This document shows, piece by piece, positions 1 to 64,000 of a stretch of 64,000 bases of DNA. A model generated the notes under the pieces. The model made no database searches and was not told the DNA's origin. It saw only the letters and a program-made list of their open reading frames with translations. The position numbers and the translations under genes were made by a program. The stretch lies in NCBI GenBank assembly GCA_900316315.1, contig ONCK01000002.1, positions 1-64,000 of the forward strand. Reading direction: 5' to 3'. Position 1 is the first letter of the stretch. Each line of letters begins with the position of its first letter. Origin of the DNA: an uncultured Prevotellaceae bacterium. Its GTDB lineage: Bacteria; Bacteroidota; Bacteroidia; Bacteroidales; Bacteroidaceae.

Positions 1-60
1 TTCGAAAGACAGATGGCTGCACTACTGGACCATTTTCAACGCCAGCTACGGATAAACTAA
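1..60 (+). CDS. 3' end of an unidentified gene (partial)
   Basis: Frame 1 is open from the first base and ends in TAA at 58-60. It encodes 19 residues rich in charged and aromatic side chains (FERQMAALLDHFQRQLRIN). The gene starts outside the window, so neither its length nor its family can be judged. It could be a chance open stretch, because 60 bases is too short for a coding test. Confidence 0.4.
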   Translation, partial: FERQMAALLDHFQRQLRIN

Positions 61-368
61 AAGTTTTGGAGGGCTTACAATGTAATATCCCTGATGGGGG
101 TAAGGGGGCTTTATACGCACATGTCAGCCCGTACATGGCAAAAAGTCTGTCTGAATAAGGAAAAGCACATTTCTGATGATTTGGGCTGTAATGAACTGAG
201 ACTTTTAATAGGATTGCGGAATTGAGGTATTTGAAAATTCATATAGAGCATTTTTTTGATTATGATGCCGTTTTGGGCTGATGCCCACATGAGAAAGGAA
301 ATGAAAGTCTCTGTCTTGAGAATATGATTTTGACGACTTTTTGAAAGATTAATGCCTCAAACTTTTGC
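61..368. other. Intergenic region, no gene seen
   Basis: About 300 bases between the partial gene and the promoter of the SDR gene. I see no long ORF, no RNA gene fold and no strong hairpin. It is moderately AT-rich. Confidence 0.5.
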
Positions 369-376
369 TATCTTTG
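369..376 (+). promoter_or_regulatory. Bacteroidota -7 box (TATCTTTG) for the SDR operon
   Basis: TATCTTTG matches the TAnnTTTG -7 consensus and lies 25 bases before the ATG at 402. The nearest upstream TTTG (340-343) is 25 bases away rather than the usual 19-21, so the -33 element is weak or absent. Confidence 0.5.
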
Positions 377-401
377 TAACCTTATCTAAAACTTATCAGA
401 T

Positions 402-1136
402 ATGGATCATAGCGCCATTGTCATGGGTGCCAGTTCGGGCATGGGACAGGAGGTGGCCCGTAGGCTGCTTAACAAAGGCTGGACGGTCGGCTTGGCTGCA
501 CGTCGTATCGACCGCCTTAGAGAAATGGCCGAGGAATATGGCCCAAGGGCGGTCTGTGCTCAGATAGATGTCAATGATGATGGATCGGCCAAGCAACTTC
601 TCCATCTGTTTGAACAGCTCTCCACGGTAGATCTTTATATCCATACTTCTGGCGTGGGCAAGGTCAACTGCCAGCTGGAGGAGGACATTGAGCTTCAGAC
701 GGTGAAAACCAATGCGCTCGGCTTTACTCGATGCATAGGGGTAGCCTATCGGTGGATGGCGGAGCACGGCGGCGGTAAAATAGTCGCCATTTCCAGCATC
801 GCGGGCATACGTGGGCTGGGCCCGGCGCCTAGCTATAGTGCCACCAAGGCCTTACAGCATACTTATATACAGGCGCTCGAGCAGCAGGCTCACTGTCGTC
901 ATCTGAACATCCACTTCACGGAAATACGTCCAGGCTTTGTGGACACGCAACTGCTGAATGGAAGTCATTACCCGATGACGATGCAAGTAGACGGTGTGGT
1001 GGACGAGATGATGCGGGCGATACGACACCGTCGACATACGTGCGTCATCGACTGGCGTTATCGGCTGCTCGTCGCGCTGTGGAGGCTGGTCCCTGCATGG
1101 GTTTGGCGAAGGATGAGACTCTCCAACTATAAATAA
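402..1136 (+). CDS. Short-chain dehydrogenase/reductase (SDR)
   Basis: A 244-residue classical SDR: a cytosolic NAD(P)-dependent oxidoreductase with a Rossmann fold. The cofactor loop GASSGMG is at residues 9-15. Arg34/Arg35 after the second strand suggest NADP(H) preference (inference). Ser132, Tyr145 and Lys149 (YSATK) form the catalytic set, with Asn104 as the usual fourth residue. RPGFVDT at 176-182 is the typical motif after the active site. The substrate cannot be told from sequence. It starts 25 bases after a -7 box and is followed after 9 bases by a thioredoxin-like gene, so the two and msrC probably form one transcript. Confidence 0.9.
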   Translation: MDHSAIVMGASSGMGQEVARRLLNKGWTVGLAARRIDRLREMAEEYGPRAVCAQIDVNDDGSAKQLLHLFEQLSTVDLYIHTSGVGKVNCQLEEDIELQTVKTNALGFTRCIGVAYRWMAEHGGGKIVAISSIAGIRGLGPAPSYSATKALQHTYIQALEQQAHCRHLNIHFTEIRPGFVDTQLLNGSHYPMTMQVDGVVDEMMRAIRHRRHTCVIDWRYRLLVALWRLVPAWVWRRMRLSNYK

Positions 1137-1145
1137 CAATGGATT

Positions 1146-1667
1146 ATGAATAAGAAAACTATACTGACGCTATTCTGCTTTTTCTCGTTCTCTGTCTTGT
1201 TCGCTACAGCACAAAGCGGAGTGAAGCAAGTGTATAATCCCGCCCTTGACCCCATGGCGCAAATAGACAGCGCTCTGGCCTTGACACAGCGTACGGAGGA
1301 GCCAAAGTACGTCCTGTGTCAACTTGGCGGTAACTGGTGTCCGTGGTGCTTGCTCTTTGCGGAGTTTGTAAGCAGGGATACAGACATCAACCAGCTTATC
1401 CAAGACAATTATGTCTATATCCATGTCAACTATGATCCGCACCTCAACCACGATGAGTCACAGAAAGCTAAGACGAAGGCGCTGCTTGACCGTCTCGGCA
1501 GGCCGCAGCGTTTTGGATTTCCTGTACTGATTATTCTCGATCAGCAAGGCAAGGTGATACATATTCAGGATTCCAGTTTTTTGGAGGAAGGACAGGGATA
1601 TAATAAGAAAAAAGTCCTCCGCTTCCTCAAGAGCTGGAGGCCCAAGGCCGTTAATCCTTCAATATGA
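1146..1667 (+). CDS. Exported thioredoxin-family protein
   Basis: 173 residues. Residues 1-22 form a signal peptide (KK, then a hydrophobic run ending in ATAQ). CPWC at 65-68, in the context GGNWCPWC, is a CxxC redox site in a thioredoxin fold, similar to the thioredoxin_7/DUF255-like proteins of Bacteroidota. It should act in the periplasm as a thiol-disulfide reductase or isomerase. The C-terminal half has the expected strand pattern (RFGFPVLIILDQQGKVIH). The stop codon overlaps the start of msrC, implying translational coupling. The partner protein is unknown. Confidence 0.85.
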   Translation: MNKKTILTLFCFFSFSVLFATAQSGVKQVYNPALDPMAQIDSALALTQRTEEPKYVLCQLGGNWCPWCLLFAEFVSRDTDINQLIQDNYVYIHVNYDPHLNHDESQKAKTKALLDRLGRPQRFGFPVLIILDQQGKVIHIQDSSFLEEGQGYNKKKVLRFLKSWRPKAVNPSI

Positions 1668-2170
1668 TGGAGAGCGCCGCACACTCTGGGGAGGCAGACA
1701 CAACATCGTTTCATATGGACAGAAAACGACATTATCAATCCGTCTTCCAGCAAGTACAGGCCTTGATGCAGGGGGTAGACAATCGCGTCGGAGTATTGGC
1801 TAATATCTCAGCCTTACTCCATGAAGAATTGCTGCACTATTTCTGGGTGGGCTTTTATATTGTTCGTGGGGAACAGATGGAGCTGGGACCGTTTCAGGGA
1901 TCAGTGGCTTGCTATGCTATACAGCGGGGACATGGTGTGTGTGGCACTGCTTGGGCACAGGGAAAAACGCTGATCGTACCGGATGTGCATCAATTTGAGG
2001 GGCATATCGCTTGTTCCTCACTCTCCAATTCGGAGATTGTCGTGCCTGTCATGCGCACTAGGGAAGTAATCGCCGTCATCGATGTGGACAGCAAAGAGTT
2101 GGACGCCTTTGATCAGGAAGACCGCCATCTGCTAGAGCAAATAGCAGCTCTTGTCGAGCCCTTGCTGTAG
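1664..2170 (+). CDS. msrC: Free methionine-(R)-sulfoxide reductase (GAF domain)
   Basis: 168 residues, the usual length of fRMsr, with a single GAF domain that reduces free Met-(R)-sulfoxide to methionine in the cytosol. The three family cysteines are at 83 (VAC), 93 (GVCGTA) and 117 (HIAC), at nearly the same spacing as C84/C94/C118 of the E. coli enzyme. GPFQGSVAC and NSEIVVP are family hallmarks. The ATG at 1664 overlaps the stop of the thioredoxin gene. A second ATG is the next codon and Met18 is a possible later start. Placement behind a thioredoxin-like gene fits oxidative damage repair, although that thioredoxin is exported and probably not the direct reductant. Confidence 0.93.
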   Translation: MMESAAHSGEADTTSFHMDRKRHYQSVFQQVQALMQGVDNRVGVLANISALLHEELLHYFWVGFYIVRGEQMELGPFQGSVACYAIQRGHGVCGTAWAQGKTLIVPDVHQFEGHIACSSLSNSEIVVPVMRTREVIAVIDVDSKELDAFDQEDRHLLEQIAALVEPLL

Positions 2171-2386
2171 GTTTGGGGCTAGTGATGGCTAGGGCACGTC
2201 ATCTTGGACTGAATAGGATGTCTCAACTCTGAGACCCTCAGTCGCTTGGCTCGTCTTGCCGCCCAATCTGGGGTGGATGGAGTCCTCGGGGGTGACTACA
2301 GACTGACGAACGGATAATGCGTCAAGCCTATTTGGTTTATGAGGCAGAAACACAGAGAGAAGGGTGTGGCTTTTTGTCTCAAAGGC

Positions 2387-2417
2387 TTTGTAAATCGGAT
2401 ATTTTGCCGTAATTTTG
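2387..2417 (+). promoter_or_regulatory. Canonical Bacteroidota promoter for pheT (TTTG-N19-TAATTTTG)
   Basis: TTTG at 2387-2390, then 19 bases, then TAATTTTG at 2410-2417: an exact match to the -33/-7 consensus of the Bacteroidota primary sigma factor. The leader to the ATG at 2461 would be about 38 nt. The rest of 2171-2386 shows no gene. Confidence 0.8.
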
Positions 2418-2460
2418 CAACTTAATTATAGAAGTGTAAGATTACAAATCTGTTTATCAT

Positions 2461-4920
2461 ATGAATATCTCATACAATTGGCTTAAAGAGTATGTTGACT
2501 TTGACCTCACAGCCCAGCAAGTGGCAGATGCGTTGACATCGATAGGACTGGAGGTAGACGCGGTTTCAGAGGTCGAGACTATTCGGGGCGGTCTAAAGGG
2601 TCTCGTAGTAGGCCAGGTGATGGACTGTCAGCCTCATCCCAATAGTGACCATATGCATATATGTCAAGTGGACGAAGGTACGGGGGAACTTGTACAGATT
2701 GTCTGCGGCGCGCCTAATGTAAGCCAAGGACAAAAGGTTATTGTGGCTACCTTGGGCTGCAAGCTCTATGATGGCGACAAGGAGTTTGTCATCAAACGTT
2801 CCAAATTACGCGGCGTGGAGAGTCTGGGTATGATATGTGCAGAAGATGAAATAGGCGTCGGGACTGATCATCAGGGCATCATCGTGCTGCCTGAGGATAC
2901 ACCGGTCGGAATGCCCGCTGCGGAGTACTACAAGGTGGAGAGCGACTGGCTCATCGAGATAGACATCACGCCCAATAGGGCCGATGCTTGTTCACACTAC
3001 GGAGTGGCACGCGACCTGTACGCTTGGCTCGTGGAAAACGGCTATAAGACGAGTCTCCATCGCCAGAGTGTCGATGCCTTCAAAGTGGACAACCATGACT
3101 ATGAGATTAAGGTCAATATCGTGGCTCCCGAACGTTGCCGACGCTATACGGCCGTCTGTATAAAGGACTGTGAGGTCAAGGAGAGTCCCAAATGGATGCA
3201 GGACAAACTGCGCATCATTGGCTTGAGGCCCATCAACAATATTGTGGACATTACCAACTATATCATGATGGCCTATGGCCAGCCGTTGCACTGCTTTGAT
3301 GCAGACATGATAGAGGGAAAGGTTGTCAATGTACAGACGCTCGAAGAAGGCACTCCCTTTGTCACACTTGACGGAGTGGAGCACAAACTCAGTTCGGAGG
3401 ATCTGGCCATCTGCAACGCCAAGGAGCCGATGTGTATTGCCGGCGTACTGGGTGGCAAAGGAAGCGGCACCTATGAGTCCACCAAAAATATTCTGTTGGA
3501 AAGCGCCTGCTTTGATCCGACGTCCATACGCAAGAGCGCCCGGAGACACGGACTAAGTACAGATGCAAGTTTCCGTTTTGAACGTGGCGTCGACCCCAAT
3601 GGCTGCATCTATGCGCTCAAGCAGGCAGCCCTCCTCGTCCAGGAACTGGCTGGTGGTAAAGTCGCAATGGATATCGTTGATGTATACTCCCGTCCACAGG
3701 AGCCATTTGCCGTATCCCTCTTGTATGACTATGTCCACTCGCTTATAGGTAAGGTCATCCCCGTCGACACGATTAAAAGTATATGCAAGAGTCTGGAGAT
3801 GGAGATTGTCTCGGAGACACCGGAGGGCTTGAATCTCAGAGTGCCGACTTACAGAGTCGATGTCCAGCGTCCATGTGATGTGGTAGAGGATATCCTGCGT
3901 ATCTATGGATACAACAATGTTGAGATACCGGAGATGGTACTCAGTTCGCTTACGGTCAAAGGCGACATTGACAGGGCCAACAAATGGCAGAATCTCATCT
4001 CTGAGCAACTGACGGGCGCAGGATTCCGCGAAATCATGAACAATTCGCTGACCAGATCTGCTTATTATCAAGACGGTGAGACTTATCCCGAGAGCAGATG
4101 CGTCAGGATACTCAATGCGCTCAGTGAAGACTTGAGCGTCATGCGGCAGACGATGCTGTATGGCGGACTGGAGAGCATCCGGCGCAATATCAATCACCAG
4201 ATGCCCAATCTGAAATTCTATGAATTTGGAAACTGCTACCAGCACTATGCCGAGAAGGCTGACGCCGAATCGCCCTTGAAGGCATATGCTGAGGAACCAC
4301 GTCTTGCCCTTTGGGTCACAGGAAAGGCAGTTGAGAGTAGTTGGGCCCATGCTGACTTGGATTACAACTTCTATATGCTTAAAGCTCATGTCATGCACGT
4401 CTTGGAGCGACTCGGCATCAGTTATCAGGCATTCAAGGAAACGTCTCTGAGTAATGACATTTTCAGCCAAGCCCTCCAGCTCAGCGCGGGCGAGCAATGG
4501 ATGGTGCGTTACGGTATTGTCAATACGAAGCAGGCAGACAAGGTTGACTTGCACGTGACTGTGTACTACGCAGAGTTCAATTGGCATATGCTACTCCATC
4601 TCGCAGCACGTGGCGGGGTGAACTATGCAGATCTTTGCAAATATCCTGCTGTACGCCGTGACCTGGCGTTGCTCCTCAATGAGGATACGACCTTTGCCCA
4701 AATTGAGGCCATCAGCCGTCAAGCCGAGCGTAAGTTGCTCAAGCATGTCGAGCTCTTTGACGTGTACGAAGGCAAAGGACTGCCAGCCGGAAAGAAGAGC
4801 TATGCTGTTGCTTTCACGCTGCAGGATGAGGTAAAGACAATGAGTGACAAGCAGATAGAGAAATCTATGACGCGTATTGTCGAGGCGCTTAAGCAGCAGC
4901 TCGGCGCTCAGCTCAGGTAG
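2461..4920 (+). CDS. pheT: Phenylalanine--tRNA ligase beta subunit
   Basis: 819 residues, full length for bacterial PheT, which pairs with PheS (not in this window) to charge tRNA-Phe. The order of domains is visible: an N-terminal tRNA-binding OB fold (about residues 40-150, with HPNSDHMHICQV), the B3/B4 editing region (about 210-380), B5 (about 405-480), the catalytic-like core, and a C-terminal ferredoxin-fold anticodon-binding domain (from about 727, YPAVRRDLALLL). It has its own strong promoter at 2387-2417. pheS is encoded elsewhere, as is common in Bacteroidota. Confidence 0.98.
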   Translation: MNISYNWLKEYVDFDLTAQQVADALTSIGLEVDAVSEVETIRGGLKGLVVGQVMDCQPHPNSDHMHICQVDEGTGELVQIVCGAPNVSQGQKVIVATLGCKLYDGDKEFVIKRSKLRGVESLGMICAEDEIGVGTDHQGIIVLPEDTPVGMPAAEYYKVESDWLIEIDITPNRADACSHYGVARDLYAWLVENGYKTSLHRQSVDAFKVDNHDYEIKVNIVAPERCRRYTAVCIKDCEVKESPKWMQDKLRIIGLRPINNIVDITNYIMMAYGQPLHCFDADMIEGKVVNVQTLEEGTPFVTLDGVEHKLSSEDLAICNAKEPMCIAGVLGGKGSGTYESTKNILLESACFDPTSIRKSARRHGLSTDASFRFERGVDPNGCIYALKQAALLVQELAGGKVAMDIVDVYSRPQEPFAVSLLYDYVHSLIGKVIPVDTIKSICKSLEMEIVSETPEGLNLRVPTYRVDVQRPCDVVEDILRIYGYNNVEIPEMVLSSLTVKGDIDRANKWQNLISEQLTGAGFREIMNNSLTRSAYYQDGETYPESRCVRILNALSEDLSVMRQTMLYGGLESIRRNINHQMPNLKFYEFGNCYQHYAEKADAESPLKAYAEEPRLALWVTGKAVESSWAHADLDYNFYMLKAHVMHVLERLGISYQAFKETSLSNDIFSQALQLSAGEQWMVRYGIVNTKQADKVDLHVTVYYAEFNWHMLLHLAARGGVNYADLCKYPAVRRDLALLLNEDTTFAQIEAISRQAERKLLKHVELFDVYEGKGLPAGKKSYAVAFTLQDEVKTMSDKQIEKSMTRIVEALKQQLGAQLR

Positions 4921-4972
4921 ACATAGACATATCATAAATCAATTAAAATAATAATCTAAACAATTTACTCCA

Positions 4973-5707
4973 ATGGGAAGAGCTTTTGAATATCGCAAAG
5001 CTACTAAACTCAAGCGATGGGGGCATATGGCCCGCACTTTTACCAAGATCGGTAAGCAGATAGCCAGTGCTGTCAAGACAGGCGGACCAGATCCGGAAAA
5101 TAATCCTCATCTACGTGCAATCATTGCCAATGCGAAGCGCGAGAATATGCCGAAGGACAATATTGACCGTGCTATCAAAAATGCCATGGGCAAAGACCAG
5201 AGTGACTTCAAAGAGATGACTTACGAGGGATATGGTCCTCATGGAGTCGCCATCCTTGTTGACACCCTGACTGACAATACTACGCGCACAGTGGCAGACG
5301 TGCGCTCCATTTTCAACAAGTTTGACGGCAATCTCGGTACGATGGGCTCCTTGGCCTTCCTTTTTGATCATCGCTGTGTTTTCTCCTTTAAGAAGAAAGA
5401 AGACACCGATATGGACGAACTGATACTCGACCTCATCGAGTATGGCGTAGAGGATGATTATGACGAAGACCCAGAAGAAGGATCTATCACTATCTATGGC
5501 GACCCCAAGAGCTTTGGCCAGATCCAGAAGTATCTTGAGGACAAAGGACTCGAAGTTGTAGGTGCCGAATTCACGTACATCCCCAATAATCTCAAGGATG
5601 TATCAGCAGAGGAGCGTGAGACTATAGACAAGATGGTGGAGCGCCTCGAGGAGTTTGACGACGTGCAAAACGTCTATACAAACATGAAGCCCGCAGAGAA
5701 AGAGTAG
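4973..5707 (+). CDS. yebC: YebC/PmpR (TACO1) family protein
   Basis: 244 residues, typical length. The N-terminus MGRAFEYRK..KRWGHMARTFTKIGKQI and the block NPHLRAIIANAKRENMPKDN are diagnostic of the family, followed by GYGPHGVA and DNTTRT. YebC proteins were described as DNA-binding regulators and, more recently, as ribosome-associated factors that help translation of difficult motifs (like human TACO1). The role here is by family only. It lies 52 bases after pheT with no obvious promoter between, so co-transcription with pheT is likely. Confidence 0.95.
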   Translation: MGRAFEYRKATKLKRWGHMARTFTKIGKQIASAVKTGGPDPENNPHLRAIIANAKRENMPKDNIDRAIKNAMGKDQSDFKEMTYEGYGPHGVAILVDTLTDNTTRTVADVRSIFNKFDGNLGTMGSLAFLFDHRCVFSFKKKEDTDMDELILDLIEYGVEDDYDEDPEEGSITIYGDPKSFGQIQKYLEDKGLEVVGAEFTYIPNNLKDVSAEERETIDKMVERLEEFDDVQNVYTNMKPAEKE

Positions 5708-5782
5708 TTCCTTCTGCCAAGCTTGAGAATGTCGGGTGATTGAGTCCTTGTTCTCAAGAGGCCAGACACAATGCAATATTTG

Positions 5783-5821
5783 GAGTGATCCGTGGGTTGA
5801 GCCGACAGGTCACTCTTTCTT
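5783..5821 (+). terminator. Probable intrinsic terminator after yebC
   Basis: GAGTGA (5783-5788) pairs with TCACTC (5810-5815), extended inward by CC/GG with one bulge and followed by a T-rich tail. It is 75 bases past the yebC stop. The remainder of 5708-5967 holds only a 69-codon ORF (5736-5945) with no family features, which I do not call. Confidence 0.45.
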
Positions 5822-5967
5822 ATCTTTGAGTGGATTCTCTTTAAAACCGGTGCATGACGATGTCACTTCGTGTCGAGAGGGGAGGTCTCCAGGTGATAAT
5901 GAAGAAAAGACGCAAGCAGACGAGATAATTTCGCCCCATAGTTGACCGACATCTACAAATGAATATT

Positions 5968-5975
5968 TATCTTTG
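5968..5975 (+). promoter_or_regulatory. -7 box (TATCTTTG) for recF
   Basis: TATCTTTG, 36 bases ahead of the recF ATG. The nearest upstream match is GTTG at 5941-5944 with a 23-base gap, so only the -7 half is convincing. Confidence 0.5.
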
Positions 5976-6011
5976 CGTAACAAAATCAGTCACATCCCTT
6001 CATAGACAAAG

Positions 6012-7115
6012 ATGATATTACACAAACTGTCAATCGTCAATTATAAAAATATTGCAGAAGCTCAATTGGAGTTTTGCCCGAAAATCAATTGCCTTGTCGG
6101 ACTTAATGGGATGGGCAAGACAAATGTTTTGGACGCCATTTATTACCTCTCCTTTTGTAAGAGTGCACTCAATGCGATAGACAGTCAGATCGTCAAGCAC
6201 GATGCAGAACTGATGGTACTGCAGGGGAACTACACTGACGAGGCAGGGAAGCCTCTTGACATTTACTGTGGGCTGAAGAAAGGGCGCCGCAAGGTCTTTA
6301 AGCGAAATGCCAAGGAATACCGTAAGTTGTCAGAGCATATCGGGCTCATTCCGCTGGTGCTCGTGTCTCCGGCAGACCAGGAGTTGATACTGGGCGGCAG
6401 TGACCAGCGGCGGCGCTTCCTCGATATGGTTATCTCCCAATACGACCCCAATTATCTCTATGAGGAAAACAGATACCGCAAGGCGCTTCAACAGCGCAAT
6501 GCCCTGCTCAAGCGCGAGGACGCCCTGACAGACACAGATTATCTGTCTGTCTACGAGATGGTCATGGCCGAAGCTGGAAAATATGTATTTGAAGCTCGCC
6601 AAGCTTTCGTCGATAGTTTCGTCCCCATCTTCGGGCGGCTCTATTCCTGCCTGGGGCAGGGAGAGACAGTCAGCCTCTCTTACCAGTCCAATGTGCAGCC
6701 CGACCAGCTGGCCCTGCAACTTGAGCAGAGCCGTGTCAAGGACCAGATTGTTGGATTTAGTCTCCAGGGCGTCCATCGCGATGATTTGCAGATGGACCTT
6801 GACACCTACCCTATCAAGCGAGAGGGTTCACAAGGACAGGCAAAAACCTATCTCACTGCGCTGAAGATGGCTCAGTTTGAGTATCTTAAGGATAAAACCG
6901 GCCACCTGCCGCTGCTCTTGCTCGACGATATATTTGACAAACTAGACGCTAGCCGCGTTGAGCATATTCTGCAGCTTGTCGGTCAGGACAATTTTGGACA
7001 AATTTTTATTACAGATACTGATAAGAATTTTCTTTCCCACATGATTTCGACAACGGGAATAGACTATCGGATATTTGAGGTATGCGAGGGGGAGATAAAA
7101 GATGAAGTACAATAA
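6012..7115 (+). CDS. recF: DNA replication and repair protein RecF
   Basis: 367 residues, full length. RecF is an SMC-like ATPase that loads RecA with RecO and RecR at gapped DNA. Walker A GLNGMGKT is at 30-37, the ABC-type signature SQGQAKTY at 273-280, and Walker B LLLLDD at 301-306, followed by the D-loop region FDKLD. No dnaA, dnaN or gyrB is nearby, so this is not the classical dnaA-dnaN-recF origin cluster. The 3' end overlaps the next gene by 14 bases. Confidence 0.97.
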   Translation: MILHKLSIVNYKNIAEAQLEFCPKINCLVGLNGMGKTNVLDAIYYLSFCKSALNAIDSQIVKHDAELMVLQGNYTDEAGKPLDIYCGLKKGRRKVFKRNAKEYRKLSEHIGLIPLVLVSPADQELILGGSDQRRRFLDMVISQYDPNYLYEENRYRKALQQRNALLKREDALTDTDYLSVYEMVMAEAGKYVFEARQAFVDSFVPIFGRLYSCLGQGETVSLSYQSNVQPDQLALQLEQSRVKDQIVGFSLQGVHRDDLQMDLDTYPIKREGSQGQAKTYLTALKMAQFEYLKDKTGHLPLLLLDDIFDKLDASRVEHILQLVGQDNFGQIFITDTDKNFLSHMISTTGIDYRIFEVCEGEIKDEVQ

Positions 7116-7392
7116 AGCTGAAAACGTAACCGATCTCTTGCGGCAATTTTTGCGGTCAGAGGGGCTCGAGACCCCGCTCAATGAGCACCGCATCATCAGC
7201 GCGTGGCCTGAGGTGGTGGGGCACACTGTCGCAGTACACACCCACAAGTTAGAGATACATAATCAGACACTTTACGCCGAGATTGACACCCCCGTTATCC
7301 GGCAGGAGCTAATGATGCGCCGCTCCCAATTGGTCGAGCTGCTCAATCAGAAAGCAGGTGCCCGCACGATCGTAGATATACATCTCATATAG
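7102..7392 (+). CDS. DciA-like DUF721 protein
   Basis: 96 residues with the DUF721 core: an N-terminal helix (VTDLLRQFLRSEGLE), the WPEVVG motif (WxxxVG), and the strand block TLYAEIDTPVIRQEL. DUF721 contains DciA, the helicase loader or operator that replaces DnaC/DnaI in most bacteria. Its 14-base overlap with recF indicates coupled expression of two replication/repair proteins, a pairing commonly seen in Bacteroidota. Assignment to DciA rather than another DUF721 member is inference. Confidence 0.85.
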   Translation: MKYNKAENVTDLLRQFLRSEGLETPLNEHRIISAWPEVVGHTVAVHTHKLEIHNQTLYAEIDTPVIRQELMMRRSQLVELLNQKAGARTIVDIHLI

Positions 7393-7396
7393 ACCC

Positions 7397-7502
7397 ATCT
7401 GTACGCGTGTGGCTGAGCGGTCCTCTCTTATCTCAAATAAATCTGTGTACGGGCCAGCTAGGTGGTCCCTCTTTTATTTCAAATAAATCTTGTGTGCGGC
7501 CA
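7397..7502. repeat. Degenerate tandem repeat, about 45-bp unit, between convergent genes
   Basis: The stretch holds about two and a half units. The clearest pair is 7419-7456 and 7464-7502 (GGTCC, CTCTT, TCAAATAAATCT, then a GGCCA-like end). A partial earlier copy starts at 7397 (ATCTGTACGCG). It sits between the stops of the dciA-like gene (+) and the cyclo-ligase gene (-). It could be a decayed terminator region that was duplicated. Confidence 0.6.
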
Positions 7503-7549
7503 AGTGGACTTTTTTTCAATGCCTTTGGCCGCCTTTCCCGCCTCACAGG

Positions 7550-8083
7550 TCAGGAGAGTATCTCATTCATCAGGACATCGTGAGCTTCTGCCTCCACTTT
7601 ATCCAGTAGCTGAAAGGGGAAGCAGAGGCCGATCTTATACGTGTGGGCCATATCGGGGCTGGACAGCAGGTGGTCGTAGTAGCCGCGTCCGCGTCCCAGT
7701 CGATGGCCAGCCTTATCAAAAGCCATACCTGGAATAATCGCTATATCCACGTCGCCTAGCGATGTCAGCGCAGGAGTCGTCGGCTCCATGATGTGATAGG
7801 CGCCGGAGCACAGACTAGAGGGGCCAAGATAGGGGTGCACGGTCAACTCATCGCCACAGACCCGAGGCAGGAGCAGACGCTTGCTGTCCCGCCAGTGCTC
7901 CAAGAGTATGCGCGTGTCGACCTCGTCGGGCAAAGGGTGATAGAGGAGCACGCTTTTTGCCTGTCGGAACATGGGCATCTCTTCCAGACGCGACATCAGT
8001 CGAGCGGACCATTCGGCCAGTTGACCCGAGGTATACTGGAGCTTCAGCAGGCGTATGAGGCGTCGTTGTTCACTCTTCGACAT
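7550..8083 (-). CDS. 5-formyltetrahydrofolate cyclo-ligase
   Basis: 177 residues. This cytosolic enzyme turns 5-formyl-THF into 5,10-methenyl-THF with ATP and clears a dead-end folate. The signature GRGRGYYDHLL is at 130-140, preceded by IIPGMAFD. The N-terminal basic stretch (SEQRRLIRLLK) is typical. The ATG lies 2 bases after the S41 protease stop, making it the last gene of a four-gene minus-strand run starting with the M3 peptidase. Confidence 0.93.
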   Translation of the reverse strand: MSKSEQRRLIRLLKLQYTSGQLAEWSARLMSRLEEMPMFRQAKSVLLYHPLPDEVDTRILLEHWRDSKRLLLPRVCGDELTVHPYLGPSSLCSGAYHIMEPTTPALTSLGDVDIAIIPGMAFDKAGHRLGRGRGYYDHLLSSPDMAHTYKIGLCFPFQLLDKVEAEAHDVLMNEILS

Positions 8084-8085
8084 CT

Positions 8086-9765
8086 CTATCTCCTAGCTTT
8101 TATAGCCTTTACCGGCCTTTTCACCACTTTGTGCGCACGCTTTGCCGGCGCTTGGGGAAAAGCTTTGCCTGCCCTGAAGATCTCAAGTGCCTTCGCGATA
8201 TTGGGGTCATTTTCATTGAGGTACATCTGGCTGACGTCAGTGTCGTAGAAGTCATTGAGAATGAGATTGATTAGTGTGCGCTGCATGATGTGATAGGATT
8301 TCCGCAGGAGGAGGTTGCGACGTTTCAATCCCTTAGTCGCGGCAAAGTTGGCAAACTTGTCCGGCAGATTCTGCTTCTTAAGATACTTGACCATGTCCGT
8401 CCAGGAGTCCATTTTGTTGAGCCGGTTGCGATAGTAGTCGACATAGATATAGGCATATTGGGCCAGCAGGCCTTGGCTGGCAGCCTCTATATAGTAGCTG
8501 GTGACACCTGAGGTATCCTCCGGGACGAAGTAATCCGGCATGACACCGCCACCGCCATAGACCGTACGTCCGAGCCTTGTCTTGTATCGCTTCCCGCTCA
8601 GATGGATGCTGTCTGCTGACACATATTCTCCTTTCTCGGCGCGCTTGAGGAGGTCCATCTGGTAGTCACTCTCCTTGCCTTGTACATAGGGTTTCTGTAG
8701 GCAACGTCCTGACGGGCTGTAGTAGCGGGCTATCGTTAGCCGAAGCATGCTACCGTCGGGGAATTGTATCGGCTCTTGCACAAGTCCTTTGCCAAAGGTG
8801 CGCCGGCCCACGATCGTTCCGCGGTCATTGTCTTGGATGGCGGCGGTGAAGATCTCGCTCGACGATGCCGATGTCTCGTCGACCAGCACAATGAGCGGTA
8901 TTGTCTGGTAGCTGCCTCGTCCGTCGCTGGTGTACTCCGATCGCGGCGATTTGCGTCCTTGGGTATAGACGATCAAACGGTCTTTGGGCAAAAACTCATT
9001 GGCTATCCTGATGGGAGGAGCCATAAATCCTCCGCGGTTGCCTCGCAAGTCGATGATGAGATTCTTAAATCCTCTCTGATGGAGTTTCGCCAGCGCTACG
9101 AGTAGCTCCGGATAGGTCGTGTCTCCCCAACTGTCTATTTTGATGTAACCCGTCGTCTTATCCACCATATAGGCAGTGCTGATGCTCTTGATGGGCACAT
9201 TGTCTCTGACCACTGTGTAGCTGAGCAGCTTTTTGACGCCGGGACGGCGGATGCCTAGTCTTACCTTGGAACCCTTAGGCCCTTTGAGATGGGAGATGGC
9301 ATAGTCATCAGTCAGCATTTTTCCGACAAAGTTTTTTCCGTCCACCGTCACAATGCGGTCACCGGCCTGTAGGCCTACTTCGTCCGACGGTCCGCCGCGT
9401 ACCACACGGATGATGCGTGCTGTGTCGCTATAAATGGTAAAGACCACGCCGATGCCGGGAAAACTCCCCTTGAGATCCTGCATTTCCTCCTCCACGTCCT
9501 TGGCCGAGGTGTAGGAGGAGTGGGGGTCCAGTTCGGAGAGGATTTGCGGCATCGCCTTTTCCACGAGGTCAGACAGGTTGACCTTGTCGACGTACTGGTC
9601 ATCGATGATATGCAGCAGATCGTTGATCTTGTTGCTCGAGGTATTGATGATGCTGAGTCGGTTGCCGGTGAAGTGGTTGGCGTAGAAGGAGCCGATAAGC
9701 AAGCCGACGATGAGGCTGATGGCCGTAATAAGCGGGATGAAACGGGAGTAATTATTGTTATTCAT
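8086..9765 (-). CDS. S41 family C-terminal processing protease
   Basis: 559 residues. One N-terminal hydrophobic segment (10-28) anchors or exports it to the periplasm. A PDZ domain spans about 95-185 (GIGVVF, GGPSDEVGLQAGDRIVTVDG). In the S41 core, RGNRGG is at 241-246, and Ser301 (ETSASSSEI) and Lys326 (FGKG) form the Ser-Lys dyad, 25 residues apart as in Tsp/CtpA. The last 150 residues are a lineage-type C-terminal extension ending in a Lys/Arg-rich tail. It should cleave periplasmic or lipoprotein substrates near their C-termini. Confidence 0.95.
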   Translation of the reverse strand: MNNNNYSRFIPLITAISLIVGLLIGSFYANHFTGNRLSIINTSSNKINDLLHIIDDQYVDKVNLSDLVEKAMPQILSELDPHSSYTSAKDVEEEMQDLKGSFPGIGVVFTIYSDTARIIRVVRGGPSDEVGLQAGDRIVTVDGKNFVGKMLTDDYAISHLKGPKGSKVRLGIRRPGVKKLLSYTVVRDNVPIKSISTAYMVDKTTGYIKIDSWGDTTYPELLVALAKLHQRGFKNLIIDLRGNRGGFMAPPIRIANEFLPKDRLIVYTQGRKSPRSEYTSDGRGSYQTIPLIVLVDETSASSSEIFTAAIQDNDRGTIVGRRTFGKGLVQEPIQFPDGSMLRLTIARYYSPSGRCLQKPYVQGKESDYQMDLLKRAEKGEYVSADSIHLSGKRYKTRLGRTVYGGGGVMPDYFVPEDTSGVTSYYIEAASQGLLAQYAYIYVDYYRNRLNKMDSWTDMVKYLKKQNLPDKFANFAATKGLKRRNLLLRKSYHIMQRTLINLILNDFYDTDVSQMYLNENDPNIAKALEIFRAGKAFPQAPAKRAHKVVKRPVKAIKARR

Positions 9766-9826
9766 CTATAGGGGTGGTACTTTTGAGTGGTATGAGATAT
9801 AGGTCTTGTTTGTTGTTATATGGGGA

Positions 9827-10279
9827 CTAGTTCTTGAGCTGGAGCAGGAGTGTCTCTATATGGGCGCGCTCGAGCAGCTTGATGCCGTCGTCCAGTCGGT
9901 ACAACTCGCCATATACGACCCTCTTGATGCCCGCTTGAATGATCAGTTTGGCGCATTCCAGACAGGGTGAAGCCGTGACATAGAGCGTAGCGCCGTCGCT
10001 GTTGTTGCTGGATCGGGCTATCTTGGTGATGGCATTAGCCTCAGCGTGGAGCACATAGGCCTTGGTCACATTGTGCTCGTCCTCGCAGATATTTTCAAAT
10101 CCTGACGGCGTCCCATTGTATCCGTCGCTGATGATAGTCTTGTTTTTCACAATCAGAGCTCCCACTTGGCGTCGTTTGCAGTAGGAGTTTTCTGACCAGA
10201 TGCGGGCCATTCTCAGATATCTTTCGTCAAGCTTCCGTTGCTTAAGCTCCTCGTCGGTCATGTCCTTTTCCATTGTCAA
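9827..10279 (-). CDS. Deoxycytidylate (dCMP) deaminase family protein
   Basis: 150 residues of the zinc-dependent cytidine/dCMP deaminase fold. Zinc ligands are His78 (HAEAN), Cys106 and Cys109 (SPCLEC); Glu80 is the proton shuttle. DGYNGTPSG (52-60) is the dCMP-deaminase/ComEB-type substrate loop, which favours dCMP to dUMP in dTTP supply over tRNA or free-base deamination. It lies 27 bases downstream of the M3 peptidase gene. Confidence 0.92.
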   Translation of the reverse strand: MTMEKDMTDEELKQRKLDERYLRMARIWSENSYCKRRQVGALIVKNKTIISDGYNGTPSGFENICEDEHNVTKAYVLHAEANAITKIARSSNNSDGATLYVTASPCLECAKLIIQAGIKRVVYGELYRLDDGIKLLERAHIETLLLQLKN

Positions 10280-10306
10280 AAATATGTTGGGTCAATGATT
10301 GCTGTT

Positions 10307-12352
10307 TCACAAGATACCGTCGCGGCGCAGCATTGCTTCTGGTGTAGGCTCCTGCCCTCTGAAGTCGCGGTACAGCTTGTTAGGGTCTTCCGTACCTCCT
10401 TTTTCCAAGATGCAATGGCGGAAGCGGCCGGCCACTTCGCGACAGAAGATACCCTCTTGTTTGAAGAGGCTGAAGGCGTCGGCGTCGAGCACTTCTGCCC
10501 ACTTGTAGCTATAGTATCCTGCTGCATATCCGCCCGTCATGATGTGCTGAAATTGGGTCGTCATGCAGACCTTCAGCCTGTTGCTCTTCAGCACTGCCTT
10601 GCTCCAAGCTTGTTTTTCAAAGGCGATCACATCCTTTTCCAGAGGTTTCGTGAGCGTATAGTAGGCCATGTCGAGTAGGCCCAGGCTCACCTGTCGCATA
10701 CAGCTGCCTGCAGCGCCAAAGGTGTGGCTTGCCTTGATCTTGTCGATGAGCTCGTCGGGAATGACCTCGCCGGTCTTATAGTGGAAGGCAAAGGTGCGCA
10801 GGAAGTCCCGCTCTGTTGCAAAGTTTTCCATCATCTGCGAAGGTAGTTCCACAAAGTCCCAATACACATTGGTGCCGCTGAGCGCTTCAAATCTCACCTT
10901 GCTGAATATCTCGTGGAGGGCGTGGCCAAACTCGTGCAGCAGAGTGCTCACCTCGCTCAGAGAGAGTAGGGCAGGCTTGCTTGAGGTCGGCTTGGTAAAG
11001 TTCATCGTGATGGTCGCGTGCGGACGTACGTCCTGGCCCTTCTCGTCGAAGTGCTGTTCTCTCAGGCTGCTGGTCCACGCTCCGCTCTTCTTGTTATCGC
11101 GAGGGAAGAAGTCCGCATAGAGCAGCGCGAGATAGCTGCTGTCCTTGTCGTAGACCTCGTAAACCTTGACATCCTTGTCGTAGACCGGGATAGTCGGATT
11201 CTCCTTAAAGGTGATGCCATACAGCCTCGTCGCCAGCCCAAAGACGCCCTGAATTACGTTGGACAATTGGAAATAAGGCCTCAGTACCTCGGGGTCAAAG
11301 TCGTACTTCTTGACGTATAGTCTGTGAGAATAGTAGGTCGTATCCCACGGACGCATCTCAAAGTCCTTACCTTCGACCGTATGAACGAAGTCGATGAGCT
11401 CCTTGCGGTCTTTCAGCGCCTGTGGCTTGTAGCGGTCGATGAGCTGGTCCAAGAAGTCGGCAACCCGCTCCTTGGAACCCGCCATTCTCTCCTGGAGGGC
11501 CAAGTCCGCATAGCAGTCATATCCCAGCAGTTGGGCCCGCTCCAGTCGGTAGTTGACAAGCCGCTTGACCAGCGCCCGGTTGTCATAGCGACCGCCATGG
11601 CAGCAGAGGTGATTGTAGGCCATCCACACCTTGCGGCGTAGCGACCTGTTGGCGCAGTGGGACATCAGCGGGGTATAGCTCGGTGCTTGCAGCGTAAATG
11701 CCCAGCCCTTTTTACCTCTCTCGCGGGCCGTGTGGGCCGCGCGGTCCAGCTGTTCGGCCGTGAGGCCCTTGAGCTCCCGCTTGTCGGTGATGAGGAGAAA
11801 AAAGCGATTGGTCTCCTGGAGTAAATTTTGGCTAAACTGGAGCGCACTCTTGCTCCCCTCGACCGATATCTGGCGCAGCTGCTGCTGCTTGTTTGCCGGC
11901 AGGTCCACGCCCCTGCGCTTGAAGGCTTCATACACCTTGTCCAGCAAGACCTGTTCCTCTTTCTGAAGCCTTTGTTCTGCTGGAGCTGCCGCTGACTGCG
12001 TGTAGATTGTTTTGATTCGGTCAAATAGGTCCTTATTGAAGTCAATATTCGCCTCGTGCTCGCTGATCATCGGTGTCATCTCCTGCACCAAACTCTCCAG
12101 TTGAGGCGTCGAAGCATTGCCCAGCAGACAGCCCACGATGCTGAGCGCGCGGTCCAATATCTCTCCCGTCTGCTGCATTGCCAGCAGCGTGTTGCTGAAG
12201 GTCGGATCCTCCTTGTTCGCCGTAATGCGGTTGATTTCCTTGTCCTCTTGGCGTATACCCTCGACGATAGCCTCCCGGATATCCGCCAAGTCAAACTGGC
12301 CAAACGGCACCGACTCCAGTGGCGTATCAAAGGGCTTAAGTAAAGGATTCAT
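10307..12352 (-). CDS. M3 family metallopeptidase (Dcp/oligopeptidase A-like)
   Basis: 681 residues from the chosen start. Peptidase M3 enzymes are soluble zinc oligopeptidases or dipeptidyl carboxypeptidases that degrade short peptides. HEFGH lies near residues 473-477, with the downstream glutamate in the DFVELPSQ block (VELPSQMMEN). The ORF is open back to 12421, but a full promoter (12408-12438) overlaps that extension. The ATG at 12350-12352 (MNPLLKPFDTPLESVPF) matches how the family begins, so I prefer it; an ATG at 12400 is the alternative. First gene of the run M3 - dCMP deaminase - S41 - cyclo-ligase. Confidence 0.93.
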   Translation of the reverse strand: MNPLLKPFDTPLESVPFGQFDLADIREAIVEGIRQEDKEINRITANKEDPTFSNTLLAMQQTGEILDRALSIVGCLLGNASTPQLESLVQEMTPMISEHEANIDFNKDLFDRIKTIYTQSAAAPAEQRLQKEEQVLLDKVYEAFKRRGVDLPANKQQQLRQISVEGSKSALQFSQNLLQETNRFFLLITDKRELKGLTAEQLDRAAHTARERGKKGWAFTLQAPSYTPLMSHCANRSLRRKVWMAYNHLCCHGGRYDNRALVKRLVNYRLERAQLLGYDCYADLALQERMAGSKERVADFLDQLIDRYKPQALKDRKELIDFVHTVEGKDFEMRPWDTTYYSHRLYVKKYDFDPEVLRPYFQLSNVIQGVFGLATRLYGITFKENPTIPVYDKDVKVYEVYDKDSSYLALLYADFFPRDNKKSGAWTSSLREQHFDEKGQDVRPHATITMNFTKPTSSKPALLSLSEVSTLLHEFGHALHEIFSKVRFEALSGTNVYWDFVELPSQMMENFATERDFLRTFAFHYKTGEVIPDELIDKIKASHTFGAAGSCMRQVSLGLLDMAYYTLTKPLEKDVIAFEKQAWSKAVLKSNRLKVCMTTQFQHIMTGGYAAGYYSYKWAEVLDADAFSLFKQEGIFCREVAGRFRHCILEKGGTEDPNKLYRDFRGQEPTPEAMLRRDGIL

Positions 12353-12407
12353 CCGCTCGCTCCGAGGAGTAGGCGAGGACAGAACACTTGACTTTTTCAT
12401 ATTGCTG

Positions 12408-12438
12408 CAAAAGTACGACAAATCCCGCCCATATCAAA
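12408..12438 (-). promoter_or_regulatory. Canonical promoter for the M3 peptidase operon (TTTG-N19-TACTTTTG)
   Basis: On the minus strand TTTG (12435-12438) is followed after 19 bases by TACTTTTG (12408-12415). Transcription should begin near 12402, which excludes the ATG at 12421 and makes the 12400 ATG nearly leaderless. This supports the 12352 start. Confidence 0.8.
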
Positions 12439-13655
12439 GTAAAAAGTTCCAATTTTAGCGTCCTTCTCAGCTTCATCATGACAAATTTTTCCGCGACCCA
12501 TCCTCCACCTCTGTACCGGTTCCTCATCACCGTCCGCCCAGGCTTCAGTGTTCTGTCCTCTCATTGTCGGCCACATCCGCAGACTACCCTTTTCGCTATT
12601 CCCCTGGCTGCTTCGCAATGACAGGACGAGGATCAACCGATGAATTCATGGGTGAGAAATGATATGCCGCACACGCACATCTCAAAGAGAAGGTGGAAGC
12701 GTACAGTAATTAGTGCTTTTACAAGCATGGGGACATACCGGGTACAGTTGCTCCTTTACCTCTTCGATGGAATGTCGCGATGAGATGATGATGGTTGTCA
12801 ATGACGTCAAAAAAATATCTCAGGTCAAGCTGTGTATATCTTTCGGGAGGCTCCAGTACAAAGTTCGTTTACCCTCATGATAGGCTGTCATCTTAGCTGA
12901 TACGAGAGATAAGTCCCTTTTCTCTTTGTGTTGTATCGTAGCGCTGTCTGTCCTCTATAGATGGGAGAGGAAAAAATGGATGCTCTTGTAAATCTCCTGC
13001 CGATTTCAAAATTCTTCTCCGTTTGACATGAATTGGTATATCGGTCCATTCTCTGCTGATCCGACTAAGACTGAGACTTCGGGATTTGGCGTATGGATAA
13101 GTAATTTTATATAGATAATTTCTGTAAGTGGATAAAACGGGCACCGTCTTCGATGAAGAACATACCGTGTTTGCACTACAAGGTCGGACTTATTTTAAAT
13201 TAGGTCCGATTTATTTTATTTTGAACTAGATGTTGTGTTGTTGTCGACTGATACAGAGTAAGTTATAAAATATCTAATTTTAATGTAATTCTTTGATGAT
13301 CAGCTGCTTTAAGCTGCGTTTGGCTGTCGCCTTCTCCTTCTTTTGTGTTTCCGAGCTGACGGGATGAGGAATGATTCTTATATAACTTTTTGGAAGGTCT
13401 AAGACCGCGCGGGAGCCTAAGGCTCCACGTATCATGTCCTGCCGGGATTGACCACTCCTGTTAAGACGAAAATCCGCGCAGCCTTTGGCTGCCTATCCAG
13501 CTTGCGCCCCTGTCAAAGCGGCGGCCTTAGGCTGCGCGTATCACGCCTAGATAGGACAGGGAGGCTGCTTTGAAAAGTCAACTTTGCAATGAGAAAAAGA
13601 TAGGAGGCTGCAAGGTCGACAAGAGGAGCCAAAAGTGCGCTTTTGGGCGAAAAAT
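12439..13655. other. 1.2-kb region without a recognisable gene
   Basis: No ORF has family features. The longest is 83 codons on the minus strand at 12893-13144, with no promoter and an odd composition. The stretch includes two or three copies of the interspersed palindrome (13413-13548). It looks like decayed sequence between an operon start and the winged-helix gene. Confidence 0.5.
13413..13548. repeat. Interspersed palindromic element cluster (copies 1-3)
   Basis: Copy 1 (13413-13446): hairpin GAGCC-TAA-GGCTC followed by CACGTATCATGTCCTGCCGGG-like sequence. Copy 2 (13478-13492): GCAGCC-TTT-GGCTGC. Copy 3 (13521-13548): GGCC-TTA-GGCTGC followed by GCGTATCACGCC. The arms differ between copies but stay complementary. 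Related copies are near 40.7, 41.8, 44.0 and 57.3 kb. Confidence 0.75.
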
Positions 13656-13687
13656 GTTGTGTATGAACACAATTCTTCGTATTTTTG
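13656..13687 (+). promoter_or_regulatory. Promoter for the winged-helix gene (GTTG-N20-TATTTTTG)
   Basis: GTTG at 13656-13659, then 20 bases, then TATTTTTG at 13680-13687. The ORF is open upstream to 13635, but this promoter lies inside that extension and therefore points to the ATG at 13719. Confidence 0.7.
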
Positions 13688-13718
13688 CATTGCACAAATA
13701 GTTAAAAATAGACGTTTT

Positions 13719-13922
13719 ATGTTAGAAGAAAAGGCAGGACAACTCGCCGGTCAGGTCTGGGAGTTCCTCAATGCAAATGGTGAAACAGATGAAAAGGCCA
13801 TCATGAAGGGCCTTAAGTTGCGTAAAGGTAAGGATTTTTATCTGGCTATAGGATGGTTGCTCCGTGAGGGCAAGCTCAATGTAGCCGGAAAGGAAGACAA
13901 TCCTACTTTTTCTTTGAAGTAA
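13719..13922 (+). CDS. Small winged-helix protein (DUF2582-like)
   Basis: 67 residues from the ATG downstream of the promoter. The sequence GQVWEFLNANGETDEKAIMKGLKLRKGKDFYLAIGWLLREGKL reads as a compact winged helix-turn-helix (three helices and a wing). It is typical of the small DUF2582 proteins found in Bacteroidota and archaea. It presumably binds nucleic acid, but neither target nor function is known. It stands alone between gene-poor DNA and a convergent glycosyltransferase gene. Confidence 0.8.
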   Translation: MLEEKAGQLAGQVWEFLNANGETDEKAIMKGLKLRKGKDFYLAIGWLLREGKLNVAGKEDNPTFSLK

Positions 13923-13999
13923 TAGGGCCTGCTTTCTGTTAAGTTAGGTTCTGCATCTTATATCATGGGGGCGCTCTCGACGATAGGTCGGGGGCGCCT

Positions 14000-14956
14000 C
14001 TATAGTGTCTGCCTGTCAGCGTGGTGACAGTGGAGGAGATGGGCGAGATAGGTGAGTTTGTAGACCTTAAAGACGAGGAGGCTGGGCCTGGGACTGAGCA
14101 GTTGCCGACGCAGGGCAGGGCCTGAGAGACGGTAGAGGAGGCGGACAGGACTGAGCAGGTGGAGTCGCTGGAGGCGGAGGGCAAGGTGACTGATGCGGAC
14201 GCGCTGCTGGAAGGAGCGGGGGAGACAGGTTAGATTTTGCAGGGCGAGCTCGGTATTGGCCACGAAGGTGGCATTGTTATTGATGCCGGTATGCTGGAGG
14301 GGATTGTCAATATGGCGGATGGCAATGCCCCGGCGGCGGAGCTGGTCTCCCATGAGAGTGTCCTCAAATCCGTACTGGGTGAGCTGGTCGGTGAAATTTA
14401 CTTGGTTGAACAGGGATTTGTGAAAGAGAGTGTTGAAGGCCGTAAAGTGGTCGTAAGGATGGGTCTGCCGATAGCTTAGGGATTGGTAGCGGGAGGTGGC
14501 TCTCTCGTAGGCGTAGCGGAGATGATTGTCAGGGCGCAGGTCCTGAGGGGAGGTGGTGAGTCCTCCGTAGACGACGGGAGCGTCGTCGCGGTGGAGGATG
14601 TACTGGTCGATGAAATGGGGAGAGGTAATCCTTGCGTCTCCGTCGATGGTGAGGACGTAGTCGTAGCGCAGATTGGGTATAGCCAGGCGGCGATTGAGCG
14701 AGGGCCCCACGGGATGGACATGATGGATGATGTGGAGGCGAGAGGATGCATCAGGAGAAGCAGGTGCAACAATCGTGGCCGCACAGGAGTGGAGACGCAT
14801 TTGCAGAGCGGAAAAGAAGGGCGCTGAGGAGGCGTCATCGCTAATGACGATCTCGTAGTCCTCGAGACCCACAGCATGGCGACACTGCTCAGCCAAGGCC
14901 TTGACTAGGGCCGTGCAGTCGTCATTGTGGGTGGGGATGAGGATGGACAGACGCAT
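14000..14956 (-). CDS. Family 2 glycosyltransferase
   Basis: 318 residues. The GT-A start LSILIPTHNDD and the metal-binding region VLTIDGDARI (DxD-like DGD) are present. EDTLMGDQL near residue 220 is the ED motif of inverting GT2 enzymes. There is no membrane segment except a few hydrophobic residues. It would add a sugar to a glycan or lipid carrier at the inner membrane; donor and acceptor are unknown. It follows the S9 peptidase gene by 6 bases, with no polysaccharide cluster around it. Confidence 0.88.
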   Translation of the reverse strand: MRLSILIPTHNDDCTALVKALAEQCRHAVGLEDYEIVISDDASSAPFFSALQMRLHSCAATIVAPASPDASSRLHIIHHVHPVGPSLNRRLAIPNLRYDYVLTIDGDARITSPHFIDQYILHRDDAPVVYGGLTTSPQDLRPDNHLRYAYERATSRYQSLSYRQTHPYDHFTAFNTLFHKSLFNQVNFTDQLTQYGFEDTLMGDQLRRRGIAIRHIDNPLQHTGINNNATFVANTELALQNLTCLPRSFQQRVRISHLALRLQRLHLLSPVRLLYRLSGPALRRQLLSPRPSLLVFKVYKLTYLAHLLHCHHADRQTL

Positions 14957-14962
14957 CGGACA

Positions 14963-17134
14963 CTACGGCTTGAGCCAGCGGTCGAGCCAACGGAAGAAGG
15001 TGCGTTGCCACAGGATGCCGTTCTGAGGCTTGAGGACCCAGTGGTTTTCGTCGGGGAAGAGGAGCAGCTCGGCGGGGATTCCTCTCATGCGGGCCTCAGC
15101 AAAGGCGGCCTCGGCTTGGGAATGGAGGATACGGTAGTCGCACATGCCGTGGATACAGAGGATGGGCGTGTCCCACTTGCCGATGCTGAGGTGGGGAGAG
15201 TCCTTGTAGACAGGGGCGTCCGGAGTCACCCAGGGAGCGGCGCCGAGGTCCCAGTTGGGGAACCACATTTCCTCTGTCTCACCGTACTGCTGGCAGGTAT
15301 TGAAGATGCCGTCGTGGGCGATGAAGCACTTGAACCGCTTGTTGTGATGGCCTGCGAGCCAGTAGACGCTGTAGCCGCCAAAACTGGCGCCGACGCAGCC
15401 CAAACGGGACTTGTCGACATAGGGATCCTTGGACACCTCATCGATGGCAGAGAGATAGTCCTGCATGCAGAGACCGGAGTAATCGCCGCTGATCTCCTCC
15501 AGCCAGTCCATGCCGTAGCCGGGCAGGCCGCGGCGGTTGGGCGCGACGATGATGTATCCGTGGGAGGCCATAATCTGGAAGTTCCAGCGGAAGCTCCAGA
15601 ACTGGCTGACGGGTGACTGAGGCCCGCCCTCGCAGTAGAGCAGGGTGGGATAGGTCTTGGTGGAGTCAAAGTGGGGTGGATAGATGATCCAAGCCTGCTC
15701 CTGCTTGCCATCGACAGTGGGTATCCAGCGTTCCTCGACCTTACCCATTGTGAGATGGTCGTAAAAATACTTATTCTCCTCTGTTAACTGGGTGACCGGG
15801 TGGCTCTTGGCCAGCTGGATGCTGTAGACCTCGTCAGCTTGGCTCATGCTGTGGCGCTTGACGATGAGATGGCTGCCATCGTGTGACAAGCCGCAGATGG
15901 AGTAGTCCCAAATACCGTCGGTGAGCTTGCGCACGCAGCCCTGCAGGGTGGTGGAGTAGACCATGGATGTGCCATGCCAGACGCCAGTGAAATAGAGAGT
16001 CTTGGAGTCTTTTCCCCAGCAATAAGTGTCGACTCCGCTCTCGAAGGACTCGGTGACGTAGCGCTTTTGCCCTGTGGCAAGGGTCAACACGCAGAGCCGG
16101 TTGCGGTCGCTCTCGTAGCCGTCGCGGGCCATACTCTGCCATGCGATGTAGCGGCCGTCGGGCGAAAATTGGGGGTTGGTGTCATAGCCGACATTCTGGT
16201 CTTTGTCCAAGTGATTGATGGCTTGGTCCTTGAGAGAACGGGTGTAGTCAGTGGCCGGCTCCTGGAAGTCTGCTGTCTTGCAGAGATTGGTCGTCTGTCC
16301 AGTCTCAGTATCGTAGAGGTAGATGTCGCTGTCAGTGCTGGTGGCGTACTTGCGTGCGACCTTCTTGCGGCAGCTGTAGGCGACCCGCTTGGAGTCGGGA
16401 CTCCAGCACAGTTGCTCTATGCCGCCAAAGGGGGCCGTGGGGCACTCGTAAGGCTCTCCCTTAAGGATATCCTGGACGTGGCTGACGCCTTCATCACCGA
16501 AATTAGCGATGAAGGGGTGCGGAACGGAGGTCACGAAGTGGTCCCAGTGCTTGTACATCAGCTCGTTGATGACCATGCCGCTGGCTTGGGGAAGGTCCTG
16601 GTATTTGCGCTCGATGGCTGTCGTATCATCGACTTGCATGATGAGCAGAATCTTGTGTTCATCGGGCGAGATGAGAAATCCCTCGACGTCACGGTCGAGT
16701 TGGCTGAGCTGCTTGCGTCCTGACCCGTCGGCATTCATCTGCCAGAGCTGGCTACTGCCGCCCTGATTACTCAAGTAGAGGATCTGCTTGCCCTGATGGA
16801 TATAGACGGCATCGGACTCATTGGCAGAGCTTGTTGTCAGCAATGAGGAGGCGTGGCGGTCCTGATTCAGGGTATAGAGTACGCGGTGGCTCTTGTTTTG
16901 GGGCACGCTATAGTAGGACACTTGATACACGGCATGTCGACCGTCGGGGGCGAGGCTGAAGGAGCCTACTCTGCCCATTGCCCAGAGCGCCTCGGGAGTC
17001 ATGAGGTCAGAACCGTCGCGGAGGATGGTCGTATTGCGCCCGATGAAGTCTTGAGTAAGTGGCTTGCTATAGGACTGTAAGGGCATGGCGGAAGTTATCA
17101 TCAATATATTTATGGCGAAAATGGAGGGTTTCAT
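14963..17134 (-). CDS. S9 family prolyl oligopeptidase-type peptidase
   Basis: 723 residues with an N-terminal signal peptide (about 1-23), so periplasmic or secreted. Residues about 40-440 carry beta-propeller repeats of the TolB/DPP type (SPDGRHAVYQVS, SPDEHKILLIM, SPDGRYIAWQ). The C-terminal alpha/beta hydrolase has GASFGGY (nucleophile Ser near 584), Asp in GMCDYR and His in DENHW. It resembles acylaminoacyl-/dipeptidyl-peptidases that help asaccharolytic Bacteroidales use peptides; the exact specificity is not visible. It starts 30 bases after yidC ends. Confidence 0.94.
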   Translation of the reverse strand: MKPSIFAINILMITSAMPLQSYSKPLTQDFIGRNTTILRDGSDLMTPEALWAMGRVGSFSLAPDGRHAVYQVSYYSVPQNKSHRVLYTLNQDRHASSLLTTSSANESDAVYIHQGKQILYLSNQGGSSQLWQMNADGSGRKQLSQLDRDVEGFLISPDEHKILLIMQVDDTTAIERKYQDLPQASGMVINELMYKHWDHFVTSVPHPFIANFGDEGVSHVQDILKGEPYECPTAPFGGIEQLCWSPDSKRVAYSCRKKVARKYATSTDSDIYLYDTETGQTTNLCKTADFQEPATDYTRSLKDQAINHLDKDQNVGYDTNPQFSPDGRYIAWQSMARDGYESDRNRLCVLTLATGQKRYVTESFESGVDTYCWGKDSKTLYFTGVWHGTSMVYSTTLQGCVRKLTDGIWDYSICGLSHDGSHLIVKRHSMSQADEVYSIQLAKSHPVTQLTEENKYFYDHLTMGKVEERWIPTVDGKQEQAWIIYPPHFDSTKTYPTLLYCEGGPQSPVSQFWSFRWNFQIMASHGYIIVAPNRRGLPGYGMDWLEEISGDYSGLCMQDYLSAIDEVSKDPYVDKSRLGCVGASFGGYSVYWLAGHHNKRFKCFIAHDGIFNTCQQYGETEEMWFPNWDLGAAPWVTPDAPVYKDSPHLSIGKWDTPILCIHGMCDYRILHSQAEAAFAEARMRGIPAELLLFPDENHWVLKPQNGILWQRTFFRWLDRWLKP

Positions 17135-17164
17135 CTTGTGTGTGAAAGGATTGGAATGGGGAAA

Positions 17165-19039
17165 CTAGTGCTTACCATATTTTTTCTGCTGCATTTCCTG
17201 CTGCTTCTGGAGAGCCTCGAGACGGGCGGCAAGGCCTTTGACCTTCTGCGGGTTGTTGCGATTCTTCTCATAATTCTCCTCGAGTTTGGCAAGGAGTTTC
17301 TTGTCATCCGTGCGCCACTTGAGATACCACATGGTGATGGCTGAGCCGAGCAGGGAAATCCAGTAGTAATAGTTGAGTCCTGCGCTGTAGCTATTGAAAA
17401 TGAAGAAGAAGAAAATCGGCATGAGCATCATCATCCACTGCATCATCTTCATCTGTGAGGCGGCTTGCTGACCGACCATGGAGTCCTTTTGCATCTTCAT
17501 ATTGAGCCAGCTGTAGAGTAGATTGGAGGCGCAGAAGAGGACGCAGAATAGGCTGATGTGGTCTCCGATGAAGGGGATATTGGTGCTAAAGTGGATGACG
17601 TCATCATAGGTCGAGAGGTCGTTGGACCAGAGGAATTTCTGCCCGCGCAGCTCGATGGCGTTGGGCACAAAGTTGAACATGGCAATCCAGATAGGGGACT
17701 GTATGAGGATGGGGAGGCAGCCGCTCATGGGGCTCACGCCGTACATGCTGTAGGTCTGCATGATCTCTTGCTGCATCTTGATGCTGTCCTCCTTATTGGG
17801 ATACTTCTTCTGGATTTCGTCAAGTTTGGGCTTGAGGACACGCATCTTGGCGCTGCTCAAGTAGCTCTTGCGAGTGGTCGGATAGACGAGTACCTTAAGC
17901 AAAATGGTGAGCAGCAGGAGCACGATACCCATGCTGAAGCCCAGCTGGGTAAGCCAGTTGAAAACGTAGATGGTGAAGTACCGGTTGATCCATCGGAAAA
18001 GGGGCCAGCCGAGGTCAACAAGGCGCTCCATCTTGAGATCACGCTTGTCGAGGCTCAGCTTGTTCATCTTCTGCAAGAGCTGGAACTGATTGGGCCCGAG
18101 ATACATCTGCATAGTGGTGGGCTGCTGGCCGGAAGGGTCAAACGCGGTCTCCATCTCGGCATGATAGTACTTGAGACGTCCGGAGCCCTTGGGCATCGGG
18201 TCGCTGGACAACTTGACATGAGAAAACTCCTGATAGCCGATGAGTACGCTGCTGAAATATTGATTTTTGAAGGCAATCCAGTCAAGCGATTGGTCGATAT
18301 CCTTATTTTCCTGCTTGGTCTCGCTGAGGTGGGAGATGTCGCCTTCCTGATCCTTGTAGGTCAGGCGGGAATAACGGGCTTCAAACTCGTAGCCCTTCTC
18401 TTGCTGCCTGATGGTGTCTTGCCAGTCTATGCCGATGGTCTTGATGCTAGGCATGATGTATCGGTCAAGGCCATGGCTTTCTATGGAGAGATTGACCATA
18501 TAGGAGTGGGGCAGCAGGACGTAGTGGAAGATGAGGCTGCTGCCGTCCTTGGCCGTCAAGGCCAGCGATACGGTGCTGTCACTCACTTGCGAGGGGATGA
18601 AGGTGTAGTCCTTGGTGTGGAGATTCTCCTCCTTCATCGCCAGGGTGAAATCTATATTGGTTGACAGGGGGGAGAGAAGCATCACATTGCGCTTCTGCTG
18701 GTCCTTGTAGCCCTTAAGCTCGGCTGAGGAGATGACGCCGCCGTGGGTGTTGAGCGTTACTTTAACCAGTTCGTTTTGTAAAGTGATAATCTGTCCTTTG
18801 CCTGTCTTGCAAGCTCCGAAAAGTGTCGTCGTATCAGGCTGGGTAGCTGCTGAGGCGGCCTGCTTTGCCGCCTCTTGTGCCTGAGCCTTAGCTTGGGCCT
18901 GTTTCTGAGCTTCTACTTGGGCAATACTGTCCTGTGTCTTGCGCTCTGCGATCTCTTCCTTGCTGGGCTGGGAGAAGTAAGTAAAACCCATGACGATGGC
19001 CACCATGAGTATAAAGCCGATTATGGTATTTTTATCCAT
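17165..19039 (-). CDS. yidC: Membrane protein insertase YidC
   Basis: 624 residues from the ATG at 19037-19039 (MDKNTIIGFILMVAIVMGF). The ORF is open to 19177, but the -7 box at 19081-19088 lies within the extension. It has one N-terminal membrane segment, an Ala/Gln/Lys-rich linker (about 30-65), the large periplasmic domain (about 75-370) and the conserved C-terminal transmembrane core (FNWLTQLGFSMGIVLLLLTILLKVLVYPTT; SPMSGCLPILIQSPIWIAMF). The tail is basic (QKQQEMQQKKYGKH), as in forms that contact ribosomes. It inserts inner-membrane proteins with or without Sec. First gene of yidC - S9 - GT2. Confidence 0.97.
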   Translation of the reverse strand: MDKNTIIGFILMVAIVMGFTYFSQPSKEEIAERKTQDSIAQVEAQKQAQAKAQAQEAAKQAASAATQPDTTTLFGACKTGKGQIITLQNELVKVTLNTHGGVISSAELKGYKDQQKRNVMLLSPLSTNIDFTLAMKEENLHTKDYTFIPSQVSDSTVSLALTAKDGSSLIFHYVLLPHSYMVNLSIESHGLDRYIMPSIKTIGIDWQDTIRQQEKGYEFEARYSRLTYKDQEGDISHLSETKQENKDIDQSLDWIAFKNQYFSSVLIGYQEFSHVKLSSDPMPKGSGRLKYYHAEMETAFDPSGQQPTTMQMYLGPNQFQLLQKMNKLSLDKRDLKMERLVDLGWPLFRWINRYFTIYVFNWLTQLGFSMGIVLLLLTILLKVLVYPTTRKSYLSSAKMRVLKPKLDEIQKKYPNKEDSIKMQQEIMQTYSMYGVSPMSGCLPILIQSPIWIAMFNFVPNAIELRGQKFLWSNDLSTYDDVIHFSTNIPFIGDHISLFCVLFCASNLLYSWLNMKMQKDSMVGQQAASQMKMMQWMMMLMPIFFFFIFNSYSAGLNYYYWISLLGSAITMWYLKWRTDDKKLLAKLEENYEKNRNNPQKVKGLAARLEALQKQQEMQQKKYGKH

Positions 19040-19080
19040 GTAAAGTGATTGATTTCTTATTTTATTAGACTTACGGCATG

Positions 19081-19088
19081 CAAAGTTA
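19081..19088 (-). promoter_or_regulatory. -7 box (TAACTTTG) for yidC
   Basis: Minus-strand TAACTTTG, 41 bases before the yidC ATG. No TTTG at the usual distance. It shares a short divergent control region with the DUF3078 gene. Confidence 0.55.
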
Positions 19089-19182
19089 CGGATTTTTATC
19101 AGATTAACTTTCGCTTTAAGGGTATTATTGACTCGCTGACCAAAAAAGTTGCTTTTTGAAGGTCTATTTAAGCGCAAATGAT

Positions 19183-19190
19183 TAAGTTTG
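19183..19190 (+). promoter_or_regulatory. -7 box (TAAGTTTG) for the DUF3078 gene
   Basis: TAAGTTTG, 45 bases upstream of the ATG at 19236. TTTG at 19155-19158 is 24 bases upstream, longer than usual. Confidence 0.5.
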
Positions 19191-19235
19191 CACTCGGTTA
19201 ATCTATCAAATTGTTTACTTAGTCCTAGTCATCAT

Positions 19236-20552
19236 ATGCGTAGGGTATTGCTTGTCATCAGCCTTGTTCTGGCAGCCACTTCGGTGGTCGCCCAGCGTCA
19301 CCATACGCATTTCGCGAGTCCCAGTATGGCCCAGGCCATTGCTGCACGCTACGCCGACTCTCTGTCTCGTCTGCGAGTGTACTACGACTCGACATGGGTC
19401 TACGACGGCGAGCGTCCGCTGGTCAATCCCTACTATTACCGCCTCTTTGTACAGCCGACGCTCTACTACAGCTCTGTCGACCAAGCGATGGGACTAAGGG
19501 TGGACTCCATAAATAAACCGTCGCTTCTGCAGCCTCATTATGATCAGAAACTGCGGGTCAATACGGCGCTTAACTCCTTCTTTGCCAGCCTCTACACGAC
19601 TCGGCCTGACCTCATCAGACTCACTCAGTCTGCTATCGATGAAAAGCAGGGAATACGCCAGGACTTGCCATCTGAAGTCAACCGTAAAGTGGCGATTACC
19701 GACAAAGTGACGCCCTCAAAGCCTGTGGAAGTCTATGAGCCGGTACAGGTCATCAGTCATAGGCCAAACTTCTGGTCGACCTCCCAAAGATATTCGCTCC
19801 AGTTCATGCAAAACTATATATCATCCAATTGGTATAAAGGAGGCAACAGCAGCAACTCTTTCCTGGCGACAGCTTATCTGACACTCAACTATAATAAGAA
19901 CAATAAGGTCATATTTGAAAACAGCCTGGACGTCAAACTAGGCTTCCAGACGGTCAAAGGAGATACGGTCCACAAATTTCAGACGACTACCGACGAAATA
20001 CGCATGGTCAACAAAGTTGGCCTTCGTGCCATCAAGAACTGGTACTACTCCATCTCTTTGCAGAGCTGGACGCAGATGTTGCCTAAATATCATACCAATA
20101 GCCATACCATATACTCCGACTTCATGTCCCCGTTTGAGACGGTCCTATCCGCCGGTATGGAGTACAAGTACTCTAAGTCAAAATTGTCTCTTTCTGCAAA
20201 TATCGCGCCCCTTTCGTTTGATCTCAAGTATGTGGCACGCGAAGCGCTTGAAAAGCGCTATGGAAATCTGCCGCGCCATCATTTAAGAGAATATTATGGC
20301 TCTAATATCACAGTCAACTATACTTGGAAAATTCTCAAGGAACTTTCTTGGACGGGTCGAATCTACTATTTCACCAATTATCAGAAAGTACAAATGGAAT
20401 GGGAGAATACTTTTAATTTCACCATCAACAAATTTATCTCGTCCAAGCTCTATCTGTATCCCAGATTTGATGATACGCAGTACAACGCCAATCGCGAGCA
20501 TCGCGTCCAATTCAAAGAATGGATATCTTTAGGGTTTAACTACTCTCTATAA
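19236..20552 (+). CDS. DUF3078 domain protein, exported
   Basis: 438 residues starting at the ATG of a clear signal peptide (MRRVLLVISLVLAATSVVAQ). An earlier ATG at 19188 would put sixteen residues in front of it and lies in the -7 box. The body has many alternating short strands (SLQFMQNYISSNWYKGG, YLTLNYNKNNKVIFENSLDVKLGF) as in DUF3078 proteins, probably an outer-membrane beta structure. The last residues FNYSL end in hydrophobic-aromatic style, compatible with an outer-membrane barrel signal. Function unknown. It is divergent from yidC and 68 bases before trmD. Confidence 0.85.
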   Translation: MRRVLLVISLVLAATSVVAQRHHTHFASPSMAQAIAARYADSLSRLRVYYDSTWVYDGERPLVNPYYYRLFVQPTLYYSSVDQAMGLRVDSINKPSLLQPHYDQKLRVNTALNSFFASLYTTRPDLIRLTQSAIDEKQGIRQDLPSEVNRKVAITDKVTPSKPVEVYEPVQVISHRPNFWSTSQRYSLQFMQNYISSNWYKGGNSSNSFLATAYLTLNYNKNNKVIFENSLDVKLGFQTVKGDTVHKFQTTTDEIRMVNKVGLRAIKNWYYSISLQSWTQMLPKYHTNSHTIYSDFMSPFETVLSAGMEYKYSKSKLSLSANIAPLSFDLKYVAREALEKRYGNLPRHHLREYYGSNITVNYTWKILKELSWTGRIYYFTNYQKVQMEWENTFNFTINKFISSKLYLYPRFDDTQYNANREHRVQFKEWISLGFNYSL

Positions 20553-20620
20553 CTCGTCTGTCATGTAAAAACAACGGACGATTTCATCGTGTTATTTTCT
20601 CCTAATACCGATATTTAGCC

Positions 20621-21310
20621 ATGCGAATAGATATTATTACTGTCTTGCCTGAAATGCTTAATGGATTTGTCCATGAGTCTATACTCGAGCGCGCCCAGCG
20701 CAAGGGACTCGTCGAAATCCATGTACACAATCTCCGCGACTATACGACAGACAAGCACCGCCGTGTGGACGATTATCCCTACGGAGGCTTTGCGGGTATG
20801 GTCATGCAGTGTCAACCGATTGACGCCTGTGTCAGTCATCTGATATCAGAGCGCCACTATGACGAGATTATTTTTACTTCTCCTGACGGCGAGCAGTTCA
20901 CACAGCCTGTAGCCAATGAATTGTCATTGCTCAACAATCTGATTATCCTTTGCGGCCATTACAAAGGTATAGACTATCGTATACGCGAGCACCTTATTAC
21001 GCGCGAGATCTCCATTGGCGACTATGTACTCACGGGAGGTGAAATCGCCGCTGCCGCAATCGTCGATGCGGTAACCCGTCTTGTGCCCGGCGTTATCGGA
21101 GATGATCAAAGCGCGCTCTCCGACTGTTTTCAAGATCACCTACTTGCTGCTCCTATCTACACGCGTCCTGCAGTTTACAAGGGATGGCGTGTGCCCGACA
21201 TCTTGCTGAGTGGCAACGATGCGAAGATCAAGGACTGGGAGTTTCAGCAGTCACTTGAGCGTACTCGCCGTCTGCGGCCTGATCTAATGGATGAAGGACC
21301 AGATCTTTAG
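20621..21310 (+). CDS. trmD: tRNA (guanine-N1)-methyltransferase
   Basis: 229 residues. TrmD methylates G37 next to the anticodon using S-adenosylmethionine and prevents frameshifting. Knotted SPOUT fold motifs are present: [29 protein letters not shown] and [22 protein letters not shown] and [23 protein letters not shown] mark the C-terminal domain. It is not in the rpsP-rimM-trmD-rplS cluster seen in many bacteria. Confidence 0.97.
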
Positions 21311-21323
21311 GGGGACAAACGGT

Positions 21324-21354
21324 AAAAAATGGGACTGCCCCTGTAGACAGTCCT
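21324..21354 (-). terminator. Intrinsic terminator of tRNA-Ser(CGA)
   Basis: On the minus strand GGACTG (21348-21353) pairs with CAGTCC (21332-21337) and is followed by a run of six T (21324-21329). It lies directly 3' of the tRNA. It could also act on trmD from the other side, but lacks a T run there. Confidence 0.7.
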
Positions 21355-21358
21355 GCTG

Positions 21359-21446
21359 CGGAAAGTGAGGGATTCAAACCCCCGATACCCACAAGGAGTA
21401 TAGCGGATTTCGAGTCCGCCCCGATCGGTCACTCCGGCAACTTTCC
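21359..21446 (-). tRNA. tRNA-Ser (anticodon CGA)
   Basis: 88 nt on the minus strand. The acceptor GGAAAGT pairs with ACTTTCC, with G as discriminator (21359). The anticodon loop reads ACTCGAAAT, giving CGA for UCG codons. A long variable arm and GGTTTGAATCC T-loop region are present, as expected for class II tRNA-Ser. CCA is not encoded. Confidence 0.95.
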
Positions 21447-21462
21447 TTAATAATTTCATTTG

Positions 21463-21470
21463 CAAAGATA
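21463..21470 (-). promoter_or_regulatory. -7 box (TATCTTTG) for tRNA-Ser(CGA)
   Basis: Minus-strand TATCTTTG ends 17 bases before the tRNA 5' end, giving a short leader for RNase P processing. Confidence 0.6.
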
Positions 21471-21522
21471 CAAACTATTTCCTCAACAATTCTATCTCTT
21501 TATCTTTTTTTTTGACATACCG

Positions 21523-22575
21523 ATGCATTACTTGTTTCTTGGCCGTTTGGTTGCAGCGATCTTTCTTGTTCCGGCTCTTGCGATGTCTTATGCACAAAGT
21601 GGCTTACGCATATGTGAACTCAATTGCGAGAACTTCTTTGATTGTCGGCACGACAGCATGAAGGCTGATCAACAATTTCTGCCAGAGTCCCCTCGGCGAT
21701 GGACGTTTACCAGATATTGGCGCAAACAACAAAACATAGCCAAGGAGATTATCTCTATGTCCAATGGAGTGCCACCAGACTTGGTTGCCTTGGTGGAAGT
21801 GGAAAACGACAGTGTACTTCATGATTTGACCAGACGATCTGTCTTGCGCAGAGCTGGTTATGAGTACGTGATGACGGCGAGTGCAGACCCGCGTGGCATT
21901 GATGTGGCTTTGCTTTATCAGCCATCTGTGTTCCGACTATGTCAGCATCGCGATCTTCGCCTGCATCTAAATAGCGAGCCGGATTACACAACCCGCGATG
22001 TCCTCTATACAAAGGGTGTCGTCTTCACAGGCGATACACTGCATGTCATAGTCTGCCACTTCTCAAGCAAGGTCTCTGGAGCCCGTAAGTCTGAGCGCTA
22101 TCGCATAGCGGAAGCGTCAATGGTGAAGTTTCTTGTGGACTCAATATGTCAGCAGGAGACAGGTGCGCGAGTGGTCATACTAGGCGATTTCAACGAACCG
22201 CCTACGGGCCAAGCCATAACGGAAACATTGCAGGCACGCCCTTGTGAAGGGGTGATTGATAAGCGATTGATATACAATCTGGCATACCCTGTGGGCCATG
22301 ACAAGAGATGGCCGCACGGCACGTACTGTTATCAAGGTCACTGGGAGCGACTTGATCATATCTTTGTCACAGGATCTTTGTTAGACAGTTCCCGTACACT
22401 GTACACAAGTCCTACTGCTTATCGGATACATGCTCCCAAATTTATCCTGACGACAGATCCTATGACACGACGTCTCATTCCCTTTCGCACCTACAATGGC
22501 TATCGTTATCAAGGTGGATATTCTGATCATTTACCCGTATACATCGACCTTGTAACGAAGATTGTTGAGGAGTAG
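21523..22575 (+). CDS. Exported endonuclease/exonuclease/phosphatase family protein
   Basis: 350 residues from the ATG of a signal peptide (MHYLFLGRLVAAIFLVPALAMSYAQS); the ORF is open to 21460, with 21 hydrophobic-rich residues in front. DNase I-like fold motifs are present: LRICELNCENFFD, ALVEVEND (catalytic Glu), IVCHFSSK, ILGDFNEPP (Asp/Asn), and GYSDHLPVYIDL (final Asp-His). Mg-dependent phosphodiesterase or nuclease, likely periplasmic or secreted; it could scavenge phosphate from nucleic acids. The true substrate is unknown. Confidence 0.9.
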   Translation: MHYLFLGRLVAAIFLVPALAMSYAQSGLRICELNCENFFDCRHDSMKADQQFLPESPRRWTFTRYWRKQQNIAKEIISMSNGVPPDLVALVEVENDSVLHDLTRRSVLRRAGYEYVMTASADPRGIDVALLYQPSVFRLCQHRDLRLHLNSEPDYTTRDVLYTKGVVFTGDTLHVIVCHFSSKVSGARKSERYRIAEASMVKFLVDSICQQETGARVVILGDFNEPPTGQAITETLQARPCEGVIDKRLIYNLAYPVGHDKRWPHGTYCYQGHWERLDHIFVTGSLLDSSRTLYTSPTAYRIHAPKFILTTDPMTRRLIPFRTYNGYRYQGGYSDHLPVYIDLVTKIVEE

Positions 22576-22732
22576 AGCTGCGCTTTCTGTATTAATATTG
22601 GCACTTTGATTAATGCGGCAAACTTGGTGGACACATTTTCTAACTTAGCATAGACGCCCCCAAAGTATTATAAACATATCAAAGACCTAATGATATTAGG
22701 CTTAAAATAAATTTGGCTTAACCAGGTATACT

Positions 22733-23287
22733 CTATATCCCAAAGGAGACTTTGGTGATCATATTCCCGCCTAGCCGTAAAGCCTCTTCATTAAGCGGTA
22801 TCAGATGATGATGTCGCTCTGGTAGGGTCTCGTAGAGTGCTGTACGGATATCATCAATTGTTACTATCGGATTGACTTTGATAAGGCCGCCCAGGATAAC
22901 CATATTGAAGGTCTTGATATTCTTGAGCTTGGCTGCAGCATCCATAGCGTTGATTTCGTAAATGTTGATATCGTGGCGTGAAGGCGGTTTGGCAATACCG
23001 TATGTGTCATAAATAAGGGTGCCGCCTGGCTGTATCTTGGGTAGAAATCGGTCAAGTGAAGGCTGATTGAGAAGAATAGCCGTATGGTAAGTGGACAGAA
23101 TTGGAGAGGCTATCTTTTGATCACTAAGAATAACTGTAACATTGGCAGTTCCGCCTCGTTGTTCTGGACCGTAAGCAGGAAGCCAACTTACTTCTTTTCC
23201 TTCTTTCATGCCTGCGTATGCCAATAGCTTACCCATGGAGAGTACGCCTTGGCCGCCAAATCCGGATATTATAATTTCTTCTTTCAT
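22733..23287 (-). CDS. korC: 2-oxoacid:ferredoxin oxidoreductase gamma subunit (KorC-like)
   Basis: 184 residues, the usual length of the gamma domain. SGFGGQGVLSMGKLLAYAG is the diagnostic N-terminus, and EVSWLPAYGPEQRGGTANV is also conserved. It helps assemble the CoA-acylating oxidoreductase that converts 2-oxoglutarate (or another 2-oxoacid) to the acyl-CoA and reduced ferredoxin. Last gene of the minus-strand kor operon, 14 bases after korB. Confidence 0.93.
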   Translation of the reverse strand: MKEEIIISGFGGQGVLSMGKLLAYAGMKEGKEVSWLPAYGPEQRGGTANVTVILSDQKIASPILSTYHTAILLNQPSLDRFLPKIQPGGTLIYDTYGIAKPPSRHDINIYEINAMDAAAKLKNIKTFNMVILGGLIKVNPIVTIDDIRTALYETLPERHHHLIPLNEEALRLGGNMITKVSFGI

Positions 23288-23301
23288 AACAAAATCTGTT
23301 C

Positions 23302-24084
23302 TTAATGCGTACTTTGCTCTTTTGTAATATCCTTTATATCTCCGATATGGTAGTACTTAAACATATTTTCTTCCATCCATTTGTTGGCCTGAACTGGAGA
23401 TGTCTTCCAACCGGATGAACATGTTGATACAATCTCAACAAGATTGGAGCCTATGCCATTCATCGAATTTTCAAAGGCGTGCCTAATTGCCTTTTTAGCC
23501 TTAAGTATAGCTCCGACGGTCTCAACGCTTTGACGCGAGACAAAAGCTGTGCCTTCCAACTGAGCTGCGAGGTCAGTGATGTTGAGGGGATAACCATGAA
23601 GATCAGCCTGACGACCATAGGGACAAGTTGAGGTCTTCATGCCCATAAGTGTGGTAGGAGCCATTTGTCCTCCGGTCATACCATAAATGGCGTTGTTGAT
23701 AAATATAATAGTGATTTTTTCACCACGATTGAGGGCATGTATAGTCTCGCCAGCACCGATACAGGCTAAATCGCCATCTCCCTGATAAGTAAATACAAGG
23801 CGATCGGGCCACAGTCGCTTAGCAGCCGATGCTAATGCAGGAGCACGTCCATGGGCAGCTTCAAGCCAGTCTACGTCAAGGTACCGATAGGCAAATACTG
23901 CACAACCAACGGGACTGATGGCAATGGTCTTTTCCGCAAGGCCCATCTCATCAATAATCTCAGCAATCAGTTTGTGAACTACTCCATGACTACATCCCGG
24001 ACAATAGTGCATGGTCAAGTCATTAAGTAAACGCGGTTTGGTAGCAACGAGATTTTCCGGGCGTATAATATCTTGAGTCGTCAT
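23302..24084 (-). CDS. korB: 2-oxoacid:ferredoxin oxidoreductase beta subunit (TPP-binding)
   Basis: 260 residues. CPGCSHG near residue 30 and the TPP motif GDGDLACIG...NNAIYGMTGGQMAPTT identify the beta subunit of the KorAB type. It binds thiamine pyrophosphate and Mg. The enzyme works in the cytosol to produce succinyl-CoA and low-potential electrons, a common TCA-branch step in anaerobic Bacteroidales; preference for 2-oxoglutarate over other acids is inference. The start overlaps the stop of a small membrane protein gene by 4 bases. Confidence 0.94.
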   Translation of the reverse strand: MTTQDIIRPENLVATKPRLLNDLTMHYCPGCSHGVVHKLIAEIIDEMGLAEKTIAISPVGCAVFAYRYLDVDWLEAAHGRAPALASAAKRLWPDRLVFTYQGDGDLACIGAGETIHALNRGEKITIIFINNAIYGMTGGQMAPTTLMGMKTSTCPYGRQADLHGYPLNITDLAAQLEGTAFVSRQSVETVGAILKAKKAIRHAFENSMNGIGSNLVEIVSTCSSGWKTSPVQANKWMEENMFKYYHIGDIKDITKEQSTH

Positions 24085-24368
24085 TTGTTATTGGTTTTAC
24101 GGTTTCGAGTCTGAATACGCATGAATACTTCTACCATTTTTATAGCAATGGCTGCAAAGCTGCATGAAAAGAAGTATGGGAGTCCGTCAGGCAAGGGTTT
24201 AACAAAATACAGAACAATTGTCATGATGACAAGCAGGGTAAAGATGATATTAAGCACTTGTCTAACCTTAAATATACGGATTGCGCGCGAATCATACTTG
24301 GGACGCACGTGGTGCATTCCTGTTGGCCGATTCTGTGTTGGATCTGGTATGTTTACACTGTCTGCCAT
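24081..24368 (-). CDS. Small two-helix membrane protein inside the kor operon
   Basis: 95 residues, family not recognised. Two membrane segments are visible: about 39-56 (VLNIIFTLLVIMTIVLYFV) and about 65-82 (YFFSCSFAAIAIKMVEVFM). Flanking regions are basic (RIFKVRQ; RIQTRNRKTNNK), predicting both ends in the cytoplasm. It sits 18 bases after korA and overlaps korB by ATGA, so its translation is coupled to the enzyme genes. It may tether or tune the complex at the membrane; this is inference from position alone. Confidence 0.8.
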   Translation of the reverse strand: MADSVNIPDPTQNRPTGMHHVRPKYDSRAIRIFKVRQVLNIIFTLLVIMTIVLYFVKPLPDGLPYFFSCSFAAIAIKMVEVFMRIQTRNRKTNNK

Positions 24369-24386
24369 ATCTCTAGTATAAAATAG

Positions 24387-25472
24387 TTAGCCGATAATGT
24401 GTAACATCGCATCTACGAGTTCCCCAGAGTCAGGCACAACACCGCCCATGCGGCCAAAATGTTCTACGGGACGCGAACAATCAATGGCAAGACGCACATC
24501 GGAGATCATCTGTCCAGAATTTAACTCGCAAACAAGTATTTTTTTGACACGGGGCAAATAACTGCGTAGTTTATCCTCGGGAAACGGCCATAGCGTGACA
24601 GGACGAAAAAGACCGGCTTTGATTCCTTGCTGGCGCAGTTTGCCAACTGCTTCCTCTGCAATACGAGCGACACTGCCAAAAGCCACAAAAAGGTATTCGG
24701 CATCCTCACACGATATACTCTCACTGCGTTGCTCTGTCTGGCGCATGCGTTCATATTTTTGTTGTAAAGCTATGTTGCGGTCTTCCATTACATGCGGATC
24801 CATCTCAAGTGAGGTAAGGATGTTGGGCTTACGTCGGCTAAGATTGTGACCGTTAACAGCCCAAGAACACTCCTCCCAAATCTGTTCCTCTGTACGGCGA
24901 GGCTTTTGGGGCGGGAGGCAGACCTTCTCCATCATCTGTCCGATAACACCATCAGAAAGCATAATGACGGGATTGCGATACTTGAAGGCGAGTTGAAAAC
25001 TAAGATCAACAAAATCTGCCATCTCTTGTACACTATCAGGTGCAAGTACTAGAATATGATAATCTCCGTTACCTCCACCCACAGTAGCTTGACGGTAATC
25101 ACCTTGAGAAGGCTGGATGGTACCCAGACCAGGTCCTCCACGCTGGACATTTACAATAAGGCAAGGGATTTCTGCCGCTGCCATATAGGATATACCTTCT
25201 TGCATCAGGGCAATTCCTGGACTTGATGATGAAGTCATGACGCGCTTGCCTGTACCTCCGCCGCCATAAAGCATATTGACTACAGCGACTTCACTTTCTC
25301 CTTGTAGCACAACCATACCTGTAGTCTCCCAAGGCTTGAGTAGAGAAAGAGTTTCAAGAACCTCCGACTGAGGAGTGATGGGATAGCCGAAGTAGCCATC
25401 GCAGCCACAGCGTACAGCTGCATGGGCAAGTGCTTCGTTGCCTTTCATCAAGGCGTATTTTTGCAGATTCAT
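24387..25472 (-). CDS. korA: 2-oxoacid:ferredoxin oxidoreductase alpha subunit
   Basis: 361 residues. GNEALAHAAVRCGCDGYFGYPITPQSEV is the pyrimidine-binding domain start of the KorA/VorA type. GESEVAVVNMLYGGGGTGKRVMTSSSSPG and VNVQRGGPGLGTIQPSQGDYRQA follow, as in the family. The C-terminal transketolase-like domain is present (VAFGSVARIAEEAV). Partner of KorB; gamma and ferredoxin subunits are separate genes here. It lies 13 bases after korD. Confidence 0.95.
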   Translation of the reverse strand: MNLQKYALMKGNEALAHAAVRCGCDGYFGYPITPQSEVLETLSLLKPWETTGMVVLQGESEVAVVNMLYGGGGTGKRVMTSSSSPGIALMQEGISYMAAAEIPCLIVNVQRGGPGLGTIQPSQGDYRQATVGGGNGDYHILVLAPDSVQEMADFVDLSFQLAFKYRNPVIMLSDGVIGQMMEKVCLPPQKPRRTEEQIWEECSWAVNGHNLSRRKPNILTSLEMDPHVMEDRNIALQQKYERMRQTEQRSESISCEDAEYLFVAFGSVARIAEEAVGKLRQQGIKAGLFRPVTLWPFPEDKLRSYLPRVKKILVCELNSGQMISDVRLAIDCSRPVEHFGRMGGVVPDSGELVDAMLHIIG

Positions 25473-25485
25473 TTATATTATTTAT

Positions 25486-25743
25486 TTACATTTTTACTTT
25501 GACACGGTAAACACTGATGCATGCATCCGGACATACGATAGCACAGCTAGCACATCCCGTACACTGCTCAACATTGACTTGCTCTGCATAAGGGTATCCT
25601 TTAATATTGACGCGCTTGGGTGCTAGACGTAAGATGTGCAAGGGACATGCTTCCACACAAAGGGAACACCCTTTGCAACGGCATGTATCTATGACAATGG
25701 CTCCTTGATTCATATTTTTTATATCCTTTATATTATTGTCCAT
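25486..25743 (-). CDS. korD: 2x[4Fe-4S] ferredoxin subunit of the kor complex
   Basis: Two CxxCxxCxxxCP cluster motifs (CRCKGCSLCVEACP and CTGCASCAIVCP) in about 85 residues: a dicluster ferredoxin that takes electrons from KorAB. The ATG at 25741-25743 overlaps the preceding TPR gene. The ATG at 25708-25710 (MNQGAIVIDT) begins closer to where family members usually start and is equally possible; an ATG at 25767 would lie further inside the TPR gene. Confidence 0.9.
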   Translation of the reverse strand: MDNNIKDIKNMNQGAIVIDTCRCKGCSLCVEACPLHILRLAPKRVNIKGYPYAEQVNVEQCTGCASCAIVCPDACISVYRVKVKM

Positions 25744-26035
25744 ATATATCCTTACAGTAGAAGTCAAGTATTTGGTTGGCTATCTCAAGTGCCTGCTGAG
25801 CTGGCGATTGTGGGTTAATTGATATCGCTTCGAGATAGTTATTAATGGCTAACTGCCAGTTTCCCTGCTTCTGATAAGCCTTGCCAAGAAGATAGTAAAG
25901 TTGGTCGACTTGAACATCTGTCGGTTTTTGATCCGTCGTGGATGAAGTCAAATCAGCAATTATGTGCTCAATTTGCTGAATAACTGCATCTACATGTCCT
26001 TGACGGAGCTGCATAAGAATCTCGTCGATATTCAT
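25733..26035 (-). CDS. TPR-repeat protein heading the kor operon
   Basis: 100 residues from the ATG at 26033-26035 (MNIDEILMQLRQGHVDAVIQQ); the ORF is open to 26074, but the -7 box at 26054-26061 lies in that extension. One clear TPR unit follows (YYLLGKAYQKQGNWQLAINNYLEAISINPQSPAQQ), with an imperfect one before it. No signal peptide, so cytosolic, probably a protein-protein adaptor. Its 3' end overlaps korD, so it belongs to the same transcript as the oxidoreductase. Confidence 0.75.
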   Translation of the reverse strand: MNIDEILMQLRQGHVDAVIQQIEHIIADLTSSTTDQKPTDVQVDQLYYLLGKAYQKQGNWQLAINNYLEAISINPQSPAQQALEIANQILDFYCKDIYGQ

Positions 26036-26053
26036 TCTATTTTTCTTCGAACA

Positions 26054-26061
26054 CAAAATTA
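26054..26061 (-). promoter_or_regulatory. -7 box (TAATTTTG) for the TPR-kor operon
   Basis: Minus-strand TAATTTTG, 18 bases ahead of the TPR ATG. No TTTG at N19-21, only GAAA-like on the plus strand at 18. The sequence from here to the IS (26062-26306) has no gene. Confidence 0.5.
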
Positions 26062-26306
26062 TCTGATTTGACAACTTAAGAAACGACCCGAGACGAATAC
26101 TAATACTATTTAACTAAAAATAAACGCATTAAAACACATTTCTAATGTGTAACTCGCTTATTTTGTGTCAAATCTAAGTAGAATATTCTTAGTTTCTACT
26201 GAAACAAACAAGGCCGCTAAGATGTGAGCAATCAAGTATTGAATACGCTCAAAGACATCCCAGTTGCGCAAAAAAGCATTTGTATTTTCTTATAAATGAC
26301 GATTAC

Positions 26307-26324
26307 TAAGTAGTGTTCACTGAA
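26307..26324. repeat. Left end of the IS: target duplication TAAGTA plus inverted repeat
   Basis: TAAGTA (26307-26312) is followed by the terminal inverted repeat GTGTTCACTGAA (26313-26324). The mirror arrangement is at 27996-28013. Because neighbouring bases also match, the duplication could be read as 4 bp with a longer inverted repeat. Confidence 0.85.
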
Positions 26325-28007
26325 CAAGCGTAATGTTCTTATATTCAATAAATAGCATCGTTTTTTGTTTGGTGATTTAACATTTTGTTTGTGTCTTTGT
26401 GGTGTTAAAGGAAACAGAAGATGAAGTATACGTCGCAGAATAAAAACAGACAATTGACGCTTGACATTTTCAGGTCGTCGCTTGACAACCTGGACAAGTC
26501 CAACCGTTGGGTCGTACTCGGCGATACTCTTCCTTGGGCCGAACTTGAGAGGATCTACAACTCCAGACTGCATAATAAAGACAAGGGCGCAGGCAACAAG
26601 CCGGCCCGGATGATCATTGCCGCGATGATTATCAAGCACAAGATGAATCTCTCTGACGAGGAGACTATCAAGATCCTTCAGGAGAATCCCTACATGCAAT
26701 ACATGTGTGGTCTCTCGGAGTTGACAGACCAACCTTTTTTCGATTCCTCGCTGTTCGTCACAGTCCGCAAGCGCATCACCGAAGAGGAGATAAACGATAT
26801 GACCGTCCGCTTGCTTGAAGAGCAGAGAAGGCGCAAGGTCGAAGCTGAGCAGCACAAGGACAAGGACGACAATGGGAATGCCGGGGCCAAGAATGACAAC
26901 GGAGCCACCAAGGAAGAGAGTAAGGAAGATAGCGCAGAGGAGGACCCTTTCGCCAAGGAGTTCACAGACTCTAAGGGCAGGCTCCATAAGGGAGTGCTGA
27001 AGATGGACGCCACATGTGCCAACGCGGAGGTACGCTACCCCGTAGATGTTGACATCATCCATGACGGCTGCAAGGTCGTGGACAGATACATGCATAGCAT
27101 TTGCAAGGCACTGAAGATTAGTGCCCGGCGCACGTCCTACAGGATGCCCGCAGAGCCTATCTCGTACTTGTGAAGATGAAAAAGAAGGGCGGCGAGCTTG
27201 TACGCCGGACCAAGTCCTACATGCTTGGTTGCCTGAACAAGGAGCTCAAACAGATAGTTGAGCTTTTTGTCAGTTACACGGGCAGCAAGGCTCTTCTGAC
27301 AAGCCATGAGCGGCATACGCTCAACGCCACCTTTGATATGTATGCCCAGCAATAGGAGATGCTCACCAATGGAACGCACACTTGTGCCAACCGCATCGTC
27401 AGCATCTTTCAGCCTCACATAAGACCCATAGTCCGCGGCAAGGCGAAGGCAAAGGTCGAGTTCGGCGCCAAGATAGGCGTAAGCGTCTACAATGGTTACT
27501 CGTTCATCGACCATCATAGTTGGGACGCATATAACGAAAGCTCCGACTTGGAGCTCCACACGCTTGTTTGAACAGCGATTCGGTTGCCTTCCGGCTACCA
27601 TCCTCGCTGACAAGATATATATGAATAAGGTTAGCAGGAACTTCTTGAAAGACAATGAGATAAAGGCCTACAGCAAGCCTCTCGGCAGACCTCCCAAAGA
27701 GCCCAGACCTCCCGAATATTACGACAACATGGCCAAGGCCATCGGGGACAGAAACGAAGTCGAATGCTCCTTCGGCACCGGCAAGAGAATCTACAGAGCC
27801 GACAACATACGACCAAGCTTCCCAATACAGCTGAATGCTGGACAGGAATGTGCTACTTTGTCAAGAACGTGATGAAGTTCCTTAGGAAACTTTGTCTTCG
27901 CCTTTTTGAGAATATCGACTTCTGGCTTCATATTATCATTTCGGAACAGAGAATACAAGTTAAAATTCTTTACAGTCCCCATGTCCCTATATTAATTCAG
28001 TGAACAC
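26313..28007 (+). mobile_element. Insertion sequence, about 1.7 kb, DDE transposase of the IS5/IS1182 type, inactive
   Basis: A 1695-bp element bounded by perfect 12-bp inverted repeats (GTGTTCACTGAA / TTCAGTGAACAC) and flanked by direct TAAGTA repeats. It holds one transposase reading frame broken by three frameshifts and a stop. It lies between the kor operon and a TPR gene and disrupts neither. Family placement rests on the FDSSLF, HKGVLKMDAT and ADKIYMN blocks; the exact IS group is not certain. Confidence 0.9.
26421..28003 (+). pseudogene. Transposase pseudogene (IS5/IS1182-like DDE)
   Basis: Reconstructed in pieces: 26421 to about 27145 (N-terminal DUF772-like region, a Lys/Asp-rich linker, then KMDATCANAEVRYPVDVDIIHD with the first catalytic Asp). 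A one-base frameshift near 27140-27150 leads to ARRAYLVLVKMKKK. There is an in-frame TAG at 27353-27355, a second frameshift near 27560, then LPATILADKIYMN (second Asp), ECSFGTGKRIYRA (catalytic Glu), a third frameshift near 27805, and the tail KLPNTAECWTGMCYFVKNVMKF. At least four lesions, so no active enzyme is made. Confidence 0.88.
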
Positions 28008-28013
28008 TAAGTA
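27996..28013. repeat. Right end of the IS: inverted repeat plus target duplication TAAGTA
   Basis: TTCAGTGAACAC (27996-28007) is the exact reverse complement of the left end and is followed by TAAGTA (28008-28013). The 186 bases from here to the next gene show nothing. Confidence 0.85.
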
Positions 28014-28199
28014 GCACCTGTTTCATTGTGCCTCATAGCAAAAATAGGCCTTATGCAATATGTAAAAGCGGATGGCTATTATCCTATATCTTCAGATCTT
28101 TCTATATTCTATAATTTTCTGAGCCATTTGTCAAGATACTGCATTCCTTTACTCACGAGAATTTAATCCTAGATTAAATATTTTAGAATGAGATCAAAT

Positions 28200-30221
28200 C
28201 TAATGTTTTTGTTGCTTAGCCTCAGCAGCTTCCTGACGGTAATGCTTAATGAGACTATAGGCTGTGTAAAGACCGAGTTCACCAGCTTTTCCGAGATCTT
28301 GAAAACCTTGAGTATAGTTGCCTTGATTTGCATAAAGTATACCGCGGTTGTAGTAAGCTTCTGCAAGCTCAGGATTAAGTTTAATTGCTTGTGTAAAGTC
28401 ATCAATTGCACTTGTAAGCTCATTAATGGCGGCTCGCAAGCATGCGCGATTATAATATAGGCATGCAGTGTGATTGGATAGACTGATGGCGTAATCTAAG
28501 TCACGAATTGCCAAAGTGAAGGGCATCGCTTTTCCAGTATTGTGAGACGGAATAACGGAGTTTTCCGCAACGGCTGTAGTCTGGTGGCTAAAAGCTTGAC
28601 GTGCACGCACAGTTGAACGAAGGAATAGCGAAAAAATATCCTGAGGCGATTTGCTAAGCTTATTATCTAAGAATTTAAGTGAGGATTGGTAATCATGTTC
28701 AAGAGCACAGTATATCGCACGCGAAAGCAAATCCGAAGACTTGTCGCTAAGATGCGCAGACTCTTTATGTATGTCTTCAATGTCTGCAGCGGAGAGAGGG
28801 GTGTCGCGTGTTGTAAGATAGATAGTATGCGGAATATGGTGTTTCTCATTATACTGATTAACAAAATCTGCATATGGCGTGAGTTGTACAAGCCCACTCG
28901 GAGCGCTGTGTGTAGAGATAAAGAAAGGGGGCTGCAATTGTACTGCGACTTGTTTGTCTTGTATTCGGCCACGATAATCGCTTGTGTAAAACTTGGCAAT
29001 ATCCTTCTCATCATTACTGACTACTATCTTTTGATAATTATCAATGTCCTCGTCTTGCTGTTTACGAGTTGCATGAGCCGCGGGACGTTTGTGTGTACCA
29101 AACATGTTGTCGAGTTGGGCAATATAGACACGTCGCTCATCTTGTAGAGCATGGCGCTGATCGCCAATAAGACGATAGCAACGTGCTCGATGCTGATAAC
29201 CCGTGATAAAGTGAGGGTATTGGCGAAGCACAGTGGTATAATCGCGGATGGCTGCTCGATAGTTTCCTGTAGCTTCAGAGAGAGTTGCACGATTGAATAA
29301 TGCAAGGCGGTCATGAGGCTTGCGTCCAAGGACAAAGTCAAAGTCCAGGATAGCTGCATTATTTTCACCGACTTGCATACAAAGAAGGCCTCTATTATAA
29401 TGACCGATATAATTGTCCGGGTCGATATCAAGAGCAATGTTATAGTCTTCCATGGCACCGCGGAGATTATTCTGACGATAGCGTGCAAGGGCTCGGTTAA
29501 GGTAAAATCCGACATCTTTCGGTTTTTGGAGAATTGCTTTATCATATGCATGTTCAGCATTGTGATAGTCTTCCCGTTGCATAAGTAGTGTTGCTTTGGC
29601 AGACCATGCGTCTACTTCGTGCGGATCAAGACGTAAGGCATGGTCCAGAAGCGTGTCGGCGGAGACTGTATCACGTTGTTGAATCGCGATCTGAGCTTTA
29701 AGCAAATAACAGCGCATATAGTCTGGCCATTTGCTTAGCATTGTATCCAGCATATGATCTGCTTGGCGAAGACTGTCGAGTTGGGCCAGACAGAGTACTG
29801 CATTATACCAGTAATCCCGGTTGTCAGCATGGCGACTGATAAGGAGACGATAGTCAGGGATAGCAGAAGCATATTGTCCTATCATGATATTGCATATGGC
29901 CCGGAGTCTGAAACATTCATCAATAAACGGATCGCGGTCTATGGAGGCGTCACAGTCCGCCACTGCTCCCTGATAATCTCCGAGATAATACTTGGCTACT
30001 GCTCGCAGGTAGTAGGGCTCATAAAGGTAGGGCTTAGCCTGGATGGCTTGATTGAAATACTGGATGGACAGAGCGTAGTCCTCGTAATATAGAGCGCTCT
30101 TACCGATAGAGATTACCCCATCAGTATTTGTCTGCCCGCAAAGGCGTAGGGGCAAAGCCAGCAGTAAAATGAAAAGGTGGTGTCTCAAGATTTGCGTATG
30201 GTCTTGACCTTGTAAGAACAA
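28200..30221 (-). CDS. Exported tetratricopeptide-repeat protein
   Basis: 673 residues. The hydrophobic stretch HLFILLLALPLRLCGQ near residues 15-30 is a signal peptide, possibly with a cysteine after the core. About twelve TPR units fill the protein (YYEDYALSIQYFNQAIQAKP; AYDKAILQKPKDVGFYLNRALARY; AYYNRGILYANQGNYTQGFQDLGKAGELG), with a non-TPR middle section around 370-470. It probably organises an envelope complex; partner unknown. The ATG at 30221 overlaps def by 37 bases. A TTG at 30186-30188, overlapping the def stop as TTGA and leaving a shorter signal peptide, is a credible alternative start. Confidence 0.85.
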   Translation of the reverse strand: MFLQGQDHTQILRHHLFILLLALPLRLCGQTNTDGVISIGKSALYYEDYALSIQYFNQAIQAKPYLYEPYYLRAVAKYYLGDYQGAVADCDASIDRDPFIDECFRLRAICNIMIGQYASAIPDYRLLISRHADNRDYWYNAVLCLAQLDSLRQADHMLDTMLSKWPDYMRCYLLKAQIAIQQRDTVSADTLLDHALRLDPHEVDAWSAKATLLMQREDYHNAEHAYDKAILQKPKDVGFYLNRALARYRQNNLRGAMEDYNIALDIDPDNYIGHYNRGLLCMQVGENNAAILDFDFVLGRKPHDRLALFNRATLSEATGNYRAAIRDYTTVLRQYPHFITGYQHRARCYRLIGDQRHALQDERRVYIAQLDNMFGTHKRPAAHATRKQQDEDIDNYQKIVVSNDEKDIAKFYTSDYRGRIQDKQVAVQLQPPFFISTHSAPSGLVQLTPYADFVNQYNEKHHIPHTIYLTTRDTPLSAADIEDIHKESAHLSDKSSDLLSRAIYCALEHDYQSSLKFLDNKLSKSPQDIFSLFLRSTVRARQAFSHQTTAVAENSVIPSHNTGKAMPFTLAIRDLDYAISLSNHTACLYYNRACLRAAINELTSAIDDFTQAIKLNPELAEAYYNRGILYANQGNYTQGFQDLGKAGELGLYTAYSLIKHYRQEAAEAKQQKH

Positions 30222-30748
30222 CGTGCTTTGCCTTTCAGAAAGGCATTAAGTTTGCTCTTTATCATCTGCCGACGGAAGGGAGATATGTGATCGGTGAACA
30301 CATTTCCATCAAGGTGGTCAAATTCGTGTTGCATGACGCGGGCAAGATAGCCAGAGACCCATTCCTCGTGGGGCATGAACTGATCGTCCAGATACTTAAC
30401 GCGGATACGAACGGAACGTTTGACCTTCTCGCTAATACCCGGGAGGCTGAGGCAGCCCTCTTCCATTTCCTCTGTCTCCTCTGAATACTCCAGAATATGG
30501 GCATTGTAAAATGCGTGACGGAAGCCTTTGTATTCGGGTAGATCGTCGCTGATTATATCGAGGTCAATGACAACGAGGCGTATAGCCTTGCCTATCTGTG
30601 GAGCTGCAAGCCCGATACCGCCGGATGCGGCAAGAGTGTCATACATGTTCTGAGTCAACTGGAGAAGTTGCTCTTTGTCTGCAGGATCAATATCTTTGCT
30701 GACCTCTCGAAGGACGGGCTGGCCGTAAATATAAATGGGTAGTATCAT
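30185..30748 (-). CDS. def: Peptide deformylase
   Basis: 187 residues. It removes the formyl group from nascent proteins at the ribosome. All three motifs are intact: GIGLAAPQIG, EGCLSLPG (metal Cys) and QHEFDHLDG (two metal His and catalytic Glu). EEETEEMEEG-like acidic spacing before motif 2 is normal for Bacteroidota. It follows ruvX by 29 bases and its stop overlaps the start of the TPR gene. Confidence 0.97.
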   Translation of the reverse strand: MILPIYIYGQPVLREVSKDIDPADKEQLLQLTQNMYDTLAASGGIGLAAPQIGKAIRLVVIDLDIISDDLPEYKGFRHAFYNAHILEYSEETEEMEEGCLSLPGISEKVKRSVRIRVKYLDDQFMPHEEWVSGYLARVMQHEFDHLDGNVFTDHISPFRRQMIKSKLNAFLKGKARCSYKVKTIRKS

Positions 30749-30777
30749 GGTATATTTTTATGGAAATGCTTTATATC

Positions 30778-31218
30778 TTAGATTTTATTTTCAGCGGATT
30801 TTTGTTTTCTTAGTGATTCGAGATAAGACTGGAGAATAATAGTGGCGCTAATTTCATCGACGAGGGATTTGTTCTGTCTTGCCTTTTTGCCAATTCCGCT
30901 CTGAAGAATCGTCTGATGAGCCAGTACCGAAGTAAAACGCTCATCGTAACTCTGCACCGGCACGTGGGGGAACTGCCGGGCAAATTGTTTCATAAAGCGT
31001 TGAATATTGGCTTGATTGGGAGAGGGCGCGCCGGACATTTGTGTGGGGCGACCGATAATGACCAAGTCAACCTCTTCGCTGGCGAAATAGCTTGCGAGAT
31101 AAGGAATAAGCTCTGCGGATTTGACGGTGGTCAGTCCGCCGGCAATAATGCGAGATGGGTCTGTCACGGCTATGCCGGTGCGCCGAGCCCCGTAGTCGAG
31201 TGCCAATATGCGTCCCAT
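30778..31218 (-). CDS. ruvX: Holliday junction resolvase-like RuvX/YqgF
   Basis: 146 residues. RNase H-like fold: MGRILALDYGARRTGIAVTD (first Asp), DLVIIGRP, SYDERFTS (Glu) and VDEISATIILQSYL (last acidic pair). The family is implicated in Holliday-junction or pre-16S rRNA processing. The start is the conserved family N-terminus, which lies only 4 bases after a -7 box, so the mRNA may be nearly leaderless. Operon ruvX-def-TPR. Confidence 0.94.
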   Translation of the reverse strand: MGRILALDYGARRTGIAVTDPSRIIAGGLTTVKSAELIPYLASYFASEEVDLVIIGRPTQMSGAPSPNQANIQRFMKQFARQFPHVPVQSYDERFTSVLAHQTILQSGIGKKARQNKSLVDEISATIILQSYLESLRKQKSAENKI

Positions 31219-31222
31219 GGCG

Positions 31223-31230
31223 CAAAATTA
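31223..31230 (-). promoter_or_regulatory. -7 box (TAATTTTG) almost touching the ruvX ATG
   Basis: Minus-strand TAATTTTG ends 4 bases before the ATG. With a usual box-to-start distance of 4-7 bases, +1 falls on or next to the ATG. The remaining 31231-31506 holds no gene. It does include an inverted repeat CGTTAGGCTT (31471-31480) / AAGCCTAACG (31503-31512) at the end of the next gene. Confidence 0.55.
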
Positions 31231-31506
31231 CGAATATTTGTCTACTCAGCTATTCCTCGAGTAGTTAATCTTTTGAAATAAAGTAGAAAACGCCTCTACA
31301 CCATGCACGATGATATATGCCGATGCTGCTCCTCTGATTGTGAACAATATTTACATTTCCTATCGTCTTGCGAAGAGAAGGTGCATATATTGTTGGCCTC
31401 AAGGCAATGAAAACTATTTCATATGACACAATGAGCACAAGTCTACTTTTATTTCATTAATGCCGTGCGTTAGGCTTCGGTCGCCTTTTATTTTTTCTGA
31501 TTAAGC

Positions 31507-31770
31507 CTAACGTAATACCTTGAATATGGAGTAGACACCTTTCAGTATTCGATAAGCATATTGTGCTCCTCTGATTGTACGTGAGATAGAGTGGGGCGGA
31601 GTATCGGCCATCTGCTTTCGGGCCTCACGATAAGGCGCGAGGATTTGGCGTGATAAATAATCCATCGTCTCGCGTTCAGCATGTAGCATCCTAAGTGTCT
31701 CTACTTTCTGTAAACGGAGACCCTCGATGGAAGACAAAGATTGACTAGTCTTGGCGTGGAGATTTTTCAT
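31507..31770 (-). CDS. Small hypothetical protein of the YtxH-holin cluster
   Basis: 87 residues, family not recognised. It is mostly helical and basic (RLQKVETLRMLHAERETMDYLSRQILAPYREARKQ), with a weakly hydrophobic C-terminus (AYRILKGVYSIFKVLR). No membrane segment. It overlaps the holin-like gene by 26 bases, so the two are co-translated. Similar small soluble partners accompany YtxH/holin-like pairs in many Bacteroidota; its job is unknown. Confidence 0.75.
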   Translation of the reverse strand: MKNLHAKTSQSLSSIEGLRLQKVETLRMLHAERETMDYLSRQILAPYREARKQMADTPPHSISRTIRGAQYAYRILKGVYSIFKVLR

Positions 31771-32116
31771 TTTCTTGGTCTAAGAGTAAATGTGTAAAAA
31801 AACGACTAAGCGGACCGACAATCCATCGTTGACGCATTGCGTAGATGAGCAGACAGAAAGCTATGAAAAGACCCGCCACGATAGCGTAAGCTGCACACGC
31901 ACTGTCAAGCCATGCATGTAATGCGGCATATAGTGTAAGAGACAAGAAAATGACAGCGATAAGTCCGATGACAAAAAGAACCGCACCTAGGATAAGCACA
32001 GTGAGAAGGAGGGTTAACTTCTCAGAGAGATCAAGCTTGATGTAGCGTCCTCGAAGTCCCGCATAGCGCTTGACAGAAGCTATAAGTTTGACAATCAACT
32101 CGTCTGTGGTAGCCAT
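31745..32116 (-). CDS. Phage holin family (superfamily 3_6-like) membrane protein
   Basis: 123 residues. Two long hydrophobic segments, about 32-57 (LTLLLTVLILGAVLFVIGLIAVIFL) and 72-93, with a basic end, match the Phage_Hol_Tra 3_6 proteins. In Bacteroidota these are chromosomal, non-phage genes paired with YtxH. Probably an inner-membrane stress or envelope protein; there is no phage gene nearby. It lies 172 bases after the YtxH gene. Confidence 0.82.
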   Translation of the reverse strand: MATTDELIVKLIASVKRYAGLRGRYIKLDLSEKLTLLLTVLILGAVLFVIGLIAVIFLSLTLYAALHAWLDSACAAYAIVAGLFIAFCLLIYAMRQRWIVGPLSRFFTHLLLDQENEKSPRQD

Positions 32117-32288
32117 CTTTTATTAGAAGAGTTTTATCCGAATGCAATTATCTGATATGTCCCGTTTCTATTATGCGGATATACCGATTGTTCCAGTGCC
32201 CCGTTTGACAATGCATAGCAAACGAGACATCATACTAAAATCGAAGGAATAAATAGCCAAAGAAGTTAATCAGCCTGTCTGCCACTAA

Positions 32289-32495
32289 CTATTCCTCAGT
32301 CTTAAGCTCATCGGTGATATCGTCAACGAGATTTTCCATCTCCTTGCGATTGAGCTTGATGCCTCTTTCTTTGATGGCTTCTTTAATACGTGCACGAAGA
32401 TCTGTTCCTTTTTCAGGTGAGAACAATAATCCACATGTGAAGCCGATGACTACACCGCCTAATACTGCGGCAAAGACGTTGATACCATTTTTCAT
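32289..32495 (-). CDS. YtxH domain protein
   Basis: 68 residues from the ATG at 32493-32495 (MKNGINVFAAVLGGVVIGFTCGLLFSPEKGTDLRARIKEA). One membrane segment is followed by the LFSPEKGTDLR motif diagnostic of YtxH (general-stress-type) proteins. The ORF extends to 32531, but the -7 box TAGTTTTG at 32529-32536 excludes this. First of the three-gene cluster. Confidence 0.88.
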   Translation of the reverse strand: MKNGINVFAAVLGGVVIGFTCGLLFSPEKGTDLRARIKEAIKERGIKLNRKEMENLVDDITDELKTEE

Positions 32496-32528
32496 AACGC
32501 TATTCGTTTTAATATTCTTACTTGGCTT

Positions 32529-32536
32529 CAAAACTA
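32529..32536 (-). promoter_or_regulatory. -7 box (TAGTTTTG) for the YtxH cluster
   Basis: Minus-strand TAGTTTTG, 33 bases ahead of the chosen ATG. No TTTG at the right distance. Confidence 0.5.
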
Positions 32537-32683
32537 CTACTTTTTTGTCAATGACGAATATTTTATTCTGAAAAAAATGAGAAAATCCGCTATTAATTAT
32601 TCTTTTCGAGTGACAAAAGTCAGAAAAAGAGAAAGATTAGTGATTTTTAACTTCTGCAGAACGGTTAACATAGAAACAAACTG

Positions 32684-32691
32684 TAAATTTG
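32684..32691 (+). promoter_or_regulatory. -7 box (TAAATTTG) for the SPOR lipoprotein
   Basis: TAAATTTG, 30 bases before the ATG at 32722. Confidence 0.55.
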
Positions 32692-32721
32692 CCTGAGAAA
32701 TGAAATAACTTTTTTATCAAT

Positions 32722-33249
32722 ATGTTTGCAAACAAATTAAACCGTACCTCGATCCTGGCTATTGCCCTTTGCTCAGTAGCCATGTTTACTTCATGTAAGT
32801 CAAGTGAAAGTGCCTACAAGAAGGCTTACGAAAAAGCGCAGGCCCAAGCCGCAAATAATCAGACGGCAGTAGCAGAAGACAATTCTCAGGATGTCAAGAT
32901 CTCTCCGGTTCAGACTGCGCCTCAGCCTTCGTCTACAACTTCCGATGTGGCCAATGAGCCGGTTCGCAAGGAGAGTGTACAGCTCGTCAGTGGCAGTGGA
33001 CTCAAAGCCTACAGCGTAGTAAGTGGAAGCTTCTCTCTTAAGGCTAATGCTGAGGGCCGCCAATCCGTGCTTAAGGAGCGCGGCTATGATGCTCAGATAG
33101 TTTACAATCCCAATGTGAAGTTTTATCGCGTTATCGCTTTTACTTCAGATGACAAGGCCGCTGCAGTACAAAGCCGCAACCAGATGCGTGCCAACTACTC
33201 CTCTGATGTCAACAGCAAAGAGGCGTGGCTGCTTTACAACGGAAACTAA
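32722..33249 (+). CDS. SPOR-domain lipoprotein
   Basis: 175 residues. A lipoprotein signal peptide ends in MFTSC (Cys25), so it is lipid-anchored. A Gln/Ala-rich linker (about 30-85) is followed by a SPOR domain (about 93-172: AYSVVSGSFSLKANAEGRQSVLKERGYDAQIVYN...YRVIAF). SPOR domains bind denuded glycan strands of peptidoglycan at division sites, so it is probably a septal envelope protein. Monocistronic, with its own -7 box and a large stem-loop downstream. Confidence 0.93.
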   Translation: MFANKLNRTSILAIALCSVAMFTSCKSSESAYKKAYEKAQAQAANNQTAVAEDNSQDVKISPVQTAPQPSSTTSDVANEPVRKESVQLVSGSGLKAYSVVSGSFSLKANAEGRQSVLKERGYDAQIVYNPNVKFYRVIAFTSDDKAAAVQSRNQMRANYSSDVNSKEAWLLYNGN

Positions 33250-33334
33250 TATTCTCTAATTCCTTTGTGTGAAGAGGGGAATTTGCGGAGCCTTTGATCA
33301 TCTCAGCTACCGGCAATTACCTAAAGAGAACAAG

Positions 33335-33385
33335 TATAGATTAAGCCCTGCTTGCCAAATATTGGGAAGCAGGGCTTAATCTATA
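33335..33385. terminator. 19-bp perfect stem between convergent genes (bidirectional terminator-like)
   Basis: Left arm 33335-33353 and right arm 33367-33385 are exact reverse complements (TATAGATTAAGCCCTGCTT), with a 13-base loop. It lies between the SPOR gene (+) and asnA (-) and would end both transcripts. There is no long T run on either side, so the stem itself, or Rho, may do the work. Confidence 0.7.
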
Positions 33386-33411
33386 ATCAAATCTGAGGCT
33401 TCGGGTGAATA

Positions 33412-34452
33412 TCAGATTAGGGCAATGCCCATCTGCTCACACTGCATGCGCATATCGTCTGGCCAAATGCTGGCCTGTACTTCGCCGATGTGCGCCTTGT
33501 GAAGGAAGAACATGCAGAGTCGACTCTGTCCGATACCTCCACCGATACTGAGCGGGAGTTCTCCGTTGATGAGCTTTTTGTGGAAATAGAGCTGGAGTCT
33601 TTCTTCTTTGCCCGAACTCTTGAGCTGGCGCAAGAGAGCCGTTTTGTCGACGCGGATGCCCATCGAACTGATCTCCAAAGACTGTCCAAGTACATCATTC
33701 CATACGAGGAGGTCACCGTTGAGGCCCGGTCTCCCGTTTTCCGGAGCGATGGTGGAGTAATCGTCGTAGTCTGGGGCTCGTAAGTCATGAGGCTTACCAT
33801 CGCCGAGGGAACCGCCTATGCCGATGATAAAGACGCTCCCGTATTCTTGAGTAATCAGATTTTCCCGTTCCTTGGGCGATTTGTCCGGATAGCGCTCACG
33901 CAGTTCCTCTGCGTGGATGAAGGTCACGTCCGGACTCAGACGAGGCGTAATTTGGGCATATTGTTCACAGACATTAAACTCTGTGCGAAGCATGGAGCAG
34001 TAGATGGCTTTGACGACCGTCTTCAGGTAAGTCAGATTGCGTTGGTCCTCAGTGATCACCTGTTCCCAATCCCACTGGTCGACATAGAGGCTGTGCACAT
34101 TGTCCAGTTCCTCATCGGCGCGAATGGCATTCATATCTGTATAGATGCCATATCCAGGCTTGATATGCTGAGCGGCGAGAGTAAGGCGTTTCCACTTGGC
34201 CAGGCTGTGTACGACTTCGGCCTGTTTGTCTCCCATATCCTTGATGCCAAAGCAGACGGGGCGTTCTACGCCGTTAAGGTCATCATTGATGCCGGTCCCT
34301 TTGAGCACAAAGAGCGGTCCTGTGGCACGGTGAAGCTTTAAGGCTGTTGACAAATTTTGCTGAAAACTCTCCTTGATGAGCTTTATGGCCAACTCATTTT
34401 GATGGATATTGAGTAGAGGCTTATAGTTTTTCGGTTTGATCAATTTGCTCAT
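33412..34452 (-). CDS. asnA: Aspartate--ammonia ligase (asparagine synthetase A)
   Basis: 346 residues from the ATG at 34450-34452 (MSKLIKPKNYKPLLNI). The ORF runs to 34590 but is crossed by the promoter at 34484-34514. It makes asparagine from aspartate, ammonia and ATP in the cytosol. Class II synthetase-like motifs are present: KRLTLAAQHIKPGYGIYTDMNAIRADE, DVTFIHAEEL, FIIGIGGSLGDGKPHD and GGGIGQSRLCMFFLHKAHIGEVQASIWP (motif 3). Confidence 0.96.
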   Translation of the reverse strand: MSKLIKPKNYKPLLNIHQNELAIKLIKESFQQNLSTALKLHRATGPLFVLKGTGINDDLNGVERPVCFGIKDMGDKQAEVVHSLAKWKRLTLAAQHIKPGYGIYTDMNAIRADEELDNVHSLYVDQWDWEQVITEDQRNLTYLKTVVKAIYCSMLRTEFNVCEQYAQITPRLSPDVTFIHAEELRERYPDKSPKERENLITQEYGSVFIIGIGGSLGDGKPHDLRAPDYDDYSTIAPENGRPGLNGDLLVWNDVLGQSLEISSMGIRVDKTALLRQLKSSGKEERLQLYFHKKLINGELPLSIGGGIGQSRLCMFFLHKAHIGEVQASIWPDDMRMQCEQMGIALI

Positions 34453-34483
34453 GATTACTTGTGCTTCTTTTGAATTTGGATTG

Positions 34484-34514
34484 CAAAAATACAAAATTCG
34501 TATCATAATGCAAT
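34484..34514 (-). promoter_or_regulatory. Promoter for asnA (ATTG-N19-TATTTTTG)
   Basis: Minus-strand ATTG (34511-34514), 19 bases, then TATTTTTG (34484-34491), 31 bases before the chosen ATG. One mismatch to the -33 consensus. Confidence 0.7.
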
Positions 34515-34846
34515 TTTTGAGGACTTCTTTTGTGCAAATTTTGTCTCTCCTTATGCAGATGCAAACCGAAGGTATCAACTCGTGTGACAAGAGACTAAAT
34601 GAGAAGACTTAAGGATGCTCGTCGGTTTTGTCTGAGCAGATATTCGGACGTTATCTTGGGGAATAAGCGTCTCGCCCCATGATGCAGTCTCCAGCCTGTG
34701 CGGTTATTATATTTAAATGTATGCATGAAGGCTTATTTTCCAATAGACTGCCGAACATGGGCGCGGATGGCATTCGGAGACTGTGAGACTGGGCGTATTG
34801 CCTTCCCAAGAGAATTACAATGAACGTGTGAAAACGCAGGACGGCA

Positions 34847-35030
34847 TCTGAGAAGAGACGGTAGCCAATTTTCGGAAAGGGGAGGCAAACGGCGTCCGAG
34901 AAAGAGCGGCTGTCAACTTCCGGCAAGGAGGATAAGCGGCTTCTGAGAAAAGGCAGCTAGCAACTTCCGACAAAGAGAGACAGACGGATTCCGAAGAGGG
35001 CAGACGACTTCCACAGAAGGGAAGCTGTGC
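34847..35030. repeat. Tandem repeat, four units of 47-48 bp
   Basis: Units begin at 34847, 34895, 34942 and 34989 (spacings 48, 47, 47). Each starts TCTGAGAA-like, has a CAACTTCCG-like middle and a GGC-rich end. They lie just 3' of the kinase-RapZ gene (which ends at 35086 on the minus strand). Parts are open on the minus strand (34651-34926, with repeats of RSFSDAV/RLFSDAV), but I do not call a gene. 34515-34846 holds nothing else. Confidence 0.75.
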
Positions 35031-35085
35031 CGCGTCCCGACGCTTATCAGACGGCTTGTAAATAAGTCTAAGGAGGAGAGGGGGA

Positions 35086-36645
35086 CTACTCTTTCCTTTT
35101 TTCCTTACGCGGCATGAGAATGGTGGAGATTTTCTGCTCGCGGTGGCAGATGTGTACCTCTATGCCATATTTGTCGTTGAGATGGTGAGCCAGATGTTCG
35201 GCGGCGTAGACGCTGCGGTGCTGTCCGCCGGTGCATCCGAAGGAGAACATCAAGTCCGTGAAGCCTCTCTGCAGATAGCGCTCCACGTGCATATCCGCGA
35301 GTTTGTATACAGACTCGAGATAGGTGATGATCTCTCCGTCGTCCTCGAGAAATCTGATGACCGGTTCGTCGAGTCCGGTAAGGTTTTTGTAGGGCTCATA
35401 GCGTCCCGGATTGCGCGTGCTGCGGCAGTCAAACACATAACCTCCGCCATTGCCGCTCTCGTCCTCCGGTATGCCCTTGTGGAAGCTGAAACTGAAGACT
35501 CTGACCACCAGTGGCCCCTTGCCGTCGTACTTGGAGAAGGTCGCCTGGCCGTCAATGGGATTGGGCTTGTAGATGGATGAGGTCGAGGTCTTGAAGCCGT
35601 CTTTGCGCTTGGGCGCGGCCGGTTCGGCTTTGTTGAACTGGGGCAACTCTGTGATTTCCTTGAGGATATTGGCAAGGTAAGGGTAGGGGCAGAAGTTGTG
35701 TGCGAGACCGCTGCGGATATTGTCAATAGCCGGCGGTATGCTGTCGATGAAGTACTGCTTCTGCTCAAAGTAGCCTCTGAAACCGTAGGCTCCCAGTACC
35801 TGGAGGAGGCGGAAGAGAACAAACTTTTTCAAGTTGTTGCGCAAATCCTTCTCATTGACCTCAGTGTAGTGCTTGAGTGAGTCGATATAGGTGTTGATCA
35901 GTTCGGCGCGGAGTTTCTCGGGATAGCGAGCCGAGGCTTGCCAGAGGAAGGAGGCCACGTCATACTCTATAGGGCCTCGGCGTCCACCCTGATAGTCTAT
36001 GAAGTAGGGCTGATTGTCGGGAGAGAGCAGCACATTGCGTGCCTGGAAGTCGCGATACATAAAGGCTTGTCCGTTGCACTGCTCGAGGTCGGTGGCGAGA
36101 AGTTGGAAGGCGGCTTCGAGCTTGAGCTCATTGAAGTCTATCTCGAGCGTCTTGAGGAAGCAGTATTTGAAGTAGTTGAGGTCAAAGAGAATACTGTTTT
36201 TGTCAAAAGACTCTACTGGATAGCAGCGTTTGAAATCCAGTCCTCTCGCACCTCTCAGCTGCATCTCTGGCAACTTGGCGATAGTGCGTTTGAGCAGATT
36301 CTTTTCCTCCAGATTATATCTTCCGCCGAGGCGTCGTCCTGTCTCCAGCGCCTTGTAGAGGGAGACGGTGCCGAGGTCCGTCTGCAGATATCGCATGTGG
36401 TCGTCAGAGACGGAGAGTATGCGGGGCACGGGTAGTTTGCGCCGGTTGAAGTGCTCAGTCAGATAGATGAAGGTGTCATTTTCCTCGAGCGAGGAGCCGA
36501 TGACGCCGATGACAGTCTGCGGGTCGATGCCTTCCGGAGCGTGAAATCGGAAATACTTGCGTTGGCTTCCCGACTGGGGCAATTCCTCGATACTGGCAGG
36601 CGGCACACCGGCGTAGTCTATATAGAGCTGAGTGAGTTTTTGCAT
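35086..36645 (-). CDS. AmgK-like sugar kinase fused to a RapZ C-terminal domain
   Basis: 519 residues, two domains. Residues 1-330: an APH/choline-kinase fold with the catalytic loop YRDFQARN (197-204, Asp199), metal loop IDYQG (216-220) and GPIEYD (224-229), the pattern of the AmgK N-acetylmuramate/GlcNAc kinases. Linker about 335-375. Residues 378-512: a RapZ C-terminal domain with FDCRSTRNPG (405-414), GCTGGQHRSV (470-479) and HREQ (501-504). In E. coli this domain senses glucosamine-6-phosphate and the Walker-type N-domain is different; here the kinase replaces it. Suggested role: amino-sugar kinase with a built-in sensor. A MurU-like gene is 1.6 kb away. Confidence 0.9.
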   Translation of the reverse strand: MQKLTQLYIDYAGVPPASIEELPQSGSQRKYFRFHAPEGIDPQTVIGVIGSSLEENDTFIYLTEHFNRRKLPVPRILSVSDDHMRYLQTDLGTVSLYKALETGRRLGGRYNLEEKNLLKRTIAKLPEMQLRGARGLDFKRCYPVESFDKNSILFDLNYFKYCFLKTLEIDFNELKLEAAFQLLATDLEQCNGQAFMYRDFQARNVLLSPDNQPYFIDYQGGRRGPIEYDVASFLWQASARYPEKLRAELINTYIDSLKHYTEVNEKDLRNNLKKFVLFRLLQVLGAYGFRGYFEQKQYFIDSIPPAIDNIRSGLAHNFCPYPYLANILKEITELPQFNKAEPAAPKRKDGFKTSTSSIYKPNPIDGQATFSKYDGKGPLVVRVFSFSFHKGIPEDESGNGGGYVFDCRSTRNPGRYEPYKNLTGLDEPVIRFLEDDGEIITYLESVYKLADMHVERYLQRGFTDLMFSFGCTGGQHRSVYAAEHLAHHLNDKYGIEVHICHREQKISTILMPRKEKRKE

Positions 36646-36694
36646 AATGAATATTATTTTTTTTGTTTAATAAAAAACGTTTTCTGATTGATTA

Positions 36695-37432
36695 TCAGGA
36701 TATGCGGTTGTAGATGCTCATCATCATTACGGCGGTCAACGCTGCCGTCTCTGTGCGCAATCGGCTCCGGCCCAGGGATACAGGGTGATAGCCTGCGGCT
36801 ATAGCTGCCTGCACCTCCTCTACGGAGAAGTCTCCCTCTGGTCCTACGAGTACTTGGCTGTCTGTCTGCGGATTTGCCTGCAGTAGGTCTGGCAGATAAG
36901 TCATGCCGTCGGGCCACAGTTCCAGATTGTCGTAGCAGTGGGCTATACACCGCAGTTCAGGGGCAGGCTGGCTGATGAAGTCGCCGAGGGGCATGAGCTC
37001 GTCTATCTGGGGAATCCGGACCTTATGGCTCTGCTTGACCGCCGAGAGCACGACGCGCTCTATGCGTGAGGTGTGGATGACCGTGCGCTCTGAAAATCGG
37101 CAGCGGAGGAAACTCAGACGGTCTATGCCTATCTCAGTCGCCTTCTCTGCCAGCCATTCAATGCGGTCCATATTCTTGGTCGGCGCCATGGCTATCCAGA
37201 TCTGTCCTTTCCAGCCCGGAGCCGGCGCATGGGTGGCAACGATGCGGAAGGCGCATTCATGTCGTGTTGCCAGCGTGATTTCGGCGTCATACAGATGGCC
37301 CTGTCCGTCAGTGACGCAGATGGCGTCACCTGTCTTGAGCCGCAGCACTCTGACAGCATGCTCCGCCTCTTCGAGGGGCAGCATACGGCTTGTCTCGGGG
37401 TCTGGGCAATAAAAATAGCGTGTCTCCTTCAT
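36695..37432 (-). CDS. rsmE: 16S rRNA (uracil-1498-N3)-methyltransferase
   Basis: 245 residues. N-terminal PUA-like domain (HAVRVLRLKTGDAICVTDG), then a SPOUT methyltransferase: KNMDRIEWLAEKATEIGI, SERTVIHTSRIERVVLSAVKQSHK, VLVGPEGDFSVEEV (SAM loop) and SLGRSRLRTETA (knot). It methylates U1498 of 16S rRNA in the 30S subunit. The start overlaps the stop of the nuclease gene (ATGA), so the two are coupled. Confidence 0.96.
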   Translation of the reverse strand: MKETRYFYCPDPETSRMLPLEEAEHAVRVLRLKTGDAICVTDGQGHLYDAEITLATRHECAFRIVATHAPAPGWKGQIWIAMAPTKNMDRIEWLAEKATEIGIDRLSFLRCRFSERTVIHTSRIERVVLSAVKQSHKVRIPQIDELMPLGDFISQPAPELRCIAHCYDNLELWPDGMTYLPDLLQANPQTDSQVLVGPEGDFSVEEVQAAIAAGYHPVSLGRSRLRTETAALTAVMMMSIYNRIS

Positions 37433-37983
37433 GACCGGCGTTTTATCTCATTGCGCAGCATCTCTGCTATTTCATATTGTTCATTGTCAATGGCATCATC
37501 AAGCGCCTCGCGGAGCACATGGAGACTCAGGGCCCCCACGGGTAGCATATAAGTGCCGCGGCCGGCTTCCGCATCAGGCGATATCAGCGTATTGGCCACA
37601 TAAATCGGCGCTCTCGTCTCCAGGGCGACCATGATGCCGGCCGTGGCGTCGATGATGCTCTCGATGGCCTCGCCGTCGTGATTGAGCTCCAGATAGGCCA
37701 GATAGTGGCCGTTCTCAATCGCCGACAGGACCACGCGCTCGAGCACAAGGCCTGTGTAAAATAGCAGCTGCTTGAAGCCCTCGACCAGGCGCTTGGCCGT
37801 GAACTGATGCTCCTGCAGCAGGGCCGTCATCATCTCAGCCTCTCCGGCATCCATAGGCAGGGCAAAGATGCGCTCGCCTCCCTTCTCCTGCAGTATCAGG
37901 AGATAAGTGTCGCCAAGCCGAGTGCCGGAGGTAATCGCCTTGACCTGAAATTCATATATCTCTTGTCGGCTGTCTATACTCAT
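37429..37983 (-). CDS. Bifunctional nuclease (DUF151) with C-terminal UVR motif
   Basis: 184 residues. The DUF151/bifunctional nuclease domain fills about 10-135 (TYLLILQEKGGERIFALPMDAGEAEMM; RVVLSAIENGHYLAYLEL; ETRAPIYVANTL). A UVR-like helix pair is at the end (LREALDDAIDNEQYEIAEMLRNEIKRR), as in UvrB/UvrC and ClpC partner motifs. It is a cytosolic protein with proposed DNase/RNase activity and unclear biology. First gene of bfn-rsmE, perhaps also the kinase-RapZ gene. Confidence 0.92.
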   Translation of the reverse strand: MSIDSRQEIYEFQVKAITSGTRLGDTYLLILQEKGGERIFALPMDAGEAEMMTALLQEHQFTAKRLVEGFKQLLFYTGLVLERVVLSAIENGHYLAYLELNHDGEAIESIIDATAGIMVALETRAPIYVANTLISPDAEAGRGTYMLPVGALSLHVLREALDDAIDNEQYEIAEMLRNEIKRRS

Positions 37984-38217
37984 GCGAGAAGCGGATATTT
38001 CCTACAAAAGTAAATAATTTATCCCGAAGTCTGCTCTTATGCGTCATTTTTTGTGCTCCTGCCGCAAAATAAGCGGAGAGCCGCACTCTTCCGTTGGCTG
38101 AGGGAAGGGGAGAAAAAGCCCTTCTTCTTGTTCGACCGCTGGAGGGACACGGATATTTTTTTCGGCCGACATCGGAGATTTATTGCGGCCGAGGCGGACG
38201 GGACGGGCAATAATCGC

Positions 38218-38225
38218 TAATTTTG
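38218..38225 (+). promoter_or_regulatory. -7 box (TAATTTTG) for the MurU-like gene
   Basis: TAATTTTG, 34 bases before the ATG at 38260. No -33 TTTG at the expected place. Confidence 0.55.
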
Positions 38226-38259
38226 CAGTAGTATTTATCATTAATATCCGGTTTTGCCC

Positions 38260-39006
38260 ATGATTGCCATGATTTTTGCCGCTGGCAAGGGCACGCGCCT
38301 GCGTCCCTTGACTGACACTCGCCCTAAGGCGCTCGTCGAGGTAGACGGCACCCCGCTTCTTCAGCTGCAGCTCGACCGCCTGTACAGTCTCGGCGTGCGC
38401 ACTGTCATCGTCAATGTCCACCACTTCGCCCAGATGATTGTGGACTGGCTCAGGGACTATCATCGGGATGGCTTGCAGATCTTCATCAGCGACGAGAGCC
38501 AGTTGCTGCTCAATACGGGCGGTGGACTCAAAAAGGCGGGGAGGCAGCTCTACCAAGCAGTCGACAGACAACCGATACTCATCCACAACGTCGATATTCT
38601 GGACAATGCGGACCTGTCCCAGTTGTACAGTGCCTGCCAAGGCGTCGATGCTGTGGTTCTCGTCAGCAATCGCCAGACGCAGCGCTATCTGCTCTTTGAC
38701 GATGACATGAGGCTGTCGGGCTGGACCAATATTTCTACCGGCGAGGTGAAGACGCCTTATCAGAATCTCGACGTCAGCAAATGCAGCCGGCTTGCCTTTG
38801 CGGGCATCCACGTGGTGGCTCCTCGCGTGATTGACGAGATGGCGGGATGGCCAGACGTGTTCTCCATCATCGACTTTTATATTAAGAGCTGCGACCGCCT
38901 GGTCATCAAGGGCATGACTTACCCGGGACTGCGCATACTCGACGTGGGCAAACCGGAGACGCTGGCAGCCGCTCCGGAGATGTTGCGGAGCCTACAGCAG
39001 TTATAG
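38260..39006 (+). CDS. Nucleotidyltransferase, MurU-like
   Basis: 248 residues from the ATG at 38260 (MIAMIFAAGKGTRLRPLTDTRPKALVEV); a TTG two codons earlier is less likely. GT-A nucleotidyltransferase with the signature GKGTRLRP (9-16), metal Asp in LIHNVDILDN and the block LLNTGGGLKKAG. All these resemble MurU, the N-acetylmuramate-1-phosphate uridylyltransferase of the AmgK-MurU recycling route. The neighbouring AmgK-like kinase makes this reading likely. A general sugar-1-phosphate (e.g. mannose or heptose) transferase remains possible. Confidence 0.85.
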   Translation: MIAMIFAAGKGTRLRPLTDTRPKALVEVDGTPLLQLQLDRLYSLGVRTVIVNVHHFAQMIVDWLRDYHRDGLQIFISDESQLLLNTGGGLKKAGRQLYQAVDRQPILIHNVDILDNADLSQLYSACQGVDAVVLVSNRQTQRYLLFDDDMRLSGWTNISTGEVKTPYQNLDVSKCSRLAFAGIHVVAPRVIDEMAGWPDVFSIIDFYIKSCDRLVIKGMTYPGLRILDVGKPETLAAAPEMLRSLQQL

Positions 39007-39086
39007 GGTGGTTTAAGGGCAGCCTAAGATCGCCGCTCGGAAAAGCCGTAAAACGAAAATTTCATTTTCTTTTCCGCCTTTCTATC

Positions 39087-39103
39087 CGCTTATTCGTAAC
39101 TTT
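39087..39103 (+). repeat. Diverged copy of the guaA promoter core
   Basis: CGCTTATTCGTAACTTT is repeated with one mismatch at 39152-39168, in the active promoter. Here the -7 box reads TAACTTTA instead of TAACTTTG. It looks like a local duplication in which one copy lost the final G. Confidence 0.6.
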
Positions 39104-39123
39104 AAATAATTTACTCACGCTCG

Positions 39124-39148
39124 GAAGTGCAAAATCTTTTTGCACTTC
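39124..39148. promoter_or_regulatory. 11-bp perfect palindrome over the guaA -33 element (operator or terminator)
   Basis: GAAGTGCAAAA (39124-39134), loop TCT, TTTTGCACTTC (39138-39148). The right arm contains the -33 TTTG (39139-39142). It is either a repressor site that would block the promoter, or a hairpin ending the upstream nucleotidyltransferase transcript. There is no T run, which favours an operator. Confidence 0.6.
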
Positions 39149-39169
39149 TCTCGCTAATTCGTAACTTTG
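39139..39169 (+). promoter_or_regulatory. Canonical promoter for guaA (TTTG-N19-TAACTTTG)
   Basis: TTTG at 39139-39142, 19 bases, TAACTTTG at 39162-39169. It overlaps an ATG at 39167 that opens the longest frame, so the later ATG at 39197 is the start. Confidence 0.8.
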
Positions 39170-39196
39170 CAGGCATACAAGAAAATCATATCTCTC

Positions 39197-40741
39197 ATGC
39201 AACAAAAAATCATTATCCTCGACTTTGGCTCCCAAACGACGCAGCTGATAGGTCGCAGAGTCAGGGAACTCGACACCTTCTGCGAAATCCTGCCGTACAA
39301 CAAGATGCCGGAAGACGATCCCTCTGTCATAGGAGTCATACTCAGCGGCAGCCCTTACTCGGTCCACGATGCGGAGGCCTTCGAGCTCGACTTGTCCCGC
39401 ATATTGGGGCGCTACCCTATACTGGGTATCTGCTATGGTGCCCAGTATATCTCATACAGCCAGGGCGGACGTGTAGAGCAGACCGGCACACGCGAGTACG
39501 GACGTGCCAATCTGGACTACATCGACACTCAGTGCGCCATCTTCAAGGGTTTCGATGAGCACTCACAAGTTTGGATGAGCCATGGAGACACGATTACAGC
39601 CATTCCTCAGGGCTATCAGCTTGCCGCCTCGACCGACGACGTCAAGTATGCCGCCTTTGCCAATGAGCAGCAGCGCGTATGGTGCGTACAGTTCCACCCC
39701 GAGGTGTACCACACTTTACAGGGCAAGCAGTTGCTGCATAATTTCATCGTAGACATCTGCGGGAGCAAGCAGCAGTGGAGCGCCGCCTCCTTTGTGGAGA
39801 GCACGGTCAGCGAGCTCCACCATCAGATAGGCGACGACCGCGTCATCCTCGGCCTAAGTGGCGGCGTGGACTCCTCCGTCTGCGCCACGCTCCTCCACAA
39901 GGCCATCGGTGACCATCTGACCTGCATCTTCGTAGACCACGGTATGTTGCGCAAAAACGAGTTCCAGAAGGTCATGGCTGCCTATCATGGACTGGGACTT
40001 CATGTCATAGGCGTGGATGCCTCAGACAAGTTCTTCAGCGACCTCAAGGGTGTCACCGACCCCGAGCAAAAGCGCAAGATTATCGGGCGCGACTTCGTTG
40101 AGGTCTTCAATGCCGAGGCCCGCAAGATCACAGACGCCAAGTGGCTGGCTCAAGGCACAATCTATCCTGACCGCATCGAGAGCCTGAGCATCACGGGTAT
40201 GACGATCAAGAGCCATCACAATGTCGGCGGCCTGCCCAAGGAGATGAGTCTCAAGCTGTGCGAGCCTCTCAAGTGGCTCTTCAAGGACGAGGTGCGCCGC
40301 GTAGGCCATCAGCTGGGTATGCCGGAGCGTCTTATCAAGCGTCACCCCTTCCCAGGTCCCGGCCTCGCCGTCCGTATCCTCGGCGACATCACCCGCGACA
40401 AGGTCCGTATCCTCCAGAATGCCGACGATATCTATATTGAGAAGATGCACGCCTACATGATGCCTGACCATACCAGCCTCTACGACCACGTCTGGCAGGC
40501 GGGCACTGTCTTGCTCTCCACCATCCGCTCGGTTGGCGTGATGGGCGACGAGCGCACTTATGAGCACCCCATCGCCCTGAGAGCGGTCACCTCGACCGAC
40601 GCGATGACTGCCGACTGGGCGCGTTTGCCATATGACTTCCTCGCCGATGTGTCCAATGAGATCATACGCAAGGTCAAGGGAGTCAACCGCGTCTGCTATG
40701 ATATCTCGTCCAAACCACCCTCAACGATCGAGTGGGAGTAG
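39197..40741 (+). CDS. guaA: GMP synthase (glutamine-hydrolysing)
   Basis: 514 residues. Class I glutamine amidotransferase domain with nucleophile Cys79 (GICYGAQ), His167 and Glu169 (QFHPEV). ATP-pyrophosphatase domain with SGGVDSSV (221-228). C-terminal dimerisation domain ending [16 protein letters not shown], the exact family ending. It makes GMP from XMP, glutamine and ATP in the cytosol. The start is fixed by the promoter at 39139-39169. Confidence 0.98.
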
Positions 40742-40830
40742 GTAGCCGACGGCTGCGCGGCGGCCTAAGGTCGCGCGTAAATCGCCTTTCGGCTTCCAAT
40801 CTTGTCAAGGCGTGAATCGCGCAGCCATTG
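40742..40830. repeat. Interspersed palindromic element (copy, degenerate)
   Basis: Hairpin TAGCC-GAC-GGCTG, then GCGGCCTAAGGTCGC, GCGTAAATCGCC, and a distal part (40774-40826) that aligns with 44037-44091 of the copy inside the TamB-like gene (GTCAAGGCG shared). It starts directly at the guaA stop codon. Confidence 0.65.
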
Positions 40831-40896
40831 ACCGCTATAAAACGGAGACTGATAATAAAAAAACAGGCGAGTAGTCATTTTTTTTACCTCATCCCC

Positions 40897-40927
40897 TTTG
40901 TAGATTCAAAAGAAAGACTTACTTTTG
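40897..40927 (+). promoter_or_regulatory. Canonical promoter for the tRNA-Ser/tRNA-Glu pair (TTTG-N19-TACTTTTG)
   Basis: TTTG at 40897-40900, 19 bases, TACTTTTG at 40920-40927, 27 bases before tRNA-Ser(GCT). Confidence 0.8.
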
Positions 40928-40954
40928 CACCGCTTTAGAGAAACAAAGCGAATT

Positions 40955-41041
40955 GGAAGTTTGGGTGAGTGGCTTAAACCAGCAGTTTGCTAAACTGCCG
41001 TACGGGTTTCCGTACCAGGAGTTCGAATCTCCTAGCTTCCG
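40955..41041 (+). tRNA. tRNA-Ser (anticodon GCT)
   Basis: 87 nt. Acceptor GGAAGTT pairs with AGCTTCC (one G-T), discriminator G at 41041. The anticodon stem-loop CAGTTTGCTAAACTG gives GCT for AGC/AGU. Variable arm TACGGGTTTCCGTA and T arm GGAGTTCGAATCTCC are intact. CCA not encoded. Confidence 0.95.
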
Positions 41042-41072
41042 CGAGAGCAAGAGAGCTCTCTCCTTATGCAAT

Positions 41073-41145
41073 GGCGCTTTCATCTAATGGTTTAGGATAC
41101 ATGCCTCTCACGCATGGTATACGGGTTCGATTCCCGTAGGCGCTA
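41073..41145 (+). tRNA. tRNA-Glu (anticodon CTC)
   Basis: 73 nt. Acceptor GGCGCTT pairs with AGGCGCT (terminal G-T and one internal G-T). Anticodon stem-loop CATGC-CTCTCAC-GCATG gives CTC for GAG. T arm ACGGGTTCGATTCCCGT. Same transcript as tRNA-Ser(GCT), 31 bases apart. Confidence 0.93.
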
Positions 41146-41152
41146 CCTCCAG

Positions 41153-41191
41153 TACGGCTTCAGATGTTACATCTTGAAGCCGTATTTTTTT
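41153..41191 (+). terminator. Strong intrinsic terminator of the tRNA pair
   Basis: TACGGCTTCAGATG (41153-41166), loop TTA, CATCTTGAAGCCGTA (41170-41184, one bulged T), followed by seven T (41185-41191). It lies 7 bases after tRNA-Glu. Confidence 0.85.
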
Positions 41192-42109
41192 GTCCCCTCG
41201 CCAACGGCGGCCGAAGGGTAGCCTTTGGCTGCTGTCCACCAGTCGGTGAAGTATTTGCAGCCGTCGGGGAGGTCGTGATGATGGAGGCTGGATAGAATGG
41301 ACTGAAGCTGATGGAACAGCGCCTCGCACGGTGCATCCTTGTCAGGATACATGTGGAGCGACAACTGCTTCTCCTTGAGCGGCGCTAGGAAAGCAGAAAA
41401 CTTGTGCGGCTTGAGCAGCGTAGCCGAAGGGATGGCGATGGCTTTGCGGACCTAGGAGTGCATCGCCCAGCAGTCCGAACAGTTCTCTGTCACCCACAAT
41501 TTGTCTCCGTCGTGCAGCCGTAGCGGCCTGGCAGATTGTACAACGTGGCACTGACTGCCCGGTGGAAACCTAAAACGTTCGCCCTTTTTGCACACGGTCT
41601 TTTTCCAATTTAGATTATGGAACTGTATGCCAATCAGGTTGCCCAGCGTATCGATGTAAGAGATGGTGAGCCAGAGGATGCCTCCTTTGTTACGCCACGA
41701 CGTTAGGGGGCCCAGCGTACCACACGGGGGCCGATGTACCGTTCATCGTAGAGGAAGTGGCGCGCCTCATTGCTCCGCCAGGGCTGAAGCTGGTAGCGCT
41801 CATAGCGGTCTGCATCAAAGGGCAGTCTAAGGCTGCGCGTATCACGCCCTGACGGGTTTGCCTGTATTCTGCCTCTGGCTGACGCAGGATGCAGTAGCCA
41901 TTGCCCAGCCAACGACAAGTGTCGATGAAGTCCTTGCCCAGAACTTGGCGGGTGAGGTTGATGACATCGCCATGCGCCCTACACGACCAGCAACGGAACG
42001 TGTTGGTGCGCTCATGAAATGATATACTCGGGTGATGGCCTTTGTGGAAGTGGCTCAACTCTAAATCAAGATACCCTTCAAAAAATAACAGTATCTGTAT
42101 AAAACTCAT
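41167..42109 (-). pseudogene. Decayed CHC2 zinc-finger (DnaG-like primase/mobilisation) gene
   Basis: The N-terminal part (42109 to about 41890) reads SHFHKGHHPSISFHERTNTFRCWSCRAHGDVINL, the CHC2 zinc-ribbon pattern of mobile-element primase proteins; the first zinc Cys is replaced by Ser. Downstream fragments continue in shifting frames (SNEARHFLYDERYIGPRVVRW; WLTISYIDTLGNLIGIQFHN; GKYFTDWW-like CKYFTDWWTAAKG). The last ends inside the tRNA terminator at 41167. At least three frame changes and a repeat insertion at 41821-41856. It is a relic of an integrated element beside the tRNAs. Confidence 0.75.
41821..41856. repeat. Interspersed palindromic element inside the CHC2 pseudogene
   Basis: GGCAGTC-TAA-GGCTGC, then GCGTATCACGCCCTGACGGG. 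On the minus (coding) strand it reads TRQGVIRAALDC, the same frame and peptide core as the copy in the TamB-like gene. Confidence 0.8.
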
Positions 42110-42144
42110 GGCTTTTTGCTTTACTCTAAATCTTTGTCATTTGT

Positions 42145-42521
42145 TTATTTCTTTATCGGCTTAATAGAGATAGGGGCAGAAGAATCGCTTGACTTGGTTG
42201 TCTCGAACAGTTGCTCCCACGTCTTGTTGAGCTCACTGTAGAGCATGGTGGTGAAGTCGTAATGATTGAAGATCGTGTCGAGAGAGATGGGATTGAGGTT
42301 GATGCGGTAAGAGCCGTCCTTGTGTCGTCACCGAGCAAAACCGGCCCTGATAAATCTTTGGATTGGGCTGGTAGCGCATAGGCGCTGACTCTACAAATTT
42401 GAAACTGTTGATATCCAGTTGGGGGCAGTACACCGGGAATATCCTTAAAGAAGAGCTCGCTCTCTGCACTGTCTTGCAATGATGTCTGCAGATCAACGGC
42501 ATAATTAATGTTGTATTTCAT
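42145..42521 (-). pseudogene. Decayed small gene upstream of the CHC2 remnant
   Basis: Fragments on the minus strand: MKYNINYAVDLQTSLQDSAE at the start, FKFVESAPMRYQPNPKIYQGR in a second frame, and DGSYRINLNPISLDTIFNHY up to a stop at 42145-42147 in a third. Together they suggest a protein of about 120 residues with two frameshifts. Family not recognised. Its position directly before the CHC2 gene suggests the same lost element. Confidence 0.55.
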
Positions 42522-42927
42522 TTTGATAAAAGAAATAGAGGATTAAACATTGAGTGACTTTTGACTTCCGCTTGTCTCTCCTCCGTGCGATATTATAAGA
42601 AACAGACTCAGTATGTCTTGAAAATCACCCACAGGCAGTTTTTTACCCGACAGCAGGGCAAAGAAGGGGAGTCTTTACGGGGCGTTCTAGATACTATGTA
42701 AAACCCTACGAAAAAATGTCCCACCTCAGGGGCATGGTCAGCATGTCGGAGTCGGATATAAAAAGGAGACTTACCTTTGCTTTTGTTAAGTTTCCTTAGA
42801 AGTTCATCACAAACGTTTTGCGGGCTGAAGAGAATGTTTGCTGACCATTCTACACTTGCTCTTGCAAGCCGCTCTCAGCGCATTTACAAGGGGGTGGCCT
42901 ACGCCGCCCTTAGGCTGCTTGCGCGGA
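42522..42927. other. Intergenic region with an orphan -7 box
   Basis: No gene seen. TACCTTTG at 42772-42779 (+) matches the -7 consensus but has no convincing ORF or RNA gene after it. GCCGCCC-TTA-GGCTGC near 42901-42916 is a weak trace of the interspersed palindrome. Confidence 0.4.
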
Positions 42928-45900
42928 TTATTTCTCTTTCTTTACCGGCGCGGGAGTCTTGGGCTTGCGTCGGAAGAGGTCGGAGAGGCGATTGAAGGAG
43001 CGCTGGAACTGTATGCCGCCTCCTTGGGTGGAGAGAGAGGAGCGGGAGAAGTACCGATTGTTGGTTTCGCTATAAGCTTTGAGGCTGAGGGTGCCCTGCT
43101 TATTGAGCAGATAGCGGAGGTTGAAGTCTCCTACAAAATTGTTGGCATAGGTGTTTTGTTCCCGGTATCCGAAGTTGCCATTGAGCAGGAGTCGGTGTTG
43201 GAGGAGGCTGCCCTGCAGTTGTCCGCCGACCTCCATGTCCTCCCATCCCAGGCGGCCGGTGGAGACAGAGGGGCCTATCTGCCAGTCCTTGATATGGAGG
43301 GCTTGATTGATGAAGTTGCCAAGCTGGCTGCCCAGAGTGCCGGCAAAGAGGCTCTGCATGGCGACGGTGGACTGGGCGGGAGTGGATGAGCCGGAGGAGG
43401 TGGCATAGTCGTAGGTATAAAAACGACCGACGGTAAGCAGGTAGAGCATCTGCGTATTGAGGTCTTCCTGAGAGGAGATGACGCTGTGGAGGGTGCGCTC
43501 GAGGTCGTCGCCTGCGGTGGGAAACTCGAGCCCGAAGCTGACCTCGGGACGGCTGCTCTTTCCGCTGAAGTTGAGCAGGCAGTTTACATTGGTGGTGGCA
43601 TTGCTCATTTCTGCGCCGAGATTGAGGTCACTGAGGGAGACGGAGTGAACCTGGTAGATGCCTTGCAGGTCGATGTCGCCGTCGTCGGCGCGGCCGGAGA
43701 AGCGCAAGGTGCCTCCAGGCCGGATGTCAAAGATGCGATATAGAAGTTCGCGCATGGTGAGCTGGTAGCTGCCTCCGGTGGTCTGGTAGAGGCCGTTGAG
43801 ACTGAAATGTCCCTTGTTATACCAGCGGGCTTGGATGGGGCCGCTGCCGCGTAGGCGAAAGCCGTCGCCGCTCTTGCGGTCGGTGTAAATGACCAGCTGG
43901 GTTTCCGGCGTGACATCGGCATTGACGGTGAGATAGATGTCGGTTGTGGAGTCACGGAAGCCAGAGGCTTCGCGTATCACGCCCTGACGGGGTGGCGGAA
44001 AGTCGCGCGTATCTTGCCCTGCTGGGGCCAGAGCCTGCGCATAAATTGCCATTCGGCTTTTATTCCTGTCAAGGCGAACACCCGCGTAGCCTTCGGCTGA
44101 TCTATTATGGAAGCGGATAAACTCAGTGCCATCGGAGCTGGAGCGGTCGGAGGAGTCATAGTAAAAGGTGGAGCCTGCGCGTGGCGTAAGCTGAAGCTTG
44201 GCATGGACAGCGGAGGTGGTGCCCCACAGGCGCGCATTGCCGTCGGTCCGTATGCTGCCCCAGAAGAGCTCTTCGTCAGGTCCCATGTGATGGTATGCCA
44301 GAAGGTGGTCGGCCTGCATGGAGAGATCGTAGCCGAAGTCGGAGAGATGGTCGTGAGTAACGGCTCCGCTGAGGGTACCGGTGCCGCCGTAGAGGTCGTG
44401 GAGGCGCACTCCATCGAAGCGGAAGTGGTCGGGCGTGAACCTAATCGTATCGCCGATGATGGCGTAATGTGCGCCCGTGACGGGCGGAGTGAAGGAGAGG
44501 GTGTCGATGACCTCCACGCCATCGAGCTCCATTTTGCCGAACGAGCCGTGGAGATGCAGCTGACCGCAGGCAGTGCCAGTGACCGGCCCGATGACGCCTG
44601 CCAGCCAGGAGTCGAGGAACTGAAGCGGAGTGTGGCGCGAACCAAAGTGGAGGCTGATGGCATTCTGCCCGATATCAACATAGCCGCGGATGGTCGTCTC
44701 GTCGCGCTGGGTGAGGCGAGTGACGGCGTCGATGATGATGCGCTTGGTCGGGGCTTCCCAGCGGGCATCTACGAGGAGGGTCCCCATGGGGCCGCCTTCG
44801 AAGCAAAAGTCTTTGACTGTGAGTCGGGCGGGGATGTCCTTGTCCTGCGTAGTCGTGGGGAGGTAGGCTGTGCCGCTCAGTTTGCCCGAGAAGTCGACAG
44901 GGTGGAAATTGAGCAGGTCCTGTATATGGGCAATCTCGATGTCATGGAGCTCGACGCGATAGGGGGAGATGGCGGACTCGGAGTTGCTGACATACAAGTA
45001 TTGGTCTCCCCGGCGTATCCCGAGAGGAGTGAGGCTGATGCCAGAGCGCGTCCACCCGATGCGGGCTTCGTCGATATGCCACAGACTGTCCTTGATGCTG
45101 ACCTCTGAGGGGAGGAGATGGATGTCGGCGATATGGCCCGCGGAATCAGCGGCGTGAAACTGGCAGACGGCACGGAGGGTCCCACTGGTGCCGTGAGGGG
45201 CGACGGTGCTCCACTCGACCTGAGGCGTGAGCCTATTGTTTGAGATACCGGAGTGGATGGCGATACGGACATCGTCGTTGCCGAAGGTCTTGGTCAGCTG
45301 GGTGAGGAGCTGGAGCGAGTCGGCGCTGCCGGAGAGGTAGAGCGTGGCCTGGGAGTAGGGAGCTCCATCGATGTGGAAGCCGGGGGCCCAAGCTGTGAGG
45401 CTGATACGCTGTCTCCTACCATCGAGATAGCCGGAGACATGGGCTGGTCGGTCGAGGGAGATCGGAATGCCAAGGAAGTACTGCAGTGCGCGCGCGTCCT
45501 TGAGATGCAGCCGGAAGTCGGCGCTGCCGGCGTGGGTGGGGGTATAGCGGATATACTCGCGCAGGGACGGAAATGAACGGGCGATGAAAGTGAGAACGCT
45601 ATGGGCGGTCTGCCTGATATCCTGACTGGCGGAGAGATGGGCTTCGGCGATATCGCTGTGAAGATTGAGGCGGCGGCCTCCGTCAGTGACCTCGACGAGG
45701 AGCGAGTCAAGGCTGTAGGGACCGGAAGGGCTCCTCATGGATAGATGGCGCAGTGCGAGCCGATTGTGGCCTCTCAGGTGCATATCGCTGATGGAGGCGG
45801 AGAGGTAGCCGCGCACCTCGGCATCCCCATAGTGTGAGGAGAGGTGGAGGGCCTTGGGCTTGAGCATCGAGACATCGGCCGTGAGCCTGATATTGCTGGG

Positions 45901-47478
45901 GCCTCCGACAAGGTCGGTCTCGACTTGGGCCCGGACGCGGGCATTGGGATCGTTGACGTCAAGCTGAGCCTGCAGGTGGTGGGCTGTGAGTTGGCCGTCA
46001 GCCTGTACATGGGCATAAGGATAGCCGTGGAGCGAGAGCTGACTCAGGTTGGCGGTCATATGGAGGTCGAGTGGGGAGAGGGAGCCTGCTGCCGTCACGG
46101 TGCCGGAAGTGGGTAGGGGAGCTTGGGCACTCCATCGGGACAGCAGGGAGTTAGGGCAGAATTTGTCCCACCGGACGCCATTGAGACGAAGGGAGGCCTG
46201 CAGACGAGGGCCGAAGCAGTCCAATTGCTCATCGATGATACCGGCGTCACACCGCGTGTGGCCCTTGAGTCGCAGGCGTGTGCCCTGGAGGGTGAAGTCG
46301 GCGCTTTGCTGCACCTGTCCCAAGGCGGCTACCTGCTGCCTGAGGCCTTGGCTTTGGTGGATGAGGGTTAGCAATGCAGTGGTCGCCTGAGGAGAGACGG
46401 ACAGCTGCGCGAGATGGCCGGCCAGCCGGAGAGGACGCCCGTGGATGAAGTCCTGATACAAGCGTCCCTGCGCATCGACGGACAGGCTCTGGCGGCGACT
46501 GTCGTGCATTTGAACCTGAATGTCGACGGGGTGACCCGCAATGGGGCCTGCCGCACGGCGAACCTCCTGGGCTTGAATGTCGTATAATACGGACTGTTCG
46601 GCGAGAAAGTTACTCTCGGGCTGTCGCAAGCCAGGCATCAGACACGAGAAATCGGAGGGGGACAAGGTGCCGCGGGCGCGTAATTGGCGGACGTGCTCCT
46701 GTCCCCGCTGGAGACGGGCCGTAAGTTGAGGAATCTGCAGGCTTGAGTGGGGCAGGCGAAGGTCAAGATGATGGACTGTCAGGTCCTGTCCGGCAAGGAG
46801 GGCATGGCAGCGCAGACGCTTCAGTTGGAACCCACTCTGCTCCTTAAACTGGAGTTGGCGGATCCGTATGTCAAGGTCGTCGTGGCGCAGACTGCCGGTG
46901 CGGAAGTTGCCGTTGATCTCTGAGAGATGGATGTGGCGGGGATTAAGCTGGCCCGGTGTCTGAAAGGCGTTGAGAATGTCGTAACGGAGGTCCACATTGC
47001 GGCAGATGAAGGAGCGCGCACTGAACTTCAGTTTGGGCCCTTGGGAGCCGGAGCTGCTTGAGAGGCTGTCAAGCAGGAACTGGTAATTGGGCTTAGCTCC
47101 GTCTGTCGCGCGATAGAGCCTCACCTTGCAGTCGTACAGGCCGGCATGCTTGACGACGAGCTCCTTGCGCAGCAGCGGTATCATCTCCAGCCGGACGCCG
47201 AGATGGCGGGCACAGAGCATGGGCTGCCCCGACTGGTCCATGACCAGAATGCTGTCGACGTCGACCCGATTGAGCAGGCCGATGCTGATACTCCGGATGC
47301 TGACTTGTGTACCCAGTTTGGTGCTGAGCATGTCGGATACGTCTCGCCCCAGCTGCCGCTCGACGGAAGGAAGGCTCAGGAGCAACAGGGGACAGAGGTA
47401 TACGGCCCCTGCTGTGACAAGTAGGATGCGTAGGATGTAGTTGAGTCGTTTCGTAAGGCCGGATATTTTTGCGGACAA
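42928..47478 (-). CDS. TamB-like (DUF490) inner-membrane/periplasmic giant
   Basis: 1516 residues. One N-terminal membrane anchor (about 14-36: YILRILLVTAGAVYLCPLLLLSLPS), then a long beta-rich body as in AsmA/TamB bridge proteins that carry lipids or assist outer-membrane assembly. The C-terminal DUF490 domain (about 1175-1500) is clear: TTDIYLTVNADVTPETQLVIYTD, YQTTGGSYQLTMRELLYRIFDIRPGGTLRFSG, and SLFAGTLGSQLGNFINQALHIKDWQIGPSVSTGRLGWEDMEVGGQL. Residues about 1127-1174 are encoded by an interspersed repeat and have no counterpart in the expected flow of the domain. No tamA-like gene nearby. Confidence 0.93.
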   Translation of the reverse strand: MSAKISGLTKRLNYILRILLVTAGAVYLCPLLLLSLPSVERQLGRDVSDMLSTKLGTQVSIRSISIGLLNRVDVDSILVMDQSGQPMLCARHLGVRLEMIPLLRKELVVKHAGLYDCKVRLYRATDGAKPNYQFLLDSLSSSSGSQGPKLKFSARSFICRNVDLRYDILNAFQTPGQLNPRHIHLSEINGNFRTGSLRHDDLDIRIRQLQFKEQSGFQLKRLRCHALLAGQDLTVHHLDLRLPHSSLQIPQLTARLQRGQEHVRQLRARGTLSPSDFSCLMPGLRQPESNFLAEQSVLYDIQAQEVRRAAGPIAGHPVDIQVQMHDSRRQSLSVDAQGRLYQDFIHGRPLRLAGHLAQLSVSPQATTALLTLIHQSQGLRQQVAALGQVQQSADFTLQGTRLRLKGHTRCDAGIIDEQLDCFGPRLQASLRLNGVRWDKFCPNSLLSRWSAQAPLPTSGTVTAAGSLSPLDLHMTANLSQLSLHGYPYAHVQADGQLTAHHLQAQLDVNDPNARVRAQVETDLVGGPSNIRLTADVSMLKPKALHLSSHYGDAEVRGYLSASISDMHLRGHNRLALRHLSMRSPSGPYSLDSLLVEVTDGGRRLNLHSDIAEAHLSASQDIRQTAHSVLTFIARSFPSLREYIRYTPTHAGSADFRLHLKDARALQYFLGIPISLDRPAHVSGYLDGRRQRISLTAWAPGFHIDGAPYSQATLYLSGSADSLQLLTQLTKTFGNDDVRIAIHSGISNNRLTPQVEWSTVAPHGTSGTLRAVCQFHAADSAGHIADIHLLPSEVSIKDSLWHIDEARIGWTRSGISLTPLGIRRGDQYLYVSNSESAISPYRVELHDIEIAHIQDLLNFHPVDFSGKLSGTAYLPTTTQDKDIPARLTVKDFCFEGGPMGTLLVDARWEAPTKRIIIDAVTRLTQRDETTIRGYVDIGQNAISLHFGSRHTPLQFLDSWLAGVIGPVTGTACGQLHLHGSFGKMELDGVEVIDTLSFTPPVTGAHYAIIGDTIRFTPDHFRFDGVRLHDLYGGTGTLSGAVTHDHLSDFGYDLSMQADHLLAYHHMGPDEELFWGSIRTDGNARLWGTTSAVHAKLQLTPRAGSTFYYDSSDRSSSDGTEFIRFHNRSAEGYAGVRLDRNKSRMAIYAQALAPAGQDTRDFPPPRQGVIREASGFRDSTTDIYLTVNADVTPETQLVIYTDRKSGDGFRLRGSGPIQARWYNKGHFSLNGLYQTTGGSYQLTMRELLYRIFDIRPGGTLRFSGRADDGDIDLQGIYQVHSVSLSDLNLGAEMSNATTNVNCLLNFSGKSSRPEVSFGLEFPTAGDDLERTLHSVISSQEDLNTQMLYLLTVGRFYTYDYATSSGSSTPAQSTVAMQSLFAGTLGSQLGNFINQALHIKDWQIGPSVSTGRLGWEDMEVGGQLQGSLLQHRLLLNGNFGYREQNTYANNFVGDFNLRYLLNKQGTLSLKAYSETNNRYFSRSSLSTQGGGIQFQRSFNRLSDLFRRKPKTPAPVKKEK
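43957..44100. repeat. 144-bp interspersed palindromic element in frame inside the TamB-like gene
   Basis: One end is the hairpin GAAGCC-AGA-GGCTTC (43957-43971) followed by GCGTATCACGCCCTGACGGGG. A second GCGCGTATCTTGCCCTG copy lies at 44005-44022. The other end is the hairpin TAGCC-TTC-GGCTGA (44087-44100). The length is exactly 48 codons and contains no stop in the reading frame of the host gene. Encoded peptide core: PPPRQGVIREASGF. Confidence 0.82.
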
Positions 47479-47633
47479 ATTTACTCAAAAATCTGTCCAT
47501 ATCGGTTTTGCGAAGTGACAAATTGCGATCCTCACAGACCGAATGGCGGTGGAGACAGGCCTTCATGGCCACTTTTTCCCTCACATTGTCCAAATGATAT
47601 ACTCCAGAAGGCAGCGATATGAATTTAAAAGGC

Positions 47634-47641
47634 TAATTTTG
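47634..47641 (+). promoter_or_regulatory. -7 box (TAATTTTG) for fbp
   Basis: TAATTTTG, 25 bases before the fbp ATG. No -33 TTTG at the usual distance. The divergent TamB-like gene has no clear box in 47479-47633. Confidence 0.55.
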
Positions 47642-47666
47642 CAGTCTTAAAGCGTATTTCAGATTT

Positions 47667-49679
47667 ATGACGATGTCAATGAAAGACAACAGTATGACAG
47701 ACCAGTCCAAGGCGTACAAAGACGACCTGCGCTACCTCTCGCTCCTGTCGAGAGACTTCCCGACTATATCCAGCGTGACTACAGAAATCATCAATCTCGA
47801 GGCCATCCTGCACTTGCCTAAGCCCACTGAACACTTCCTCGCCGACTTGCACGGGGAGAACGAGGCCTTCCAGCATGTCCTGCGTAATGCCTCGGGCAAT
47901 ATCAAGCGCAAAGTCAAGGAGCTCTTTGGCAATACCCTGCGCGAACAGGACATGAAGGACTTGTGCACGCTCATCTATTATCCCGAACAGAAACTCGAAC
48001 TGATCAAACAGGCAGACAAAAATATTGACGACTATTATCAGACGACGCTCAATCAACTCGTGGCCATCTGCCGGCGCGTCTCGTCCAAGTACACGCGCTC
48101 CAAAGTGCGTAAGAGTCTGCCGCCTGAGTTTGCCTATATCATCGAGGAACTCCTGCACGAGTCGACAGACGACCACAACAAGGAGGCCTATGTCAATGTC
48201 ATCATCCAGACCATCATCGACACCAAGCGCGCCGACCACTTCATCATCGCCCTCTGCTATCTCATCCAGCGCTTGTCCATCGACCAACTTCACATATTGG
48301 GCGACATCTACGACCGCGGCCCGGGTGCCCATCTCATCATGGATACGCTTGAGAACTATCACAGGTGGGACATCGAGTGGGGCAACCATGACATGCTCTG
48401 GATCGGCGCCGCAGCCGGCAATCCCTGCTGCGTTGCTGCCGTAATCAGACTCTCCCTGCGCTATGCCAATACGACGACGCTCGAGGACGGCTATGCCATC
48501 AATCTGGTGCCGCTGGCCACATTTGCCATGGAGCAGTACAAGGACGACCCCTGCACCGTATTTCAGCCCATACTCGACCCACAGAGCCGCCAGCCGAGCG
48601 AAAAGACCTTGCGCCTGCTTAGCCAGATGCACAAGGCCATCAGCATCATACAGTTCAAACTCGAAGGGCAATTGTATCATGCGCATTCAGAATGGCATAT
48701 GGACGACCGCGCCCTTCTCGAGAAGATAGACAAGTCCAAGGGCACCGTCGAGGTCTATGGCAAGGAGTATCCTCTGACTGACACAGCGTTTCCCACGCTC
48801 GACGAGCGAGCCCCCTACAAACTCACGCAGGAGGAGGCGGAAGTCGTCAGGCGCCTCTGCCACTCCTTCCTCATCAGCGACCATCTACAGCGTCATATCC
48901 ACAGCATGTTGAAGCATGGCAGCATGTACGGCATATACAATGAGAATCTGCTCTTCCATGCCTCCGTGCCCCTCAATGAGGACGGCTCCTTGAAAGAAGT
49001 CGCCGTGGCTGGGCAGCTCGTGAGCGGCAAGGACCTTCTGGACCGTATTGAGCAGCTCGCCCGGGCCGCCTTTGACGACGGCGCCTCCGAGGCGGAGAGA
49101 CGACAGGGGAGAGACTACTACTGGTATCTCTGGTGCGGCCCAGACAGCCCCCTCTTTGACAAGAGTCGGATGACTACCTTTGAGCGCTACTTCATCGCGG
49201 ACAAGTCGACGTATCATGAGGAAAAAGGTTGGTACTACAAGCTGCGCGAGAAGCCGGAGATCTGCGACCGCATCATGAACGCCTTCGGCCTCAAAGTCGC
49301 ACCGCACCGCCATATCATCAACGGCCATGTGCCCGTGCGCGTTTCCGGAGGCGAGAGTCCCATCAAGGCCAACGGCCGACTGATGGTCATTGACGGAGGT
49401 TTTGCACGCGCCTATCACGACACGACCGGTATTGCAGGATATACGCTCGTCTACCATAGTCGGGGATTTCAACTCGTACAGCACGCGCCGTTTAAGAGCA
49501 CCGAAGAGGCGATCCTCAATGGTACAGACATCAAGAGCATCACGCAGATTGTGGAGATGAACAATGTACGTGAGATGGTAGGCGACACGGATAAGGGCGT
49601 GGAGCTCCGCAAACAGATTTCCGACCTCAAAAATCTCCTTACCGCTTACCGCAAAGGCATCATCAAGGAGCGCAACTAA
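47667..49679 (+). CDS. fbp: Fructose-1,6-bisphosphatase, class III
   Basis: 670 residues, the large class III (Firmicutes/Bacteroidota) gluconeogenic enzyme releasing phosphate from fructose-1,6-bisphosphate. Metallophosphoesterase motifs: FLADLHGENEAFQ (DxH), HILGDIYDRGPGAH (GDxxDRG), EWGNHDM (GNHD) and INGHVPV (GH). The start lies among three nearby Met codons (MTMSMKDNSM); I take the first. Monocistronic. Confidence 0.97.
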   Translation: MTMSMKDNSMTDQSKAYKDDLRYLSLLSRDFPTISSVTTEIINLEAILHLPKPTEHFLADLHGENEAFQHVLRNASGNIKRKVKELFGNTLREQDMKDLCTLIYYPEQKLELIKQADKNIDDYYQTTLNQLVAICRRVSSKYTRSKVRKSLPPEFAYIIEELLHESTDDHNKEAYVNVIIQTIIDTKRADHFIIALCYLIQRLSIDQLHILGDIYDRGPGAHLIMDTLENYHRWDIEWGNHDMLWIGAAAGNPCCVAAVIRLSLRYANTTTLEDGYAINLVPLATFAMEQYKDDPCTVFQPILDPQSRQPSEKTLRLLSQMHKAISIIQFKLEGQLYHAHSEWHMDDRALLEKIDKSKGTVEVYGKEYPLTDTAFPTLDERAPYKLTQEEAEVVRRLCHSFLISDHLQRHIHSMLKHGSMYGIYNENLLFHASVPLNEDGSLKEVAVAGQLVSGKDLLDRIEQLARAAFDDGASEAERRQGRDYYWYLWCGPDSPLFDKSRMTTFERYFIADKSTYHEEKGWYYKLREKPEICDRIMNAFGLKVAPHRHIINGHVPVRVSGGESPIKANGRLMVIDGGFARAYHDTTGIAGYTLVYHSRGFQLVQHAPFKSTEEAILNGTDIKSITQIVEMNNVREMVGDTDKGVELRKQISDLKNLLTAYRKGIIKERN

Positions 49680-50227
49680 AGTCAATACAATGTGGTCCTC
49701 GACGCACAGTGAGAGCCAGAAGTGGCTTCATATATAAAGCATACGCATTTCTCGCCGCAAACGGGGCTTAACTCTTGTCATGGCTTGGCTCTTGCCGTGG
49801 AGTAAAAGTTGTAGGCGGCCCCATAGTAAACACGGCCCAGTCTCGTCCCAGAGCGAGATCCGTAGGCAATTCCACCTAAACAAAGTAAGGGAGCCCTCGT
49901 CTAAAGTGAGTGCAGATTTGTCCCCTTGTCCGTCCGGAGAGTGTGCACGTCAAGCCCTAGAGGGGCTTGATGTCCTCAGCTGAAAGGAAAATTCTTCCAG
50001 AGGGTACTGGGCGTTGTCCACCGCGGGCAATTCTCTGAGTTGCAGACACAGTCTGTTTCCTTATTAGTACAGAGAAGCCCATGAACTGCGGGCAAAAACA
50101 ACTTGTCTCCGAAATCGAACAATATCGGATCTGAGACAAACGGAATCCGACATTTATTACCATAAACGACACGCCACTCCTTATCCAGAGACATAGTATG
50201 CGGACTGTCTGACAAGGTCTCAAATAT
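49680..50227. other. Intergenic region after fbp, no gene called
   Basis: A 7-bp stem hairpin CAAGCCC-TAGAG-GGGCTTG sits at 49951-49969. Two overlapping minus-strand ORFs (88 and 90 codons, 49957-50248) have no family features and start inside the manC terminator, so I do not call them. Confidence 0.45.
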
Positions 50228-50271
50228 AAAAAACGCTTCTCCTCTCACGACTCAAGACGGCAGAAGAAGCG
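50228..50271 (-). terminator. Intrinsic terminator downstream of manC
   Basis: Minus strand: CGCTTCT (50265-50271) pairs with AGAAGCG (50234-50240), followed by six T (50228-50233). It is 93 bases past the manC stop. Confidence 0.65.
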
Positions 50272-50363
50272 ATAAATTTTAACCTATAGCGCGTCTGTTT
50301 CAGCCCTTCACTTACAGCTGTGCGAGGACAGTGCGACAATTGGCAGGAACTGCAGAGAAAAAG

Positions 50364-51422
50364 CTAGTGGAAGAGCTTGATGCGCTGTTCTTCAGAGATT
50401 TTGCAGACCAGAAGCACTCCGTCGCGCTCAGCTACGATATAGCCGTCCAGACCTTGTACTACGACTTGCTTGAGCCCTGAGGTGTGGACGATGCAGTTGT
50501 TGGAGTCAAAAAGTCGGATATTGGCCCCGACAGTAGCGTTGCCGTGCTGGTCTTGCGGCAGGCGGGAGTGCAGTGAGCTCCATGAGCCGAGGTCGCTCCA
50601 GCCCATATCCACGGGATAGACGTAAATCTCGTCAGCCCGCTCCATGATGGCATAATCTACGGAGATATTCTGACACTCCGCGTAGCGGGCATTGATGACC
50701 TCCTGCTCGCGGGGGGTGCCCAAGACGGGCTTGATTTCGTCAAAAAATGCGGCCATCTCAGGCTGGTATACGCGGAAGGCATTGACTATGGTGTTGACAT
50801 TCCAGATGAAGATGCCGGCATTCCAGTAGTAGTTGGATTGGCGTATATATCGGAGAGCTACTTCCAGTTCGGGCTTCTCACGAAAAGAGTCTACGCGGTA
50901 AATGTTGTTGTTGGTCGGGGAGGCGCAGCTAAGATCCGCCTCGATATAGCCGTATCCCGTGGCCGGATAGTCCGGCTGAATGCCGAGCGTGACAATGCTG
51001 TCGGTCTCAGAGGTAAACTTGAGGCACTGGCTGATGGCTTCCCGATAGCGGGTGACATTGCCTATGAAGGCGTCGCTCGGTGTGACAACGATATTGGCAT
51101 TAGGATTGACGGTCTTAATAGACCAACTGACGTAGGCGATGCAGGGAGCTGTATTGCGCCGGCAGGGCTCGAGGAGCACATTGCGCTTGGGAATATCCGG
51201 CAGCTGCCGAGCGACAAGGTCAGCATAGCGCGCTGATGTGACCACCCAGATGTTTTGCTTGGGACAGATGCCTTCAAATCGGTCTACGGTCTGCTGCAGG
51301 AGGCTTCGTCCTGTATTCATGATATCGAGAAACTGCTTGGGCATATTTTCGCTGCTCATCGGCCAAAATCGGCTGCCGACTCCGCCTGCCATTATGACCA
51401 CATAGTTGTTTGAGTTGTCCAT
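50364..51422 (-). CDS. manC: Mannose-1-phosphate guanylyltransferase
   Basis: 352 residues, the length of the single-domain (non-PMI-fused) enzyme. It makes GDP-mannose for glycans from mannose-1-phosphate and GTP. The signature AGGVGSRFWPMSSENMPKQFLDI (GGxGxRxWP...PKQF) is at 12-35; the metal Asp is in VVTPSDAFI; FREKPELE and WNAGIFIWN are conserved. It lies alone, 162 bases after the DUF1573 gene; no capsule cluster is near. Confidence 0.95.
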   Translation of the reverse strand: MDNSNNYVVIMAGGVGSRFWPMSSENMPKQFLDIMNTGRSLLQQTVDRFEGICPKQNIWVVTSARYADLVARQLPDIPKRNVLLEPCRRNTAPCIAYVSWSIKTVNPNANIVVTPSDAFIGNVTRYREAISQCLKFTSETDSIVTLGIQPDYPATGYGYIEADLSCASPTNNNIYRVDSFREKPELEVALRYIRQSNYYWNAGIFIWNVNTIVNAFRVYQPEMAAFFDEIKPVLGTPREQEVINARYAECQNISVDYAIMERADEIYVYPVDMGWSDLGSWSSLHSRLPQDQHGNATVGANIRLFDSNNCIVHTSGLKQVVVQGLDGYIVAERDGVLLVCKISEEQRIKLFH

Positions 51423-51584
51423 CTTGTCAATTTGTCAATTTTTTATTATACTGTATAATTTTTGCTCATGTGAGGTTGACCCTCTAGTTCCTTTTGTGTC
51501 GGGCTTGTCGCCCCTGTTCCCTAGTGAAAATGTCCGTGCTGTCAGAGTGCTTCCGGCTTCTCATGACCGAGCACCGGCCGGTGT

Positions 51585-51980
51585 CTACTTCTGGGCGTCT
51601 TCTGTCATATTGCCCTCGATGTAGAGGCGCACGAGGTGCGTCTTGGCATTGGAGCGTATGGTGATAATCTTTTTAAAATAGCCCGGATAGCGTCCCTTGC
51701 CGTTGTAGGTGACGGAGATTTCGCCCTTGGCACCCGGCGCGATAGGCTTCTCCGTATACGATGGCACTGTGCAGCCGCAGGAGGCTATGGCCTGATTGAT
51801 GATGAGGGGAGCATTGCCGACATTGGTAAATGTGAACTTACAGGTGACGACGCTCTTGGATTCGGGGAAGGTGCCAAAATTGTGGACAGTAGTATCAAAT
51901 TTAATCTCGCTCAGGGCTGTGTCCCCATAGACACCTGTAAATGCAAGAAGGGCAACGAGGATGGTCAGTATACATCTCAT
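51585..51980 (-). CDS. DUF1573 domain protein, exported
   Basis: 131 residues. Signal peptide 1-19 (ILTILVALLAFTGVYG). The remainder is the Ig-like DUF1573 domain (FDTTVHNFGTFPESKSVVTCKFTFTNVGNAPLIINQAIASCGCTVPSYTEKPIAPGAKGEISVTYN), with the typical SCGC motif at about 69-72. Periplasmic or surface; role unknown. Common in Bacteroidota, often next to cell-envelope genes. Confidence 0.92.
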   Translation of the reverse strand: MRCILTILVALLAFTGVYGDTALSEIKFDTTVHNFGTFPESKSVVTCKFTFTNVGNAPLIINQAIASCGCTVPSYTEKPIAPGAKGEISVTYNGKGRYPGYFKKIITIRSNAKTHLVRLYIEGNMTEDAQK

Positions 51981-52009
51981 ATTGTAAAGTCTTTGTGCTT
52001 TTAATTGGG

Positions 52010-52017
52010 CAAAAGTA
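52010..52017 (-). promoter_or_regulatory. -7 box (TACTTTTG) for the DUF1573 gene
   Basis: Minus-strand TACTTTTG, 29 bases before the DUF1573 ATG. Confidence 0.55.
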
Positions 52018-52081
52018 GAAAATAAATCTTGTTTTTAGCCTGTTTGTACTGCAAAAAGTGTCTTGCGCGCGATATTATTTG

Positions 52082-52089
52082 TACTTTTG
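52082..52089 (+). promoter_or_regulatory. -7 box (TACTTTTG) for ruvC
   Basis: TACTTTTG, 23 bases before the ATG at 52113. It overlaps the upstream extension of the ORF (open from 52029), which fixes the later start. Confidence 0.6.
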
Positions 52090-52112
52090 TATGCAAAAAT
52101 AGCATCTTAGGC

Positions 52113-52694
52113 ATGTCAGACGAGATCATACTGGGGATAGATCCCGGCACCAATCTGCTGGGCTATGGCCTCGTGGAGGTCGCGGGCGGCCAGGCCAAAC
52201 TGTTGACCATGGGCGTGCTCGATCTGCGCCATTGCAAGGATGTGTACACCAAACTCGGGCGCATCTATGAGCGCGTCAGCAGCTTGATTAAAAGCTTCGG
52301 GCCCAAAGAGATGGCGATAGAAGCTCCCTTTTATGGCAAAAATGTGCAGAGCATGCTGAAGCTGGGACGTGCCCAAGGCGTGGCCATCGCGGCAGCCGTC
52401 AATAGCGGCCTCTCCGTCCATGAATATGCACCCACCAAGATCAAACTGGCCCTCACAGGACAAGGAGCGGCTTCCAAGGAGCAGGTCCGACGCATGCTCC
52501 AGCAGATATTTCACATCGCCGATGCCGACTTCGTGCCCTATCTCGACGCGACCGATGCTCTGGCTGCCGCTTACTGCCACTATCTGCAGCGAGGCCGCCT
52601 GTCAAGTGATAAACCCTATTGTGACTGGGCCGACTATGTCGCGAAGAATGCCTCCAAAGTCATTGTCAGTCCCCGGCCATCTAATACCAAATGA
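52113..52694 (+). CDS. ruvC: Holliday junction endonuclease RuvC
   Basis: 193 residues from the ATG after the promoter. Catalytic acids Asp10 (GIDPGT), Glu70 (IEAPFYGKN), Asp145 and Asp148 (DATDALAAAYCH) are all intact. It cuts four-way junctions during recombination with RuvAB (not in the window). The C-terminus is about 20-25 residues longer than E. coli RuvC. It overlaps the ABC gene by 4 bases. Confidence 0.96.
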   Translation: MSDEIILGIDPGTNLLGYGLVEVAGGQAKLLTMGVLDLRHCKDVYTKLGRIYERVSSLIKSFGPKEMAIEAPFYGKNVQSMLKLGRAQGVAIAAAVNSGLSVHEYAPTKIKLALTGQGAASKEQVRRMLQQIFHIADADFVPYLDATDALAAAYCHYLQRGRLSSDKPYCDWADYVAKNASKVIVSPRPSNTK

Positions 52695-54169
52695 ACGATT
52701 CAAATCATATACTATTCAGACTCACCGACGTGCAGCCGAGAAACGCCTTCCAGTTTCTCCATCCTCTCACGCTGGAGATGGCACGTGGCGAAAATTGGCT
52801 AGTCTACGGGCCCAATGGCGCCGGCAAGACTTATCTTATCAAGACAATCATGCAAGCTTTCCCGTACAGTCAGGGGACAATAGCGTATGACTTCAGCCCC
52901 AGCTCTTCCAAGAAGGTCAGCGAAAACATCCTCTATGTCACCTTTCACGACCAGTATGGCGAGACAGGTTCCACATTTTATCAATTGCGCTGGAATCAGG
53001 GCCTGCTTGGTACCGAGCGCTTGCCGAGAGTCAAGGACACCTTTGACAAGGCCTCGGTAAAAAACACTCAACTGCTCCATATACTCGAGACCAAGCTCCA
53101 CATCGACGACCTCATGGACCGGTATATCATCTCTCTGTCGAGCGGAGAGTTTCGCCGTTTCCAGATAGCCAAGATTATTCTCCAAAACCCCCGGCTGCTC
53201 ATCATCGAAAATCCCTATATCGGCTTGGACGAGCAAAACCGTGAACAGGTGGCCTACTTTCTGAGAGAGGTTATTCGCCAGTTGCCTATACAGGTAATCT
53301 TGGTGCTTAGCCGCATCCCTAAGGACTTGAGCGCATTTACCCATATTGTGACCGTCAAAGACCGAGAGGTCGTCAAGCGTCCGATATCAGCTATCCAAGA
53401 CTTGTCCGGCCTCGAACCGCAGTCTCTGCCCGACGGCGTGAGGGCACGTATCGACGACTGCTTTTCCCAGTTGCCGCCAGGGCTGAGCTATAGGGCTGAC
53501 AGCGACGAGATCCTGCGCCTGCGTGACGTGAGCATCAAGTACGGCAATCGCACAATACTCAAAAATCTCAACTGGCTCGTCCGACGCGGCGAGCACTGGG
53601 CCTTGCAGGGAGAGAACGGGGCAGGCAAGTCCACCCTGCTCAGCATCGTCTGTGCTGACAATCCTCAGAGCTATGCCAGCGATGTGACGCTCTTTGGCAG
53701 CAGGCGCGGTTCTGGCGAAAGTATCTGGGACATTAAGAAACATATAGGCTACGTCAGCCCCGAGATATTCAAGTCTTATCGCAAACCGCTCCCGGTGGAA
53801 AATATCATTGCTAGCGGCCTCTATGACTCCATAGGACTGTATAAGAAAATTAAAGACGAGGATTTTGAGCGGATCAACCTCTGGTTGAGACTCTTTGGCG
53901 TTGAGGACTTGCGTAAGCGCAACTATCTCGAGCTCTCTAGCGGGGAGCAGCGCTTGATCCTCCTTGTACGGGCCTTTGTCAAAAATCCGGACCTGCTCAT
54001 TCTCGACGAGCCTTTCCACGGTATGGATGCCTACAACCGCCTTCTGGCCAAGTACATCATCGAGCGCTATTGCCAGATCCCTCACAAGACCCTGATCATG
54101 GTGTCCCACTATCAGGAGGATTTTCCGACGACTATCACGCACCACTTGCTGCTTAAGAAGAATAAATAG
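52691..54169 (+). CDS. Twin ABC ATPase, ModF-like
   Basis: 492 residues with two ABC nucleotide-binding domains and no membrane segment. Domain 1: Walker A GPNGAGKT (40-47), signature SLSSGEFRR, Walker B LLIIENP (Asp of Walker B replaced by a Glu-Asn pair). Domain 2: GENGAGKS, signature ELSSGEQRL, LLILDEPFHGMD. This is the arrangement of ModF/PhrA-type ATPases, whose function is poorly known; not a transporter on its own. ATGA overlap with ruvC couples translation. Confidence 0.88.
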   Translation: MNDSNHILFRLTDVQPRNAFQFLHPLTLEMARGENWLVYGPNGAGKTYLIKTIMQAFPYSQGTIAYDFSPSSSKKVSENILYVTFHDQYGETGSTFYQLRWNQGLLGTERLPRVKDTFDKASVKNTQLLHILETKLHIDDLMDRYIISLSSGEFRRFQIAKIILQNPRLLIIENPYIGLDEQNREQVAYFLREVIRQLPIQVILVLSRIPKDLSAFTHIVTVKDREVVKRPISAIQDLSGLEPQSLPDGVRARIDDCFSQLPPGLSYRADSDEILRLRDVSIKYGNRTILKNLNWLVRRGEHWALQGENGAGKSTLLSIVCADNPQSYASDVTLFGSRRGSGESIWDIKKHIGYVSPEIFKSYRKPLPVENIIASGLYDSIGLYKKIKDEDFERINLWLRLFGVEDLRKRNYLELSSGEQRLILLVRAFVKNPDLLILDEPFHGMDAYNRLLAKYIIERYCQIPHKTLIMVSHYQEDFPTTITHHLLLKKNK

Positions 54170-54267
54170 TCCGCTACATCCAGTTCCACTTGTGAGACGC
54201 ACGCTCCGGCACGGATGTCGTCAGACAGATACCAATATAATAATTAATCACATAAACCCCATTACCC

Positions 54268-54768
54268 ATGATGAAAAAGCTGTTGCTACTGATTGTCCTT
54301 TTTATCGGAGCCTATTTGCAGGGCTCCGCCCAGGAGATCTTTAATACGATCCTGCATGATGCCCAGGCGGTCGTGGACGATTCCACCTCGAGCGTAGTAA
54401 GCGCCAAGATTGCACAGTTTAAGGTGGATGCGCTCAAGTACATCCGCACCAAGGCGTTTGAGAAGCAAGATGAAGTCTCCAAGGTCTTCCTAGACAATCA
54501 GGCCTACTATATGAAGCAGTTTCTAAACACATTCTTCAGCGGCGTCGTCACCAATAGCGAACTGAGCAAGGCGCAAAAGAAGGATCTCATCCTCTTCTTT
54601 ATGGATGCATCGCAGAGCAATCCGCTCTACAATGATCCTGACCGCGAACTGGTTGACGCCTATGTACACAATAGTAAGACGCAGTTTACCCCCTTCTGCC
54701 TCGACACTGACTGGACCAAAGCCTACGCAGCTGTACAGTCCCGCCTCAAGGCCGCCGCGCAGCAGTAG
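54268..54768 (+). CDS. Exported hypothetical protein
   Basis: 166 residues, family not recognised. Signal peptide 1-21 (MKKLLLLIVLFIGAYLQGSAQ). The mature part is helical and acidic/basic mixed (VVSAKIAQFKVDALKYIRTKAFEKQDEVSKVFLDNQAYYMKQFLNTFF), without cysteines. Periplasmic by prediction. Stands alone between the ABC gene and the zinc-ribbon gene; no clear -7 box in the 98-base gap before it. Confidence 0.75.
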   Translation: MMKKLLLLIVLFIGAYLQGSAQEIFNTILHDAQAVVDDSTSSVVSAKIAQFKVDALKYIRTKAFEKQDEVSKVFLDNQAYYMKQFLNTFFSGVVTNSELSKAQKKDLILFFMDASQSNPLYNDPDRELVDAYVHNSKTQFTPFCLDTDWTKAYAAVQSRLKAAAQQ

Positions 54769-54871
54769 ACTTATATACCCTGGGCGTCGTCCACCTTACT
54801 CTCCATGAGGAGCGAGTCAAAAAAATAAGTCTTTTATATGCCCCGATGGCAACATTTCAAAATAGATTGTT

Positions 54872-54879
54872 TACTTTTG
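54872..54879 (+). promoter_or_regulatory. -7 box (TACTTTTG) for the zinc-ribbon membrane protein
   Basis: TACTTTTG, 32 bases before the ATG at 54912. Confidence 0.55.
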
Positions 54880-54911
54880 CATCAACTATATCGTAAAAAG
54901 AGTCAAAGATT

Positions 54912-56003
54912 ATGGCAATTATAAAATGTCCCGAGTGCGGTCACGAGGTCTCCGATCGCGCAGCCCATTGTCCGTTTTGTGGAGTAGATATCGCAGGTAA
55001 TCTCCTGACCTGTCCTGATTGTGGTAAAATACTGCTTAAGGGCACCAGGGTATGCCCCAATTGTGGATGCGACCTGTCCAATACTGCTCCGGCTCCTATG
55101 CCTCTGCGTCAGGCCACGCCCAAGACGCCGCCCAAAGCTCAGCCAGCTCCACAAGCAGAAAGTCAGAAGGGGAAGGCGTGGATCATCGCCATCGTCATCG
55201 TCGCCGTACTAGCGATCGGTATCGGCGGTTATCTCTATATGCAGCATCGAAATGCCCAGCAAGACATGGAACAAGCCTACGCAGCCCTAGACCATGAGAC
55301 CGACCCCGCCGCCTATCAGGCCTTCCTCGACCAGTATCCCAATAGCGAGCACGCCAAGGACGTCAAGGATAGGCTCGCAGAGTTGCAAAAGGCCCGTGAC
55401 CGCTGGACTGAGATTTCCCTCTCGAGCAGCAAGGCCGACTTCCTGCGCTATCTCGAGGAGTTCCCCGGAAGCGTCTATGAGCAAGCCTGCAAAGACAAGA
55501 TTGACAGCCTTGACTGGATAGACGCCAGCACAGAGAATACCCAGGCCAGCTATCAAGCCTACATCTCCATGCACCCAGATGGCAAGTATCTCGATATTGC
55601 CAACAAGAGCAAGGCCGACCTGGACAAACTGACCGTGACCTATGACGAGCGCTCTGCGGTGAGAAATATTATCGCCCGCTATTTTGAGTCCATCTCCAGC
55701 AACGATGCCGATGGCTTGAGCCAGATTGTCGTGGACAAGATGTATGACCAGAGTGTACAATTCATGAACAAACTCCACGAGGGGGCCAATCAGACCCAGT
55801 TTGTCGTCAACAGCCGCGTCAATATCTCTAAGGCACCCGCCACGACGGGTGACCAGATGAACTTTGTGGCCAAGTTTACGGTCAACAAGCAGGTACTCGC
55901 AGGGGCTGAGACCACCAATACGCTCTACAAGGCCAGCACCATTCTCTCGCCCGACATGCGCATCATCACCATGCGGCTCAACAAGGAGCCTCAGACTGAG
56001 TAA
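54912..56003 (+). CDS. Double zinc-ribbon membrane protein
   Basis: 363 residues. Two zinc ribbons at the N-terminus: CPECGHEVSDRAAHCPFC (6-23) and CPDCGKILLKGTRVCPNC (35-52). A Pro/Ala/Gln linker follows, then one membrane segment about 89-111 (WIIAIVIVAVLAIGIGGYLYM). The outer part begins with helical TPR-like units (DHETDPAAYQAFLDQYPNSEHAKDVKDRL; KADFLRYLEEFPGSVYEQACKDKID; QASYQAYISMHPDGKYLDIANKSK) and ends in an NTF2-like region (about 255-360). Topology puts the zinc ribbons in the cytosol. Function unknown. Confidence 0.85.
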   Translation: MAIIKCPECGHEVSDRAAHCPFCGVDIAGNLLTCPDCGKILLKGTRVCPNCGCDLSNTAPAPMPLRQATPKTPPKAQPAPQAESQKGKAWIIAIVIVAVLAIGIGGYLYMQHRNAQQDMEQAYAALDHETDPAAYQAFLDQYPNSEHAKDVKDRLAELQKARDRWTEISLSSSKADFLRYLEEFPGSVYEQACKDKIDSLDWIDASTENTQASYQAYISMHPDGKYLDIANKSKADLDKLTVTYDERSAVRNIIARYFESISSNDADGLSQIVVDKMYDQSVQFMNKLHEGANQTQFVVNSRVNISKAPATTGDQMNFVAKFTVNKQVLAGAETTNTLYKASTILSPDMRIITMRLNKEPQTE

Positions 56004-56179
56004 GGCGCACCCATCCCGCTCATTTCGATTGCCAAGACTGTGCGCCCGCTCGTATGCGCCCTTTCTCTCAAGTTCGTGCTCGTGACCTCCCGCCTTCTCG
56101 TCTGCGAAGTTATTGATAACTGACATGACAAAATCTGTTTCATACCTACAGTGAATGACGAAAAGCCGATAGGGTCTGC

Positions 56180-56187
56180 TAATTTTG
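56180..56187 (+). promoter_or_regulatory. -7 box (TAATTTTG) upstream of the lipoprotein gene
   Basis: TAATTTTG, 144 bases before the ATG at 56332, giving a long 5' leader. It overlaps the ATG that opens the longest frame (56185), which is therefore not the start. 56004-56179 shows no gene. Confidence 0.5.
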
Positions 56188-56331
56188 CAAACTCGAGTGT
56201 GCTGTTCCTCTGCCATTACGGGACGCTGTTTCCTCTATGCTCTCGGTTGCAGCTATTATGTGCGCGATGGAATTAAAAAGGAAGACACTCTTCCATTTAT
56301 TTTTTTATTAACCAATAAATTCAACATACAC

Positions 56332-57162
56332 ATGAAACGATTCACACTTGTACTCTCCCTGCTCTTGTCCGTGTTGCTTCTCCTCCCTTCATGCAGTAAG
56401 GACCATGACAACGATCAGCCCAGTGGTATCACTGGCACATGGCGGGCCACCAGTGATGGGGTCACTGCCTATCTGCGACTCGCGGCTAGCGGCGATATGA
56501 CGCTATACGTTTATCAGGACTCGACAAACGCAGACGAGACGCTTAGCCAGATAAGCATCGGGACTTACAGCGTGCAAAACAATAAGATCCGCTTTGTCTC
56601 CAATCGTTTTACAGAGGAGGACACCTACACCCTCGGCAGCGATGGCGTCTTGTCTATCATCGACGGAGAGGACCGCTGGACCTTCAACCGCGCTACCAGT
56701 CAGGAGACGGAGACTTTTCTATCTGACATCAAGGATATCAGCCGTAGCGCCATGCTCGGAGCTTGGCGTACCATCAGTGCCGACAAGGATACGGTATTTC
56801 TCTATTTCTCCCCAGACGGCAATTTTTCCAATATCGATGTTGTCGATGGCGAAGTTAGCGTCGACGACTTCCGGTGGACGCTCAACCGCAATGCCTTGCT
56901 CTTGACCGACATTGATGAGGAAGGCGAAGAGTCTGACTTTATTGATATGTTTGTAGACGCTGTCTCTCAAGACCATCTTACCCTTAAGTTTTTAGGTCAT
57001 ACGATGGATTTGACCAAGGTCGACGACAGCGAGGTCGCCCCCTATCTGAAGCAAAGTCTCACTCCCGTTTCGAGCAAGCGGAAGATTTGGACGCAAGTAA
57101 TATCCATCCCCTCTGTGGGAAATCTCACATCAGCACGTCTGGATTGGAGCGTTCCGAGGTAA
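56332..57162 (+). CDS. Lipocalin-like lipoprotein, two-repeat
   Basis: 276 residues from the ATG of a lipoprotein signal (MKRFTLVLSLLLSVLLLLPSC, Cys21). The mature part has two similar beta units: GITGTWRATSDGVTAYLRLAASGDMTLYVYQ and SAMLGAWRTISADKDTVFLYFSPDGNFSNIDV. Each begins with G-[TA]-W-R, like lipocalin_5/DUF4923-type lids. Probably outer-membrane anchored; ligand unknown. The last 25 residues (from about 250) look unlike the rest and may be a readthrough tail. Confidence 0.8.
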   Translation: MKRFTLVLSLLLSVLLLLPSCSKDHDNDQPSGITGTWRATSDGVTAYLRLAASGDMTLYVYQDSTNADETLSQISIGTYSVQNNKIRFVSNRFTEEDTYTLGSDGVLSIIDGEDRWTFNRATSQETETFLSDIKDISRSAMLGAWRTISADKDTVFLYFSPDGNFSNIDVVDGEVSVDDFRWTLNRNALLLTDIDEEGEESDFIDMFVDAVSQDHLTLKFLGHTMDLTKVDDSEVAPYLKQSLTPVSSKRKIWTQVISIPSVGNLTSARLDWSVPR

Positions 57163-57323
57163 ATTGTTTTTTGTCTAAGTCCGACCAGATACCCGCATGT
57201 CATAGCCCCAGCCCGGCAAGCCCAGTTCGCACCCCATCGACTGATTTTGCGGGGCAGAGGATTTTCATCGAATATGGCACGCGTTTTGTTCGCTCACTGA
57301 AATCTTTATATAATTTCTGCAGG

Positions 57324-57399
57324 TAGCCTAAGGCTGCGCGTATCACGCCATCCGGCATATGTGCCCGTCAGTGTGAACTTCTGCGAAGCCTTAGGCTTC
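57324..57399. repeat. Interspersed palindromic element
   Basis: Hairpin AGCC-TAA-GGCT (57325-57335), then GCGCGTATCACGCC (57337-57349), spacer, and a closing hairpin GAAGCC-TTA-GGCTTC (57385-57399). About 76 bp with hairpins at both ends; same orientation as the other copies. Confidence 0.8.
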
Positions 57400-57425
57400 C
57401 CGGAAGGCATTTTACACACAAGTTC

Positions 57426-57446
57426 ATCATTTATCATTTATCATTT
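57426..57446. repeat. 7-bp microsatellite, three ATCATTT units
   Basis: ATCATTT three times without mismatch, beside the palindromic element. It may be a slippage site; no gene depends on it. Confidence 0.8.
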
Positions 57447-57475
57447 ATTATACGACCATATGCTGGAAATGAACT

Positions 57476-57870
57476 TCAGTATGTAGGTGTCGGTGGCTTG
57501 TCCTCATCTATCTGAACTCCTTTTGAATCAAAGATTGTGTATAAACGTTCTATTTCACTAACCTGCATCGTATATGGAGTCCCATGAAATAAAACTTTTA
57601 AAATCAGCTGAATTGCAAAAATGAACTTTTTGATTCGGTGTTATAATAGTAAGGAGCCATCAAAATCATAACCACCAATAAATCAATATATTATCAGTAG
57701 AGTTATAGGGTTGTCAAATTTATTAGGATTGATTATGTTACACGGTTGCCACGCTGCATTAATATCCCTAATATAGCTAGCTCAATACCCAAAAGGCATA
57801 ATGAATCTCCTAAGACATTTAAGCCATTAAGGTATTTTATAAGAAATTGTGCATAAGACATTGGAACCAT
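57476..57870 (-). pseudogene. Possible decayed membrane-protein gene in AT-rich DNA
   Basis: Minus strand, pieces too short for most ORF tables. 57733-57870: 45 residues starting MVPMSYAQFLIKYLNGLNVL, with a hydrophobic stretch ending ILMQRGNRVT. 57476-57568: 30 residues, MQVSEIERLYTIFDSKGVQ, ending DEDKPPTPTY, and open upstream in the same frame through a hydrophobic helix (KKFIFAIQLILKVLF). These look like protein sequence out of frame with each other. No family recognised. The region is markedly more AT-rich than its surroundings. Confidence 0.3.
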
Positions 57871-58258
57871 TTTCTTGATAGCAGATTAATTTTACCTATT
57901 TTGTTTGATGTAATTTGTATATTTAAACCGAATTTGTGTTGTATCGTTCGGACGCTATCATAATCATCGCTTCTTGCTCCCACGATAGGGCGGATTGACA
58001 GTCCTCTCGCGAGGAGGGCGGAGAGGCTCTCTCTGTCTGGTCCACAGCGGGCGGGGACAGCTGTGTATAGGTCTATGATAAGGCTGCGATATGCGGGCCT
58101 TATGGCCTTTTTGGGGGTGCTCTCAAGGGCTCTTGTCCTATCACGCGTGATGGCCTTTATCTCTATGATGGTGGATGCCTGTGCTCACGGGATGGATTGT
58201 AGATGGATGCGGGGGCTATTTTATCGGCAGAGTAAGATGCATTTTGCTGGAATTTTAG
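57871..58258. other. Rest of the gene-poor region before proS
   Basis: No gene seen. A GC-rich hairpin CCTCTCGCGAGGAGG lies near 58002-58016, within a purine/pyrimidine-rich stretch. It does not fit a known riboswitch that I can recognise. Confidence 0.4.
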
Positions 58259-58266
58259 TACTTTTG
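58259..58266 (+). promoter_or_regulatory. -7 box (TACTTTTG) for the proS-his operon
   Basis: TACTTTTG, 22 bases before the proS ATG. No TTTG at 19-21 upstream. Confidence 0.6.
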
Positions 58267-58288
58267 CAAACAAAATAGCAATATCATC

Positions 58289-59773
58289 ATGGCAAAAGAG
58301 CTCAAAAATCTTACAAAGCGTAGCGAGGACTACTCTAAATGGTACAACGAACTGGTGGTCAAGGCTGACCTTGCAGAGCAGGCGGCAGTCAGAGGCTGTA
58401 TGACGATCAAGCCTTACGGTTACTCGATATGGGAGAAGATACAGGAGGAGTTGGATCGCCGCTTCAAGGCGACGGGGGTGGTCAATGCCTATTTTCCGCT
58501 GCTGATCCCGAAGTCCTTCTTTGGCAAGGAGGCAGCACATGTGGAGGGATTTGCCAAGGAGTGCGCGGTCGTGACCCACTATCGTCTCAAGGTGGACGAG
58601 CAGAGCGGGCAGATTGTGGTGGACCCTGCGGCCAAGCTGGACGAGGAGTATATCATCCGGCCTACGTCGGAGACAATCATCTGGAATACCTTCAGAAATT
58701 GGATACACTCCTATCGCGACCTGCCTATCGTGGTCAATCAGTGGTGCAATGTGATGCGCTGGGAGATGCGTACGCGTATCTTCTTGCGTACATCGGAGTT
58801 CCTATGGCAGGAGGGCCACACGGCTCATGCCACGGGTGAGGAGGCTGACGCACGGGCTCGCCAGATGCTCAAGGTGTATGGCGACTTTGTTGAGGGCTTT
58901 ATGGCGATACCTGTCGTGAGGGGCGTCAAGAGCGAGACGGAGCGATTTGCCGGTGCGCTCAATACGTATACCATTGAGGCTATGATGCAGGATGGCAAGG
59001 CGTTGCAGAGCGGCACGAGCCATTTCCTGGGACAAAACTTCGGCAAGGCCTTTGACGTGCAGTTCCTGGACAAGGACAATAAGCCTCAGTACGCATGGGG
59101 CTCGTCATTTGGCGTCAGCACTCGCTTGATGGGAGCACTAATCATGACTCATGGCGACGACAATGGGCTGGTACTGCCGCCCAAGTTGGCCCCGATACAG
59201 GTGGCCATTGTCCCCATCTTTAAGTCAAAGGACGATCTCGACAAGATTGAGGCCAGACTACAGCCGGTGATTGAGGGACTGCGGACCAAGGGCATCAGCG
59301 TCAAGCTGGATAATGACGACAAGAAGCGCCCGGGCTTCAAGTTTGCTGACTATGAGCTCAAGGGTATCCCGGTACGTTTGGCTATCGGAAGCCGGGACCT
59401 CGAAGGTAATACCATCGAGGTTATGCGCCGCGACACGCTGGAGAAGATGACGATGAGTCTCGACGGCATCGTGGACCGGATAGAGGCTTTGCTAGAGGAT
59501 ATCCAGCGAGGCTGCTTCACAAAAGCCAAGGCCTTCCGCGACGCTCATGTCTACGAGTGCAACAGCTATAGCGAATTTAAGGAGAGAATAGGCGACGGGG
59601 GCTTCTACCTGTGCCCGTGGGATGGCACCGCCGAAACGGAGGCCAAGATCAAGGAGGAGACGCAAGCGACTATCCGCTGCATCCCCTACGCATACAGTCA
59701 GGAGAATCTGGGAGACGACATGGTCAGCGGCAAGCCGGCCAAGTATCGCGCCCTGATTGCGAGAGCCTATTAA
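58289..59773 (+). CDS. proS: Proline--tRNA ligase (short, archaeal/eukaryal type)
   Basis: 494 residues without the INS editing domain of the long bacterial form; this type is usual in Bacteroidota. Class II synthetase motifs: [20 protein letters not shown] (motif 2 region), [26 protein letters not shown], and [15 protein letters not shown] (motif 3 side). The C-terminal anticodon-binding and zinc-like domain ends in ...[10 protein letters not shown], the typical terminal Tyr of this group. Starts a seven-gene run with his genes. Confidence 0.97.
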
Positions 59774-59793
59774 AATAAAAAATACGTCCAGCC

Positions 59794-60399
59794 ATGCAAA
59801 TCGCCATTGTCAAGTACAACGCCGGCAATATCTACTCTGTCGTCCACGGCTTGAAGCGTATAGGCGTGGAGGCGGAGGTGACTGACGATATAGAGCGTCT
59901 CCGGCAGGCAGACGGCGTCCTCTTTCCCGGACAGGGTGAGGCGGCAACTACGATGTCTTATCTCAAGGCCCACGGACTTGACCAGGTGATCAAGGGCCTC
60001 CGGCAGCCTGTGCTCGGCATATGCGTCGGTATGCAGCTGATGTGCGCCCATAGCGAGGAGGGTGATGTCGACTGCCTCGGCATCTTTGATGTGCCTGTCA
60101 GGCGCTTTGTCCAGACCGCTCACGAGCAAAAGATTCCTCACATGGGCTGGGACCAACTCACGGACATCAAGTCTCCGCTCTTCAAGGGGCTCGCAGAGGG
60201 TTGCTACGTGTACTTCATCCATAGCTACTATGTGGAGCGCAATCCTTACAGCATAGCTCAAAACGACTATATCCAGCCCTACTGCGCGGCAATGGCGCGT
60301 GACAACTTTTATGCCACGCAGTTTCATCCGGAGAAGAGCGGAAGGGTGGGAGAGCAGATCCTGAGTAATTTCTTGGATATCGTCCGTCAAAATCAGTAA
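59794..60399 (+). CDS. hisH: Imidazole glycerol phosphate synthase, glutaminase subunit
   Basis: 201 residues. Class I glutaminase: nucleophile Cys in GICVGMQ (about 78), and the His-Glu pair in QFHPEKS (about 179-182). It feeds ammonia to HisF. 20 bases after proS. Confidence 0.96.
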   Translation: MQIAIVKYNAGNIYSVVHGLKRIGVEAEVTDDIERLRQADGVLFPGQGEAATTMSYLKAHGLDQVIKGLRQPVLGICVGMQLMCAHSEEGDVDCLGIFDVPVRRFVQTAHEQKIPHMGWDQLTDIKSPLFKGLAEGCYVYFIHSYYVERNPYSIAQNDYIQPYCAAMARDNFYATQFHPEKSGRVGEQILSNFLDIVRQNQ

Positions 60400-60403
60400 T
60401 ATC

Positions 60404-61132
60404 ATGTTGCAACCCATACCTGCTATAGACATCATCGACGGCAAGTGTGTCCGGCTGACCAAGGGTGACTACGCGACCAAGATGGTTTATGACCGTGATC
60501 CGCTGGAGTTCGCAAAGCGGTTTGCGGACCTCGGATTCAAGCGCCTGCATATGGTCGACCTCGACGGCGCCCGCTCGCAGCATGTCGTCAACCTGGATAT
60601 ACTCAATCGGATAGCCACCCATACAGACCTCCAGATAGACTACGGAGGGGGTATCAAGGGAGATGACGACATCAAGGCCGTCTATGATGGCGGTGCCTCA
60701 TGGGCAACCATCGGCAGTGTCGCAGTCAGAGAGCCTCACAAGTTTGACCAATGGCTCAAGGCTTACGGCGCCCAACACATCATTTTGGGTGCGGATACGC
60801 GCGATGGCTATATCAGCATCAATGGTTGGAAAGAGGATAGTCAGCAGACGCTGATTGATTTTATCGACAGGCATATGCGTTCCGGCGTCACCCATGTACT
60901 CTGTACGGACATAAGCAGAGACGGTATGCTCAAGGGACCCGCTGTTGCCCTGTACAAGGAGATCCTGCAGCGCTTCCCGACTTGCCAGTTGATTGCCTCA
61001 GGCGGCGTGAGCGGCATGGCAGACCTTGAGGCCCTCGATGAGGCGGGTGTGCCCTATGTCGTCTTTGGCAAAGCGATATATGAGGGGCGTATTGATTTGA
61101 ATGAGGTGGCCAAACGATTTAATCTTAACTGA
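60404..61132 (+). CDS. hisA: Phosphoribosylformimino-5-aminoimidazole carboxamide ribotide isomerase
   Basis: 242 residues, a TIM barrel. Asp8 ([13 protein letters not shown]) and Asp in [13 protein letters not shown] are the catalytic acids; the half-barrel duplication is visible ([12 protein letters not shown] / [12 protein letters not shown]). Fourth step branch of histidine synthesis (ProFAR to PRFAR). 4 bases after hisH. Confidence 0.96.
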
Positions 61133-61134
61133 AC

Positions 61135-61893
61135 ATGAGTCTTGCTAAACGTATTATTCCTTGTTTAGACGTAAAGGACGGTCAGACGGTCAAAGGTACC
61201 CATTTTGTCAACCTTCGCCAAGCGGGAGATCCGGTCGAACTGGGCAAGCGCTATAGCGAGGAAAATGCGGACGAGCTCGTATTCCTCGATATTACGGCCA
61301 GCTATGAGGGGCGCAAGACCTTTACGGACATGGTCAAGCGTGTGGCGACTGAGATTTCTATACCCTTTACAGTAGGAGGGGGAATCAACGAGCTGAGCGA
61401 CGTGGACCGTATGCTGGCTGCCGGAGCTGATAAAGTGAGTATCAATTCGGCAGCGCTTCGCCGCCCGGAGCTGATAAACGAGGTGGCACGCCATTTCGGC
61501 AGTCAGGTCTGTGTTGTCGCCATCGACGCCAAGGAGGAGGACGGCCAGTGGTACTGCTATCTCAAAGGAGGGCGTGAGCGTACAGACCGCACCCTATTAG
61601 AGTGGGCCAGCGAGGCGGCCGATAGAGGCGCGGGCGAAATACTCTTTACGAGCATGGACCACGACGGTGTTAAGCATGGCTTTGCCAACCAGACGCTGGC
61701 CCGGCTCTCAGACTCCTTGTCCATACCCGTCATCGCCTCTGGCGGTGCCGGCAGCATGGAGGACTTCAGAGATGCCTTTGTCATCGGAAAGAGTGACGCG
61801 GCTCTGGCTGCGAGCGTCTTTCACTATGGCGAAATCGCGATACCGGCACTTAAGCGTTACCTTAGAGAGCAATCAATCAATGTGAGAATATAA
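61135..61893 (+). CDS. hisF: Imidazole glycerol phosphate synthase, cyclase subunit
   Basis: 252 residues, TIM barrel homologous to HisA. Catalytic Asp11 ([15 protein letters not shown]) and Asp in [26 protein letters not shown] and [12 protein letters not shown] are the phosphate loops. It uses HisH-derived ammonia to make IGP and AICAR. 2 bases after hisA. Confidence 0.97.
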
Positions 61894-61909
61894 TAATCAA
61901 ATATATACT

Positions 61910-62527
61910 ATGGAGATAGATTTTGACAAGATGGGTGGCCTCGTACCCGCCATCATACAAGATGCTGATACCAAGACGGTTCTGATGCTCGGATTTATGA
62001 ATCAGGAGGCTTATGCCAAGACCGTGGAGACCCGTAAAGTCACTTTTTACAGCCGTACTCGTAAGAAGCTGTGGACCAAGGGTGAGGAGAGCGGACACTG
62101 GCTGCATCTCGTAGACATTAAAGCCGATTGCGACAATGACACGCTGCTTGTCACGGTTCATCCCGAGGGGCCTACTTGTCACAAAGGGACGGATACCTGC
62201 TGGGGCGAAAAGAATGAGAATGTCAATCCGCTACTCTTTCTGACAGAGCTCCAGGACTTCATAGAAAAACGGCACGAGGAAATGCCCGAAGGCTCATATA
62301 CGACTTCTCTCTTTAAAGATGGACTCAACCGTATGGCGCAGAAGGTGGGCGAGGAAGCACTTGAGGCTGTCATTGAAGCTGTCAATGGTACCAATGATCG
62401 CCTTATCTATGAGGCATCCGACATGTTTTACCATCTTATCGTCCTCCTCACAGCCAAAGGCCTGCGCATAGAGGACATCGCACGTGAACTTGAGACGCGC
62501 CACAAGCCGGGATGGAAGAAACATTAA
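61910..62527 (+). CDS. hisI: Bifunctional phosphoribosyl-AMP cyclohydrolase/phosphoribosyl-ATP pyrophosphatase
   Basis: 205 residues. HisI part (1-115): MLGFMNQEAYAKTVETRKVTFYSRTRKKLWTKGEESGHWL, and the zinc site CDNDTLLVTV...PTCHKGTDTCW. HisE part (about 120-205): EGSYTTSLFKDGLNRMAQKVGEEALEAVIEA and MFYHLIVLL. Second and third steps of histidine synthesis, fused as in enterics and Bacteroidota. HisG, HisD, HisC and HisB are outside the window. Confidence 0.97.
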   Translation: MEIDFDKMGGLVPAIIQDADTKTVLMLGFMNQEAYAKTVETRKVTFYSRTRKKLWTKGEESGHWLHLVDIKADCDNDTLLVTVHPEGPTCHKGTDTCWGEKNENVNPLLFLTELQDFIEKRHEEMPEGSYTTSLFKDGLNRMAQKVGEEALEAVIEAVNGTNDRLIYEASDMFYHLIVLLTAKGLRIEDIARELETRHKPGWKKH

Positions 62528-62539
62528 AGCGTTAGCTGT

Positions 62540-63478
62540 ATGATAGTCAATTATAAAGACGTAAGTATCCTGCAAGATAAGACCGTCGTCCTGCAGAAAG
62601 TCAACTTCAAGGCCGCAGCCAAGGATTTCGTCTTCATTACAGGCAAAGTGGGCTCTGGAAAAAGTACATTTCTCAAGAGTCTTTATGCTGCTGTTCGTAT
62701 TGAGGGTGAAAAAGCCCAAGTCATCGACTTTGACTTGCTCAGCCTGAAAGCCAAGAGAACGCCTGACCTGCGTCGTCAGCTTGGCATCATTTTCCAAAAT
62801 TTCCAGTTATTGCCAGACCGCACAGTCTATGCCAATCTTGACTTTGTGCTCAAGGCCACGGGGTGGGGCAGGCGTGATGCGCGGCGCGAGCGTATAGAGG
62901 AGGTCCTTGAGGCTGTTCATCTGTCGGACAAAGCAGAGAAATATCCTCATGAGCTTTCTGGTGGCGAACAGCAACGCACATCCATCGCCAGGGCGATACT
63001 CAACAAGCCCCAGCTGATCATCGCTGATGAGCCTACCGGCAATCTGGATGTTGAGGCCAGTCACCAGATTGTGGACATTCTGCAGTCACTTCGCGAGCAG
63101 GGCACAACGATTATCATGAGTACCCACAATCTGCAACTCCTCGACTGGGTAGACAACATCTCTGTCTTCCATTGTGAAAATCAGCACATGTTGCGCACAC
63201 GTGGTATCGCTCCGGCGGATGAGCCCGAAGAGTCGGAGGCAGGCAGCGAGGAGACAGACCGTCAGTCGGCAACTGAAGGTCTTGCTTTCTGTACATCGGC
63301 CCAGGATGCCGAAGCTTCTCCATCAGAGACGGCCAGTGAGAATCAGGCGGATGATGCTTCTGAGCTGAATGACGACATGGATGAGCAGTCCTCTTTCCCA
63401 GAAACTCAGAGCCTCGAGGAAGCCAATGAAGCCTTAGACAAAGAAAATAGTAAATTTGAAGATAATCAAGCATCATAA
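62540..63478 (+). CDS. FtsE-like ABC ATPase with acidic C-terminal tail
   Basis: 312 residues. ABC domain 1-225: Walker [10 protein letters not shown] (35-43), Q-loop region [18 protein letters not shown], signature LSGGEQQR, Walker [13 protein letters not shown], and H-loop MSTHNLQLL. This is the FtsE/LolD/MacB type. A tail of about 85 residues (Glu/Ser/Ala/Asp-rich, 225-312) is not part of the fold and is predicted disordered. FtsE works with FtsX at the septum; no ftsX is here. Sits between hisIE (12 bases) and aspartate kinase (19 bases). Confidence 0.9.
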
Positions 63479-63497
63479 GTCCTATAAATACAAGACC

Positions 63498-64000
63498 ATG
63501 AAAGTAATGAAATTTGGCGGCACCTCAGTGGGTTCTGCTGAGCGCATGAAAAATGTAACAAAGCTTATCTCCGACGGACAGCGTAATTTTGTGGTATTAT
63601 CGGCGATGTCGGGTACGACCAATTCGCTTATAGAAATATCCGACTATTATGCCAAGGGTAACAAGTATGGGGCCAATTCCATTATCAACACCTTGCGTAC
63701 GAAGTATCTAAAGACTGTAGATGACCTTTTTGCTTCAGAAGCAAAACGTAAGGAAATCATCGAAAAACTCAATGGAGTCTTTTCTGAACTAATGTCTTTT
63801 AGCGCAGAAAACTTCTCCGCTGAGGATGCCAAAGTCATTGTCTCCAAGGGTGAGATTATGAGCACCAATATGATGGCCTTATATCTCAAGGAGCAAGGCG
63901 TCAAGGTGACACTGCTTTCAGCTCTTCAGTTTATGCGCCTCAATAAGGACTTGCAGCCGGATATGGCCTATATCGAGACCCATCTGAATCCTTTAATCGA
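63498..64000 (+). CDS. Aspartate kinase (5' part, cut by the window)
   Basis: 167 residues visible and open to the last base. MKVMKFGGTSVGSAERM is the exact N-terminus of aspartokinase (KFGGTSV), followed by VVLSAMSGTTNSLIE and SKGEIMSTNMMALYL. It phosphorylates aspartate, the first step to lysine, threonine and methionine. The missing end prevents telling whether it is monofunctional or fused to homoserine dehydrogenase; the short N-terminal spacing suggests monofunctional. Likely last known gene of the proS-his run. Confidence 0.92.
   Translation, partial: MKVMKFGGTSVGSAERMKNVTKLISDGQRNFVVLSAMSGTTNSLIEISDYYAKGNKYGANSIINTLRTKYLKTVDDLFASEAKRKEIIEKLNGVFSELMSFSAENFSAEDAKVIVSKGEIMSTNMMALYLKEQGVKVTLLSALQFMRLNKDLQPDMAYIETHLNPLI

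Follow-up and report, generated by a model that had tools for sequence, protein, structure and literature searches.

Repeat elements lying in frame within genes have been described from Rickettsia, Wolbachia, enterobacteria, Neisseria, and other bacteria (PMC3733652, PMC2229807, PMC4224334, PMC10969869; statements on cited papers refer, here and below, to the portions of their text that were available). The palindromic elements of Rickettsia (RPEs) are 105–146 bp long, repeated, and located in frame within conserved genes, and a guanylate kinase bearing one of them is translated and active, with its substrate affinity changed (PMC2229807). In Wolbachia, WPE-like in-frame insertions are present in addA, addB, and priA (PMC4224334). 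The GTAG/CGTC REPs treated by Di Nocera et al. (2013) are palindromic units of 20–40 bp, often arranged head to head and mostly extragenic, some of which are situated in frame in genes, many of these serving DNA replication and repair; flexible-linker tolerance is among the explanations given for intragenic REPs (section 17), insertions in repair genes are held to be possibly non-fortuitous, the CGTC type is without a dedicated transposase, and CGTC repeats are listed for Bacteroidetes with no statement of intragenic position there (PMC3733652). ERIC, NEMIS/Correia, and further ORF-bearing MITEs are small non-autonomous repeats that have been fused in frame to genes (PMC2229807, PMC10969869). 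Repeat elements of Bacteroidales include the BrickBuilt MITEs of Porphyromonas gingivalis (PMC4596501), a text that nowhere uses "in-frame", "in frame", or "intragenic".

The present analysis concerns a 64,000-nucleotide stretch of DNA (hereafter the window) from an uncultured Prevotellaceae bacterium (GCA_900316315.1; 2.45 Mb in 31 contigs), for which an earlier note, made from the letters alone, had described a repeat element inserted in frame in a TamB-like protein. We consider it probable, at roughly 80%, that the segment belongs to an interspersed, REP-like repeat restricted to this species, and that it is tolerated in a sequence-indifferent linker of TamB and translated there, the resulting peptide having no selected function of its own.

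The repeat family is built from a unit of about 33 bp, approximately GCAGCCTAAGGCTGCGCGTATCACGCCCTGACG, in which a 6-bp hairpin with a 3-base loop is followed by a separate small hairpin of 3–4 bp, and many units form pairs of opposite orientation. Among 39 aligned units, standard base pairs fill 89.8% of the hairpin cells, compared with at most 42.4% in controls with slid partners, and 12 cells are changed on both sides versus 5.3 in shuffles; two of the five pairing and covariation measures did not rise above shuffles (4 vs 3.4 for pairs changed on both sides, and 12 vs 11.3 for further pair types). The 14 units that reach the last column of this alignment end in GACG or GACA (complement CGTC or TGTC), whereas 5 others close with GCC and the remaining 20 are shorter, the search having trimmed the ends. 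Three of the six frames of the consensus unit, read from its sequence, are free of stops.

A profile search over 246 kb, comprising the window and 26 stretches picked around matches, recovered 58 units in 36 places at E < 0.05, with units at E ≥ 0.05 excluded. With three mismatches at most, a pattern search yielded 30 matches, compared with 1 for the reversed pattern; two of its matches, C17:239246 and C17:102562, were dropped from the counts because the nhmmer profile did not recover them. The genome-wide model search returned at least 80 matches at E ≤ 1 and at least 55 at E ≤ 0.01, which are lower bounds since scoring covered 150 of some 900 candidates. Extragenic copies in the window include an inverted pair of units at 40760–40835, directly downstream of guaA, while three units (+ − +) at 13414–13549 and another inverted pair at 57325–57399 are not spanned by any open frame of 80 codons. 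Elsewhere in the genome, eight units (E < 0.05) are packed into 1.7 kb at G000:C29:107873-109605 (L083), and a weak, uncounted unit-like match (E 0.095) lies within a CsgG-like gene at G000:C16:107395-107421 (L100).

The element in the TamB-like gene is a composite occupying 43957–44100 on the minus strand. Unit 1 (43957–43989, plus strand; family covariance model E 4.6e-10 over the whole genome) forms the hairpin GAAGCC-AGA-GGCTTC, is the best unit with 29 of 33 bases equal to the consensus, and reads RQGVIREASGF from its complement in the host frame. Unit 4 lies inverted at the other end (44067–44099, minus strand; E 2.1e-6 over the whole genome). Between them are partial unit 2 (43999–44021, plus strand), which is weak alone (nhmmer E 0.024 or 0.11) and is supported by the layout of the copy at C26:4988-5149, and partial unit 3 (44027–44052, plus strand; nhmmer E 1.2 alone), which pairs in alignment with the third unit of that copy; both partial units were left out of the count of 58. 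The copy at C26:4988-5149 has a like layout (+ + + −) and shares 72% identity with the element over 109 bases. Outside the five known sites, the consensus is matched at no more than 20 of 33 bases on either strand of the window. The element folds at −62.7 kcal/mol, compared with a shuffle mean of −49.8 (z −3.26; 1 of 200 shuffles equal). The presence of the repeat, its lack of a stop in the host frame, and the placement of its peptide at residues 1127–1174 thus agree with the earlier note, in which the span had been put at 144 bp; an element is indeed there, and the exact figure of 144 depends on where its fuzzy ends are drawn.

The host gene (42928–47478, minus strand) encodes a TamB/DUF490 protein of 1516 codons with no stop (PF04357, E 5.1e-41). 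The element had been placed just before the DUF490 core, but the Pfam match covers residues 1029–1495 and the element falls inside it, in an unconserved linker. A TamB match was found in 15 of 18 relatives, one of which (G004) has a match that misses the linker, leaving 14 aligned genus orthologues. In all 14, a linker of 25–29 residues separates the FIxF and DIYL anchors and shows no visible similarity to the 56-residue linker present here; the net gain is therefore 27–31 residues. A clean addition of exactly 48 codons, as first proposed, is ruled out by these lengths. Outside the element, only 3 residues before it and 5 after it remain between the anchors. The expectation that relatives would lack the peptide was borne out in 14 of 14 genus orthologues. 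In the wider taxonomic family, a TamB match was obtained in 76 of 80 relatives, 29 of which had loci, all 29 aligned, and 25 of these were from other genera; none of the 25 has the segment, the alignment rows being judged by reading. Linker length ranges from 23 to 59 residues across the 29 loci and over the same range in the 25 from other genera, so the length found here is not unusual by itself, and from these alignments the site looks indifferent to both sequence and length.

On the preferred reading, the element would have arrived as a mobile copy, landing where the tamB-like gene encodes a length- and sequence-indifferent linker. We infer that it displaced most of a native, orthologue-like linker and left the frame open, and that the resulting TamB-like protein is made and presumably working, with the inserted peptide neutral within it. 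The loss of the native linker may belong to the same event, by copying into a break, or to later deletion. The repeat would be a passenger, tolerated because it occupies sequence-indifferent linkers, and its intragenic copies would survive in linkers or tails if the frame is kept, as in RuvA.

A different possibility is that the peptide was recruited, with the repeat supplying a functional linker, basic and containing proline and arginine, that alters the TamB-like protein and is kept by selection. The net charge of the linker is +3, compared with −6 to +1 in the 14 genus orthologues, and the linker with the insert is therefore unlike native ones in charge. In addition, unit 4 begins its loop with G, whereas 25 of the 39 aligned units have T there, with which the loop would read TAA and stop the host frame. 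All six frames of the copy at C26:4988-5149 contain a stop, whereas the element in TamB is open in the host frame. An open frame, however, is predicted by survival of the gene alone, the linker is unconserved among the aligned relatives, and RuvA uses another frame of the same repeat, and we regard recruitment as improbable. An AlphaFold model of the C-terminal third of TamB is poor as a whole (mean pLDDT 52.5), so that the low values in the insert (block means of about 30–44) give weak support for disorder.

Still more improbable, in our judgment, is that the insertion damaged a dispensable protein that is now decaying. Such a course would resemble that of a repeat-bearing CHC2 pseudogene about 2 kb away, and of the four internal copies recognised in the genome, two lie in broken frames. 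Against decay stand the 1516 codons with neither stop nor frame change, and the identity of 66–70% that the region past the insert shares with the nearest five orthologues of the genus (48–70% after the linker over all 14, two of them partial); moreover, a unit is likewise present in the core repair protein RuvA, which looks intact.

In the ruvA gene (C28:22070-22666), a 33-base unit (model E 1.7e-7; 28 of 33 bases equal to the consensus) lies in the linker between domains II and III. This linker measures 26 residues with the unit, compared with 26–33 in 13 orthologues, and the unit thus fills the linker sequence without lengthening it; the protein is otherwise complete, with RuvA_N, HHH_5, and RuvA_C above the Pfam cut-off. 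TamB and RuvA are the two intact genes known to contain internal copies. A single unit (41822–41854, plus strand; model E 7.4e-11) also occurs in the CHC2 (DnaG-like) pseudogene, within the linker that follows the zinc finger; the pseudogene runs over several frames at 41170–42109 between guaA and tamB. In this pseudogene PF01807 matches the 5′ part, the frame changes across the unit, and conserved stretches flank it; the distance between anchors is 86 nt, compared with 69 nt in the sole genus orthologue found. At C17:14124-14378, an 85-codon open frame contains a unit (nhmmer E 0.0094; 23 of 33 bases equal to the consensus) and has no Pfam match; the part after the unit has a weak likeness to response-regulator receivers (phmmer against PDB, E 0.016–0.017), and we read the frame as a regulator-like remnant.

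Two further genes carry units at their ends. In a NudC-like NUDIX protein the C-terminal tail is made up of a unit, and units occupy the 5′ end of an HhH-GPD DNA glycosylase gene (L097:3263-3829, C17). The glycosylase gene has an in-frame stop in a seemingly conserved part, and the gene upstream of it, judged by eye to be methylguanine-methyltransferase-like, seems to terminate within units. The earlier note had pointed out that the CHC2 copy yields RQGVIR in the same frame as TamB, which is the case, and a related MIRG frame is used in a second, apparently decayed, frame. RQGVIR is not the one coding frame of the repeat, since TamB, RuvA (GSQKLRESRPD, from the other strand), and the NudC-like tail (SRHDTRSLSL) use different frames and both strands; a single privileged frame is ruled out, with three frames free of stops in the consensus and different ones in use.

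The lengths at these sites bear on a variant of the preferred reading in which repeat DNA was copied into a break, or acquired by template switching, and took the place of the native linker codons in a single event, with no mobile insertion. The gain is none in RuvA, 27–31 codons for a 48-codon element in TamB, and 17 nt for a 33-nt unit in the CHC2 pseudogene, the receiver match of the regulator-like remnant is weak and present on one side of the unit only, and no RAYT-type transposase was found, all of which would suit copying. Native linker lengths vary, however, and insertion followed by ordinary deletions would thus give the same picture, and the comparison comprises four internal sites, with one orthologue for CHC2; we therefore hold this variant to be possible but doubtful.

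With respect to distribution, the repeat family was detected in none of 18 other species of the genus by model search (E ≤ 0.01), in none of 250 other genomes of the taxonomic family sample (E ≤ 1e-4), and in none of 394 genomes of the phylum sample (E ≤ 1e-4), the three samples overlapping. Diverged versions could be missed, as the model was made from this genome and the scans of the family and phylum scored 28 and 18 candidates per genome, respectively, under stricter filters; the best reading of these searches is that the repeat is probably species-specific, as sampled. A match to PF01797, the RAYT-type (Y1) transposase, was absent from the genome at E ≤ 0.01 and present in 6 of 14 control genomes, and mobilisation by a RAYT was rejected given that no Y1 gene was found. 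No mobility machinery was identified in the genome, the plasmid search gave no match, and a pattern scan of viral contigs gave none.

A different repeat is present in sister species of the genus. The RuvA linker of the species labelled G002 contains a tandem repeat unlike the one described above, with a period of 7 nt, three periods of which are read as ELGVRSE. A 44-base search placed it at nine sites in a 370-kb sample of G002, ruvA being outside the sample, and at four in a 392-kb sample of a second sister, G015 (each sample about one-sixth of the genome), and it was absent from the 246 kb of the present genome. Long open frames span the repeat at four of the nine places in G002 and at three of the four in G015. 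Pfam put names to five of these open frames. In G002, two of the arrays belong to a UvrD-type helicase with a PD-(D/E)XK domain, and the others to a methyltransferase and a radical-SAM protein; in G015 the hosts are QueA and a leucine-rich-repeat protein, and the seventh spanned place is within another G015 frame, 2555 codons long. In the helicase-nuclease (L185:1153-4686, G002:C3), the two arrays are in-frame repeats of 21 nt, or 7 codons, that encode ELGVRSE, and one of them is inside the UvrD N-terminal domain; in G002 ELGVRSE is also in frame in the methyltransferase (L182), the radical-SAM protein (L175), and the RuvA linker (L113), as it is in QueA (L208) of G015. Orthologues were compared for RuvA alone among the hosts of this repeat, and no paper on the ELGVRSE peptide appeared in the literature search, such strings being rarely printed. 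The RuvA linker of G015 found only itself in the sample search, and a repeat origin for it is thus unsupported.

Domain I of RuvA in G002, G015, and G016 (L113, L114, and L115) has about a dozen extra residues encoded by C-rich/G-rich palindromic DNA. These palindromes were rejected as interspersed repeats: two of the inserts found only their own gene in the 370-kb and 392-kb samples, and the palindromes were in no excess over one shuffle each (10 vs 8 and 7 vs 9).

Across the genus, linkers of conserved proteins may recurrently be rebuilt from each species' own repeat, REP-like in TamB and RuvA here and the unrelated 7-codon ELGVRSE in sisters, with the RuvA domain II–III linker overwritten independently in at least two species. 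Repeats would then be a standing source of linkers by replacement, not by insertion alone, a generalisation that we offer tentatively, at somewhat less than even odds. The comparison of orthologue lengths itself shifts the reading of the TamB locus from clean insertion to linker replacement, and a single RuvA linker with unrelated repeats in two species provides a test bed for how repeat DNA becomes protein sequence.

Set beside the systems with which we began, the repeat shares with GTAG and CGTC REPs short palindromic units, often in head-to-head pairs, some of which lie in frame within genes. It differs from CGTC REPs in having a 6-bp stem and a second hairpin of 3–4 bp, where the latter have one stem of 8–9 bp with a loop of 4–5 bases, and a CGTC/TGTC-like end is visible in part of its units; from the GTAG REP superfamily it is set apart by a genome with no match to a RAYT (Y1) transposase. 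RuvA and the glycosylase belong to the repair class of genes distinguished by Di Nocera et al. (PMC3733652). In-frame fusion to genes is shared with ERIC, NEMIS/Correia, and other MITEs, a class marked by terminal inverted repeats and target duplications. BrickBuilt is likewise a repeat of Bacteroidales and is likened by description.

The element had been put forward, beside the protein-coding palindromic elements of Rickettsia, as a new case in Bacteroidota. In-frame intragenic repeats were already known well outside that genus (PMC3733652, section 15; PMC2229807, PMC10969869), while novelty for Bacteroidota may stand, as no report of in-frame intragenic copies in that phylum was found in the literature searched, mostly without subscription journals. 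Two features of protein-coding palindromic repeats are present, namely many interspersed copies and the location of some in frame in conserved genes whose orthologues are without them (TamB and RuvA), and such repeats would thereby be extended to Prevotellaceae in two conserved proteins. With RPEs and WPEs, compared by description, the likeness is a repeated palindrome in frame in conserved genes, whereas here a short REP-like module occurs in arrays, the native linker is apparently mostly replaced, and the phylum is another. The comparison with Rickettsia is apt for how the element works, and the present repeat is a new example, not a new kind, because like cases are known in other bacteria.
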